Assembly: GCA_008802785.1 (NCBI GenBank) | Contig: VUYT01000024.1 | Coordinates: 1 to 64,000 of the forward strand | Direction of reading: 5' to 3' | DNA from: Symmetrospora coprosmae | Taxonomy: Eukaryota > Basidiomycota > Cystobasidiomycetes > Symmetrosporaceae | Length of the DNA: 64,000 nt | Shown here: piece after piece, positions 1-64,000 of the stretch | Position numbering within the stretch: position 1 is the stretch's first letter | How the letters are laid out: every line of letters begins with the position of its first letter | Notes under the pieces: model-generated | Databases searched by the model: none | Told to the model about the DNA's origin: nothing | What the model saw: the letters and a program-made list of their open reading frames with translations, nothing else | Made by a program: the position numbers and the translations under genes

Positions 1-179
1 GGAGGGGGACGGGGGCAGAATAGCCTCTGTCTCTGTGCGTAAACGCGTCTTCTCTGTGGCTGATGTGTGTGGGCTGAGGAGAAAGCAGTAGTGAGGCGCG
101 TCTGGCTTTCGAGGGACGAGCTCCGAGCTCTCTCAGTCTCGTGCACACCCGACGGCACTCTGCGTCAGGATGCCCAGAT

Positions 180-224
180 AGCAGCAGCAACAGCAGCAGC
201 AGCAGCAGCAGTACCAGCAGCAGA
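180..224 (+). repeat. CAG/GCA microsatellite upstream of PAN2
   Basis: A near-perfect run of CAG triplets lies between an ATG at 67 and the conserved PAN2 start at 277. In the PAN2 frame it reads as GCA, giving an alanine run. It is either 5' leader or the coding part of an N-terminal extension. Confidence 0.85.
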
Positions 225-276
225 AGAGGCTTCAGCAGCACATATTGCTGTCGCTCTGACCCGCCCCCGCTCAGCC

Positions 277-3200
277 ATGAGCTGGCACGAGGATAGCCGG
301 ACGTACCTCCCTGGAGTGCAGTGCCTGGCTTTCGATGCATATCAGGACCTCCTCTGGACGGGGACAAGCTCCGGGCACGTATCGAGCTACTTCACAAAGC
401 GAGAGTACAACTATGGACGGTACACGGCTTACCGCGGCCATCCGCCCGGAGCTGCCACGCGAGAGGTGCTCGTCGACGATAGAGGCGTGCTTTCGGTCGG
501 AGGTACCATCAAGCTCGCAAACAGGCGTGGACTGGCACTGTGGAATCTGAGGTTGGTCGGCTATGTAGCTAAAGGTGTCGCGGACTCCGGCCTGGAGCTG
601 ATCTCGCTGGTTCTTTCCGCTCTTCCAATGCGCACGATCACCTCCCGGCTCCGACAATGACGATGCTCCTGGATGATACGGTGCCTCGGGCAGCGAGGGA
701 GCCAATTGGACAAGTGCATGCTATTCCAACGCTTCCGGCTCGGAAGTGGTTGCTGGAGGAACAAACGTCCTCGGAGGCGTGCAACCGGACGTCATCAGCA
801 TCAACGCGAGCACCGGAACCGTTCTCCGCAGGGTGGGTCGCAGCGCTTCGTCGCCCATGTCCACGTCCTCTTCTGATCACTAGCCCTTGCGACTTCCGCC
901 TGAGCAGGTCCAGAACACATCGTCTGTCTCGTTCGTGCGGCGCTCGACTCTTCTATGCTGCGGCCAAGCCGATGGGCGGATAGCCCTGCGGGACCCTCGT
1001 ACCCTGCGCGTCGAGCAGACCATCACTGCCCACATGAGTGGCCTGTCAGGCCTCGAAGTCGAGGGCAACCATCTTTTTACCATTGGCTACTCCCTTAGGT
1101 AAGCCAAGGGTAATCTCTCGCTGCTCAAACCTCGAGAAAGCCAGGAGCCTGAAGCATGTGCCCGCTCTCGCAGTCGCCACGGCGTACCAGTGGTCGACCC
1201 GCTCGTCAAGGTGTTTGACGTACGCGCCATGCGTCCACTCACCTCGATCTCGTTCCCATCGCTACCCGCCTACATCAAGCCACACCCGCGGAACAGCAAC
1301 ACGCTGATTGCAGTGTCCGCCCAGGGCCAACTACAAGTGTCTGATCTATCCAACCCTTCCAACGTCTCTTTCGCGAACGTCGAGACCGACTCGTACCTCA
1401 CGACAATGGCGATTGCGCCAACGGGCGAGGGGCTAGCTTTCGGCGATGCAGACGGGCTGCTGCATCTGTGGAGCGCAGCCGAGTACGGCACCGCACCGAA
1501 ATACACGCGCTTCGACCAGCCGATCGAGATGCCCGAACCGCCAGAGCCCGTCAAGCAGGTCAACTGGAGCAGCGACACCCCGCTGGGCATGATTGGCATG
1601 CCCTACTACGACCAGCCCCTGCTCTCCATCATTCCCTGGGCCAACTATTCGTCACCCTATAGCCCGCACGGGCAGCCGCCGCAGAAGATCGACCAGGCGC
1701 TGTTGGCAAGCATGAAGACGGTCGACTTTGTCGGATATGCAGTCAACCCAAAGACGACAAAGCGCAACCAGGCCGTCCTGCGCGGCGGGAACATGCGCGA
1801 GGCAAAGCGCAAGATGGACGTTCCGCTGTTTCGGAGTGAGCGGGAGCGGGAGAAGGCCAGCCGTCGAAAGCAGCGCAAGAAGAGCGAGCCCGTGAGGCTT
1901 GACGTGTCTGTCCGAAAGTCGAGGCTCGTCTGACACACGGCTGAACCTCTTCTCGCACAGCTGGCCGAGGATACTGAGGAGGAGGAAGGGGAGGCTGCAG
2001 CAGCTGCTATCCCTCGCTACTATCGCAAAGTCGAGATCAAATACAGCAAATTCGGCGTCGAAGATTTCGACTTTGAGTGTGTAGAGGCGGGTCGCCAAGT
2101 TGCTGTCTTCGTCTTAGCTGACGGCATGTCTCCAGATTCTACAACAAGACCGCATACAGCGGACTGGAAACCCACATCCTCAACTCCTATACCAACTCGC
2201 TGCTCCAGGTGCTGCGGTATCTCCGGCCCGTCTGCAAGCTGGCCGAAGGTCACGTATGGACATCTTGCCCAAGGGAGAATTGCTTCTTGTGCGAGGCCGG
2301 CTTCCTCTTCAAAATGCTGCGAGACGCCAAGGGGATCAACTGCCAAGCAACCAACTTCTCGAAAGCTTTTGGGACGAACCAGCAGGGTGGGTAGTTTGGA
2401 GGTGCAGGCGCGCTGGCCCAAAGCCTCGGGATGATCCGCTGACTCGTTCCACCTGATCGGCATAATCAGCGGCTGCGCTCGGTCTCATGGACGTGGATGA
2501 GTCCAGCTCCTCGCAAGCAGCGTACTCTTCCCTCATCCAGACCTTCAATCGCTTCCTCCTCGAGTGCATGGGCGCAGAAGCAGACGTCAAGCCGCACAAC
2601 CAGCGCATCCTTCATCAACGAGAAGGAGTCGACGAGGCTCCTTCGCATGCATCGGCGCTCTCCCAGCTGGTCGGTTTGCTTGTTCGGACAGCCACAACGT
2701 GTAAAGCTTGCGGGTACCAGATCTCACGGGACTCAACAACGAACGTGCTCGACTTTGTCTATCCCGCGAAGGTGCATTTAGCTCTAGTTCGCGGGTGTAC
2801 CAGCGGCTGATTCAGCAGATCCATTACACAGGCCCTTTCCAACGAGGTCCAGCCGAGGACAGACTTTGCTGCCATCCTGCAGGCGTCTGTGGCGCGTGAG
2901 GCATCGACAAAGATCAGCTGTCCGCACTGCAGGAGCATGACGAACGCGCGAGTGGCGCGCGAACTGGCGGGGCCCGATCTTCCTGCCGTCCTGACGATCA
3001 ATACCGCCGTGCACACCTCGGACCACATGGAGGTCTGGCTCGACAGCGTCACCAAGAAGAACGACGCGGCTCGCTTCTTGCAGCCGAGATTCTCGATTAG
3101 CCGTTCTGGAAAGCGGGTGACGGCACTGAGAGATGAGGCGGCATTCGTCCCCTCGGACGAAGTCGTCTACGAGCTGCAGGTGAGGTGAACTTTAAGACGC

Positions 3201-4703
3201 AGCTTGATGACGAGGAATGCTGACTGTCCGTTCGTATAGGCTATGGTTGTGCAGATACAGGCAGAAGATGATCCCGCGCACCTCGTCTCGCTTGTCAAGA
3301 GTGAGTTCTGGCCGTGGCGGGGAGAGTATGAACCGCTACAAACGAGATTTCTATTGTATCCTGTCCCTAGTCCCCAAAGCAGAGGGCGAGTCGAGCGGCT
3401 GGCACATCTTCAACGATTTTTTGGTCCGGCCTATCAGCGAGGAGGAGGCATTGAGCTTTGCGGGGACGTGGAAGGTAAGCCACTGCGCTCTGCTCCGAGA
3501 CTGTTCAATTCAGGCGTCTAAGCAGCTGTATCGCACCATCTGCAGATTCCTGCCATTCTCTACTATCAGCGGGCAGACGCCGATGATCTCATAGACTATA
3601 GTATCCTTGAAGTCCCACCGGACAAGAGCATCCTGACTATGGACTATTCAATCTCGAAGTAAGCCGCGAAACGACCAGACGCTGCGTGCAGACACAGTCT
3701 GATCGATGCTTGCGGCTACTCCAACCTGTCAGACACAGGAAGTCCAGCATGATCAAGCACGAAATCCTCCAACCTCAAGATCTGCCTCGGGAAGGGACGC
3801 TCATTGCCATCGATGCCGAATTTGTCTCCTTGCAACAAGAAGAGGTTGAGTACCGGTCGGATGGCACAAAGAAGCTCATCCGTCCAAGTCGCATGGCTCT
3901 TGCGCGGGTTTCGGTTGTCAGGGGCGAGGGAGAAGCGACGGGCGTGCCTTTCATCGATGATCACATCCAGGTCAGCGAGCCCATCGTCGACTATCTGACA
4001 GAGTTCTCTGGGATACGGCGTGGGTCGAGCGGTCTTTATCGACAAGCGTGTCCCACTACAACTGAGAACTCTTCGACATGCAGCTGGTGATCTCGAGACG
4101 AGCAAGTCGCAACATACCCTAGTCCCCTCCAAGGTGGCTTACAAAAAGCTGCGGCTACTCGTCGACATGGGCTGCACCTTCATCGGGCACGGTCTGAACA
4201 AGGACTTCCGAATCATCAGTATGTCCGCTCCGCCGCCCTCGTCGGCTTGGTCCATGTACATAGCTGAGGCTCGGAGCTGTCGTCCCGCAGACATATTTGT
4301 CCCTGCCGCGCAGATTGTCGACACGGTCAACATCTACCACCTCCCGCACCGACACCGGAAGATCTCGCTCAAGTTCCTGTCGTGGATCGTGCTCCAGCAA
4401 GACATCCAGTCCTCCGGCTCGCACGACTCGGTCGAAGATGCGCGCACCGCGCTGCAGCTGTATGAAAAGTACAGCCAGCTCGAGATTGAAGGCCGCTGGG
4501 ACGTCATTCTCGACGACATCTACCGCGAGGGCGGAAAGCTGGGATGGAAGGTACCAGGGAGCAACGACAAGATGCAGGTCTCGCCCATGATGGCGCATCG
4601 AGCTGAAGTCGTTGGTGCGGACGGGAATAACGGGTCAGCAACCCTAATGCGAGATGATGCACTGCCGTTGGCAATGGACAGGCTGGGCTTGCACGGTCCT
4701 TAA
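277..4703 (+). CDS. PAN2: PAN2, catalytic subunit of the Pan2-Pan3 poly(A) nuclease
   Basis: Cytoplasmic deadenylase that trims mRNA poly(A) tails together with Pan3. Fourteen exons fit one frame: 277-551, 694-832, 908-1098, 1174-1891, 1961-2076, 2136-2386, 2470-2771, 2832-3179, 3240-3300, 3380-3474, 3546-3658, 3739-4019, 4084-4218, 4291-4703 (1145 aa, near the family length). The order is WD40-like N-terminal half, ubiquitin-hydrolase-like domain without catalytic Cys (starts about EFYNKTAYSGLETH), then a DEDD exonuclease. The nuclease residues are visible: Asp and Glu in LIAIDAEFVSL, Asp in GHGLNKDFRII, and His/Asp in HDSVEDAR. The frame is open upstream to an ATG at 67, which would add 70 residues including an Ala run; 277 is preferred because MSWHEDSRTY begins the conserved region. 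Confidence 0.93.
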
Positions 4704-5038
4704 GGCAATGAGTCGGAAAGCAATGTTGTTGTAGAGGGAAGCAGGCGAATATTTGCAACCATTGCATTGCATTGCTCTGTCGACCCGTCTGTGTGACCAG
4801 CCGAATGTGAAGAGCCGAGACCGAATGACTACATGACAGACTACCTGGCTTGCGAACCGACGAACGAAGATGGGAGATGTTTGGAGGTATACAGGCACCG
4901 AGGTACAAGTTGAGACTGATGAAAAAGGAAGTGAAACGAGTGGGTGTGCAGCACGTACTCTGCTACGGAGAGGGACTGAAGGGTGATTGCAAGCACAGAG
5001 TAGATTGATGCACCTGGCGGATATGAAGGTCGTCTCCA
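4704..5038. other. Convergent intergenic, PAN2 / G-alpha 3' ends
   Basis: 335 nt between two convergent stop codons. I see no further gene; it should hold both 3' UTRs and polyadenylation signals. Confidence 0.6.
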
Positions 5039-6925
5039 TCAAATCAAGCCCTGTGAATCGCGACAAGTCAGCTTAAAGGGCGCTCGAACAGAGAGTGTTC
5101 GAAGAGAGCGTATTTACCGTTGCGGCGAGGTTGGTTTTGATGCTGGGACGCACGAAGCCAAAATGAGCGTTCCGTCCGTGTCAAGCCCCTCAAAGCGGAT
5201 GGAAACCTACATGTAGTCCTGAAGTGCGCTCAAGACGAACGAGATCTGCTGCTTGTCGGTGGCACAGGTGAAGTGCGAGTAGAGGCGCTTGCTTGGATTC
5301 TTGAGCAGGCTGCTGAAGTGGTTGAGCATGTATGCCGAAGCCGACGGCCATTCGCCGTCGCCCTGGTACTGAGGCATGTAGTGCGCCAGCGGGCTGACGG
5401 CGAGCTTTGCCTTGAAGAGGTCCGTCTTGTTCATGAACAGCACGAGAGACGACTGTGCGAACCAGCGCGAGTTGGAAACGCTGTCCCACAGCGTCGACGC
5501 CTCGTCTATGCGGTTTGTCGACTCGTCCTCGTACAGCGTCTGGTCGTACTCGCTGATGGCAATGATGAAGATTAGACATTGCACGCCCTCAAAGCAGTGG
5601 ATCCACTGCGAGATGCCCGAACTATTAGCATGGTCGTCACGGCGAGATTCGAGGCGCCACTGCACCCACCTTCTTTCGCTCGCTTCGCTGCCCTCCGACG
5701 TCGAACACGCGGTAGATGAGGTCGCGAACGGTGAACTTGACCTCGGAGATACCGGTCGTCTTGACTCGAGCACGAATGATGTCCTCGTCGGTGGGAACGT
5801 AGTCGCGTGCGCCGAACCTCCTGATCTCGGTGAAGAAGCTGTGCGGGTGCAAGCCGTCAGCGGCTGGCACCACGGGCGGACGAGTGAGGCAGAGAAAGGA
5901 GACTTACTACGACGCCGAGTCGTTCAGCTGGAACTCCCTGCTGCGCGCGACACATTCCCGGATGGCTGGGTCTTGCCACAGCTGCGCAATGGCATTCGTG
6001 ACTTCGGGAGTGAGAGTCTCGTCCGCGACCTCGGCATTTGAAACGAGAGCGGCATTCTGCTCATTCTGGTGCGCGACAGGACTGCCACCGAGCTCGGGGA
6101 GTGCAGCACTGGAGTTTGGGGAAAGGGAGAGTGGCGAAAGTGAAGGTCAGCTTCAGCGTGTCTCGCGGCAGGGTGTCTCGGATTCAAGGTGAAAGCAGTC
6201 ACACACAGTACGGTCTGCATACTCTGCAGAGCATTGGCAGCCATGACCTCGCGGTAACCCTGTCATGCGTTCGGGTCAGCTTGGGGCTGGCAACCGGCAA
6301 GTCTCCCTTTGAAACGCACATATCGTTCCTCATCGGCGAAAGGGTACCCGTAGGTAAGACGCATCTGCTTGACGATCGTACTGTGTGCGTGCCATCACCG
6401 CGTCAGCTTGCGGCTGCCTATACGCTCAAGCGCGTCCTGGCCGACACGTGATGCGCTCCGTACCTTTTCCCGCTTTCTGGCGGCAGAGTCAGCGAGGGTT
6501 TGAGAGCACATGCGAAGGATGCGGCATCAGCGACGTGTGCATGCATGGCTATCGTCTGTGCACTCTTATGCACCTCCTGCACCGAGCAGCAGCATCTTGA
6601 TCTCCTTCCTGCAGGTGGGGGGCAAAGGGCTTCTCGTCAGCCCAGCGCAGCAGGCGCAGAGGGGGAGGAGGCTCTCGGACCCCCTTCTGGCGGCGCAGGA
6701 TGAGGACCTCCCTGGACGACTCACTTTGACAGCTGCCGGTCCTGCTTGAGCTGCGCCTCAATCATGTCGTTCCTGGTTGTGTGCACGTATGGCTGCAACA
6801 GTCAGCCCTGCTATCGCTCTCCCTCTCTCCCTCCCTGTGGGCCCCTGTCGCGCTCCCTCTTCAGGCACAACCCACCTCTTCCTTGCCTCATCGTCGACGA
6901 CGGGCTGAGATGCTCCACAACCCAT
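5039..6925 (-). CDS. Heterotrimeric G-protein alpha subunit
   Basis: Membrane-anchored GTP switch coupling receptors (pheromone or nutrient) to effectors. Eleven exons, minus strand: 6876-6925, 6725-6772, 6574-6608, 6464-6476, 6320-6380, 6207-6259, 5911-6108, 5670-5838, 5211-5605, 5118-5142, 5039-5050; 352 aa, the standard G-alpha length. It starts MGCGASQP, an N-myristoylation and palmitoylation signal. Visible G motifs are GAGESGKS (P-loop), ARVKTTG (switch I arginine), [12 protein letters not shown] (switch II), NKTD and TCATD. The C-terminus, the receptor contact, is NLAATGLI. The P-loop is spread over three exons, the middle one only 13 nt (6464-6476, ESGKS). I did not assign the fungal Gpa class: the IVKQM after the P-loop and the C-terminus do not match one class cleanly from memory. 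Confidence 0.95.
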
Positions 6926-8362
6926 GGCTAGAAGCGACGAAGGAGTAGTGGTCTGGTGTGGTTATCTCTCGTCTTACTCGCGTGCTCGAGGGCGAAGACG
7001 ACAACGGCGGCGGCGGAAGAGAGTGCAGGGCGTGCGCGTGTGGGAAGCGAAAGAAGGGGGGCCGACGTCGACGACGTCAGAGACCAGGAGGAGAGGGGCT
7101 AGTGAGTGTAACCTTGTTCGAGTTCGAACTGCAGAGCCTGAAGAGTGCACGCAGTGGAGAGGTGATGAGGCAGACAGACAGGAGACAGAGCAGAGTTGTG
7201 TGCAAAGTCTCCTCGACTTCAAAACCTCCCCCGTCGTGCCCGGACCTCCTCCACCTTCGCGGATCCCGGCTCGCGCACGGACCGACACCTGCGCAACGCG
7301 GAGGGGCGGGGAAACGGAAGCCCAGCATGAGCACGACCCTTGCGGATCCCACCCGGCGAACACGGACCAAGCGCATGCGAGCCTTTGCTGGCGTGTGCGC
7401 GTGTGCAACCCTGACCGATAACGCCCTCGTCGCCGTGATCTTTGCGCTCGTGGCATACAGTAGTCCGCTGCAATGGCTAGCAGATCCTGTATAAGCTGTT
7501 CCCGGCTGCCGACAGCCGCCTCGGCGCTCAACTGCAGTCGCATGTCCACACCGAGCGCCTCAAGCTCTTGTTTCTCTCCTGTCAACGTGCTCCGCTCAAC
7601 CTCCGCGCTTGCGACGCCGTCCTGTTCAACCCTAAGTCTAACGCCTGTGCTTTCGTCGGTGGACAGCTCTCACTACGCCGCTCGCTCGGCAATACTCCAT
7701 GGGGGCTTGAGCTAGTGAGAGGTGTGCCTGTCCGGCACGGGGCGGCCTGCGCTTCTATCGTTGAGTATGTCCGCAGCTTCCCCTGCCGCGCAAGACCGCT
7801 TGCAGGCGCGTCATCTACGGCATGTCAGAGCCTAATAGTACTCTGAGGTTGATTGCGCAAACACCTCGCCCGTCGTGATAAGCAACGGTTGGAGGGGCGA
7901 GCGGTGTGGTCGGACATGGTGCTCGCCGCGCCATTCGTTGCTGCCCTTTGGGAGGAAGCTGCATACATTCGGCAGCTGCCAGAGACAGACACGCTGTTCC
8001 TACTGATTTCTGTGAGAGTAGGCTCGCTTTCTTTCCCCGATGGCGAAGCACCTCCTGCCGAAGAGCATGGTGCATGTGATACAGCTCATCGCAAGACCGC
8101 GACAGGTCGGGCGGGAAGACTAGGTGGGCGGGATAGGATAGCGAATGTGAGTACCGGGTCCTTTCGAGGCTTTGCAGCATCGGACATGAATGAGGCAAGA
8201 TATGAGTTGGGCGTGCATGCTGTGGCAGATCCTTCTAGGGGCTACAGAGGCGGTCGGGGACTTCTGGTATTGCGGCTTCAGCTCTTGCGAACGAAGAGAC
8301 AAGCTTGGAAAGCTGACATCGGGTATGAACAGATGCGGTAAAGGTGGTCCGCAGGCGGCCGT
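6926..8362. other. 1.4 kb stretch, mostly no supported gene
   Basis: Upstream of the G-alpha start and downstream of RCF1 (both minus strand). It holds G-alpha promoter and leader sequence and the possible coiled-coil exon described separately (7459-7666). Several long open frames here overlap on both strands and show no family motif. Confidence 0.4.
7459..7666 (-). other. Possible coiled-coil exon of an unmodelled gene
   Basis: On the minus strand one frame reads as a charged heptad-like stretch (TLTGEKQELEALGVDMRLQL, then SREQLIQDLLAIAADY) and runs exactly into a donor-like GTATGC at 7458. Likely acceptors lie just upstream. I could not link it to a start, a stop or a neighbouring exon, and no family is recognised. 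It may be a real exon of a small coiled-coil protein or a chance frame. Confidence 0.25.
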
Positions 8363-9009
8363 CTAAGCGATCGTCGGTGGTAATGTCGAAGGTGGTGCTG
8401 GCGTGGTCGCTTGGGGAACTGCCGTCTGAGCTGCGTGCGCCTGTTCCGCTCGGTTCATTGATTTTGCAAAATCTTGGTCGCGTTCGCTCTTCTCCTTGGA
8501 TGCGGCTTCCGCCTTCTTCTGCCGCAGGCGCGCCTCGCCGTAGTATATGCTACCCCCGAGTGCAGCTGAGTACGGACAGTCAATGCGAGTGAGAACCGTG
8601 CAACGGAAGAATACAGTGAGACCAGTGTGGAGAAAAGAGGCCTGTCAGTCGTAGGTCCGCAAAGAGCAGAGAGCAAGGTCACGCACCAACAACCGTGAAG
8701 CCTTGCGCGGCGACTCGAAAGCGCAGCATCCGGTTGAACTGCGCTCGATTTCCTTTGCGCATCGAGTTGGTTGCCAAGATCAGAGCCGCCGTGGTGAGTA
8801 CCATGCCTGTTGCAGCGTTGCGAGCCGATGTCGTCAGCACGGTCTCCCGACCTTGCATGCTCACGGCCAGCTCTCGCGGCTGAAGGAGCATAAGGATGCC
8901 AATGCTCACCAACAGGCACCAGGGGCTCTTCCTTTCCCTTGCGCAGCGTCTTCTCCCATGCCGTTTCGCGCTCTGGGTCTGCCGTGACGACCTGTGTGGT
9001 GTTCGACAT
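8363..9009 (-). CDS. RCF1: RCF1, HIG1-domain respiratory supercomplex factor
   Basis: Mitochondrial inner-membrane protein that helps assemble and modulate cytochrome c oxidase and the III-IV supercomplex. Three exons: 8910-9009, 8687-8806, 8363-8565 (140 aa). After a short N-terminus comes EKTLRKGKEEPLVPV, two membrane spans (MVLTTAALILATN and a second after RVAAQGFTVV), and between them the HIG1 signature SMRKGN..QFNRMLRFRVAAQG. A charged, then Pro/Ala/Thr-rich tail follows (SIYYGEARLRQKKAEAASKE). The upstream neighbour, COX23, is divergent and also serves cytochrome oxidase. Confidence 0.93.
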
Positions 9010-9345
9010 TGCAAAAGGCGTGTGTCGATGGAGCTGAAGCCTAGCCGGGGCGGACAACAGCGAGGAGTTAGCTGGACGCTTTAGGTCGACAGCCAGAGCA
9101 GTTGCGCACTAATGAAGCTGTCCCTGGCCAATGCAAGAGTGATTTGGCGGATGTAGAGCGGTACCAAGCTGCCGAGATCTCCGAGAAGCTGCAGCCACCA
9201 AGGTCGATCGGTACTCCAGGACGAGCCTCACTGACGGTGCTCTTCTGTCTCGAACGACCCATCCAACACAACATCTACAGCACAATTCGCAGCTGCTCCG
9301 TATCAGGCCTTCACCCGTTGACCTGCAACCTCTCCGCCGTTCGCA
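9010..9345. promoter_or_regulatory. Divergent RCF1 / COX23 promoter
   Basis: 336 nt separate the two start codons. Both products act on cytochrome c oxidase, so shared control is plausible. I did not identify a specific factor site. Confidence 0.5.
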
Positions 9346-9721
9346 ATGACGAGCCAGTTCACCGGGACGTACCGCCCAAAGCATGCGAAAGAGCCAGTCC
9401 TTGACGGCTCGCCGAACTCGGTCGACGAGGTCCCCAAGGATTACAAGGAGATCTTCGACTCTCGCGCAGCGCACTCGAAGTGTGCGTCGGACCTCACTGC
9501 GCCGCTCAACCGTTGTCAGGAGCCGGGCTGATGGTCGTGCTCCGCATTGTGCCACAGTCGTGGACCCATGCGAGAACGCACGCAAGGAGTCGATGAAGTG
9601 TCTAGACGTCAACAACTACAATCGCGACGCATGCTCAGAGTTCTTCAAGTCATATCGCGAATGCAAGCGGCGCTGGCTGGACCAGCGGAGGGACGACCGC
9701 AGAGCTGGGAAGGATGTCTAG
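9346..9721 (+). CDS. COX23: COX23-like twin CX9C protein
   Basis: Small CHCH protein of the mitochondrial intermembrane space needed for cytochrome oxidase assembly, imported by the Mia40 relay. Two exons: 9346-9481 and 9558-9721 (99 aa). The twin CX9C motif is in exon 2: the first cysteine pair flanks ENARKESMK, the second lies in CSEFFKSYREC, with YNRD between. The run LDVNNYNRD..C..FF.SYREC is the Cox23 signature. The donor was chosen at AAGT|GTGCGT because it restores SKFVDPCE; without splicing, exon 1 runs into a stop at 9529-9531. Confidence 0.9.
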
Positions 9722-10210
9722 CTTGACAGTCGCCAGGCAGCCTGATTTCCTTGTCGTTGGATCGAGGTGGATAGGGAGTAGCATGAGCGACATCGGGCAG
9801 TCACGCAGCGTCGCATTCGTCGGAGTGTGGGTGCGCTGCTGGCAACGTGAGGGGAGGATCGCTCAAGGTGCGAGAACGCGGACTCATGAGGACCCGCAGA
9901 AACGCAGTGGGTAGCGCGTCGCAGCAGCACAGAGCTGAACACACGCGCCATCGCGACACTTCGATGGCGTTAGTCGCTTGGGTCAAGGGACCGCTGTCGA
10001 GACAGCCTCTCCGCTCCTGCGAACGACACACGCCATGCCGAGTGATACTGTTGTTGTACGAGTGCATCTCACGGCAAAGCAGGGTACCGGCATATATAGT
10101 AGCCATATCTCACCAAGTACTGGTGGGAGCGGCAAAGTTATGAAGCGCAACGGCCGGGCCAGCCGATGCGCGTTCCAAGCATCTAACGACCCGTCTATGC
10201 ACGACAGCAT
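9722..10210. other. Convergent intergenic, COX23 / SSZ1
   Basis: 489 nt with no gene I can support; 3' regions of two convergent genes. Confidence 0.5.
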
Positions 10211-12256
10211 CTATAGCTCAACTTTCTGAACCTCTGCTCCCTCCGTCGCCTGTCTCGCCTCAATCTCAACCTTGCCGTCCTTCTTGACGATGACAACCAG
10301 ACGGACAACGTTCTCCTCCTTCTTCGCGCCTGCCGAAGTCTTGACTACGAGCTCGGCGAGCGCACTCGTAGGCTTGATGACGAGCGTGCGCGTGTCCTCC
10401 TCTTCCTCATCCTCGTCATCCGAGTCGTCGCCTTTCGCTGCAGGCGCCTTTTGTGCTGCTGCCTCGACGTGGACCTCCTCCTTGCCCTCGCGTAGCGAGA
10501 GCAGGACGCTCTTGCTGTCCTTGCCGAATGGCAGGTCAACAATCCGCCGCGCAGGCAACGGTGTGTTTGCCTCGAGAATAGTGACGAAAATCTTGCCGTC
10601 CACAACACCCGGGCTGTTGCGGCTGTCCGCTGGTGCAGGCACCATCAAGCCGATAGGGCTCGTGAGCGTCTGCGATTGCTCGCTGGACAGCGAGCTCGAG
10701 GTCGCCACGTAGGAGCCGTCCTCCTTTGATAGCGAGACGATTGCGCGTGCCTGCAAGACGCATCCGCGTGCGATGGCCTGGTCGGGATCGACCTCGGTTG
10801 AGATGAGCGTGGATTCGGGGAACAGAAGGGCGACCCGGTCGGCGATGGTGGGGTTCTTGCAAGTACCTCCAATGAAGATGACCTGCGTGAAGTTCTGGGT
10901 GTGAGTATGTAGCATGGGCACGGTTGAAATGTGCGAACCTCACCTCCTGAACCTGCAATGGCTCGAGCTTGGCCTCTGCAAGCGCCTTCTTGACGTTCTC
11001 GGTGATGCCGCCATACACTTTCGCAGCTAGCAGGTCGAATCTCGACCGGTTGATGGACCCGCTGAAGTCCATTCCCTCGGCCAGGGACTCGATGGAGCAG
11101 TTGGCCGATGTGCTAGCAGAGAGTGTGCGCTTGACAATCTCGCACGAGAGGCGAAGCTTCATCATTGCTCGATGGTTCGAGACGTCGACCTTGACCTTGG
11201 TCTTTTTCGTGAACTCCTTGCTGAAGAACTGGATGAGCTGCTCGTCGAGGGCCTCGCCTCCAAGCCCAGCCTCGCGGACGGTTGCGAGAGGCACGTAGAG
11301 ACCGCTACGGGCTGCGAGGACCGTTGTAGTAGTCGTAGTCGCGCCGACATCGACTACCACGACATTGCGGTCCTGTGTTGTCCGGCTCGGGGTGAGCGCG
11401 TCGTCCTCCACTGGCACAGTGAGGTTGTACGCGACGGCGGCAGAGGCAGGCTCATGCAGGAACTGGAGGACCTTGATGCCCTTTGCAGCCTCCTCGACTG
11501 CTTTCCGGAGAGCGGTGATCTGCGCCTCGGAGAAGTTGGAAGGGACGCCAACAACGGCGGCGTCAATCTTGCGGCCCAAGAAGTCGGATGCAAAGCCAAT
11601 GAGCATTGAGAGAAACTTTGTCGCAATGCTCTGGGCAGTGAGAATCTCTTCGCCCTTTGCGGTCGTAACCTTGTAGGCGGGCTCGCCGTTCGGGCCGGCA
11701 ACGAGGGGAGCAGAGTCAAATTGGGGCTTGAGAGAAGAGACGTCCGAGTAGCTGCGCAACATTATGCGTTAGCTGGGTATCGCAGACAAGCGCGAGGCGC
11801 CAGGCGCCAAACGCTCGTCGGCGGAACGCACCTCTTGCCTAGAAGGTCTCTGAACCCAAGGACGGTGTTGATGTTGTTGCGCACAAGCTGGCTCTTGGCG
11901 GGGATGCCAATGTACTGCTTAGGATTGCGCGAGATCAGATGCACGCGGGTGTGAGCTAGCTCCCGTTGATGCATCGGACATGCGCCTGGCTTTGGTCTTT
12001 GCAGCCGCAGGAGGATGCGCTCACCTCCTCCTCGCCGCTGAACGAAACGGCGTTGGAGATTTGCCGCTCTCCATCATCGTTGGCAATGCAGTCTGCCAGG
12101 CCATCCTGTGTGTGGTACGCCCGTGTCAGCGTGAATGTCGAAAAGCGCAGGTCGACCTCGAGGCGCCTCGTCGTCGTGTTGCAGCCCGCCCACCTTTGAG
12201 ATGACGGCGACCGAGGAGGCGGACGCTCCAAAGTTGATACCAATGACTGTGCTCAT
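10211..12256 (-). CDS. SSZ1: SSZ1, ribosome-associated Hsp70
   Basis: Atypical Hsp70 that pairs with the J-protein Zuotin (RAC complex) at the ribosome exit tunnel to stimulate Ssb chaperones. Five exons: 12194-12256, 12025-12105, 11832-11959, 10944-11751, 10211-10894 (587 aa; the yeast protein is 538). It begins MSTVIGINFGASASSVAVI, the Ssz1 form of the Hsp70 phosphate-1 loop (FGAS rather than LGTT). Also seen are FRDLLGK, VVDVGATTTTTTVL (phosphate 2) and VIFIGGTCKNP (adenosine region). The C-terminal half is short and contains an acidic run (DDSDDEDEEEEDTRT), unlike canonical Hsp70. It is divergent from the cystathionine gamma-synthase, 257 nt between starts. Confidence 0.92.
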
Positions 12257-12513
12257 CCTTTCTGCCTGGTCGACCGTATGTGTATGTGTGTGTGTACAGA
12301 GGGAGACAGGTCTTTGCAAATTTCCGGTGTGGCAGCTCGAGCGCGGAGCTCTGTCTGCCCCGAATCTCGTGCTCACGCTCGCTGGCGGAGGGAGCTCTTC
12401 TGCAATTGCCCATCAACCGCCTGGGCCTTGGCTCGCATAGCATCTGCGAACAGCGTCATCAGACTCGGACGCAGCAGCGTTCGATAACATCAGCACAACC
12501 ACTGACAGCGGCC

Positions 12514-14787
12514 ATGCCGGTAGCCACTGCCTTCATCAGTCCGCCCCTCGGCCATTCGATACCCTACCACACCCCTCATGCCGTCAGCGTCTCGCTCCCC
12601 ACATGGAGGGACAACGTCGGCTACGAGGAGGGAGAGAAGCGCGTCGTAGAGTCGATGCAGACGGGATACCCGCGCTTCTTTGTCCACAGGAGCATCCAGA
12701 AGGTACGTCCTGCTGCCTCGCTTGCTCCGTAGAGCCGAGGCACTCCGCCGGCTAACCCGGACGCTCCGTGGTCATGTTCGCAACCTCGCAGCTCGCTGGC
12801 ATCGCCAACACACGGCTAGCTAGGGACCCAGAGAATGACAAGTGCTATCTCTTCCCGACCGAGCGCGTCGCAAAGGGATGCCTGGCCTTCCTGCCATCGC
12901 GAGAGCCATCGCTCGCTCCAGAGAGCGTATACTGCCGGCCGTGGACATTCACCTCGAGCACTCCGTCCGATGCAGAAGAGCAGGGCGTAGAGGCATCAGC
13001 ATCAAACACAACAACCATCTATGCAGTCTTCATGCCTGCCGAGCACTTCAGTGTCGGCAAGCAGTACTGGCAGCACACGGGTGACGGCATCTCGTCCCGG
13101 CTTGCCGAGCATTGTCTCCGTCTCATTGGGGAGACGCCTGCAAGCAGCAACCCATCTGCCTCGTCATCAATCGCACTTCAGCAGACGAGTACAGGGCAGA
13201 GGGACCACCCCAACACACAGCCCGAGCCGTCTCGTCACCAGATCTCAGCACCCAAGAGAGGCTTCTCGCGCAATAAGCACTATGGCAAGAAGAGCAGTGC
13301 CGCGCTTGAAGCCATCATGGCTTCATCGGCCACACCGGTGGAAGCGGAGGATCACGGTGCCAACGGGAACGGTAGGCATGACGAGGAACAGCTGGGCGAA
13401 GGCAGTCCGTCGAGTCAGCCTGGTGGCGCGGAGGACCTCTCAACGTACATCGAGGAGAGGTATGCGCGGAACCTGGCGCAGTCGCAGTCACCTCTGGCCA
13501 AGGTTGCCATGCGGAGGCGGATAGCTGGCGTGTTGAAGGAGACAAAGTCCTCCAAAACACCAACGATCGCCTCGCATGTCCGGGAAGAGCTGGACGACTT
13601 TACGACGGCGCCGCCATCTTCAGCTTCATCGCTCCAGCCCAGCAGTCGGGGCGTGTCGGGCTTGACGGAGGCCGATGTGTACCTGTATCCGACGGGCATG
13701 TCTGCCATCTTTCACTCTTTCACCACCATCCTGCGGGCCAACTCACCGCGCCCTATTGGCAAGTCCGTCTGCTTCGGCTTTCCCTACACCGACACGCTCA
13801 AGATCTTGCAAAAGTGGGGTCCGGGGTGTCATTTCTTCGGGAAGGGACTCGATTCGGATCTGGACGCGCTGGAGGAGCTGCTGGAATCGCAGATGCAGCG
13901 GCATCGTGCGAACCCGACATCGACAGATCCGGACGACCAGCCTATCCTGTCGCTGTTTGCCGAGTTCCCTTCCAATCCACTGCTGAGGACGCCTGATCTG
14001 GCGAAACTGCGGCATCTGGCGGACCGGTACCGGTTCTCCATCGTGATCGACGAGACGATTGGCGGGTTCACCAACGTCGAGTGCCTGCCATGTGCGGACA
14101 TTGTCGTGTCGAGCCTGACAAAGGTCTTCAGCGGTGACTCGAACGTCATGGGCGGATCGTGAGTTGGCCGTGTTAGGTGCCCGGTGAGCGAGGCTGACTT
14201 GTCTTGCCAGCCTCACCGTCAACCCCGGATCGCCAAACTACCCGCAGCTCAAGGCGGCCCTCGACCACGAGTACGAGGACACGTACTACAGCTCGGACGC
14301 CATATTCATGGAACGCAATTCACGGGACTTCCAGAGCCGCGTGGCCAAGATCAACCGGAATGCCGAGGCCATCTGTGACTTCCTGGCGGAGTACACCACG
14401 CAGACGGGCAGGGGTTACTGTGAGGCCGGACCGGTCGCGACGCGCGTCTACTATCCCAAGTACATCACTCCGCACAACTATCGCGCTCGGCTGCGACACC
14501 CAGACGGGCCTGGAGCGTACGGCGGCCTCTTCAGCATTACGTTCACTTCTCTGGCTGCCAGTCGAGCCTTCTTCGACGCCCTCAAGTGCTGCAAGGGCCC
14601 TTCGCTCGGCACCAACTTCACCCTTGCGTGCCCGTACACGGTCCTCGCGCACTACCTCGAGCTCGAGTGGGCAGCAGAGTGGGAGGTGGAGGAAGGGCTC
14701 GTCAGGGTTAGCGTAGGACTGGAGGACGAGGCGACTCTCATGGAGTGGTTCAGGGAGGCACTGGAGGCGGCGGAGAGGGCGGGTTAA
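12514..14787 (+). CDS. Cystathionine gamma-synthase (Str2-like)
   Basis: PLP enzyme joining cysteine to an activated homoserine to give cystathionine, the first step of transsulfuration towards methionine. Three exons: 12514-12702, 12792-14158, 14211-14787 (710 aa). The N-terminus (HAVSVSLPTWRDNVGYEEGE) is the long fungal Str2 type. The PLP lysine lies in SSLTKVFSGDSN near the end of exon 2; GMSAIFHSF and VIDETIGGF are further fold-type I landmarks. A Ser/Gln-rich, low-conservation insert of about 150 residues (genome about 13,130-13,640) precedes the catalytic core. The second intron splits the serine after MGG. Confidence 0.88.
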
Positions 14788-15100
14788 TCAGGCGGATCCG
14801 CTCAATCAATGGTCCACCTCCTCCATGTATAGCACGTTGTCAACACAGCGATTCAGAGTAGCTGCTTGCAGGCACATCGCGATGGAGGTTAGTCTCCGGG
14901 TCCGGGCCCTTCGCCACTGGCCGGCCCACCCACCCCCTGGCCGGACATTCTTGGGCTCCGAACTTTGGCCGACTCATTGGCTGAGGGCTTTCGAGTGTCT
15001 CTGAGGGGCTGTGCTCTGCTTTGCTCTGCTCTGCTCTTTCATGTTCCTTACTTCGTCGCCTTTCCCGACTTCCGTACCTCCGTAGCCACTGACATCCGAG
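14788..15100. other. Intergenic, promoter of the Cys4 gene
   Basis: 313 nt with no gene seen. Contains repeated CTGCTTTGCTCTGCTCTG-like pyrimidine-rich copies near 15,015-15,040. Confidence 0.4.
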
Positions 15101-18100
15101 ATGGACACGTCCCACACACCTCCTCGCCTCAGCGTTCCCTCGCATCCTCTCACCCCACTCTCCCCTCCCAAGCAGCGTCAGCAGTCTCAGGCAGGACGGA
15201 AGCGCGACCACAAGGATGTTGCCGGTGAGTGGGACTTTCGGCTGTCAAGCGTCAGTCCGCCCAACATACGCTGATGTGTGCCCCGTTACGTTGATTAGAT
15301 ACGTCTGAGATAGGAGCGAAACGCGCCAATGTCGGCAAATCCGGGGTCAACATGTCTGCACGCGAAGACGAAGACCAGGGAGAAGAAGACGAGAACGAGG
15401 ACGAGGAGGAGGAGGCATTCGAAATCGACGCTCTGGACGAGAACGACCTTCTGGCCGAGGCTGTCCCGTGCCCCGAGCCAGAGCTGGCAAACGCGGCAGG
15501 GACGCCCAATGCGCCTGCCCTGCCGCCCATTGTGCTTGAGCGCGAAGCGCTTCGTACGCTCCTCCGCGAAGCTATGGCATATGCAAAGGTGCCCGAGAGC
15601 GATATTCAGGTCATGATGGGAGAGCCTCGAACGCCTCCGACAGTAGCGGAGGAATGGGTCGGTCTGATGGGCTTCCTCGATTCGGATGTCGCCAAGAATC
15701 TCGCCTTGCGACTCGACGTTCCGCTGCCCCCATCCACGTATGTTTCGTCCCGGCCATCCGTACGAGATTCCGTTATTGACTTTACTGCTTCTATCAGTCT
15801 TGGCTCGAAAGAAGCCATGATTCAGCAGTATCTCAGATCTTGCGTTGCGCCCGATGCAGTCTATTGCCAGTAAGTGACCGCGCAATTGTCGCCTCGGCAG
15901 GGAGAGCTGCAACATTGACACTGGCTGCGATTGTCTGCACGCGCAGGCAGAACGTTGGACATGCTCCTTTCGAGGTCGTCACCAATTGGCCCACGCTTGA
16001 GGACGTCTTCCAGACGCATTACGCCAAGTGCGCATCGTACAAGACGGCCAAACAGCTCGCCAACCAGGAGATCGCTTCCGGAGTCGTCCAGGGTCCTTTC
16101 TTCAATGTCGCCCCGTCGGCAACCACAGACTGCATGACTGCGAGCGGCCTCAGGTCCGGCGACGCCTCTATCGCTTTCCGAGACCTCCAATTCTTCACCT
16201 TCGCCAATGCCGGCTCCGGCGGCCAGCCTCAGAGGCAGCTCGGACCTGAGCTCGTTAAGCGCTACACTTTCATTCTCTGTCTCGAGATTTGGAGCTGGCT
16301 CGAGAACGGCGGAGCGTTCACACTGGTTCTCTCTGCGGAGACAGCATCAGACATCAAGGGTGCTCTGTCTCACCTTCAGAGCGCCGGAGCGCTCGCCACT
16401 GGCAAGAACTGGGCAATGGGAAAATCTGGTAGATCCCTTGATGCCACGAGTGCGTTAACATTATCGCATCTCTCGCACCATCCGAGTTAGACCATACTGA
16501 CATCCTGATATCCTCAGCCATACGGAGCCTGACTTCAACGGCGATTGGAACGTTCATCTGGTCTTGCGCTCCGTCGATTCGTGTTTACGAGGGCGTGAGT
16601 CCGCTTGTGAGGGCGAATCAGGTACGCTTAATGTGAACTGCTGCAAATGGAGTATGCGCTTGAGCTGATACAGTGCTTTGTAGGACTTTGCGATCGTGCT
16701 CTTCAGGGCTGCAGCGCCCGAGCGAGCCTTCGGTCCCATTCTGCCTGAGCATCGCGATGCGGCTCTGCGAACTCCCCCGCGCTACCAGCTCGGGACATGC
16801 TGCCCCAAGGTGGTCGACTGGCTCCGCTGGATTCAGCACATGGCCCGGGAGAACCCCGACCCAGCCAGCCTTGATGAGGCAAAATTGCGCGAGGATCCCT
16901 ACATGTGCGCGCAAGTATGCGCCTACTTCGAGCGGAACGAGGCGTCAATCGCTGCCGCTCTGTCACCTGCACAGCGGGCTCAATCCCTCGGTCATGTGGT
17001 CGTCACGTTCCTTCGAGGGAAGATCGCAATAACGTGTGAGTCATTCTCTAGTTTATAGAAGCTGGCGAAGCTGACGTCTGTTGTAGGTGCTCACCGAGCT
17101 GTGGTGCGGCTGTACATGGATACACTCAAGAACGATGCAGCAGCTCCTCGCACCCCAGAGCTGCTTGTGTCAGTGGCACACCTCGTCAAGACTGTACAGT
17201 TCCGAGACAGGAGGACCCTGCCGCAGTATGCTGGATTGACAGATCTTGATTTCGCGATGCGAGTGGTGGGAAGCGGGACACAGGCTGTCAGAACGGACCT
17301 GAGTGAGTTGCACCGCTGGGAAGCGGCTCTTTGGTATCTCTCTTTGCTGATCTAGCGTTATCGGACTCGCTTCGCTGATCCTGCAGGACGTCTGGAAAAC
17401 AAGTTCTTCGACATCTGGGAGCGGGCAAGCAGTGACAATAAGGCTCTTGATCACGATTCCTCCGAGGTACGTAGATCTATACATCTTACAGTCGAGAATG
17501 AGTTTGGCCTGATGCATTTGCGTGCCTTTGCGCCGAGGAAGGCCTTGAAGCAGTACGCCATTGCCGTAGGCAACGTTGATCACGCTAAAGGCCAGAAGAA
17601 GCTTCTCACCGCCGTCATGTCTGTCATACGCACCAAGCGCAACAACAGAGCCCGCTCACAAGTGGTTAGTCCGTATGCTCCCACTTTTCCAGGAGAGCTG
17701 ACATTGACAAGGCTCTATGTGTGCTCAGCAACAGGAGCGTCTCCGCGAGGAACGCAAGAATAAGAAAGTGAGGGTAGGCCCGCTTCACTTCCTTGCTTAG
17801 CCTGTGTGATCAGCTCAATGGGCGTCTATTGCAGACCGAAGCACAACAGAAAGAGCCGAAGGCGAAGGCTCAGCCCAAGCCCAAGCCAGCCAGCACGCAA
17901 GCATCGCGTAAATGCGCGATCACTGACTGCCGCAGCAAGGACGTAACGCGTAGGTAGTCCGCAAGAATTTCTGTCAACGTGCAAGGGCTGAAACGTCTGC
18001 ATCTTCGTCATTCACAGGTTTCCATCATGAGCAGGTCTGCAACGGCTGCTACAACAAGGCCAGATACGAGGATCGCAAGGCCGGCATCCTCGATGCGAAG

Positions 18101-18208
18101 CACGGCGATAGTATTGTCGGGCTTCTCGGCGATGCGTTCGCGGGCACTGACCCTCACAGGAACTTCACTTGGGCTGCAGTTAAAGAGGCTCGGAAGGCGG
18201 CCAAGTAG
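15101..18208 (+). CDS. Uncharacterised protein with C-terminal Cys4 motif
   Basis: Not recognised. Exons: 15101-15224, 15299-15869, 15947-16449, 16518-16621, 16684-17035, 17087-17302, 17387-17466, about 17542-17645, then small exons ending at 18208. The acceptor near 17542 and the Lys-rich junctions near 17740-17850 are uncertain. The N-terminus is Pro/Ser-rich (MDTSHTPPRLSVPSHPLTP), followed by an acidic patch, a large possibly helical body (LEDVFQTHYAKCASYKTAK), a basic tail with K.KAKAQPKPKP, and a final C-x4-C...C-x2-C cluster (CAITDC, CNGCYNK) that recalls GATA-type or ribbon zinc fingers without matching the spacing. A nuclear role is possible but unproven. Confidence 0.75.
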
Positions 18209-19220
18209 AAACGGGATACTTTGGTACACAACATGTAGCAGTCTTATCACATGGATTAGCGATCTTCTGCGATACTTTCACTCTCATCCAATGCAATGCA
18301 TTGCAAGAGCTTCTGACGTTCACCGTTATCTCGCATCTACACATCATAAATATCATCGCTCATCCGCCCTAAGTCTATGAGTTGGCAAGCATCGCCGCGC
18401 AGCAAAGAAGCAGCATGTGCTGCATTCTGCGACTCGGATGGCTGCATAGCTAGCAAGTACCATCTACATTCGCTGATAGCGCAGGCACCGGCGGCTCGAG
18501 CTGCGGTGACGATACCTTGGCGAGCGCGACGAAGTAATTCGGAGATAGGCAAAAAAAGACAGACAAAGACCACTGATGGCTCAATGCTGAGATGTCTTGG
18601 AAGATCTTGAAATCGCTGTCGCGAGCAACGGGCGCCCTCTGAAAGCCTGCGTCCGCGGTTGGAGCGGGACGGCCTGTAGAAACGACGACAGTGACTAAAA
18701 CATTTCTAGACGGGTCAGAAGTACGCAGCAACTGTAACCAGTGTCATTAGATGCCTGAAGGCTCAAATATGCACCTTCCGGCTAGGCGTCTCCCTTCTGT
18801 GGCGGGACAGCCGCGCCCAAGCGGATGGAGGCTCCCTAGAAAGGGCACGGAGGTCTGGAACGACCGCGCATACGCACAGGCTATTGATGGCAGCTATCCG
18901 AGCGCTCTATATGACTATGTGTGCGCTCAGAAGCGAAACAAGATGCCTGTAGGCCGAAGCTTCCCCGGCTTTGTGCGCAGGCGGTGCGGCACGCTTAGAC
19001 GGCTCTCGGAGCTGCAATATGGCTCCAAATGACATTGAAGTGGTATCAAACGACAGCTGACAGCTCAAAGCAGCTGCTGCAATGTCAACAAGCGTGGGAA
19101 AAGGCGTCGCCCGCTGCCGGGATCCTGTTCCGTGAATCTCCGCCCGCGAAGGTCTCCAGAGGTCTCCAAAGGTCCCCGGAAGGCGTACAACAGCGCAAAG
19201 CTAGCCAAAAACGGCAAAAA
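18209..19220. other. 1.0 kb intergenic
   Basis: No supported gene between the Cys4 gene and the tRNA. Only short overlapping open frames on both strands. Confidence 0.5.
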
Positions 19221-19369
19221 CTCCCTCGGCGAGGTTCGAACTCGCGTCAACCGCGTTCACTTTGATTTTCAATGAACTGGCAGAGAGGCTGTCAGGCAGG
19301 GCTTGGTGGCGGTGGTGAACGGGATTGGCTACTCACAGGCGGACATGCTAACCTCTGCACCACGAAGGA
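19221..19369 (-). tRNA. Intron-containing tRNA, Asp-like body with GUG anticodon
   Basis: Minus strand. The acceptor stem pairs fully (TCCTTCG with CGAGGGA, discriminator G). The D arm is GTGC/GCAT with the GG pair in the loop, the T arm is GCGAG-TTCGAAC-CTCGC, and a TTTTT terminator follows directly at 19216-19220. An intron of about 77 nt (19256-19332) sits after position 37. The body (TCCGC stem, CCTGT loop start, G73) resembles fungal tRNA-Asp, but position 36 is G, giving anticodon GUG (His) instead of GUC. There is a U-U mismatch at 27-43 and a four-base variable loop. A true tRNA-His would be expected to carry A73 in a eukaryote. It may be a drifted or pseudogenised tRNA-Asp. Confidence 0.7.
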
Positions 19370-19807
19370 CGCTCTCTTCGCACTCTCTTTAGCGCAGCTC
19401 AATTGCCGACATCACACGAGTGCTGTTCTCAGATCTCAACTCGCGATTTCCGGTCGATTCCTGCAATTTCGCGAAAAACGCAAGAGTTGCCAACTTTTTG
19501 GCGGGGTCCGACGACTGGAGCCTACTCAGACAGTGATACAGGTCTAGTGAGGGTACTCATGTAATCAGCAGCTCATATGGCGCACATGGACGCAATATGA
19601 AGACCTCACAGCTTTTCCCGTGCTGTTTGTGGCCTTCGCAAGGATTTGCCACCATCCGCTCAGTCACGTGACCGCCGCGCGACACTCACTGACGCGGAGC
19701 GGAGACTCATTAAGCGGAAAAGCGGAGAATGTACACTGGAACGGTCCCTCCGTGCCCAATTGCGGTTCTGGCGCAAGCCCTTCGTGTTGCTTCTACGACC
19801 ACTGACA
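19370..19807. other. Intergenic between tRNA and MOD5 3' end
   Basis: 438 nt without a supported gene. Contains the palindrome described at 19663-19672. Confidence 0.5.
19663..19672. promoter_or_regulatory. E-box palindrome GTCACGTGAC
   Basis: A perfect ten-base palindrome with a CACGTG core, the site class of Cbf1/USF-type bHLH factors. It lies upstream of the minus-strand tRNA and downstream of MOD5, so its target is unclear. Another CACGTG core occurs at about 23,228, about 25 nt before the UNC-93-like start. Confidence 0.45.
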
Positions 19808-21648
19808 TCAGACGCTACCTTCCATAACCCCGAGCCCGTTCTTCCCCCTCTTCTGCACCCTCTTCCTATGACTCCTACTCTTGAGATGCGCCTCCATCTG
19901 CCCTCCTTCTTCCAGCATTATCGGCCGCCCTGACTGATCCGAGCAGACCTCACAGGCCATCTTCCTCCTTGGCCCTTCTGCCTTCGGCGGGACGAATAGC
20001 GAGGATGCGATGTCGGTCGTTTCCAGCGGATCAGGCATCTCCTTCTTCTCAAGAAAGTCTGCGCGAAGCGTCAGCTCTTGCCAGCAGGCTCCGCGGATCG
20101 CAACTCACCTCTCAGTATCCGCACAGCCGTATCTTGCACGTCAGCTTGCCAACGTCCAAGATCAGTTGCATCCAGGACGTAGATGTGCATGTCTGGAACC
20201 GGCAGAGCATCATTGACCCGCTTGACGGCAGGCACGGTCTGGTTTCGCAGCCATTTGACCTGCTTCCTGGAGTATTGCCTCGTCCCGAGCTTCATGTCTT
20301 CCAGCGCCGCTTGCAGGAGAGCATCCTTGTCGTTATCCGCACCCAAATACTGCGAAAACTCCTTGTACCCGATCGCCTGGTAGATGCCCTTGCTCATATC
20401 GACGTGCTGATTCTTCTCTGCGATTTCCCTCATCACCTTTAGCTCATCCAGAAGTCCCCGCTGCAGGAGACGAGTCAGTTATGCACCGTTGACGGGCAAG
20501 CGGGCTACGTACCTCCAGCATCTTCTCCACGCGTCCATCTAAGCGAGGCTCAAGGACCTTCGGTTCCGCGTAAAGCCAGAGGATGAGAGTCCGGTATCTG
20601 ACCCAGTGAAGCATCAGTACAGATTCCAAGGTGTAATAAGGTCGCACGCACTCCGCTTCCGGCTCCGCCTGCTTCTGCTGCGCCATGATCTCGCTATGCG
20701 GCATGCCCGTCTGCAGCGCTACCTCCACACTCCGCCTGATTTTGCGAATATCTCGCCAGTGCCACCTTTCAGCCATTGTGGGATCAACAGACTGGAGTAT
20801 GCGATGTAACGCGGCAGACAGCTCGCCAGGGGTTCGAAATTCGCTGGGTACCTGCTGAACAGGGAAGTCGACAGGGAACTCATCCGGGCTAGAGATGGCT
20901 GGCAGGCCCTGAAGCTGAAAGAGTAGGTGGATGAGGCTCTCCGGCAGCTGTCTAACGCGGTCTTGCAGCTGCTTCGGCAGTTCGGCCACGGACTTCGGGG
21001 TCGCCTTGCCCGAAGTTGAGGTCATATCAGTCTCGGCCGAGACAAGGCGTCCAGGAAAGAGCAGATGCTGAAGGAAGTACATGGTGCCGCCGACCAGAAT
21101 AGGCAATGCACCTCGCTCGGAGATCTCGTCCACCTGCAGAATCGTGGGTCAGGGAGGACCGGGTAGGAAGGGGGCCAAGGTTCAGTCGGGTGTCAGTTGA
21201 TGAGAAAGCGGTCAATGACAATATCTCGATAAGCATTGCCCGAACAGCGGACCTTCTGCATGGCGTCTTTGCGGAAGTGGTCCACCCTGTACTCCTCGCC
21301 TGGATCGAGAAAGTCCATAAGATGGTGCGGGACTTGCTGCCTTTCTTCGAGCGTAGCTTTGTTTGTGATGATGTCCAGTCCACGATACACCTGCATCGAG
21401 TCCGCATTGATGATCTCGGCAGACGTTGGCCGCCCCGACACGGCTCGGGAAGCATCTTCCCTTTGTCCCGACTCGAGCTTTCCGGACACGCTGAGCGCTA
21501 GCTCGATGGCCAATTGCGACTTGCCAACGCCAGTCCTGGAGAGGTGCATTGCACTTCAGCTCGTGTGACACATCTAGCTAGCCGTGCGCACACACGTTCC
21601 GACGATTGCAACGACAGTCTTGCGCGGCTCTTTCGCCGAAAACGCCAT
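19808..21648 (-). CDS. MOD5: MOD5, tRNA dimethylallyltransferase
   Basis: Transfers a dimethylallyl group from DMAPP to A37 of certain tRNAs (i6A37), in cytosol, mitochondria and nucleus. Five exons: 21596-21648, 21253-21535, 20513-21133, 20109-20460, 19808-20058 (519 aa). The P-loop [12 protein letters not shown] is split by intron 1; [14 protein letters not shown] and [11 protein letters not shown] (substrate loops) follow, then KQVKWLRNQ. The C-terminal C2H2 finger (CEVC...HLKSRSHRK) is typical of eukaryotic MiaA homologues. The N-terminus [17 protein letters not shown] lacks an obvious mitochondrial extension. It is divergent from the coiled-coil gene, 171 nt between starts. Confidence 0.93.
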
Positions 21649-21819
21649 CCTGCGAAGCCGAGACGACAGACGGAGGAGCCGAGAAGCAATTACGACTGAG
21701 CGCAAGGTAGAGCGCAGAAGCTGCATCAAGGCGCTAGCATCGTACCACTCCGTCGCGTCAAAAGGTCAAGCCTCGGAGGTCATCCGCGCGGACTTGCCAA
21801 CACCTTGCACAAGCCCGAC

Positions 21820-22792
21820 ATGGCGCCGAAAGCCAGCAAGAGAGCCCATGCAGAGACGTCCAATGTTTCAAGCAAGTCTGCCTCATCTCGAAGCGGCCCT
21901 TCGGATGCCGAGACGATCAAGCGTTTCTGGCGAGATACGCTCAAGTGCGCTTGGTCACAGCGGAACGTGCTGGAACGGTCGCAAAGCGCTGAGAGACCCA
22001 GTTCCTTCCGTGTCGCAAGGGCTGCGTCTGGAGAGATGAGCAAGGCGCCTGAAGATCTCGACGAGCTCTTCGCGAGCATCGACAACGCGTGCGTCGGGCC
22101 AGTCAAGCGTGGACGGGACAAGGATCCTGATGTGGTATTTGCATCTACAGTCTCGATGACGTTCTGGATCAGAATGCTCTGAAGCCGGACGAGGACGACC
22201 CCTTCGAGGCAACAGATGTAAATAGCGACCCCGCCGCTCCTAGTCGCGTCACAAGCAGCTTGACTGATCAGAATCTTTGACCTGCAGGAAGAGCTCGATG
22301 AACAGCTTCAGACAAAGGAGCGTGCTCTACGGAACACAAAGCGCAAGCTCGAACATCAGCAGGAGTGAGCGAGGCATCTATGCCACGTCTGCAACCCGCG
22401 TTGATCCGGCTTTCCCCGACTAGGCTCATCGAAGAAGAGACAGTCCGGCTGAAGAACTTCAAGCGGTCTCGTATATCTCAAGAGAAGAAGGAGACCGCGC
22501 AAGAGGCTGAGAGACTCCATGTCCATGCCCGAGCTGTCATCAATGAGGATCTCGCCAAGCAAAGGCGAATCCCAGCGCGTGCTTTCATCGCGCTCGAAGC
22601 GGAACGTCGAAGTCATGGGTGCAAAGGTCACAATCATGACGATGTGGAGGCGTACGATGTAAGTCCGGATTTTTCCGCTTCTTCGTAGCTACGTTCTGAC
22701 GGGTTTCGTGGCTTCAGCCTGCTACCGATGCCTTCGCTCGCGGCCTTCTCAACCGCCTACAACCCATCTTATCAAGGACTTCTAGCAAGTGA
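21820..22792 (+). CDS. Uncharacterised small coiled-coil protein
   Basis: Not recognised. Five exons: 21820-22088, 22151-22217, 22288-22364, 22424-22658, 22718-22792 (240 aa). The N-terminus is basic and Ser-rich (MAPKASKRAHAETSNVSSKS). A helical acidic section follows (APEDLDELFASIDNALDDVL), then a long Glu/Lys/Gln-rich coiled coil (EELDEQLQTKERALRNTKRK through EKKETAQEAERL), a His-rich patch (CKGHNHDD) and the tail LLNRLQPILSRTSSK. It could be a kinetochore, splicing or trafficking subunit; nothing visible decides this. The ATG was chosen as the first that keeps this frame after the upstream in-frame MHKPD. Confidence 0.75.
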
Positions 22793-23251
22793 AGCAAATG
22801 TCATCATATTCAGCAGCTCTGCCTACGGTACTGCGCCTGCCCATAGAGGGTCACTACGCGCACCGGCCCTGGATGCAGTCTGATCTGGGGAATGGCCCAA
22901 CCACGCAGCCACCATTCGAAGGCATCATGATCACGACCTGTCGTTCCACGTTCACAGGTGTCGCGTGCTTAACTCGCTGAAAAGGCTTGTGATGTCCGCT
23001 GGCTCAGGGCAGATCCGCCGGAAGCCGCTCAAAAAGCCGACGAGGTCGGGGCTCCCTGAATTGCGCCATCCTGCACGGCAGTTGGCGAAGACACCTTCGC
23101 AAGTTCTGACAAAGGGTTGGGGGGAACGGAGTGTCGTAGCATCAGAGCATCCTCGACACCTCTTCTCTGTTCAGCATTCTCGAAACTCGCCATCGTTCCT
23201 GCTGTTCGTTTCCGCCAATAAATCGGTCACGTGCGCTCACTTCGGCCCAAC
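22793..23251. promoter_or_regulatory. Intergenic, promoter of the UNC-93-like gene
   Basis: 459 nt with no gene. A CACGTG core lies at about 23,228, 25 nt from the next start codon. Confidence 0.4.
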
Positions 23252-24961
23252 ATGTCTACGAAGGAAGATACGTATCGTATGCGCTCGCCCTTCTTTAGGT
23301 CTACGCTGTTCCAGCTCCTGGTCGTTGGCGTGATCTCCCTACTCGGACCTGGTCTTTGGGTGAGCTTGGCCGCGGGGAGAGAATGTGCAGGAGAGCAGAG
23401 GCTGATCCGCATCGTCATGGCGCAGAACGCCAATTCATCTTTAGGTGCAGGCGGAGCATTGGAACCCTATCTGGTTCGTCGTAGTTCCCTTCAGCATCAT
23501 GAGGACCGCTTGCAGTGCGCAGCTTACACCTGCTCTCGATCCGACACTAGGTCAATGCCGGCAACTCGCTCGTCTTCGGCCTTATGGGGCTGTTCTGCAT
23601 CAGCGCTCCCGTATTTACCAACTGGATAGGCGTCAAGAACACGCTCATCCTCGGCACCCTCGGCTGGTCCGTCTACTCTGCCGCCCTGTACCAGAACAAC
23701 CGATACGGGACCGAGTGGTTCGTCCTTCTGGGCGCAGCCATCTGTGGGGTGTCCGCTGGCCTGTATTGGGCCGCAGAGGGCTCGATTGTATTGGCCTACC
23801 CCGAGCACTCGAAGCGAGGTCGATACTTGGCAATCTGGCTCGCCTTCAAAAATTCGGGCCAGATCATCGGAGGTGCCATCAATTTGGGTCTGAACGCCAA
23901 TCGAGCAACAGGAGGCAAAGTGTCCTTCGTCACACTGCTCATCTTCGTGGTTCTGCAAGTCTTTGCATTCCCGATAAGCTTCTTGCTATCCTCGCCCGAC
24001 AAGGTTATCCGCAAGGATGGCAGCCCAGTTGTCGTTGAAGAGCGCACCACGATCAAACAGCAGGGAAAGCTTCTGTGGAGGACGGTCACGAGCAAGCAGA
24101 TTGGCCTGCTGCTCCCCATCTTCTTCGCCTCCTGGTTCTACTGGGGCTACGCATCGACATATCTTACGCTCTACTTCTCTGTCCGCGCACGCGCGCTGGC
24201 ATCCTTCCTTTCCGGCATCACCGGCACGCTGGCGACCACCCTGCTCGGCTTCTTCCTCGACTCGCAACGCTTCACCATCCGCACCCGTCTGAGATACGGC
24301 GCGGTTGTTGTGCTCACCCTGTTCAGCTCGCTCTGGATCTGGGCGCTCATTGTGCAGTCCGGCTTCCAGAAGCGCAACCCGGGCAAGCTCGATTGGGAGT
24401 CTGCCGGCTTTGGTCGTGCATTTGGATTGTACATCCTTCTCAACACCTTCGGGAACCTCGTCCAGAACTGTAGGTCCCTTCCGTCAGATCAGTGGCGTAC
24501 AGTGGCCTCGCGCTGACTTAGCCCTGCTGCTCGCTCTCGCTCTCAGACCTTTGTAAGCAGGAATCACAGCTATGGTCCCTAGCAGGCATTGGCTGATTCT
24601 GCTTATCATTGCAGACTTCCTCATCGGCACCATTGGCGAGGGCACGAACGAGCTTTCTCGCCTTGCAGGCCTGCTTCGTGGCATCGAGAGCTGGGGTCAG
24701 TGCGCAGCATTCGGCATCAACAGCAGCAAGTTCTCGCCGCTGTACACGGTCGTCATCAACACAGTCTTCTGGTTCACGGCGCTGGTGCCTGCCGTTTACA
24801 GCATCTCGCAGGTCCAGGGCAGACCGGCCTACGCTACCGACGTTGCGATCGTCCGCACCAAGACGGGCGCAGTGTCCGTGGGCGCGCAGGGGCCGGCAGG
24901 AGACGATGCAGGTTCAGAGGTCACAACGCCAACGGAGAAGGAGAAGCAGCTCTCGGCGTAA
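23252..24961 (+). CDS. UNC-93-like major facilitator family protein
   Basis: Polytopic membrane protein of the UNC-93/MFS family common in fungi; substrate unknown. Four exons: 23252-23359, 23426-23473, 23551-24469, 24615-24961 (473 aa). The N-terminal span LFQLLVVGVISLLGPGLW is followed by ALEPYLVNAGNSLVFG. Family landmarks are GLYWAAEGSIVLAYP and GRYLAIWLAFKNSGQIIGGA. The last exon starts inside the NYFLIGTIGEG..ELSRLAG motif, which fixes the acceptor at 24614 and makes the last intron 145 nt, long for this window. The cytosolic C-tail is acidic and Thr-rich. Confidence 0.88.
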
Positions 24962-25141
24962 GAATGAGTGGTATGGGTGTCGGTCAGTGCGCAGATAGAG
25001 GGCTTATAGGAAGTTGATGTGGAGCATGTGGGTCCGCGTGTTTCAGTGTGCCGGGCTACAACATGAATCGTCTAGGAGTAAGACACTATGGGCTACAGGG
25101 GTCGAGACTCGTAAAAGCGGGCATTGTGCACTGTGACCGAT

Positions 25142-25696
25142 TTAGCAGCACTGCGGGAAGAGAGGCAGGTCAGCGACGGTCGGCGTGCACCCAGACGGCG
25201 CAGGTCCATAAACGTACAGGGATCGGGATGATGCAGATCTGCGAGATGATTAAGGTGGAGATGGGTTAGCCAGTCGAATATAGTGTTTCCGCAGCAGCTG
25301 AGTTCAGTCTTCAAACTTACGTCACAGCGGCAAGGGAGGATTGGTAGACTGGTAGCATAGAGGACATAGCAAGAAAATCGTATCAGTATTGCATCCTGAA
25401 TGCGACTCCCTGATTTCCCTGTAAAGCGCCAGCAAACTCACCCGCAGAACCTGCCCGGGCATCCTCCTCGAAGATTTAGGTGCTCTGGCCGGCCGTCAAC
25501 GGTCTGCTCGACTTCCGGTTCCCTCTGCTGTTGCTGTGCGCCCTCCTGAAGAGCTGTGATGTGATACACGAACTGGTCAGCCTCGGCAGTGTCATGCACT
25601 GTTAGACTCGAGCGACGCACGGATGGCGACCATGGGCGACTGCGCAGTCGGCTGTGCGACACGCTTGGGCTGCTGGGGCATGGTGGTAATGGTCAT
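25142..25696 (-). CDS. Tiny cysteine-tailed protein in five exons
   Basis: Five exons on the minus strand: 25621-25696, 25442-25553, 25321-25348 (28 nt), 25218-25238 (21 nt), 25142-25150 (9 nt: two Cys codons and stop). The product is 81 aa. It has a polar N-terminus (MTITTMPQQPKRVAQP), a Gln/Glu-rich middle (QEGAQQQQREPEVEQ), then LNLRGGCPGRFCGLPILPC and RCDICIIPIPCC at the very end. A short tail of hydrophobic residues and cysteines after an LRGG turn is a form I associate with small fungal and plant Cys-rich tail proteins (CYSTM-like) that bind membranes through palmitoylation; function unknown. All junctions use clean GT..AG sites and keep phase. A second in-frame ATG lies at 25681. Confidence 0.8.
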
Positions 25697-26125
25697 CGTG
25701 CTACGTGAAGAGATGTGTGCGTGCTATACTGCTGCAGATGACTGGATATTTGTTCTTGAAGGAAGACGAAGCCGGGCAGCTGTGCACACTTGGGCTGCCG
25801 TGCTGCGCTCTGGCCGTGCCGTTCCGCCACCCCCTGTCGTGCATACATGACATCACCTCGAGACTCCGCGTTTGACGTCCGAGTACATGATTGCGAACAA
25901 GGCTGCTTGCTTGAGTAGACTTGCCTATACGATCTGAACGCATCTTTAGGGTCAACACCTTGATGCCACTTCCGGATGCGTTGCGAATGGCGACCGCGCG
26001 TGATGCGGGAGCCTGTCATCACCACAAAGTCTTGTCTACCTTCCGCAAGCCGTCTACTTGCTACACTGCTTTACTGACACTATCGGACCCTCTAACGTTG
26101 CCCTACCCGTGAGGACCCACCCTCT
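25697..26125. other. Intergenic, FMO 3' end to Cys-tail gene promoter
   Basis: 429 nt, no supported gene. It is the promoter side of the minus-strand Cys-tail gene. Confidence 0.4.
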
Positions 26126-28060
26126 TCACAGATCCTTCCGCACCTGCAGACGCTTCTTGAGCATCTTCTCCGCCAGGAAGCGATAGCTTGACGGGTTGAC
26201 TGGCAGGAGCCACTGCGTCAACGTCGACCACGTGCTGATATCAAGCTTCAGATCGCCGAGCATGTCGTCGATATTGTGCAGCGAGAAAGGCACGACGTTC
26301 GTTCCGCGCGAGTGCTTCCCTCGCGTCCGGTCCTGCATCCAGTCGAGCTCTGCTCGTGCACGCTGCCTCTGCTCCTCTACCGAGGGCAGCTCGAGCGTCC
26401 CTTCGAGGATGGCGATGACCCAGAGCGCGGCCACTTCAAAAGAAGTGGGGCAAAACAGCGACGAATTGTAGCCGATGAAGAAGAGATTGTCGATGCCGGG
26501 CGGGTTGATGAAGCGATGCAAGAGAAAGTTGCCCTTGTCGTCCGTGATCTGCGACATCACACGCTCCTGATTGAGGAAAGGCACGCGCTGGTGGAAGCCC
26601 GTCCCACACGAGACAATGTCGGCCGGGATGACCTCTCCATTCGACAGCTCCACGGAGGGCCGCTGACGGCTTGATCCGTCGTCTTCGCCAGCTGCTACAG
26701 CGACCAGGCGGGTTATCTCGGTGTCGCGCTTGAGCTTGATGTCCCCGCTCTCGACCAGCTCGAAGAAGCTCTCGGTAACCAGACTTATGCTGGCACGGGC
26801 GATATCTTCAAAGCGACCCGGCGGAAGGGTGTCGCCTTTCAGCTTGAGCTGCCGCGTGACGAGCCATTCAACAGTGCCGACCATGGCATTGCGTAGCCGA
26901 CGGAGCGGTCCATGGAGAATGCGCATGACTGCAGGTCGGAAAGCTCAAGTCAGCCAGTCGATTGCGCTCAGCGGCCTATGCGGATCTAGCTCACCAGGTG
27001 TGGGCCGTATGTACTCGAAAAGAGCCTCTCCAACCCGACTATATCGAAACGAGGACGAGAGTCAGCCCGGGACTGCATGCACAAGCCGGTATTCTCATGC
27101 ACCCCAGGAACAGGTAAGAGTAGCACAGTCCGGCGATGAATTTTGGTAGCTTCCAGATGAGCTTCCGCGCGACTACAGTCTATGAGATCACATTCGGTCA
27201 GCATGGTAGAAGCGTCACGCATAGGCTGAACGACCAGACGCACCGTCGAAGCAGCGATCTCACTTAGCGCGACTGCGGAGTCGCACGCAGACTTCCCATA
27301 TCCAACGATGATGACGTTCTTGCCTCTCGCCTCCTCTGCATCCAGGAAGTCTGAAGTGTGCACCAGCTTACCTCCCGCTTCCGTAAATTCCGCTAGTCCT
27401 TTGTAGTCTGGGACCATCCCGTCCGAGAAGGTGCCATTGCAGACTAGCAGGATATCGAATTCCTTGCTTGACGTATCGGCGTCGAGCAGCGGACGGCGGT
27501 TTCCGTCGCACGGACGAGTCGTGACGGTCCAGCGCTTGCTCTTGTCGTCCTGCACCGCTTCGATGACCTCGGCGTTGACGTTGATATGGCGCCGCAGGTC
27601 GAAGCGGTCTACGTAGGAGTCCAGGTATGCCTGCACTTGCGGGCCCGAGGGCCAGTCGGGATACGATGCAGGCATGGGCATCTCGGAGAGGTAGTCTAGG
27701 AAGTGGAAAGGAGCGGATGCGTCACGCCGAATCTCGGTCGGGTCAAGGGAAGGAGGTCTTGAGCGCACACGTAGACTTCACGTTCTGCGTGCCAAGGCCA
27801 GGATAGCTGCGCGTCTCTACACAGAGGAAAGCGTCAGGAAGGCGTGGTGGCGAATGCTTCTGAGCTGCCACAACCTACTCGACCACACTCCGCCTACATC
27901 GGGCCTGTGCGAGGGAACTGTCAGCAGAGGCTCGCTGCACGTAATGCGCAGGAACTGACGCCTTCTCGTAGATGGTGATATCGTATCCGAACTGGTCAAA
28001 AACGCGTGAAGCGGCTATGCCACTGAAACCACACCCTACAGAGACAAGCAGCGTCGGCAT
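26126..28060 (-). CDS. Flavin-containing monooxygenase
   Basis: FAD/NADPH enzyme of the class B monooxygenase (FMO) type, oxygenating soft nucleophiles such as amines or sulfides; real substrate unknown. Seven exons: 27960-28060, 27879-27904, 27769-27816, 27244-27695, 27103-27179, 26995-27038, 26126-26928 (516 aa). The FAD site is VGCGFSGIAAS, followed by YEKAPDVGGVW and TRSYPGLGTQNVKSTYY. The NADPH site is IIVGYGKSACDSAVALS; GGKLVHTSDF stands at the FMO-identifying position. The C-terminal half has CGTGFHQRVPFL and IDNLFFIGY. There is no signal peptide or clear C-terminal membrane anchor. It is divergent from the secreted array. Confidence 0.9.
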
Positions 28061-29107
28061 GCGTGCATCGGGGCACTGTCGATGCTCGTATTACGACCCA
28101 CCGACGATGCAGACCGAGCGAGGCATTGCAGATTGACTTTCAGGATGCAGCTGAAAGAGCTCGAGCTGGAATGCGTGACTGCAGAGGGCAGCCGTGGCAG
28201 AAGACAGCTCGGGCAGCGCAGGCAGACCGGGCAAGGCTTGTTCCCAGGTGGTCTTTCGCTGTCAAGAGAGCTCTTGGTAGCTAGACGATGAGAGAGAGGT
28301 GCAGGTCCCGAGAGCTCGGGAGGGACGAGAGCTGCCAGTGGGGCTCCAGGCGTGCGATCGGGTCCCTCGCGGCGGAGAGAATCGGTTGGGCGTGACAGCT
28401 GTGACAGGTCCGTCTTCTTCTGCTCTCCAGGTCACTTCTGTACCTCGTTACTGCAGCCAGTGTTGAGTGCTTTGAACATCATCGACCTACTCTCATAGCT
28501 GCTCTGCACCCCTCGACACCACCCTGCCGTCTTCCGAGCACAAGTGTGCTGGAAGTGCCCAAGAGCCAGCGCACAGCATGAGCCTCATGCACTTTCTCCC
28601 TCAAGCGACTGATAGGAAGGTGGATGATCGCACCAGTCCCGCCATCTGCAGGCATCCCTCTCGCTCCGGCTGCCTCATAGGCTCACCGTCTGGACCGCCG
28701 CCATGAGCGCGCCGGCGTGTCACTGACCAGCGGGTTCAGCCTCTCGCGATGGATAAGCGAGACAGGTCGACAGCCATCTCAGAGAGCCGGTGGAAGTGCG
28801 CGTCCGTCACTGATGAGCGAGGATCTGTATGGACGTCGTCGGCACCCAGTGGACAAGACCTTGCACAAAAGAGGGCAGCCGAGCTAGTCGCGGCGGCGGC
28901 GGCGGTCACGAGATGGATCTTGAGGACACCGACAAGATACCGCGACACAACACGTCGCCGAGCCTCTCAAGCCGCCTAGCTTACGTCACAGCCTTCTTAC
29001 TGCCACTCGCGGCTCCTTGCTCCTTGACACTGAGTGTGTCTGCGCTCCCAGTGACGAAGTTGTCTTCAGTTTGTCGTTTACACCTGCCCCATCGCTCTGA
29101 GAACACC
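28061..29107. promoter_or_regulatory. Divergent 1.05 kb between FMO and secreted array
   Basis: No gene seen. The length suggests an extended regulatory region for the first array gene, the FMO gene, or both. Confidence 0.4.
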
Positions 29108-30109
29108 ATGCTCGTTTTCACAGTGCGCCGCACATGTGCTATCACTCTGGCAGGCATCACCGCCTTCTCTGGCATACTCGGGAGCCCAGTTCCTACCGAT
29201 ATCGAGCTGGTCCTGCCGACAGAGCCTGTCCCCGTTGGTCAGTATGAGACGCCGATCACCAATATCTGGAAGTGGTTGGGGACATCGCTGTAAGGCCGCG
29301 GGTCTCCAACTGATCTCGCACCATTGATGCTGTAATCGCAGGCAGTATGATGTCTATCGGGCTCAGGGGTCCAAGCAAAGGGCCGGACCAGCTCTTCAGC
29401 GCCACCCAGCTGTACGTGACAGGGTCCTCAGACGTGCTCAACAATCCGACAAACGCGACTTCCTGGGCGGATGCCGGTGGCATTAACGGTCCTGGTAAGC
29501 CGGCCAATCAAAAGATCATCCGCCCCCGGTGCCCGCTGAGCTCTCGACTTTCCCTTCTGGCAGTACCGTCTTGGGACCAGACCACAGGAGACTTTGCTCC
29601 GCTGCTCGAGTCACGCCAGTACTGCGCATCTGCATCAGGGACGGGCGGCGGAACGTTCAACTACAACACTTCGACGTGGGCGCCCGGTACATACGAGGTG
29701 CGAGTACGGACCATAGTGTACTATGGCAGCGGAGGTGTCGAAAGCAACGGGACTGCACCTGGCGGAGGCGAGCGGTTCTGCATCAGTCCGCCTTACACCA
29801 GTGAGTCTAGGGTTTCGCTACGCTTGCTGCGGATCCTAGAGTAGTTGATGCAGCGAGTACGTCATGTGATTCGTTGCACCAGATTATACAGCAGCCAGAA
29901 CAGTCACGCTCAATGTTGTCGACGGCCCTGGCAATGGTCAGCCTCTGCCGAGCGCTACAAGCATTATCGAGTTCCCCAGAAGTGTCGATGCCGAGGGCAA
30001 ACCACAGTCACATCCCACGTCGGCAGCAAAGCTGACCGCCGTCAGCCTGGTGTACACTGCCCTGCCTGCAGGCGTGGCATTGATCGGTCTCACCGGAATC
30101 TTCTTCTGA
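29108..30109 (+). CDS. Secreted array gene A, probable GPI protein
   Basis: First of three tandem paralogues; family not recognised. Exons: 29108-29237, 29342-29494, 29564-29800, 29883-30109 (248 aa). All three introns are phase 1; the first two split a glycine codon and the third sits in A|AY (Asn). A signal peptide (MLVFTVRRTCAITLAGITAF) is followed by an exported domain with TQLYVTGSSDVL, NYNTSTWAPGTYEVRVRTIV and a Cys pair (RQYCAS, RFCISPPY) like gene C. Several N-glycosylation sequons are present. The C-terminus is hydrophobic with no charged tail (VYTALPAGVALIGLTGIFF), as for a GPI signal. A cell-wall or surface role is inferred. Confidence 0.85.
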
Positions 30110-30626
30110 TGTGCTCACGATTGCCCTTCCTTCGCAACAGGGCATGACTCTAGACTTGCATTGTATGTTCTACGTGGTCCGGCCAACGCATGTTCACCCA
30201 ACCGCCATACATGGCGCATTGCCTGTCCCTCCCGTATTACCATGACTATCTTGCAAACGAGAGCCCGCGCAAGACGATCGAGCAGATGTCGAGCACGGTC
30301 TCCCGTGGCGGAGCTTGACCAGCACTTCAGAGATGTACAGCCTACGGTAACTGCGAGGGATCGGAGCGCTGGCCGTGCCCTCCTGCCTTTCCGAGAGAGC
30401 AAGCTTGGAAGTCGGCCCAGCACGCAATGCCGCCTTTGCCGAGCCCGGCATGACGTCAGCAGGAACCCGAACCGAAGGACTTGGCTGTCTTGCTCGACAT
30501 GCTCCCAAGAGCTCCTAGAGTGTGCAGAGGGATAAGACTGTGCAGCACCATGTGCCTAACCTTCGTCTGTCGCTGCGTATCTTCCCCTTGCGTTTTGAGC
30601 TTAACTGACGACCTGGCATCAATAGC
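30110..30626. other. Spacer between array genes A and B
   Basis: 517 nt, no supported gene; 3' region of A and promoter of B. Confidence 0.4.
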
Positions 30627-31709
30627 ATGAAGGGACGCAACGTCACAGCGACGGCTACGGCTACACTGCTAGCACTTCTATGCGGCACCCTCACCTCGGC
30701 CCAGTCTTCACCCGACCGCTTCGTTCCCAGCCCCGTTTCGGGCGTTCTCACAGTATCTATCCCTCCGCCTGATGTCGAGATTTCCAGAGGTGAGCTCAAT
30801 ACAGCCCGACTATACATGCTCGAATCATTAACCAATCTCCTCCCTTCCTCTCCCTCTCTTTCCTGTCTTCACATCGCCTCGTCCTCTTGCTCTTCCTCGT
30901 CACATCCACATTTCTCTCTCCGTCTGGCACAGGCTCCCAACTGGAGATAGCCGTCCAATGGGACCGCGACTTGCGGGAACAAGCGTTCTTTGCGTATCAC
31001 GTCTCTCTAGCTCGCCAGGAAGCTTTCGTCGATGGAGTCGGAGTTTGGCAGGATAACCCGTCCGTTGTGGCCTTAGGTGACTGCGCTCGGCTGATCGTCC
31101 GCTCGAATCCATTAGTCCTGACATTGATTCTGTACTATTGCAGGCAATCTGTCGGTCCCTTCCCCGTTCTGGGGCTCTGGACCAACAGCGGACCCGCCCG
31201 TACTAGATAGCGAGCTCAACGTGACCACGCCCGCGCCCAATGGCATCAATACTCAAACGCCCGAATGGTCAACCTTTTGGTTCGAGACGGCCAACTTGGT
31301 GCCTGGAGGGTATGCGCTTCGAGTGCGCCAGTTCGTCTGGCAGGGCAGCACAGGAGTACGCTCGCTCGGAGAGGGTGACAACCAGGTCTGGTACATGGAG
31401 CCACCATTTACGAGTACGTATAACAGAGTTCAAGGACGAATGCCTTCTCGCAGCTCAGACTAACCTCGCATACCTTCAGACTATTCCAGCCAGGTTGTTC
31501 TGCGATTCTTCAACATCACGGAAGAAGGAAACGGTACGGCGCCCGAGCCGATCGTAGAGCAAGCTGTCTACACACGCACTATCGATGCATACGGCAATCC
31601 TCAGAACGCTCCAATAGCGAGCGGTGCATTGTCAGCCCTGGGCAGCCCGTTCGCGTTGGGCATGGCTCTACCTCTGTTCGCAGGAGTAGCCAGCTTTGTC
31701 ATGACCTGA
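30627..31709 (+). CDS. Secreted array gene B, probable GPI protein
   Basis: Second paralogue. Exons: 30627-30789, 30933-31076, 31144-31413, 31480-31709 (268 aa), again with all introns in phase 1 at G|GC, G|GC and A|AC codons. Signal peptide MKGRNVTATATATLLALLCG ends near LTSAQSS. Exon 3 keeps the family core (FWFETANLVPGGYALRVRQF, then EPPFT) but lacks the cysteine pair shared by A and C and has tryptophan-rich replacements (NQVWYMEPPF). The C-terminal hydrophobic tail is FALGMALPLFAGVASFVMT. It is the most diverged copy, so its ligand or role may have shifted. Confidence 0.85.
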
Positions 31710-31992
31710 AGGCAATCATCGTCGTACTTTGAGAACACCAATGTGCAAGGCAAACAGAAATCACCTCAGCCCGGCTGCCGTCACTGACCAAACAAACGAA
31801 TGCGGAAGTCCGTTCTCGGCAACCGCGGGTTGCCTCTGTTTGGCCGCCGGCTTTTGACCCAACACTGCCTCGTGCCCTGTCTTCGCACTTGCGCTTCCTT
31901 CCCTCGCGCTCTCTGCTCGCTTCGTCTCTTGCCGCCGTACCATTGGATTACCCTCTTCACTTCCATACCCCTTCGGAACCACAATCGAGGTC

Positions 31993-32931
31993 ATGCTTTC
32001 TGTCAAGCTCACAGTCGCTGCCATCGCAGTTTGCGCCCTCTCTGCCGTCTCCGCTCAGGTGACGGAGACTCCGGTCACACTGCCTGCTGGATCAACGCCT
32101 GCAGGTGAGCATTGCGGTCCATCCTTTCTGAGACAGGCTCTTGCTAAGGCTGTCGATTTAGGCACCGACTTTACCGTCGGACTGGTCGGCAACGACGCAA
32201 TCGCCAACCCGGACGCAGCCTTCTACTCTACTCAGATCTTCTTTACCAATCACAGCACCACGAACCTGCTGTACACGAACGAATCCACCCCTATCCCTAT
32301 CGCAAGCGGCACCTTCAGCCCAGGTCAGTACTGCAGCAGCCGCCTGACCGCATTAGGCTGATTGCATCGACCTCACCAGGCTTCAAGAACGGCGCATGGA
32401 ACGAGACGACGCTGGACTTCACGCCCCTTAACGAGACGCGGTACTGCACCATGCGACCTGGCAATTCGCAGGCAAGCTTCTCCTACGATACGTCCACTTG
32501 GTCGCCTGGAAGCTACGATCTGCATGTCCGAACGATAGTCTTCAAGGGGGAAGCCAACGGAGTCGAGGTCAACAGCACCGATCCGAACCGAGTGGAGCTG
32601 TGCATTAGCGCACCCTTCACCAGTGCGTGCCTGCGATGCGGAATTGCAGTGTGACCGTGACTGACTCGATCACCGTCCCATCACAGATTCGACCACCGAG
32701 ACCATCGCCAGATTCGACATCTCTGCGGCTGGCAGCGGTCAGCCCAATTCCAGTCTTGGAAGCACGCTGGTCACGCTCCGTATGGCCACACAGCCTGCGA
32801 GTGCTACGGCAGGAGCGCCGACTGCCACTCCTGCTGGCACGGGTGGAGCCGCCCAACGAGTTCTCGTGGCCTCCGGTGCGGCCGTCCTCGCCGGCGCTGT
32901 ATGGTCGATGGGAGTTGCCTTCCAGTACTGA
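31993..32931 (+). CDS. Secreted array gene C, probable GPI protein
   Basis: Third paralogue. Exons: 31993-32104, 32162-32323, 32380-32622, 32687-32931 (253 aa), with the same four-exon, all-phase-1 layout. Signal peptide MLSVKLTVAAIAVCALSAVS. Exon 2 reads TQIFFTNHSTTNLLYTNEST, parallel to TQLYVTGSSDVLNNPTNAT in A. Exon 3 has YDTSTWSPGSYDLHVRTIVF and the same two cysteines as A (RYCTM, LCISAPFT). The Ala/Thr/Pro-rich stem before the hydrophobic end (VLVASGAAVLAGAVWSMGV) looks like an O-glycosylated spacer before GPI attachment. Confidence 0.86.
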
Positions 32932-33411
32932 GCGGGCTCGCATGCATCTCGGTTGCGGCGAGTGGTCGACGGAGCTCTCCGAAGTGAAGGGCATGAGCAG
33001 ATGCGAGAGATTAGTTTGCCTGACGACACGAAATGACACGGTGTACTCTAGCTCGCGCGTATGTCTCGGGTGTATCGGTTTGAATGCTGGCAGCGCTTGC
33101 TAACGACAGAGAGGCTGCCAGACGCGTCGCAAGGCCGCAATGACCCGGCGAGCAAGCGAGCTGCTGTGTACGGAGCCGGAGCGAGCGTTGCATATGCAAC
33201 TGTGGCTCGAACAATGACTACATGTAGCCCAGCTGCTGGCCCTTTCGAGGTGGCCCAAGCTGCTGCGGATCAGCGCCGGATTGCCTGCCTCCCTTTCGAG
33301 CCGTGCCGCAGCTCCGCAGTCATCCGCAGCCACAGCAACATCCAGAGCTCGACCTGCTGCCTCTCTCTCTCTCTCCTCTCCAGTTCCATCGAACAACAGA
33401 GATCACCACAG
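32932..33411. promoter_or_regulatory. Intergenic with CT-rich tract
   Basis: 480 nt without a gene. A pyrimidine tract of CT repeats (about 33,359-33,382) stands 30 nt before the next ATG, typical of fungal core promoters or leaders. Confidence 0.5.
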
Positions 33412-35059
33412 ATGAGGTGGTTCACGAAGACGACTCTTGCTGCGGGAGGTGCGCTCTCTGCTTCTTATGCGGCTGTCGCTCCTCTGCCAGTCCTCAGACG
33501 AGGCTGAAGCCATCCCTCTTGTTGCCACCGCAGCACTGCTGGCCAGTCTGTCCTCCGCAGTCGCGTCGCCCAACCCGAACTACGAGATCTCAAAGACGAG
33601 CGTCAACGTTGACAAGCACAGAGAGAAGCTCGACAATGGCGAAATCATTGTCCGCGTCCAGAGGTGAGTGGTGTGGCATACCCCCTTGGCCGCGAGTCGC
33701 CACATTCAACAGGCTCATCTCTTTGCTCGCTACGTTACTCAGGACCGACGACCTGTTCTCCGATCCTACGGCCGACCATGATGCCAAGCTACTCCTCGAG
33801 AAGAATACTCATATTGCTCTCCGCATTCAGCTCGACAGGAGCTCCGGAAAGGTCAACGTCAACGATCATCCACTCGACGTGACGGATCACAAGGGCGCTA
33901 CCTTGACCGGTCTCAAGGTTGACGTACGTCTATGCCCCTCCTTCCATCGTATGATGTTGCTGATGGACAGGTCGTTGCCTTCCTCCAGACCTACCGCCTG
34001 CCGCATGGTCACGACTCGCCTGTTGTGTCCGCCGACGAAATGTACGCGCTGATGGATCAGCTCTCGGCCGGCATCGCAAAGATTGAAGTCCGACTCGAGA
34101 CCGAGCCTGTCAGCCCAGCCATTGGCATGGCGACCTATACTGAGGGCGAGGACCTCCCTTCCATCCAGTCCATCTCGGTCCGTAAGGTCGGGCTCTGGAT
34201 CCGCATCACCGAGATTGAGGGCAAGGAGGTTGTGCACAGCCACTCGATCTACACTCCTATTCTCCAGCTTGTCGTCACCTCGTCCGGCGGCAAGGTCAAC
34301 AAGATTTCAACCTTGGCTATCGACGGCAAAGCTCCATTGGATGCTCTCGCTCAGCCCGGACCAGCTGTCGGACAAGTATTGCCCGAAGCCGCTCGCCAGC
34401 CGCACCATGGGCCTCCTCACCACCACGACCGACCTGCTGAGGGCCTTCTCGGCTGGATCTCGGGACTTTTCGGTGGCAGACGACCGGAGCGCCCCGGACG
34501 AGCTGGTCTCGGTCGACGCCCGGGCTGCCATAGGGGACAGCAGATGCAGAAGGAGGCTGTTGAGAAGCCTGCATCTGCCAAGGTTGCAGCTGACTCGTCC
34601 GCGAGCGCCGCCTCAATGCAGCACGATGACATTGCGGATCACATCAAGGGCCCCGGACTGGCTGGCATGGGCGGCGCGCCTCTCCACCGAGGACGTCCTC
34701 ATGCCGGACACGGACCTCACGGCGAACAACCTTCGCGTGGCAAGCAGGAACCGGGCTTCTTCGCGCGACTGGCTGACACGCTCAGGCCTATGCTTCCCGA
34801 CAACCCGTTCTACTATGCCCTGGGCGGCTGGTTCCTCTGCGTCGCCGTCGCTCTCTGCAACCTAAAGGCCCGCAGCTACGTAGTTGAGAATGGCGTTCGG
34901 CGAGAGGTGCCAGTCTTTGGCTCGCGTGAGGCACCTCCGGACGACGAAGAGAAGGAAGCTTTCCTCACCGAGAAGGAGAAGGAGGTACTGCAGGATGCCC
35001 ATCTCCAAACCGGAGAGGCTCTGCCGAAGTACCGAGAGACCATCTACTCCCTTTTCTAG
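33412..35059 (+). CDS. Uncharacterised type I membrane protein, His-rich
   Basis: Not recognised. Exons: 33412-33448, 33498-33663, 33743-33923, 33971-35059 (490 aa). An alternative acceptor at 33509 removes Asp-Glu-Ala-Glu and gives a better signal peptide (AIPLVATAALLASLSSAVAS). The lumenal part has EISKTSVNVDKHREKLDNGE, FLQTYRLPHGHDSPVVSADE and HSIYTPILQLVVTSS. A long low-complexity stretch of His, Pro, Gly and Arg follows (PHHGPPHHHDR, HRGRPHAGHGPHG). One membrane span (YALGGWFLCVAVALCNL) leads to an acidic cytosolic tail of about 60 residues ending YRETIYSLF. The tail could carry a YxxF-type sorting signal. The Swp1/ribophorin II family was considered but the topology does not fit. Confidence 0.8.
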
Positions 35060-35241
35060 CATCTTCACCTAGACTTCTCATCCCGCATCTATTCGCTTCC
35101 GCCCTGCCCCCTTTCACACCCGCTCACGTCTTTACCACCATGTAGCTCTTAGATCAGTCTCGACCGGACCGAACGCACTTAACACTTCCATCTCTACTCA
35201 TCTAATGCTAGCGTAGACCGCACTCGTAAGAACCTGATTGT

Positions 35242-36324
35242 CTACAAGGACAAACGTAATTTCAGCTTGTCCTCCTTAATTATCTCGTCCTTCCTCGCAA
35301 CCAGCTCCTCCATGTCCCAGGGGCAACTGATGTATCGGCCGCCCAGCCATTCCTTGCGCTCGGCTGCAAGCCAGGCGATGGTATCACCAGGCAGTTCAGG
35401 CTTGTGCGGCAGTTTGTTGCGCAGCTCTTCAGGCTCGTTGACTGTCAGCTGCGTCTTGATGGCACCCGGATTGATGCAGTATGCATGGAGGCCGTCCTGC
35501 TCGTGATCGACTTGGAGTGCTTCGGTCCAGCGAAGCACGGCTAGCTTCGATGAGCGGTAGCCTGCGCCTCTGAGCCGGACGCTGAGCGCTCCTGAGGAGG
35601 AGACATTGATCATCGTGCCTAGGCCGCCTTGCTCCGCCCGCGTCGAGAGAAGCATGGGGAGGAACGCTCGAGCCATATTGAAGAGGCCGTGGACGTTCAC
35701 CTTCCACGTCCGCCAATAGACGTCCGGATCGCTGTCGAGCAGAGTTCCGTACGGTTCTTGGTGCGCAGCGTTGTTGACGAGTACATCCAACCCTTTTATT
35801 GGTTGCCGTGGCCCATATCAGCGCGATACGATGTCTCTTCCACACTTGCGCCTGTGGGGACGTACTGCCGGCAAGCTGTGCTGTGATTTCATGCGCGAAA
35901 ACCTGTACATCCTCTACGAAGGAGGATCGTCGCGTCAGTCAGACGTTCTTTGCGGCGCGAGGCCGTGACCTGATGATGAGCTCCGGACGGGCCCACCTAG
36001 CTTGGAGATATCAACTTGTCGGGTAATCACCGTAGGTTCCGACCGCTTTGCGTCGACCGCAGCAGCTTTGAGCTGTGCAACAAGCTCGGATGGCACGGGG
36101 TGCAGGTCGGCCAGGACGATGCCAGACGCTCCGGCTCGCGCAAAGGCCCTTGCAGTTGCAAAGCCTACCCCGTCCGGCAAGGCCGAGCCAGTGATGAGAA
36201 CATTATTACCGTGCAGGTTCAGCGACAGAGGCGAGATGAAATCGTAGCTGGCGGCGCGTCGTGACGGGAGGAAATCGCGTCGGGCCATTGAGCGGTCCGC
36301 GGCTTTGTCGGCATTTTGCGCCAT
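35242..36324 (-). CDS. Short-chain dehydrogenase/reductase
   Basis: Classical SDR, NAD(P)-dependent; substrate unknown. Exons: 35997-36324, 35866-35913 (48 nt), 35242-35792 (308 aa). The cofactor loop is LITGSALPDGVGFATARAFA, a form seen in SDRs with a modified Gly motif. LDVLVNNAAH, then the catalytic Ser in MINVSSSGAL and the YRSSK motif (Tyr-x3-Lys) are present. A 40-residue N-terminal extension with several Arg residues (MAQNADKAADRSMARRDF) precedes the fold. The start is the first in-frame ATG; a start at MARRDF is also possible. Confidence 0.9.
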
Positions 36325-36601
36325 GATGCGCTCGCGGAATTGGAGAAGCGGAAGGAGTACGCTGCCGAGAATTCAAGTTGTACTTCATGTACTGTATGTA
36401 TACTGTACAGCTGGAACAGGACACGCAAGATGAAGCGAGACGCAGCAGGGGTGGTGGGAAGCGAGATGCCGCTGATTGTGGCGATGACGTTATGAAATCC
36501 GACTAATACACGAGGAGTCAGGACCGATAGACAGGTTAACGGCATTGCGCAGGCAGAAGGAAGCTGAGCGATGGCAGACAGACGCCATAAGATCTGGCAG
36601 C

Positions 36602-39600
36602 TCAGTCGCCGCCGCCATTCCCGCGGAACAGATGCATAATCTCTGGCATTTGGGGTGCGTCGATGTCAACGATGCTTTTGTAGACAGTCAGAGATAGCCA
36701 CCACGCACCTTGAATATTCAGTGCTCCTAGGGATTTGACATCTCCGCCGTCGAGGGCAGCATCTGCAAGTGCGCGTTTCTTCTCCCTGCGCCAGGTAGGA
36801 GATAGTTAACATCGTGGGGATCGATCAAGCATACGCTGGTCCCGAAACAAACGCACTGAAGCTCGAGGATTCTCGTTTCAACGGTGTCTTGAATGGTGAA
36901 CTTGTAGACATCTACGGCCCGAGTCTGGCCGAACCGGTGTGCGCGGTCGATGGCCTGGTTCTCGAGAGCAGGGTTCCACCAAAGGTCTGCGCTCGCATGT
37001 CAGCGATGCTGGGTAGAGAGTTGGCGAATATTTTCACTTACCCATTAGACAGACAACAGAGCAGGCCGTCAAGCTGTGCAGAAGGAGTCAGCCATGGTCA
37101 AAGGAACCATTTACGAAGCAATACTCACTTGAGACCGACGGAACCACACTTGAAGCTGACGAGGATGACAGTGTAGGCCGGATCGTTTCGCATCTTGTCT
37201 AGAGCTTCGTCCCGTTTGTCACTGGCATTAGTAGCGTCAGTATGAAGTGTCATAGCCTCCTGCCCCACTCGAACGCCCACATTTTCATACTCCCATCATC
37301 TGCACAGGTCAGACACCATCAGCTCAGCGCCCGCCGGCGGATGCAGACCATACACCCACAGACGACAAACTTGATCCCAGCCTTCTGCATGAAAGGCTTG
37401 AGCAGATTCAAGAAGGTGACAAATTGGGAAAAGACGATGATCTTGCGCTTTGGGTCTTGCGACTTGATCTGTTTGATCGTGTCCATGAGCTGCTTGATTT
37501 TTGTGGAGAAGGTGAGACCCTCAAACATCTTGATATCGCCGTCGCACGAGACGCAAAAGCGCAGGTTGCCTTTGGCCTGCTTGACCTCGTCGAAGCTGAC
37601 CTGGCAAACGCAGCACCTCTTCTTCGCTAGACCGAGTCCACCGAGAGCCGACGTGAGTGCGTCGAGATCATCGTCATCGTCGTCTGGAACAGCTTCGAGC
37701 TTGGCCTCTGGTGCTTTCGGAGCAGCGGTCTTGAGACCCTCCGCATCGCTCTTCTCGTCAGAATTGGCGACTGTTGGCAAGTGAGTAGCTATCAGAGCCG
37801 ACGCCGGAATCTGGCCCACGGGGGACTCACTGATGTGCGGATGGAGACACGCCTGTCGCATGCGTAGAATGGCTGTGAGAACGCTCGTGTAGTTCTGACA
37901 GTGCACTTACGGTCAGCAGATCTCTTGACAACACCACCTGCGCAGGTGCTGACCCACGCTCATAACAGTGCCTGCTTTGACAAATTTGTTGAGTTGTAGC
38001 TCTGCCTTCGCTTGAACGGCGTCATAAAAAGCGCGCTCCTCCCTGTGATCGGCGGAGCCCGCTCATGTCCAGTCAGCTCCACACTGCAGTCTTCGCCTGA
38101 ATGAGGCACCCACGGATCGACAAAGTCGGTACTCGAAACGTGGATATTACGCGCAGGTAGGCTGAGAATTGGCTTGCCATCAATGATCGTGTCTTTCTTG
38201 CGTCGCAGCATTACGCTTCCCAAGACGGCTTGTACGCGCTTGATGGCAATGACACCTTGGTTCTTCTTCATCTGCATGCGATGGCGGCGAGGGCACGATC
38301 AGGACAGGCGTGGCACCTGGCAGGTGAGAACGCCTCCCTACCGGATCCGCAATCTTCCGCTTGAACCTGCCGGAAAGCCCAGATCAGCGCGCTGAGCATA
38401 TCAGAAGTAGACGGGCAACAGACCTACTCTTGCCATTCGTGGAGCGGCTTGATCTGTAGAAAGCACAGGAAGGAGAAGAGGTCCTCGATGTTGTTCTGGA
38501 CAGGCGTACCGGACAGGCTGGAATGTCGAGATCAGTCTTGAGAACAGGCAGAGGCGATGATCGATCGTGACTTGCCACCACCGGAATTGACCCTCCAACA
38601 GGAAGCAGGCCTTGGCTGACCCGGTACTCCTGTTTTTGATCGCGTGTGCCTGCGGAGTAGCCGATGGGTCAGCAATGGCAGATGAGCACCGCACGCCATC
38701 TATGGCGGTCCTGCGACGCACCTCGTCTAGAATGATCCGGTGCCACTTCGTCTTGAAGAGCGGGCCTTTCTCCTTCTTGCCAGCAATCTTCTTCTGCACG
38801 CTGCTGTCACTGTCACTGTCGCTGGGGGCAGCCGTGCTTTTGCTGTCTTTGCTCTTTTTCGGAAGCGCAGCTTCCGACACGAGGGTCTGATGAGCGGTGT
38901 GAGCATCAGTACGCATTGGACATCCGCTGGGAGCGCAGCACCCACTGAGTACGTAGTAATAACTTGCAAACGGAGACGCGGGCACATGCCGCTTAGCAGG
39001 CAGGCGGCAATATACATCCACTCAGACGCACTCACCGACGTCGTACTTCTCCAAATCCTTCACGTGCTTCGTCCTCTTTGCGCCATGATGAAGAGCGACC
39101 TTGAACTTGTGTCCCGTCTGAACCTTTAAGTTGATCTCCTCCTGCCACTGCTTCAGCAGAGCAAGTGGCGCAACGATCAGCGTTCCGCGCGGTTGCTTGA
39201 CAGACGTCTTGTCAGCCTGCCCTTTCGTGCTGGCTTTCGCCGGAGGCCGGTTGGCAAGCATGAGTGCGATGCACTGGACGGTCTTCCCTAGTCCCATGTC
39301 GTCAGCTCCGGAGTTCAACACAATAAGCATATGTGTCAGCCTTCCTACTCGACCCGACTAAATCTGCAGCCTGGCGCACACTCACCGAGGATCCCACCGC
39401 GTTTCTTGCCCTTCTCCCGCGAGCGCAACCAGGCTACTCCAGGCACTTGGTGAGGCAGCAGCTGGCAGCTCTGGCGTCACAATGCAAGGCAAATCGTTAG
39501 GCTCGCCTCTTCTCGTCGTCCTCTCGCCAGGCCAGCTCACCAATCCGTCCGGTGTTGCCTCGGCCATGTCGACTTCCGTCATATCGGCATATATGTCCTT

Positions 39601-40668
39601 CACAAGGTCTGCCAGCGCCTTCTCTGCGTCCTCCTTGGCCATCCAGGCGGATTCTCCAGGCGCGAGCTTGACGTCGTCTTCGCCTGTCAGGTCAATGCCG
39701 ACCGATGCCCCTCCTGGCGGCTTCCGATTCACAGGACTCCCAAACATCTCCATTGTAATGCGCTCCTTGAGCGACATGTGTTTGATCGGGGGTGGTGTGG
39801 CTTCGCCCACTTCGCTGCTCCAGGTTGGCGGCGAGCGCATCGACGGGACGGCAATGGCCCTTCCAGCGGACTTGCCCGAGCCCGAAGCGTGCGAGCTCGG
39901 AAGGAACGGCTTGGACATGCTCTTTGATTCGTACGGGTTGTACGTCTCTTTGCTGCTGCCAGGTTTGCCACTGCCGTTGACATCCGGAAGCCGCTTGAAG
40001 CTGGGCAGAGAGCTGTACGATCCAGTAACGCCAGCGTTGTAGTGACTTCCAACAGTTCCTCCTCCACTCTTGCCGAATGCTGGGGCGGTGCTCCGGCCCA
40101 TGCTGCTGCTGTTATTGTTGCCATGTGCTGCCCCTGGCTTGCTCGTGGTGAACAGCTTGCTCACGCTCGGCGGCGAGAGGCTTCCGACGCTTCCGGCAGC
40201 ACTGGGATCCTTCCCATTGCGAGAAGCTCCCTGCTCCTTGCCGGGAGGCGTGCTGAGACTTGTAGCTGTAGCGAAGGAGGTGTTCGAGGCTGAAGAGGAG
40301 GAGGTCAGACCTCGAGGCGACGCGTCCGAGGTGGACACAACCCTGGGCTGGACGCGTGGAGCAGGCTCGGGCAGCCTGAAGCGATCAAGAACGGAACCAG
40401 TCTTTGCAGTGCCACTGCTTGTAGTGCCAGTCTTTGCAGGCTGCGGGCGTCGAGGGCTGTTGCTTGTAATCTCGACAGAGGAAGTCGACAGGTCCTCCCT
40501 GCCGCCGCCGTTGTCGAAGGACGTCTCTGGACTGCTCGAGGTCAGGTCCACCACGTCAGCGCGCCATCGGGGGACGTTCATTGTGAGCGGAAGCTGGTGA
40601 TCGTCAGCTGATGAGGACAGTCGCGGTATAGGGGAAGAGCAGAGAGAAGCAGGGACTGAGCTCGTCAC
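36602..40668 (-). CDS. Snf2-family translocase, Rad5/Uls1/Rrp2-like
   Basis: DNA translocase of the Snf2 Rad5/16 branch. Eighteen exons (987 aa from 40668; an ATG at about 40581 is an alternative): 39541-40668, 39386-39470, 39036-39305, 38946-38962, 38722-38886, 38576-38649, 38428-38517, 38342-38366, 38114-38271, 37958-38042, 37831-37894, 37360-37770, 37281-37299, 37129-37221, 37042-37073, 36857-36986, 36709-36785, 36602-36642. The N-terminus is Ser-rich and disordered with two SUMO-interaction-like motifs ([16 protein letters not shown]). Helicase motifs: [20 protein letters not shown]-like DEAH box, [38 protein letters not shown] reduced zinc-binding insert (CCVCQ...CVSC) stands where Rad5/Uls1 carry a RING. 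RWC is joined across a GC-AG intron. The RWCLSGTP wording and the SIMs favour Uls1/Rrp2 over Rad5, which has a HIRAN domain not seen here. Confidence 0.85.
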
Positions 40669-41072
40669 AACAGCGTCAACTGGGACTGACCTGCACGTGA
40701 AGGTGGCGATACGTGACAGGCTTGGAGATACAAGGGCAGTGATGGCAGCAAGAGCTCAGACGAGGCTCAAGAGTGATTCACCTGTTGCTGAATATGCCGG
40801 TTGTACACGAACTACAGGCGGCCCTGGCGCGACGGAGTGTCCCCATGGGTCTTATACACTGCGGCAGCGACGGTCGACAGTACGCACTTCCACCCTGACC
40901 CTGAGCGCAGCCTCAGCTTGCCCTTGTTACTCAGAGAAGCATGGCTCCTGTTGATTTTAGAGCGATCACATTCGAACGCATTCTCGACTTCTGTGAGCTG
41001 GCAATCGTACATTCCTGCTGGCAATCCCTCTCCCTGCAGTGAGACCTCCACTGACGATGGTCCCTCAATGCT
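40669..41072. promoter_or_regulatory. Divergent promoter, translocase / DAP1
   Basis: 404 nt between divergent starts; no gene seen. Confidence 0.5.
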
Positions 41073-41857
41073 ATGACAGGCCAGGACCATCTCTACGCCA
41101 TCCTCTTCCATTCGACCTTCATCTTCCTGCTCTCGCTTTGGGCCTTCCGTCCAACGACCACACAGGCATCCGCGACAACCACTGGTAGTAGTGACAGCCC
41201 CGGCACCGCATCCAAGAAGTCGCTTCCCCAACCCACATACAACAGCAAGAGCACCATGGCCGGATTCGCCCCAAAGACCGAGGTCAACCTCGCACCGCCA
41301 AAGGAGGACATCATCTCGAAGGAGGAGCTCAGTCAGTGCACTGGAGAGATTGAGGGCAAGCCCATCTACGTTGCCATCAAGGGTGGGTACTGCATCTGCT
41401 GCCTGTCCTGGCGAGACCGGGGCCGGAGAGCATAGGTCGCCGATCTCTGGCAGACAACAAGGTGCTCGAGGCTGAAGGACGCGGCTGCACAGGCACAATC
41501 TTTGACGTATCAAACAAGAAGGACATGTACGGTCCCGGCGCCGGGTACCATGTGAGTGCCGAGATGCACAAGCCCGCGCCTGGACCGGAAACTAGGGCGG
41601 CACAAGTGGCATGCCATACTGACAGCGGATGCCTGCTTCTATCGCTCTTCCGGTCCCCGTCTGGCCATTCGCATTGACCGTTGTAGGTCTTCGCCGGCAA
41701 GGACGCATCGAGAGCCCTCGGCAAGTCGTCCTTGAAGCCCGAAGACGCCGTTGCAGACTACTCGACTCTCACGCAAGAGGAGCTTGGCGTGCTCAATGAC
41801 TGGTTCACCTACTTCAGCAAGCGGTATAACATCGTCGGCAAGGTGGCCGATTCATAG
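41073..41857 (+). CDS. DAP1: DAP1, cytochrome b5-like heme protein (MAPR family)
   Basis: ER-membrane heme protein that binds and supports cytochrome P450 enzymes such as Erg11, thereby sterol synthesis and azole response. Exons: 41073-41382, 41454-41551, 41687-41857 (192 aa). An N-terminal anchor (LYAILFHSTFIFLLSLWAF) and a Thr/Ser linker precede the domain KEELSQCTGEIEGKPIYVAI, DVSNKKDMYGPGAGYHVFAG and LGKSSLKPED. The Tyr residues of YGPGAGYH supply the heme ligand in this family, in place of the His pair of cytochrome b5. Confidence 0.92.
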
Positions 41858-42212
41858 CTATGGTCAGACAGCCTGGGCAACGCCGACCGGCGTATTGTGT
41901 GTAGCGGAGCGAGGTCGAAAGTAGCGGATCAATCATCAGAAGCAACCACATCTAAGGTAAAACCCTCTGGTATTGCTGTGTAATACGCCCGGGTATAGTC
42001 ATCAACCTATGAACAGCGCCTGCGCCTCGAAGACTGGCAGAACGGACAGTGGCTGCAAGCTTGTGCATCGCGAGCGGTCTCTAACAAACCTCAATGAGCA
42101 CCAAAGCAAGTCAAATCAAGGAAAGGAACGGAATGGACGATACCGACGTATGGGAAGAGGATGGAAAAGCGGATCGTGTCGGAGGGGGACAGACCAGACT
42201 GGCATGGCTTCC
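41858..42212. other. Convergent intergenic
   Basis: 355 nt between convergent DAP1 and the Zn2Cys6 gene; no gene seen. Confidence 0.5.
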
Positions 42213-44270
42213 TCAAGCAGCCTGATCGACCGGCTCGGAGCTCTCGGCGTTCCTGCTAGGGTGCTGCTGGTGCAGCGGGGACGGCGCGTGGCTGTGTCCT
42301 CTGCCAGATGTCGGCGGGCCGCTGGCGAACCTGACGCTGGGCGAATGGACCGCCCTCTGCTGTGCAGCCCCTTCGCCGGCAGCGCTACCCGTGCCATATT
42401 GCGCAGCGGCCATGTGCGATGTCGAAGCGGGTGCTGACGACCCATAAGCGTAAGGAGGCTGTCCCAGCCCAGCGGACGGGGCGGATCCAGCAGAGTGCGC
42501 ACTCGACGGGTCGAGCGTGAGCGCGCCAGTCCGGGGCGAGAAGAGGCTGTATGGTCCGTTCTCGACGTGAGGCGTACCGAACCCGGCTGATGGGAGAGGA
42601 CCGCTGCTCGCGTACGAAAGGTGAACTCAGCACAGCTCTGGCTGCACACCAGCACGAGATTCGGCAACATGGCAGTCAACGGACCTGGGGAGAGTCGCTC
42701 CGCGAGCCCGCTTTAGGCCAGCGCTAGCCGGAGCATTACCCTGCTGCTGCTGCTGCTGAGCAGCACGAGCAGCGATAGCAGCCGTCTCCGCCGGATCGGG
42801 AATGACGTAGTTGATTCTGGTAGACATGGCCTGGCCGATGGGTGCAGTGTTGGGCGGGAGCTCCATGCCCTGTCCTGGGCCAAGGTGCGGCTCGCCCTCG
42901 TGCATGTGCTGCGGGTGCATGCCGTGAGGATGTCCATAGTGGTGTTCGTGGCCGTGCATGTGTCCGTGCGCGTGCGGGTGCTCGTAGTACGCCATCTGTC
43001 CCAGCGCCGCAGCGGCCGTGTGAGGCGGGCCCATCATGCCGCTCGTGATAGGGCCAGGGCCATGCATGGACGCAGTAAAGGGTCCGCCAGGTCCCCCAGG
43101 ACCACCCATGAGGTCGCTCCCTGTGCTCATGCCGGCACTGCCGGTCGTGCCAGAGTGGTGCGTCAAGGGCGGCATGCCCAGACCGCCATTGCCGCCGACA
43201 CCGATGTGCGCTAGGATCTGGTCGACAGCTCGGCTCAGGTGCTCGAGGCGCTTTTCGACCTGATGTTAGACAACAGGGTTGACATCAGCTGAGCGGGCGA
43301 CCGGGGCGCCTTATTTGCATATTCAGTGGGACTCACTCCGTTCTGCCAGGCTCGGTCCTCGGGGCTATGACGAGGCAGGGAAGCATCAGGGTATGGTCTA
43401 ATGCAAAGGTTTGGGGTGGTGAGAATGCCTACTTCAGGAGGTAGTCCGATCGTCGCTCGAACATCTGTGTGAGAAAAGGCCGGAAGGGACCGTTAGTTCT
43501 GCGTGTAGCCCAGTCAGCTGCTCGTCACCGACTCACACAATCGACCTCTGTGCGAAGACCGAGTCAAAGCATCAGCATACGGTCGCACACTGGCTAAGCA
43601 TCGGTCTGCGCAGCCCACCATTGATGACACATCGCTTGCAAGGCGGGTTGTCGGCACCCTCACACCTCATCTTCTGCCTCCTGCAAGCCACTGCGAGGGT
43701 GAGTGAGACTACTTTGTTAGCCATGGCGGTGGAGAGTTCACTTGCACGAGTGACTCGACACCCACAACAAGCCCTGGAGGTCCGCGGTGCAGCCTTCCTC
43801 TTGCTCTTGCTGCTGCTCGCCGACTTTGGTGCCTTGCCAAAGTGCGACTCCATGCCCATCGCATAGCCACTGTCCATGTCGCCGTCGCCCTCGCCACTGC
43901 TGAGGGCGTCGTTGAGGTACGGACTGTCGTCCTGGTCATTGACCGAGTTTGTGGATCCGCCCCGGGTATGAGGTGGTCCTGCAGTCAGCATGGCGTACTG
44001 CGGCTGCGGAGAGGCCGAGGCAGAGAGAGATCGCATGGGATCCTCGTTGATGCTGAGGGTAAGTTGCTTCCCGCGGCTCAGACTCGAGGTCTGCTGGTTC
44101 TGCTGCTGCTGCCGCTGCTGTTGGTTACCCTGCTGAGCGAAGGCGGCGTGGTTGGAGTGTGCCTGAAGCTGCTGCTGGTGATGCTGCTGCTGCTGCTGCT
44201 GCTCCTGATGTGCTTGCTGCTGCTGCTGAACATGTTGCTGTTGCTGCATGTGTTCCTCGTAGCTGTTCAT
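42213..44270 (-). CDS. Zn2Cys6 transcription factor, poly-Gln and His-rich
   Basis: Fungal binuclear-zinc-cluster DNA-binding regulator, nuclear. Seven exons: 43766-44270, 43619-43690, 43537-43547 (11 nt), 43433-43464 (32 nt), 43337-43397, 42685-43259, 42213-42606 (549 aa). An in-frame ATG at 44345 would add 25 residues. The N-terminus is Gln-rich (MNSYEEHMQQQQHVQQQQQ). The cluster reads ACLACRRQKMRCEG, then PPCKRCVINEVDC: six cysteines with C-x2-C-x6-C...C-x2-C-x6-C spacing, the sixth supplied by the 11-nt exon. A short coiled coil for dimerisation follows (VEKRLEHLSRAVDQILAHIG). The C-terminal half is Gly/Met/His-rich (HAHGHMHGHEHHYGHPHG) with a second Gln run. No fungal-specific middle homology domain is obvious. 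Regulated genes are unknown. Confidence 0.9.
44096..44250 (-). repeat. CAG triplet tracts coding poly-Gln
   Basis: Interrupted CTG/CAG runs inside exon 1 of the Zn2Cys6 gene. On the opposite strand they form a long Leu-rich open frame that is not a gene. Confidence 0.85.
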
Positions 44271-45191
44271 GCCGGGCAACAGGAGAATCGACGCTCGAAG
44301 GGCGCCAGCAGACGCGACTGTCGCTCTGGGCTGAGAGAGTGTCACAGTACTCGCTCTGATTGACGGTGTAACGAAGCGTCAGCGACTGCGCCGAAGGACA
44401 ACTCCCGATGGCAGTGACCCGAAGTCGAGATGCGCGACGCTAGCGGAGGTGAGCCTCTGGGCCGACTTGTCGAGGAGGTGGGTCAAGCTGAGCAGACGAA
44501 GAGAGGAGGAACAGGAGAAGAGAGGGAGAAAGAGGGGATGAGAGGAGGATGGCCATATCGGCTGAACGCCCTTGTTCCGTCAGACAAGGGGGCCCGCTCG
44601 AGATCAGTCGCAGGCCAGTCAGTTTCCGTCCGCCTCGAATGTCCATCTTCCCCGGGTCTTCCTCCGTTGCGAAGACGGAGGCGGTCCGGGGAGGGACCGG
44701 AGGTGTGCTCGTCGTCCGTTCATTTGTCTGCTGCAAATAGGGGTGTCTGTATTGCTGAAGGGAGCTGGTTGCTCGCACGTTGCGCGTACTCGGATGGGCT
44801 TCGGCGCAAGAGATGCACGTGTCGCTGCCGAGGCCGCTGTCCGGCTGTCCGACCTAGCGACAACAAGGGGGCCCAGGATGCAGCCCAGCCGGTCTCTGCA
44901 TTGCGGCTGGCCATGCTGACCGGCTAGAGGAGCTCATCAGGACCCCTTTGCGATTCTGAAGTGAAGACGCTCCCGTCGTGGATTCCCGACCATTACGTCA
45001 CGGAGTCGGCCGGCGTCTGTCTCCGCTCTCCCCGACCGCGACCCGCGGGCGGCTGCGAGAGAGCTCGAGGACGACGGCAAGACGTCGCGCAGCCTACAAG
45101 AGCTCTTTCCCTCCCTTCTGACCTTCACGTCAACACTCATTCAGCTGGTTTCGACCTCATCAATCAGACTTCATAGCAAACCGCTCTAAAA
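44271..45191. promoter_or_regulatory. 0.9 kb divergent intergenic
   Basis: Between divergent starts of the Zn2Cys6 factor and the dienelactone-hydrolase-like gene. No gene seen; the long leader or promoter suits a regulator gene. Confidence 0.45.
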
Positions 45192-46359
45192 ATGTCTTCG
45201 TCTGGCCTCTCATCTTGCTGCGTCTCGTGAGTGCGGACCATGGCCAGCTCAGCCCGCTGGACGCGCAGGCGGCCATCCAGCGTATCCGGGACCCAGCGCA
45301 TTCGGTCTGCGGTAGCAGGTGATCGCTATCCACCGGTACCTGACTGACGCTAGCTCCCTGTGTCGACGCCCAGTGGACACATCCACGACGGCACGCCCAA
45401 GGGTACCGAACAGACCATTGCCGGTCTCCCTACCTACGTTGCCTCCCCCAAGGACGGCAGCAAGGACAAGACAGTCATCTTCATCACGGATATTTTCGGT
45501 TACAAGCTGCCCAACGTCCGCATCCTCGCGGACGAGTATGCAGACCAAGGGCTGCGCGTCCTCATCCCGGACCTCTTCGATGGTGCGGAACCCGGACGCG
45601 TCTCTGCTGGTGATGGTGAAGGAAGTTTCCTGCTGACAACCTTCGCTCACTTGCAGGCGACTATGTCGACCACAACCTGCTGAAGGCCATTGCACCTCAG
45701 CAATCGGACCCTGAGCCAACACTTGTTCAGAAGGGCGTTGATGGCGCCAAGGTTGCCGCGTCGCTCGGTCCCTGGGTCGCAAAGCACCGAGAGGGTAAGC
45801 AACGCCTCTATCGTGCATTTCAGGGTTGCTCTTGCCTTACACCAGCTCTTGCTCCGCACAGCCGTTTCCAAGCCGCTCATCGTCAAGTTCGTCGAGGCCG
45901 TCAAGGCCGAGGGCGGCAAGGTCGGTACCGTCGGTTTCTGCTGGGGCGGACGGTACTCGATCCTGCTCGTTTCGGACAACGACTACCCTAAGCTCGACGC
46001 GGCCGTGGCAAACCACCCATCTTTCCTCGCTGTTCCCGACGAGGTCAAGGCGGTCAGCGGTCCTGTGCTCATCCAGGTCGGCGATTCCGACGCAATGATG
46101 CCGATTGACCAAGTCAACACGGCAAAGGAGATCTTTGCCGGCAAGCAAAATGCAGAGGTCACCGTATTCCCCGGTGCCGTGCACGGCTTCTCGGTGGGTC
46201 TGCGATGACCACTGCTCATGGCCAGTAACAAGTCCGCTAACGTGTCTCACTCTCCGATGCCGTCAGGTGCGAGGTGACCAGAACGAGCAGAAGGAGAAGG
46301 ACCACAAGACGCAGAGCGCGGAGGCAGCCATCAAATTCCTGCAGAAGCACCTGTCGTAG
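45192..46359 (+). CDS. Dienelactone-hydrolase family protein (Aim2-like)
   Basis: Alpha/beta hydrolase of the DLH family, probably cytosolic or mitochondrial as yeast Aim2. Exons: 45192-45226, 45374-45582, 45657-45794, 45862-46193, 46267-46359 (268 aa). The start MSSSGLSSCCVS joins SGHIHDGTPKGTEQ, the typical fungal N-terminus with the CC motif. The nucleophile Cys is in VGFCWGGRYS, the Asp in QVGDSDAMMP, the His in GAVHGFS. The last intron falls right after HGFS. The physiological substrate of this group is not established. Confidence 0.9.
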
Positions 46360-46691
46360 ATATCTGCCTTGAAGCAGCATGACAACAGGCATGTATATTC
46401 AGCATCGCTACAAATGTCGTGACAGTCATCAAAGCATTGTCATACGACGTTGAGGACAGAGATCGCGCGGGCATACGCCCACAAGCTCTGACAGCATCTT
46501 CGCGGGCACAATCCTACATTTAAACTGAACACAATAAACGAATGAGTGCTTGAAGTCAGCTCTGCCCGCCGAGAGGGTATCGCGCTTCGCAAGCGAGACC
46601 TACAGGTATAGCCGCTGTATCTGCATTATCACGACCAAAGCATAAGTTAGCACACGTCCATGCGATACATCTTCCATCACCCAACAACCAC
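46360..46691. other. Convergent intergenic
   Basis: 332 nt between convergent stops; no gene seen. Confidence 0.5.
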
Positions 46692-48035
46692 TCAACGGGT
46701 CAGGAACGGCGTCTGCGCATAGTAATCCGGATAAGCCAGAATCAGGCATACAGAAGGGGGCACTGGCGACTCACAGCTTTCCATCGCCCTCATGAGGTCC
46801 CTGGCCTTTTCGGCATTGGACTCGGCCGCGCTCTTTGCTGCCGCCGGCGCCAGGACAGGGGGTGGCTTCGCACCAGAGTAAGCTTCTCGGGCAGCCTTAA
46901 AGAGGAGATTGTGATCGAAGATTACATCCAGCAGCCCAAAGATGAGGAGCAAGACGCCCACGACCAGCTGGATGGTGCCGACCCTTGGAGCGTTCCAGAC
47001 AGAGGTGTCAGACGGTTCCACGACGCGTGACGCCGAAGCGCTGTCTCACCATCTCGATGCCATGCCTAGACCCAGCCAGGCCATGAACAGGCCCGATACG
47101 CCGATCCCTAATATGCAAAGTCGTTAGCCTTGCAGCTGAGGCTGGTTGTATGGAAGCCGCACGCACCGTAATCAGCTCGAGGTCGGGTGGCGAACCTGAC
47201 CAGATAACTGATCATCCCAATAAAGATAACGACTGAAGGGGAGATGTGTCAAGCAGAGTAGGGCTCCGTCAGCTCCTCCGCACCTGAGGTCAGAAGAGTG
47301 ACAGCACATGCCGTTCAAGACGTGAAAGAAGAGAGAGATGCCGACACCATATGAGGTAGCCGGCGCATCGCTGGAAGGCAGGAACTCGCACTTGTCCCAT
47401 GTCCAGACACCTCCCTCGGCTATAGGCCAGTTGAGCTGCTTGACTTGGTTGGCACCCGAGACGGCACTGCGATAGGGAGGAAGATGTTTCAGTCCTCCGG
47501 CTTGATAGTCTGAGCACGGCTCCATTACGATTTACGCAAGCATGGAAGCGATTTCCGAGCCGATTCCTGCCAACGATAGCACGACCGAGCAGATTGCAAG
47601 AAGCCGACCGCCACGGCGGGCATCACCCGTTAGCGGTTGCCCTCGTGGCGTTTTGCGCGAGGTCGGTCTGTGCGAGATCGGTTAGGCAGCTCTCAATGCC
47701 GCGGGCCGGACGATGCTCCTCTTGCGCCAGCTTTGAGCGGTACCCACCTAAAGGTCTGTGCAGTTCGCAGATGACCCTCGTGGAAATCAGCGAATGCATC
47801 ACCCAGGTAGAGTACACCCGCAGGGCCCCTTTCATCGTACGGCACTCACTTCGACCTGAGCTTCATAATTCCTGCCGGACGCAAGAGTCGCCAGGTGTGA
47901 GTATGATGACCGTAGACATTAAGAGGCAGGTAGGAGTATTCAAACTGCTTACGCGAGTTCACGGGTCTTGGGCGCTGCGCCAAGGTCGCCCGTCACGGCT
48001 GGCGCGAAAGTCGGGGGCCTGATGATCGTCGTCAT
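46692..48035 (-). CDS. Four-span membrane protein, tandem copy 1
   Basis: Not recognised. Eight exons: 47953-48035, 47850-47871 (22 nt), 47748-47755 (8 nt), 47536-47667, 47312-47466, 47167-47232, 47050-47107, 46692-46983 (271 aa). The N-terminus is soluble (APKTRELA, NYEAQVE). Spans lie at about LLAICSVVLSLAGIGSEIAS, YGVGISLFFHVLNVVIFIGM, VSGLFMAWLGLGMAS and LVVGVLLLIFGLLDVIFD. The loop between spans 1 and 2 carries the shared block LNWPIAEGGVWTWDKCEFLP. The C-tail is charged and short. The intron after HVLN starts with GC (47311) where copy 2 has GT. It is 58% or so alike to copy 2 by eye in the loop block; MARVEL-type topology is conceivable but no signature decides it. Confidence 0.82.
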
Positions 48036-48278
48036 GGTCGGTACAGAGTAACTACACTTGGTTTGTAGCAACGCGTGGAAAGGATGTAAGATGTGTGTGA
48101 GCCCGCAAAGTTTGCCGATGTGGCAGTCAGTCCAAATTCGCCCGCGCGTCAGCGGGGGTCAGCTGCAGAGGCGATGTTTGACACGGAGCGGAGGCATAGC
48201 AGATCCGAAAGTCTCGCCGTTCGCTGGCAGCAACGTATGTGTGTTTGGGAATAGGTACAGTACTGGTTTCTTCCGCCA

Positions 48279-49594
48279 TCATCGTCCGTAAGCGTACCCG
48301 TTGGGGAAGTCGTCTGGGATGGCGCGTAGACGGATGAGGCGAGAGTGTCAGCATGAAACACGGACGTTCGGACTGGAAGGAGCCCGTTGGACCCACAGGC
48401 TTCCTTGTAGCGCATGAAGTCTCTCGCCTTGAGGATGTTCTTTTCGTTCTCCGTCTGCTCCGCTGCCTTTTCTTGCACCTCGGTTGGGGCTTCGCCGCTG
48501 TATGCCAATTGTAGAGCTTTGGCAAGCTGATCGAAGTTGAAAGCGATGTTCATCAGTCCGAACATCATCAGGAAGGCGCCGACAATAACTGTTGCTCGGC
48601 GGAGAAAGGGCGCGAGTTTTGCTGTTAGTATCGCCGCGGAAAATGTAGATTTCTCCCGTAGCAAGCGCTCACGCTGGATGGTACCACCCCATCTGGCAGC
48701 TAATCTGAGCCCGAGCCACATCATGAAGATGCCCGACACTCCAATGCCCTATATGTGGGAAGTCAGAAGTACCATCCATCAATCGCATGTTCGAAGGGAA
48801 CGGCATCAGCGTAAAAGGGGACAATGTCTCACATAGTCCGCAACTGGAAATGTTGCAAAGCGGATGAGGTAAGAGATCATGCCGACGTAGACCAAGACTG
48901 CATGCGGACGCCCCCCTTTGCGTGTCAGCATCCTCACACAGGCTGCGCATCACGAGCAAAAGCAGGCCAAGCAGAATTGGCATTTCACCATTCAAGCTGT
49001 AACAGAAGACAGAGACGCCTGCACCGTAGGGCGTTGCAGGGGCACCGCTGTTTGGCAGAAATTCGCATTTGTCCCACGTCCAGGGAGCGTTCGAGGCGAT
49101 GGGCCAATTCAGCTCGTTGGCCGTCTGTGCTCCAGAGATGGCTCTGCAGAGTAGAGCAAGGGGGCGATCAGCAGAGACAGCGCTAGGCATCAGTGTTCGA
49201 CAGTCCAGCAAGAGCTCACGCCAGCATGCTTGCAATCTCGGCAGCTATGCCACCGATCGAGATGAGCACGCTCGAGGACGCCAGAAACCGACCTGGCGGA
49301 AAGGAACAGATCAGTTACGCAATGGCCACTGTCCAGCTAGTCCCACCGGTCATTCACCTCCTCGCTTGGCATCGCCTTTGAGTAGCCCTCCTTTCTCAGT
49401 CTTTCGCGAGGTCGGCTTGAAGGACTCTACCTGTGCTTCGTGATTGCTGAGACCAACTACTTAGGTCAAGATGGCCTGAGGCGTCGAGAGTGTGATGATG
49501 CTTACACAATCTGTCGCGTCTGTGGCGCAGACCCGATCTCGCCCGTCGTGGGGTTGGCAAAGACTGGCGCTCCAACGGCGCCGTTGAACTGCAT
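48279..49594 (-). CDS. Four-span membrane protein, tandem copy 2
   Basis: Paralogue of copy 1, same strand, 243 nt upstream of it. Eight exons: 49506-49594, 49358-49446, 49220-49292, 48989-49143, 48833-48897, 48688-48748, 48397-48588, 48279-48313 (252 aa). Start MQFNGAVGAPVFANPTTGEI; then QIVNHEAQVESFKPTSRKT, parallel to NYEAQVETFRPTSRKT of copy 1. Loop block ELNWPIASNAPWTWDKCEFL. Later spans: VLVYVGMISYLIRF, VSGIFMMWLGLRLAA, IVGAFLMMFGLMNIAFNF. The 155-nt central exon has the same length in both copies. An intron inside GDAKRGGRF has no match in copy 1, and the N-terminal introns are placed differently. Confidence 0.83.
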
Positions 49595-50020
49595 GGTGTT
49601 CAGAGCGTCTTGCACTGGTCGGAGTCGGTCAAGCAGACCTGTATGTGTGGGCTGCAGTCGGGCTGCAGTTAGTTTCTGCGTGATTGAGTCTGGAGAACCG
49701 CAGAGAGGCATCGCGATGCGACCGTCCGCTCTTACAGGCGTCCCCGCAGCATGCTAATGCGAGGACTGGCGTGCTATGTGGGACGAGGATCAGCTGATTG
49801 TCGCGATGTTAGTATTCAGCATTACAAGGTCGACTCCATTCCGTCGAGGCTGTGGCCTCGGGACTCTCCACACCGGACCTCCGACAACTGATCACTCGGA
49901 TGAAAGGGAGCTTGCCTCATCTGCCTGGAATCATTGTCAGATGCCCGGTATCAGGCGGACTATCGCACCAGACCATGCTACATGACGACCTGAAACCTGT
50001 GCCGACCGCTGGAGGTATGC
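49595..50020. other. Intergenic, promoter of copy 2 and THS1 3' end
   Basis: 426 nt, no supported gene. Confidence 0.4.
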
Positions 50021-53000
50021 CTACAACGTATTGGCGAGGCGCCTATCCCGCTTGAGTGCCACCATCTTCTGGAGGACAGTGGCAAACTCGATCGTCTCTC
50101 CGCGGTTCTTCGAGCCGACGTCGTCCCTGTTTCGGACGTTGACGCTCTTTGCCTCCATCTCTTCCGTTCCGACTGTGAGAATGAAGTTGTGTTGGGCAAT
50201 CTCGGCGTTCCGGATCTTCTTGTTGAGCGTGACGTCCGACAAGTCCGCCTCGGCGTAGATGCCGGCATCCCAGAGAGCCTTCTGCACCTCCTGTGCGTAT
50301 GCCTTGTGCGTGGCAGCGATGGGAACAACGATGGCTTGGCGCGGCGACAGCCAGAACGGCCTGCAGATGGGAACACAGGTCAGCAGTGCGAAAGCAAGGG
50401 ATGGCTTCTTAGAGCAGCACTGACCATTTGCCCGCAAAGTGCTCCGTGAGAATGGCAGTGAATCGCTCGACCGATCCCATGATTGCGCGGTGAATCATCA
50501 CGGGCCGCTTCCTGTCCTTATCCTCTGCCGCCTCTGCCGGACCATCCTTTGGTGCGGCTTCGCGCTCGCCTGCCGTGACATTCTCCCCGCTTCGGTAGCT
50601 GAGCTTGAATTGCTGCGGCAGCTGGAAGTCGAGCTGGATCGTGGCGCACTGGAAGCGCCGCTTGAGTGCATCCGAGATGGTAATGTCGATCTTGGGACCG
50701 TAGAATGCGCCATCTCCCGGGTTCTCCTCCCACTCCCCTGGAACGAACTTGTTCAGTGCGTTTGCCAACATGCGCTCGGCCTGGTCCCAGGTAGCCTCGT
50801 CTCCCAGCTTGTTCTCTGGCCGCGTAGACAGTTCCAGCTTGAAAGTGAAGCCAAACAGACCGTACACGTATTTGAGGAAGTCGAATAATTGCGATACCTC
50901 ATCCTCGATCTGCCAGGCAAAGTTGGACGACATCAGCTAGCTTGCTCACCCTCGGGATCCATGCGGCATAGAATCGTACCTGGTCCACTGTGCAGAAGAC
51001 GTGAGCGTCGTCCTGCTGGAATCGCCGCACTCTCGTGAGACCCGTGAGGGCCCCGCTGGCCTCGTTCCGGTGAAGCACACCGAAGTCTGCCATCCTGATC
51101 GGTAGTTCTCGGTAGCTTCGGTCGCGCGAGCCAAAGATCAAGCAGTGTCCTGGGCAGTTCATTGGCTATGAGTGGGACGGCATGAGCGAGTTTCAGTATT
51201 GTGTATCGCGCCAGTACTGCTATACTAAATGGCTCACCTTCAGAGCGAAGGTCTCCTTCTCCACCTCGACCTTGAACATGTCCTTCGCGTAGTGCTGCCA
51301 GTGTCCCGATGTCTTCCAGAGCTCCGAGTTGAACATGTTGGGGCTGATGACCTCTGAGTAGCCACGCTTGCGGTATTCCTCCTTGATGAACTCGACAAGC
51401 GTGTTGTAGATGCGAGCGCCATGCGGCAGCCAAAAGGCGGATCCGGGAGACAGCTCGTGGAAGAAGAACAGCTCCTGGTCTTTGCCAATTCGGCGGTGGT
51501 CGCGCTTTGCTGCTTCTTCGAGGAAGTGCTTGTACTCTGTCATCTGCTTTGGATCTGGGAACGAGATGCCGTACACACGCTGCAGCGTATCATTGTCCTT
51601 GTCGCCCAGGAAGTAGCATGAGGAGTTCTTCAGGATAGCCATCGACTTGATCTTGCCCGTGTGCGGGATGTGAGGACCCAGGCAGAGATCAATGAGAGGG
51701 CCGCAGCGGTACACGGTAGTGGTGGTCCCGTCAGGGACCTTGGTCTTGATGAAGTGTACCTTGTACTTGTTGTACTGTAGCCGTACAAGGTGGTATCAGT
51801 CTCGGCAGCCGGCTCACTCGCTTTGCGGACCATAGGCGCAACGCACCGCAAACATCTTGAGCAGGTCTTCCTTGCTCATTTCGAGCCGTTCGAACTTCTG
51901 CTTCTCCTTGACAGCCATCTTGGCGACTTGGTCTAGAGCAGGGAAGTCGCCAGGAAGAACCGGCCTAGCAGGACGCGAGAAGGATGTCGGCTGAAGCAGG
52001 CTGATGGGTGGCCTGAATCTGACCTACTTGTTGTCGGCGAGAGCCATGTCGTAGAAGAAGCCGTCGTCCGTAGGAGGGCCGTGCTCGAGGTGGCAGCCAT
52101 AATGCCTCTCGCATGCTTCGCCGAAAACGTGAGCAGAAGAATGCCAGAAGACCTTCTTGCCTGGATATCGCGCATTCAACGACGATCAGCTTGCGCTTTT
52201 GCGGCTCCTTCGCAGGAAGCCTGCCCCTACCTTCTGGGTGCTCGAAGTCCAGCAGCTCTAGCTTGCACGAGCCCTCGAGAGGGCGGTCGAGGTCCCAGAG
52301 CTGCTTGCCATCGATCTGAAGCCGGAAAGAGGTGTACCCGAGGCGTCAGCAGCCGCGGGGCTTGCAGGGTTGCGCGATAATGGGCGTGCTGACGCACTCT
52401 CGCAACGACCGTCTTCTCTGCCAAGCTCTTTGCGATACCAGCGGCAATCTCAAGCGGCGTGGTCTCCCACGCCTTGCCTTCCTTGGTGGAGCCATCTGGC
52501 AGGGTGATCTCGATAGGTGACCGCTCCTTGCCTGCGAGTCAGAGGGCGATGGGATGACCGCGTCGGATTGTCAGCTTACGGCTCATGATTTCCAAATTCG
52601 ACAGACTGAGGAGAGCACACGCACTGGCTACCTCCTCGTCGTACTTTGCTTTGAGCTGGTCAAAGATGTCGAGCCTGTGCTGGATGAAGTCGGGCTTGGG
52701 CGAGACCTGCTCTCGGAATCAGGCACGGACAGCGCAGCAGGCACAGCAGCAGAAAGGCTCAGCATGGTCGGTACGATGTGCACACAATGCACGAGAGGTC
52801 GAGATGCGCCCACCTCAAGAGCGGCCATGTTCTTTGCCAGGTCGTCTCCTGCTTTGGCCTTTTTCTCTGCCTTGCCTCCGCTCCTGCCCTGCGGCTTTCC
52901 TGCTCCTGCTCCAGCTGATGGTGCTGCTGGCTTGCCGGGCGATGCGACAGCAGGTGCCAGCGATGGTGCGGGCTCGTTCGCAGAGGATACAGGGTGCGGC

Positions 53001-53026
53001 GCCGAGCCTGCTGCTTGGCTCGTCAT
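50021..53026 (-). CDS. THS1: Threonyl-tRNA synthetase
   Basis: Class II synthetase charging tRNA-Thr. Ten exons: 52814-53026, 52632-52706, 52398-52526, 52231-52315, 52028-52160, 51847-51964, 51238-51774, 50980-51165, 50425-50909, 50021-50360 (766 aa). In order: Ala/Pro/Lys-rich N-terminus, TGS domain ([11 protein letters not shown]), editing domain with [19 protein letters not shown], catalytic core with motif 2 (RYRE-type [18 protein letters not shown], preceded by PMNCPGHC) and motif 3 ([17 protein letters not shown]), then the anticodon-binding domain ([14 protein letters not shown]). An in-frame ATG at 53185 would add 53 residues rich in Arg, Ser and Ala with one Glu (MQRAALRPSTSLLSHQSVHR...), a clear matrix-targeting presequence; two isoforms from one gene are likely. 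Confidence 0.95.
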
Positions 53027-53185
53027 GGTGAAGGTGCGTCTTTGGGTTGTCGAGGTGAGGGCGAATAACGCCGCGGAGGCGGAGCGACGCGACTGTACGG
53101 ATTTATGGGGATACCTTTCTAAGATGCGATGCACTGACTGATGCGAGAGCAGAGACGTTGATGGTCTGAGAGCTGCTCTTTGCAT
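53027..53185 (-). other. Upstream in-frame extension of THS1 (presequence)
   Basis: Continuous with THS1 exon 1 without a stop. It encodes a 53-residue, Arg/Ser-rich stretch ending QRRTFT just before the second Met. Composition fits an amphipathic mitochondrial signal. Confidence 0.7.
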
Positions 53186-53558
53186 TCAGGTGGGATGGTG
53201 CAGAAGGGAGGGACTGCCTCGTTGAAAGCGTGTCCCTCCAGCGAAGCCAGGAGAGCGAGCGGGGGACGGCCCTGAGGCCTGAATGGTGACTCGGCTGGCC
53301 CGGACCGCAGTCGGCTTGATCGCCTGTTGCACAGGAGCAAGCGCGTACGATGTGACAACACCTATTATTGCTCGTGCTATGTTGCGCGTGTTACCGTGCT
53401 GCCTTGCTTCACCCTGGCGGCTCGGTTCCCTCTGCCTGCGCGTCACGTTTCTCGGGTCCGTCCTGCGGTCTACCCTCTCTCCCACGAGGAACCTCTATCA
53501 GAAAAAGCAAGTACAGCATCACAGCTGCAGACAGCGCACCCTCGCACTCCTCGCAACC
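53186..53558. promoter_or_regulatory. Divergent promoter, THS1 / quinone oxidoreductase
   Basis: 373 nt between the upstream THS1 start and the oxidoreductase start; no gene seen. Confidence 0.5.
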
Positions 53559-55295
53559 ATGAAGAGCTACGTCATCGACGCCTACACCGACCTCAATGGC
53601 CTGTCGTCCAAGTACACGGACAAGGCACCCGAGCCCAAGCCGGGACAGAACGACGTCCTATGCGATGTCTACTCGGCAGCTCTGAATTTCTTTGGTGCGC
53701 AAGGATAGCATAGCTCTCTCGCCTTCACTTTGAATACAGCTAACGCCTTTCCTTCTCCTCCTGCTGCTCCCGGTGTCACGGCTCTGCGTCCTCATTGCTC
53801 CTGCTGGCCCCGGCTAACGGCATTGCCGGTGGACACACCCTTGTCGCAACGATGCAACACGGTCCACACCCGGCCTGCTTGATGCGTACGCTGGGATCTC
53901 GCAGACATCCTGCAGGTTCAGGGCAAGTATCAGAACCAGCCGCCGTTCCCTTGGCTTCCGGGAGTAGAGGTAGGCCTGCCATGCCTCTCCGCATCGCCGC
54001 TCGACATGACATTCGGAGACCTCGATGGCTGAAGAGCATGGCCCGTTGCAGTTCGCCGGACTCGTCAGCCCTTCTTCACCCATTCCAAAAGGGTGCCCTT
54101 TCGTGCCAGGCAAGACCCGGGTATTTGGCGCGTCTCAGGGCGCCTTCGGCGAGCGACTAGCCGCCGACTGGAGGACTCTCATCCAGGTCCCCGAAGGGAT
54201 GAGCTACGAGGCGGCATCCACCCTCTTCATCACGTATCCGACCTCGTACGCCGCCCTCGTCACTCGCGCAAAACTGCAGAAGGATGAGGTGGGTTGCGCT
54301 TATTGCCATCGTGGTGGATGCCTCCGGGCGCATCACGCGGCTGTACGCGCTGTAGTCTGCAGCTTCGGTCTGACGATCCCTGTGCCGCTCGGGGTATATC
54401 TAGTGGTGCCTGGTTCACGCGGGAGCCGGAGGTGTCGGCCTCTGTGCTGTACAGATCGCCAAAGGTGAGTACGAAGCTTTTGCCGTCCTGGCCAATGGCT
54501 CCACGTACGCAGTACTGATCCATCGCCTTTGATAGCCCTCGGCGCCAAGGTCATTGCAACGGCAGGATCGGCTGAAAAGCTTCGCGTGTGCAAGGAGAAA
54601 GGCGGGGCCGATTTCGCGCTCGACTACACAAAGCCCGACTGGCAGAAGGAGGTCCTCAAGATCACCGGCGGCAAGGGCGCCAATGTCATCTATGACCCTG
54701 TCGGCATGATTCAGCCGAGCTTGAAGTGCATCGCTTGGAACGGGCGGGCAGTTGTCGTGGGCTTCGCTGCGGGCAGCATAGAGAAGGTATGTGTCTATGT
54801 TAAGCCACTGGTCCTTATTTCGTACGATTCCGACTTATCACGCCACATAATTCCCCAGATCCCGATGAACCTTGTCTTGCTCAAGAACATCAGCCTGGTC
54901 GGCGTACACTGGGTGCGCCTACAGAGTCACTCTGCGTAGGCGCTGCAAGGGCGCTGATGGCCTCGCTCCATGATGTTCACCTCCTTTTCCACATAGGGCG
55001 CATATACTAAGAACGAGAAGGAAAAGATCCCAGAGGTCTGGGCCGCGCTCCTGCAGCTCCTGCGCGAGGGTCTGCTCCGACCAGTGATCTTCGACCGAGT
55101 CTACAAGTGAGTGGATCATGCCGCTCATGATGGGTTGTGGCAAGAATAGGCGCTGAGAGGTCGGCATACCCTCCTAGCGGCCTTGAGGAACTGCCTCAGG
55201 GCTTGAAGGATCTGGGCGCCCGAAAGACCTGGGGTAAGGCAGTCTTGCAGATCAAGAAGGATCCTACATCCGGACAGCAGCAGGCCAAGCTATAG
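53559..55295 (+). CDS. Zinc-less MDR quinone oxidoreductase-like
   Basis: NADPH-dependent medium-chain reductase of the quinone oxidoreductase (zeta-crystallin) branch, cytosolic. Eight exons: 53559-53694, 53905-53969, 54052-54288, 54404-54464, 54536-54786, 54859-54912, 54997-55106, 55178-55295 (343 aa). Landmarks: PPFPWLPGVEFAGLV, then ASQGAFGERLAADW, the Rossmann turn VHAGAGGVGLCAVQIAKALG, ALDYTKPDWQKEV, and SLVGVHWGAYTKNE. The zinc ligands of alcohol dehydrogenases are absent. The stop is only 68 nt from the convergent pyroglutamyl peptidase stop, so 3' UTRs probably overlap. Confidence 0.92.
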
Positions 55296-55363
55296 TCCTA
55301 TGCTCGTGGTATATGTATGTGTATCATGGTCGGAGCCGTACATGCGCTCGAGAACCACGTCCG

Positions 55364-56528
55364 TCATGCTGCCAACCCATCGACCAGCTCGCTGATCATT
55401 GCGAAGATGATGTCCGTCAATTGATGCAGAGGGAAACGATCACTGACGCTATTGACGGAATAGGCGCCGGGTCAGCATCATGAAACGGGAGCGGTCGCGC
55501 CGTCCCGAAAAGGGAAAAGAGGTGCAACGCACTCGGGAACGTGAACAAAGATGACGGGCTTGAGCTGGGAGCCTGTCGACATTGCTCTTCGCTTTGAGCA
55601 CGCGAGAGAGGCATAGTATATGAATTCGCATAGGTACAGGCCTGCTCGGGTGTGCCAGTGTCAGCTGTTACGTTTCCCTGAGCGCACGACAAAGCTAGAG
55701 CCACTTCGGGGAGCGACGCACCTGCAGCGTCTGACACGCGGACATCCGCTAGACCAAGTTGCGTGATGCTCGTAGCGACATCAGCGACGCTGACTGTCGC
55801 CCTCAACTGGCCGTTGCCCTCGTCCACACTCCACTGCCTGTCCACGAAGCCAGCAAGCTGGGATGACCGGTCTGACGGCGCATGATGGCCAAGGAAGTCC
55901 TTGTTGCCGTATCCGAAGCGACGCGCGCGCTCTTCTATTGACACGTACTGGCGCGCAGACGCCACGCCAACGTGCACAAACGCGTCGAAAGCGGCTTCTT
56001 CGATGGGTGAGGAGTTGCCTTGATGCGTCCGAGACTCATCGATGCCAGAAGCTGCCTGCAGGAAGGTATGTAGGCGGGAGGGTGTACAAGCTTGTCAACG
56101 AGGCGCCTCATCGGATGACGGAAGTAACAGCCTGGTCTCACCTGGGGAGGCAGTCCATGCAGGCGCGGAATCCGTTCCAAGACCTCGTCATAGACGACGG
56201 GGACCTCGAAGCAAGCGATTCTCATGGGCCGGTGCGCGTCGCTGAGCGTGGTGAACAGGCCGCCGTTCTCGCGCAATGGCTGCAGGCATGCCCAACTCGG
56301 GTTGACGGGGACATTCTCGAACGGCCCAAAACCGGTGACGGCGACGTTGTAGATGCGTGCCTGCTGCGGCGCTGTACGAAGTGGAGCATAAAGCACATGC
56401 TGCTGCTGCTGCTGCTGCTGTGGAATTGACGAGACGGCGTCCTGTTGTGGGTCGTGTGAAGCTCGATTGAGTTCGCCCAAGTCGAGAGGCGGCCGCGGGG
56501 GGATGAGGACAGGCATCGCTGGCTGCAC
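55364..56528 (-). CDS. Pyroglutamyl peptidase I (C15 cysteine peptidase)
   Basis: Removes N-terminal pyroglutamate from peptides; cytosolic. Exons: 56142-56528, 55722-56055, 55533-55641, 55364-55448 (304 aa). A Gln-run N-terminus (SSIPQQQQQQQHVLY) precedes VAVTGFGPFENVPVNPSW. The catalytic Glu lies in SIEERARRFGYGNKDFLG, the Cys in DAGLYLCEFIYYASL, the His in PVIFVHVPD. The N-terminal extension (about 60 residues) and an inserted segment AASGIDESRTHQGNSSPIEE lengthen it beyond the usual 200-220. The short last exon ends LVDGLAA. Confidence 0.93.
56398..56421 (-). repeat. CAG tract coding Gln in pyroglutamyl peptidase
   Basis: About seven uninterrupted CTG units on the plus strand, read as Gln codons in the peptidase N-terminus. 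Confidence 0.85.
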
Positions 56529-57126
56529 GCCAATGCGCGCTGGTGTGACGATGATTGACAGCGGATGGGTAGCTGTACGAGAGAGCTAAGAGCCATCCAT
56601 GCCACATATACGGTCCTGCTCTGAAGCGCACGCCGGCCGCACTGCCCAGGAATCCGCAATGATGGTCGCATGGCAGGCTGCAGCTCCCGCGGCGGCCGAG
56701 CAAAGGCTGTCTGTCCCAAACGGGGCCACGCTTACGTGATGCGGCACCGTCGGCATCGTCATGCATGCCGGCACTTGCAGCCCTCCAGCTGCCAAAGACC
56801 TGCCTCTTTCTCTGCCCAATCTGCCTTCGTGTTGCAGGCTCGCTCGTGAGTTGAGTGGGGCATCGTGGGCCTCTGGCTGGAACGGATCTAGGATGGCAAA
56901 GCGGCTCGCGCCTCGTCGGTCGGTCTGAGGGAGCCCTTCACGTGTATGAGGGCATCGGCCGTTAACGGCTGCTTGCGGGCGGCGTCAAGGCATATCCCTG
57001 TTGACTCTCCTCGAATATCCCGCTGCACAATCTCGAAGGAACAGCCGCGAGCTCCACAACACGGCTTCGGGCATGCCTCGAGGCTGGAGGTTGCTGCGCC
57101 GGACTAGCTACAACGATTCCTGCGAT
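56529..57126. other. Intergenic, peptidase promoter and NAR1 3' end
   Basis: 598 nt, no supported gene. Confidence 0.45.
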
Positions 57127-59412
57127 CTACCACTTTACGGCCAGACCGTTCACTTCAGTGCTTTCGATTGCCCGATATTGCGTCCGAAGCGCAGCCCGGA
57201 CTGCCGTCTGCGCGGGATCCCCCTTGGACAACGCCAGCTCGTTGAGGATCCGGCCTGCTAGAGCGTCGTTTTCGTCCTGATGCAGCATTGGCGTGACGTA
57301 TGGCCGCAGTGACTCGTGGATGGACAGGGATGTGTCCAAGCCATCGATGATCTTTCGGGTTCCGCTGCTGCCGCCCAGCCGCCAGTACAGCTCTTCCACC
57401 CGGCTCACCCACTCTTTGCCGCTGAGGACACGGTGACCGTCGCTCTGATCTGCCACAATCTTGAGCTCGCTGTCCGCGTCTTGCTGATCAGAATCGGTAA
57501 TGATCGGCATGCCTTCGCGGTCCACCTTGACTGGCAATGGATGCTTCGGAGGTGCGATCTGCCCTCCTCCGTTCACGCAGCCGGATGGACAAGCCATGAC
57601 CTCGATGAAATCGAAGCCTCGCTCCTGTACCCCGTCGGCGACTGGCGGTGTGCTAACCCCATTGACAGGCGTCGAGGTTCCTGACGACTTGGCCGACCGC
57701 CGCAGCATGCCGCCTCTGCCACCTCGGCGAGCTGCAAGGCCCCCTCCCGTGGTCACCGCCTTGCCAGCAGCTCCCTTGCTGACACCGACTCCCGTCTCCC
57801 TTCCAATCTTGCGCACTACGTTCTGCAGATTCCGGAAGCCGTAGCACTTTGCCCCTCGGAAGAGTGGCATGCTCGAAGCTCCTGCTTGAGTAGACCGCAA
57901 GACATACTCGACATAGTCCTCGCCTCGTACGAGGCGCGTGTCTAGCACCAAATGTGCGAGCGTATCTTCTGGCTGAGCGCGGATTGCCGCAGCGATAGCA
58001 TTGTGCAGATAGCTGCCACTTGCACTGCCCGCATGTAGAAGCATAGACGGCATGTATGCGTCTTCCTCCGGGGCATCTGGAAGCCCGTGGATGCCATTCT
58101 CCTCCTCGAGATAGGTGTCCAGGTCTACGTCTCTCTCCAAGAGCATCTTCTCTACCTCGCCCGTCGTTAGGACGCAGTCGACGTCTCTGTTGCCCTCCGC
58201 CGTCGCAAAGTCTGGACGCGATGCTTCCAGCTTCTTGTCGTAGCATGGCATTACCGAAACGTGATAGACGTCGTCTCGCCTGTTCACATAGCGCGGGGTA
58301 CAGGGTCGAGCTAGTCACTACTCGTTGCGCGGGAGGCATTTGCACGGAAGACTTACGCTAAGCCTAGTTTAGGCGCAAGCCATTTCTTGACGAGACTGCC
58401 CATAACCTGCTGCGGACTTTTGACGGCGCTGATGAACGGCAGGAGCTCGCCATGCGTCTTTTCCGCATAGCAAATCCAGCCTGGACATGCCGAGGCCAGT
58501 AGGGGAAAGCTGGTAGGCTTGATGAAGTTGTCTATAGCGACCGCCCTCCCTTTGCCCTTCGCATCGATAGCGAAGCTAGGACTGCGCTCATAGAACTCCG
58601 TCTGTCCTTCGAATAGCGAGAGGTGCCGTGCGAAGGTAGTGTCAAAGACAAGACGGAAGCCGAGCTCGCGGCGGAAGAACGCGCGCAGCCGACGCAGGCA
58701 TGTAGAAGGCTGGAGGTGGTGCAACGCTGCGAGAGAAGCCAGTGATTGTGGCGAAATGGAGAGGATCGGCGTGACATCCTGCAGATATGCCATTGCCTGT
58801 CAGCCTATCGCACTCGCACGCCACGACCAGGCAGCAGCACTTACCGGACGCTCGGCAAGAACCTTGTAGACCTCGTCCTGACTCTGCAGAGCTACCAGTA
58901 CCGACTCGGCCGAGGTCACGCATCCGCTGCATGCCAGGCAGTCATTAAGCGTGATTTCAGCCTTCTTGAGCTTCTCGCTTGGCTTCTGCGCGCCGGCGGA
59001 GGAAGTCGATGGGACGGCGTTGATCTCGTAGTAGGCACCGCTCGAGTGATCTATCTGAATCTCGGTCTGCGTGCAGGAGAAGCCAGGAACGCGTCAAACT
59101 CGTGTTTTGCAGGATGGCCCATCGTGGCAGCCACGCCACCGAAGAGGAGCAACGGACGAGAAGCGGGCAGTTGCAGGACACGCACAGCAGCTGAGCCTTT
59201 GGCATCTCTCGGCTCTGATGGCGAGTCTGCATCGTCCTTGGGTTCCTCCTTGACTGTCACTGGCTTGATGCACTCTTGTGAAGGTCCAAGAAAGTCATTG
59301 AGCTGGGTGTGGTAAAAAGCGGCCTCGCCCGTCAGCAGCTGCAGCCTGTGCTAGAGCACAGGCGGGCGCAGGTGCTCACGTCTGTCAGAGCAAGTGCGGC
59401 TGAGAAAGCCAT
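57127..59412 (-). CDS. NAR1: NAR1, cytosolic Fe-S assembly factor
   Basis: Iron-only-hydrogenase-like protein of the CIA machinery, linking the Nbp35-Cfd1 scaffold to the targeting complex for cytosolic and nuclear Fe-S proteins. Five exons: 59380-59412, 59186-59302, 58845-59066, 58357-58796, 57127-58279 (654 aa). N-terminal cluster ligands: Cys in SQECIKP plus [10 protein letters not shown]-terminal H-cluster-like ligands: [22 protein letters not shown] and [15 protein letters not shown] Gly/Arg/Ser insert ([20 protein letters not shown]) of about 50 residues sits before the last cysteine pair, which lengthens the protein over yeast Nar1 (491). Confidence 0.95.
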
Positions 59413-59608
59413 GGCCGAACTAAGTAGAAGCTCGCAGATGTCGGACGAAAGCGAGAGCTGGAATAGCATCATCGCGAGTGCTGACTGACTCCGCAGGCGA
59501 GGCCAGGGGGTGGCGAAAGCACGGGTCGCGCGAAACCATGCTCCACAGGTCTTTCTTGCACACTCATTCAATTGATACCCGTCTACTAAACACGATGGAC
59601 GTGACAAC

Positions 59609-61635
59609 TTATAAGCCAAATACACGGTGGAGAGATCTCAGACCTTGAACGAAAAGTTTCGGTGAGACTTCGAGATCGCAGCAAAGACAGGCTCAGTTGG
59701 ATGTCGAGTCGCGCCAGCACCTTCGACACGTGAAGCACACTCACTCATATAGCGAGCGTAGAAGCTGAAGAGGATGCCGAAGAGCATGATCCCGCCTAAC
59801 GAGTGGCCAACCCGCTTCAGCCAATGTGCCGGGCGCCTCAAGTGACTGCAAATCCGAAAGACCCACCACTACTTGCGATTGTAACCTTGTAGTTGGATCT
59901 GGCAAGAATGAGGCCAGACAGCGGGGCACCACCGAGGAAGCCCTTCGAAAGGCACGACTGTTCAGCTGGGCCCGAGCCTTTCTGCGGCATCGACTCCGTA
60001 TAGCCTGCTCACCGCGATCTCGCTGGTGAAGAATACCCCAGACAGGCTCGCGAACTTGTTCGGGTCGAGATGCGTCGCAATGACACTGTTTGAAACGGAA
60101 AGACCGCCCAATCCGAAGAAGCCGTAGAGAAAGGCGAACGTGGCGGCCACAGTTACGTTGCCTCCTGCAGGCAACCACATGCATAGCTGCAGAACTCCAG
60201 CAGTGAAGACTGCGACCAGGAAGATGTTCATTGGCCCTCTGTAGCAATCGATCTGCGTCAGAAGATGCTCATCTGACGTCTGGCATTGTAGCCCTGCGAC
60301 CCACCCTTTATAATCGGCCATCTGGCCAAGCAGGATCCGGCCAAATATGGTTCCCGCACCAAACATGCTCGTCACCGTTGCGCCCTGCGCGGCACTTGCG
60401 CCGCCTTCCGTCTGAATATAGCTTGCGAGGTAATGGAGAGGAGTCGAGGTGCCGAAGGTGAACTGGCGATCCAAGACACGGTCAGCAACTGTCTACCAAA
60501 CTGTCTCGTCCGGCGCTAGCGATGGATAGACGCACGATGAGGAGACGCACGACGAGCAAAGACAGGTAGAAGCTGAGATAGAATATACAGAATCAGCTGG
60601 GCCTGAAAAAGCGCCACCTGCACAAGCGTCTGGATACCTCACGGAATGAGCCACTTGTCTGTGCGGAACATCCGGAACGTCTCCCGCCAATTCCCCTGTT
60701 TGCTAGCTTTCCTCGAAGATGGAGGGACCCGCATTAATGGTAGCCCAAGGATCGAGACGCCAAGGACGATGAAAGCGGAGATTCGCAAAGACCATCGCCA
60801 GCCTAATCTGGCTACCGTGGCCTCGTTCAGGTACGACCATATGAGGCTCCTGCAAGTCGTATGTACCTAAGCTCGCAGCTCTGTTTGGCTTCAGGGGCCG
60901 ACCCTGCTCACCCGGCTCCGGTGCCGCTGTTGACGATACCGGAGGCCAACGAGCGGCGCTTGTTGAGCCAGATGAAAGGGAGAGTGAGCGCGGCTGTGAT
61001 GATGAAGCCAGCACCGAGTCCAGTGATGATCCCTGCGCGAGCCATCTTAGCTTGATGCCACCATTCGTTTTCGCGGTCCCCTCACCCTGCGTCAGAATCA
61101 GGGTAGGGACGTTTCGGCAAGATCCAGCGGCGATCAGACCAACCGCGCTCATGGTTGCGCCCAGCAAGGTGCACCAACGAGGTCCGTACACCTCAGTGAA
61201 TCGTCCGGCCAAAAGAGATCCGAAGATCAGGCTGGCGTATCCGGATGAGCCGACAAACGAGATGGCCTAGGGCGGAACTGCTATCAGCCTTGAGCGTGCA
61301 GCAGCTTCGCGGAGGCCATCTGTCAGGGGAAAGCGCACCGAATTAGACGCGGCAGGGAACGCTACGAGATGGTAGTGAGCCTGATAAACGCCAAAGCTGA
61401 AGCCCAGCCCTAATGAGAGTATGAGCTGGAAGAAGCCGACGAGGACACAGAGCCAAGCTGTCCATCCGCCGTCGACGCGGTACGGTACTTCCGGCGTAGA
61501 GTCAAACTGCATCGGTGAAGTCTGCCACTCCACATCGTGTGCAATCTTGCCGTCCTCCACTTCGAGTGTAGCATCAGGCTGAGGGCCTTTGAGCTCCAGC
61601 TCGGAGACGCTCGATGCGAGCATTGGAGTCGTCAT
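59609..61635 (-). CDS. Monocarboxylate-type MFS transporter, tandem copy 1
   Basis: Twelve-span MFS protein of the fungal MCT-like family (SLC16-type); substrate unknown. Ten exons: 61339-61635, 61086-61266, 60912-61032, 60643-60849, 60550-60571 (22 nt), 60305-60462, 60013-60238, 59867-59942, 59745-59795, 59609-59667 (465 aa). Typical features: VDGGWTAWLCVLVGFF at span 1, FGVYQAHYHLVAFP, LTLPFIWLNKRRSLASGIVN between spans, FTFGTSTPLHYLASYIQT, and SGVFFTSE late in the protein. The first 55 residues are acidic and cytosolic. The C-terminus (ISPKLFVQGLRSL...) was placed by comparison with copy 2. Confidence 0.9.
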
Positions 61636-61975
61636 ATCGGAGTTGTCTTGCGGACAGCGGAAGCGGGACCCGACGGACTGTCTTGCAGAGCACTCAGACG
61701 GGGAGGTGATTCACAGCTCGAGGCCTCGATGCCCCGATCGCGGTTTGATATGAGCGGCGAGAAGAGGACTGCGACTGAGAAGGAATGGAAAGGCGAAGAA
61801 GCGGATTCCCCAGGGTCGGTTGGTGTCGTGTCCGTTTGGAGGGCCCTGTCGGGTGAGTCCGACTGCCGGTTGTGGTCCGGCGAAGCGGACATCGCGAGCG
61901 GAATCCGATCCGTATCTTTCGAGTGGCTCTCTGCGGAGCTCTGGACATTCACCCCGCTCATCCACTTCCAATTTG
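61636..61975. promoter_or_regulatory. Spacer between the MFS copies
   Basis: 340 nt; copy 1 promoter and copy 2 3' end. No gene seen. Confidence 0.45.
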
Positions 61976-63821
61976 CTATACTTTGACAAAAAGTCTCCTC
62001 GAAACTGTATCGTACGATGGCATAAGACGAGGGATCAGCTTGCGCTCCGGCCAGCCGAGCAATTGGCACTTACCCATAAACCGCGCCATTACACTCAACA
62101 GCGCTCCGGCAACCATTACACCGCCAGAGTAGCCGATGGTGGTCTCGTAGTTTGACCGTGCTAGGATCGCCCCAGAGATGGGGGCACCAGCGAGGAATCC
62201 TGGCATCTCCGAGGTGAAAAAGACGCCACCTATGCTGGGCAGCTTGTTTGGGTCCAGATGGCGAGCGAGTACAGCTGGACTGATGCCAATGGCTGCGAGA
62301 CCGAAGGTGCCATAGAGGAAGGAGAATACGTACGTCAAGCTGATATTACCTTGGGCGGGCAACCACATTGCCAGCTGAAGCACGCCGGCTAGAAGAACGG
62401 ATAGGGTGAAGGCATTGAGCACGCCGCTATGGATGTCGTTGTTAAGATCAGGATGGATGTCAGCAATGCTTGGGCGAGAGAACGAGTGACAGCCTCAGGA
62501 AGTGGGAAGGACCTACACGCCTCTGTCGGCCAGGAAGCCAAGAGTGATGCGCCCGAGGACGTTTCCAGTGCTAGTCAGGGCTGTTACAGTCGCCCCCTGG
62601 CCCGCAGTAGCGCCGCCCACTGCTTGCAAGTAGGAGCTTAGATAGTAAGACGGCGTCGAGAATCCAAAGTTGAAGACGAGGAAGGAGCAGTATAGTCTGG
62701 TAGGGAAGCACACACGCATTAGCGGTCCGTCATTGCATGACACAGCAGGAAGGGGAGCCTGACGCACGGGATGAGCCATCTCTCAGTCAGGAAGATGTCG
62801 AAGGAGTCGCGCCAATTCCCGGCTTTAGCGAGTTTCCGGCTAGTCGGAGGTGTCCTGATGAGAGCGATGGCGGCTGCACCGACGCCGATACTAGCAAGTG
62901 CGGATATGCGCAGAGCCCATCGCCATCCATACGCAGCGATGCAGGCTTCGATGATGTATGACCAGGCGAGTCCACTGTAGCACATGCATGTCAGTTAGAG
63001 GAAGCTATCCGCAAGTGACGATGCACTCACCCTGCACCAACCCCGCTTGCGGCTATACCCATCGCCAGTGACCTCCGCTTGTTGAACCATGGTACCGGAC
63101 CTGGTAGAAGTCCACTGCCCAGTCAGCCAAAGGTCGTGAAGGGCCAGCTAGTCGAGGCCCGCTCCCGCTCACAGGCAGATGCCGGAGTGAAAATGATACC
63201 ACCGCCAATGCCAGTCAAGACGCCTTGCGTAGCGATCAGGGCTGGTATGCTGCTGCAAAAGGAGGCTGCGAGCAGACCGATAACGCTGCAGGCGATGCCA
63301 ACTCCGGCTACGATCCTCGAGCCGAAGAGTTCGCACGGCCTGCCAGCAAAGAGGCAGGCTGCTACAAGGAGTGCGTAGTTGGTCGATCCGATGAATGAGA
63401 TTGACTGCAGTCAGATGGAGAGTCAGTCTCGGTGGCGACCGGTGGAAGGGTGGCTAAGCCCGTACCAGGTCAGATGATTCCGGAAAGGCGACGAAACGGT
63501 AGTGTGCTTGGTAGATTCCAAAAGAGTAGCCGATGCCCAAGCAAATAGTCATCAAGAGGAAGCTCCCGGCGACGCAGCTGTGGCAGGACGTGGGCCGCTC
63601 AGCTGGAGCTTCCTCTGGCTCATGGCGACTCAAGCTGCTCACAGCCACGCTTTCCAGCCTCCATCTATCGTCTCGCCGCCAACCTCGTCTGCGATCTTCT
63701 CGATGTCCTCATTCTTCGGGCTGAGGTCCAGTTGCTTCGGTGATCCTGTCTGCGAACGCTGCCGGCTGGCGAGCTCGTGGATCTCCGCCTCTGGTCGGAG
63801 GAACGTGCTAGGCTCAGCCAT
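61976..63821 (-). CDS. Monocarboxylate-type MFS transporter, tandem copy 2
   Basis: Paralogue of copy 1, same strand. Eight exons: 63643-63821, 63466-63577, 63173-63404, 63031-63100, 62768-62974, 62517-62696, 62074-62426, 61976-62004 (453 aa). Shared blocks: DGGWKAWLCVAGSF, FGIYQAHYRFVAFPE, PWFNKRRSLAMGIAASG, FNFGFSTPSYYLSSYL, and HLDPNKLPSIGGVFFTSE. The 207-nt exon after the GAG motif has the same length in both copies. Copy 2 lacks three introns of copy 1 (after TQG, before YLSSY-type span 7, and after FFTSE). The joint between 63173 and 63100 is the least certain. It ends VSRRLFVKV. Confidence 0.88.
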
Positions 63822-64000
63822 TTGTGAATGTGCAGAGGATTGCTACGAAGTCGACATCAGTCCAGGGAGACGAGAAGCAACAAATTCGTCTGGACCTTGC
63901 GAGTCACGGATCGGAGCCAAGCCGGCAGCGGCTTGCAGATCCCGACGCTCCCGAGGACCATGATGATCAGGTCTCACGCACTTTGGCGTTTGCACAACTG
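63822..64000. other. Window edge
   Basis: 179 nt upstream of MFS copy 2; promoter side. No gene recognised before the edge. Confidence 0.4.

What the first reader, a model, noticed from the sequence alone, without database searches (positions are those of the whole stretch)
29108..32931. Three-gene tandem array of an unnamed secreted, probably GPI-anchored family
Genes A, B and C each have four exons, a signal peptide, a hydrophobic uncharged C-terminus, and three introns all in phase 1 at equivalent places (G|GC, G|GC or G|TA, A|AY). Exon 3 shares a TSTW.PG.Y..RVRTIV core in A and C, with ETANLVPGGYALRVRQF in B. A and C keep two cysteines that B has lost. Identical exon logic with low sequence identity means old local duplication and fast divergence, as expected of cell-surface proteins under selection. 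I know no named family with this core. All-phase-1 symmetrical exons would also allow exon shuffling.
Basis: partly seen in the sequence, partly recalled or inferred. Interest (0 to 1): 0.75.

Follow-up and report, generated by a model that had tools for sequence, protein, structure and literature searches.

The report
Three duplicated fungal cell-surface protein genes
Three neighbouring fungal genes are old copies of one another and probably make small surface-anchored proteins with no named relatives in the libraries searched; a sound observation, but of an ordinary kind.

Summary
Three four-exon genes lie head to tail on the + strand at 29108-30109 (A), 30627-31709 (B) and 31993-32931 (C). 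All nine introns are GT-AG and phase 1. The proteins are homologous: pairwise scores of 186, 270 and 103 beat all 500 shuffles each. Introns 1 and 3 fall in the same alignment columns in all three; intron 2 falls in a gapped stretch. C-termini are hydrophobic and uncharged, a combination found in 0 of 281 background ORFs. No credible relative or named domain appeared in Pfam, NCBIfam, PHROGs, PDB sequences, plasmids (A only), viral contigs or prokaryote genomes. No fungal proteome could be searched, so 'new to fungi' is untested. Structure prediction was uninformative (pLDDT 36 and 44). Best reading: tandem paralogues of a GPI-anchored wall or plasma-membrane protein with one small beta-rich ectodomain. 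The layout resembles Kre9/SGP1-type GPI proteins, but the PF10342 model and its conserved tryptophan are not matched. Selection for rapid divergence and exon shuffling are not supported.

The parts
29108..30109 (+). Gene A: exons 29108-29237, 29342-29494, 29564-29800, 29883-30109; 248 aa, signal-peptide-like N-terminus, sequons at 81, 129, 156, 174, uncharged hydrophobic tail
29342..29494 (+). Exon 2 of A
29564..29800 (+). Exon 3 of A, holding the core TSTWAPGTYEVRVRTIV and Cys115/Cys167
30627..31709 (+). Gene B: exons 30627-30789, 30933-31076, 31144-31413, 31480-31709; 268 aa, no cysteine after the signal region
31144..31413 (+). Exon 3 of B, core ETANLVPGGYALRVRQF
31993..32931 (+). Gene C: exons 31993-32104, 32162-32323, 32380-32622, 32687-32931; 253 aa
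32380..32622 (+). Exon 3 of C, core TSTWSPGSYDLHVRTIV, Cys114/Cys166
29495..29563 (+). Intron 2 of A: 69 nt, in frame, no stop on read-through (possible retained intron)
32105..32161 (+). Intron 1 of C: 57 nt, in frame, no stop on read-through (possible retained intron)

Best explanation
A, B and C are tandem paralogues in a fungal genome. Each encodes a small secretory-pathway protein: a signal peptide sends it into the ER, N-glycans are added at several sequons, a C-terminal hydrophobic signal is exchanged for a GPI anchor, and the protein is displayed at the plasma membrane or passed on to the wall. The ectodomain (end of exon 1 to end of exon 3) is most likely one small all-beta sandwich, closed in A and C by a disulphide between the two exon 3 cysteines. 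Exon 4 gives a short linker and the anchor signal. The likely role is a wall or surface structural, adhesive or glycan-binding one, with the copies specialised by stage or partner. Shown: splice-compatible gene structure, homology, the array, and the N- and C-terminal composition. Inferred: glycosylation, GPI anchor, fold, disulphide, role.
For: Homology beyond all shuffles and matching intron positions. tblastn of each protein on the window finds other copies: A to C 7.7e-19, A to B 3.0e-9, B to A 1.3e-7, C to A 1.2e-18, C to B 6.2e-4, B to C only 0.025. The last 20 residues have GRAVY 1.90, 1.68 and 1.17 with no charged residue in any; 0 of 281 background ATG ORFs of 60 aa or more have GRAVY of at least 1 and no charge there. 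Sequons are 4, 6 and 7 against shuffled means of 1.85, 1.88 and 3.08; shuffles reaching the observed count are 186, 8 and 39 of 2000, so A is not significant. dN is below dS in all six comparisons run. Both cysteines are present in A and C and both absent in B, as expected of a disulphide pair. Fungal setting: PAN2, Hsp70 and hydrogenase-like proteins and a fungal Zn2Cys6 cluster after removal of a GT-AG intron.
Against: No usable structure: pLDDT 36.3 and 44.3, from an intron-containing frame and an exon fragment, since I submitted only unspliced window translations. No expression data. Tail composition is not a GPI predictor, and a membrane anchor without a cytoplasmic tail is not excluded. 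N-terminal hydrophobicity alone is not distinctive: 47 of 281 background ORFs exceed 1.5 on the same measure. The function rests on analogy alone.
Confidence: 0.7

Rival explanations
1. They are diverged members of the Kre9/Knh1-like Ser-Thr-rich GPI family (PF10342), too far gone for the Pfam model to score.
For: Similar layout: signal peptide, one N-terminal domain, GPI-type tail. A has I, V, G, I and B has V, I, G, I at the spacing of SGP1 I25, I34, G37, V42.
Against: No PF10342 hit for any of the three at a limit of E 10, although HMMER's filters drop most matches above about 0.1. The W44 position holds L, V and L, and C also lacks two of the hydrophobic positions. The loose spacing pattern, which I drew up after seeing the sequences, occurs in 364 and 413 of 5000 shuffles of A and B, so it is not significant. 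Ser/Thr make up 0.16-0.24 of the whole proteins; in the 40 residues before the last 25 there are 7, 5 and 12 Ser/Thr in A, B and C, so A and B have no Ser/Thr-rich stalk there.
Confidence: 0.2
2. They are small single-pass membrane or fully secreted proteins, not GPI-anchored.
For: No GPI predictor could be run; hydrophobic C-termini also occur in tail-less membrane proteins.
Against: No charged residue in the last 20 of any copy, and by eye small residues (Ser, Ala, Gly) lie just upstream of the tail in all three (sequences printed), as a GPI signal needs.
Confidence: 0.2
3. The array is a set of host-interaction proteins or adhesins under diversifying selection.
For: Probable surface display, tandem copies, 20-35% identity.
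Against: dN below dS in all six comparisons and dS saturated; organism and lifestyle unknown.
Confidence: 0.1

Closest known systems
Ser-Thr-rich GPI-anchored / Kre9-Knh1-like proteins (PF10342), for example SGP1 of Ustilaginoidea virens (PMC8079714, passages seen)
   Same: Fungal, secreted, an N-terminal domain near the signal peptide (SGP1 residues 22-120), GPI-type C-terminus; glycine-centred strand spacing partly shared by A and B
   Different: No Pfam match, tryptophan position not conserved in any of the three, longer region between signal and tail, two cysteines in A and C, little Ser/Thr enrichment before the tail in A and B
AGL surface proteins of Glomeromycotina (PMC8786786, passages seen)
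   Same: Co-located small gene family, conserved gene structure with low protein identity, ER and GPI signals in many members
   Different: AGLs are Pro/Gly/Ala-rich, predicted disordered, many with tandem repeats, and have one intron (two in some Gigasporaceae); A, B and C have a conserved non-repetitive core and three introns
Typical ascomycete GPI adhesins (review PMC6023273, passages seen)
   Same: Signal peptide, often a folded beta-sheet N-terminal domain, GPI signal
   Different: Those are 600-2500 residues with Ser/Thr-rich tandem repeats; these are 248-268 residues and no repeats were noted

Membership tests
Kre9/Knh1-like Ser-Thr-rich GPI family (PF10342) | Match to the Pfam model | tested here: not met
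   0 families listed at a limit of E 10 for A, B and C (filters drop most matches above about 0.1)
Kre9/Knh1-like Ser-Thr-rich GPI family (PF10342) | Most conserved residues of SGP1 homologues, spaced I-x8-I-x2-G-x4-V-x-W (passages of PMC8079714) | tested here: not met
   A I,V,G,I,L; B V,I,G,I,V; C T,T,G,V,L at these positions; W absent in 3 of 3; loose form reached in 364 and 413 of 5000 shuffles for A and B
Kre9/Knh1-like Ser-Thr-rich GPI family (PF10342) | Ig-like beta-sandwich fold (recalled, not from a call) | tested here: inconclusive
   AlphaFold2 pLDDT 36.3 and 44.3 on unspliced pieces
GPI-anchored surface proteins (general class) | N-terminal signal peptide | tested here: inconclusive
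   Max 12-residue GRAVY in the first 35 residues 1.75, 1.90, 2.63, but 47 of 281 background ORFs exceed 1.5; no signal-peptide predictor was available
GPI-anchored surface proteins (general class) | C-terminal hydrophobic, uncharged tail | tested here: met
   3 of 3 copies, 0 of 281 background ORFs
GPI-anchored surface proteins (general class) | Actual GPI modification | not testable with these tools
   needs a predictor or biochemistry
Known cell-wall enzyme families | Match to a catalytic domain model or solved enzyme | tested here: not met
   no Pfam or NCBIfam family listed at a limit of E 10; no credible PDB sequence match, best of 13 E 0.14 to an SH2 domain

The most novel reading that the evidence does not exclude
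A lineage-restricted family of GPI-anchored surface proteins with its own ectodomain fold or ligand, not derived from Kre9-like or other named families, expanded in tandem in this fungus.
Probability: 0.25. Interest if true: 0.45.

Novelty: new member of a known kind. Interest (0 to 1): 0.27.

Why it matters
[quoted passage not shown] A clean three-copy array with conserved exon borders gives a seed alignment for a new family model. By itself it does not change any view of wall biology.

Tried and rejected
Relatives: pattern-and-tblastn scans with the three-protein alignment of genome contigs (74 candidate stretches, 0 confirmed) and viral contigs (97 candidates, 0 confirmed), each using two peptide patterns; tblastn of A alone on plasmids (no match); PHROGs (one match, E 0.2); PDB sequences (13 matches at E up to 10, best 0.14, judged chance). 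The contig and plasmid collections are not fungal, so their silence says little. Phages, E. coli genomes and metagenomes were not searched. I tried to reach PF10342 relatives for a profile-profile test: an E. coli locus as handle failed, and a second genome-contig scan with the window's hydrogenase-like protein, meant to supply a genome handle, gave 22 candidates and 0 confirmed; dropped. The window's own genome is not held.

The model has six strands and one short helix, which would fit a mainly-beta domain, but at pLDDT 36 this is not evidence. The first alignment for this (A2) misplaced the exon 2 rows; I dropped the B exon 2 row and cut C exon 2 to 33 residues to make A3.

Exon shuffling was considered: no exon elsewhere in the window. 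Diversifying selection was considered: dS saturated. The PF10342 strand pattern was considered: not beyond chance.

Listings were partial (20 of 169; 12 of 76; 10 of 28). No listing showed a named family fitting this array, but text search cannot query a sequence motif.

Full report
What is there. The window is fungal DNA by its content: PAN2, Hsp70, IPP transferase and hydrogenase-like proteins among ten long reading frames scanned, spliceosomal introns, and a fungal Zn2Cys6 cluster on the - strand near 43.7 kb that is whole once a 75-nt GT-AG intron is removed. The organism was not identified and its genome is not held. At 29108-32931, + strand, I rebuilt three four-exon genes, giving 248, 268 and 253 residues, with intergenic gaps of 517 and 283 bases.

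Gene structure. All nine introns are GT-AG and 56-143 nt long. All are phase 1, and exons 2 and 3 are multiples of three in every gene. Five of nine introns carry a CTRAY word upstream of the acceptor, against 11% of random 43-base pieces of the window (binomial 0.0015). Five of nine contain an in-frame stop when read through. The other four (A2, B1, B2, C1) do not, and two of those (A intron 2, C intron 1) also have a length divisible by three, so retention there would keep the frame.

Homology. Local alignment scores of 186 (A-B), 270 (A-C) and 103 (B-C) were reached by 0 of 500 shuffles each. A profile built from the three matches, in the six-frame window, only frames that hold exons of A, B and C (by construction), the next hit having E 0.68. 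Single-protein tblastn on the window links A to C and A to B strongly, C to B at 6.2e-4, and B to C only at 0.025. Identity over aligned codons is 29%, 35% and 20% for A-B, A-C and B-C. Introns 1 and 3 lie in identical alignment columns, at an invariant glycine and an invariant asparagine; intron 2 lies within a span of nine columns in a gapped stretch. A and C, the outer genes, are the closest pair, so either the array did not grow by simple neighbour-to-neighbour copying or B has changed faster; with no outgroup this cannot be settled.

Features. The N-termini carry hydrophobic stretches like signal peptides, but the measure used is weak (47 of 281 background ORFs exceed 1.5). The last 20 residues have no charged residue in any copy and GRAVY 1.17-1.90; 0 of 281 background ORFs share both properties. 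This background is all ATG ORFs of at least 60 aa in six frames, mostly not genes, so it measures chance and not the frequency among real proteins. Sequons number 4, 6 and 7; few shuffles reach those of B and C (8 and 39 of 2000), more reach that of A (186 of 2000). Cys115/Cys167 of A and Cys114/Cys166 of C are both absent from B; joint presence or absence suggests a disulphide (inference).

Selection. In the conserved core dN/dS estimates are 0.43/2.25 (A-C), 0.82/3.15 (A-B) and 0.84/1.03 (B-C); over the full length 0.75/2.56, 0.95/2.57 and 1.17/1.51. dS is saturated throughout, so these point to constraint in A-C and say nothing reliable about positive selection.

Relatives. No Pfam or NCBIfam family listed at a limit of E 10, one PHROGs match at E 0.2, PDB best E 0.14 to an SH2 domain, none confirmed in genome or viral contigs, none on plasmids for A. 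Pfam and the PDB include fungal proteins, but no fungal proteome could be searched, so the family may be common and simply unnamed.

Fold. AlphaFold2 on A exon 2 to exon 3 read through intron 2, with B exon 3, C exon 3 and part of C exon 2, gave pLDDT 36.3; on A exon 3 with B and C exon 3, 44.3. Both are uninformative, and I ran no fold search on them. The all-beta sandwich in my best explanation is inference from the sequence pattern.

Comparison with known kinds. The closest kind in layout is the Ser-Thr-rich GPI family (PF10342) of Kre9 and SGP1. From passages of PMC8079714, SGP1's domain spans residues 22-120, and of the residues its activity needs, I25, I34, G37, V42 and W44 are the most conserved. 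A and B match the hydrophobic and glycine positions loosely, C matches only part, the tryptophan is absent in all three, and shuffles reach the loose pattern in 7-8% of cases for A and B. So 'works like' a Kre9-type surface protein is reasonable, while membership was tested and not met.

Phase symmetry. An excess of phase 1 introns near signal-peptide cleavage sites is described generally (PMC1626468, start of abstract in search listing). The neighbour at 33412-35059, modelled by eye, also has a phase 1 intron within its signal peptide, followed by phases 2 and 0, and the Zn2Cys6 gene's intron is phase 1 too. All-phase-1 symmetry is thus notable but not strong evidence of shuffling.

Verdict. 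A correctly read, real tandem array of an unnamed surface-protein family; ordinary in kind, with an open question of how widely it occurs.

Noticed in passing
33412-35059 +: Neighbouring four-exon gene (splice sites chosen by eye): signal-peptide-like start, His/Pro-rich middle, one likely transmembrane segment near the C-terminus by eye; no Pfam family at E up to 1. First intron is phase 1 inside the signal peptide.
   Followed up: partly
26986-27777 -: Flavin monooxygenase-like reading frame (PF00743) upstream of the array on the opposite strand; an adjoining frame at 26126-26944 may belong to the same gene (not tested).
   Followed up: partly
43572-44378 -: Gln-rich protein whose Zn2Cys6 DNA-binding cluster is split by a 75-nt phase 1 intron (43765-43691); the unspliced frame has no Pfam hit, the spliced piece matches PF00172 at E 2.4e-7.
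   Followed up: yes
57127-58314 -: Iron-only hydrogenase-like protein (PF02906), probably the cytosolic Fe-S assembly protein Nar1 (name recalled).
   Followed up: no
29495-29563 and 32105-32161 +: Two introns of the array are divisible by three and stop-free, so intron retention would give longer in-frame proteins.
   Followed up: partly
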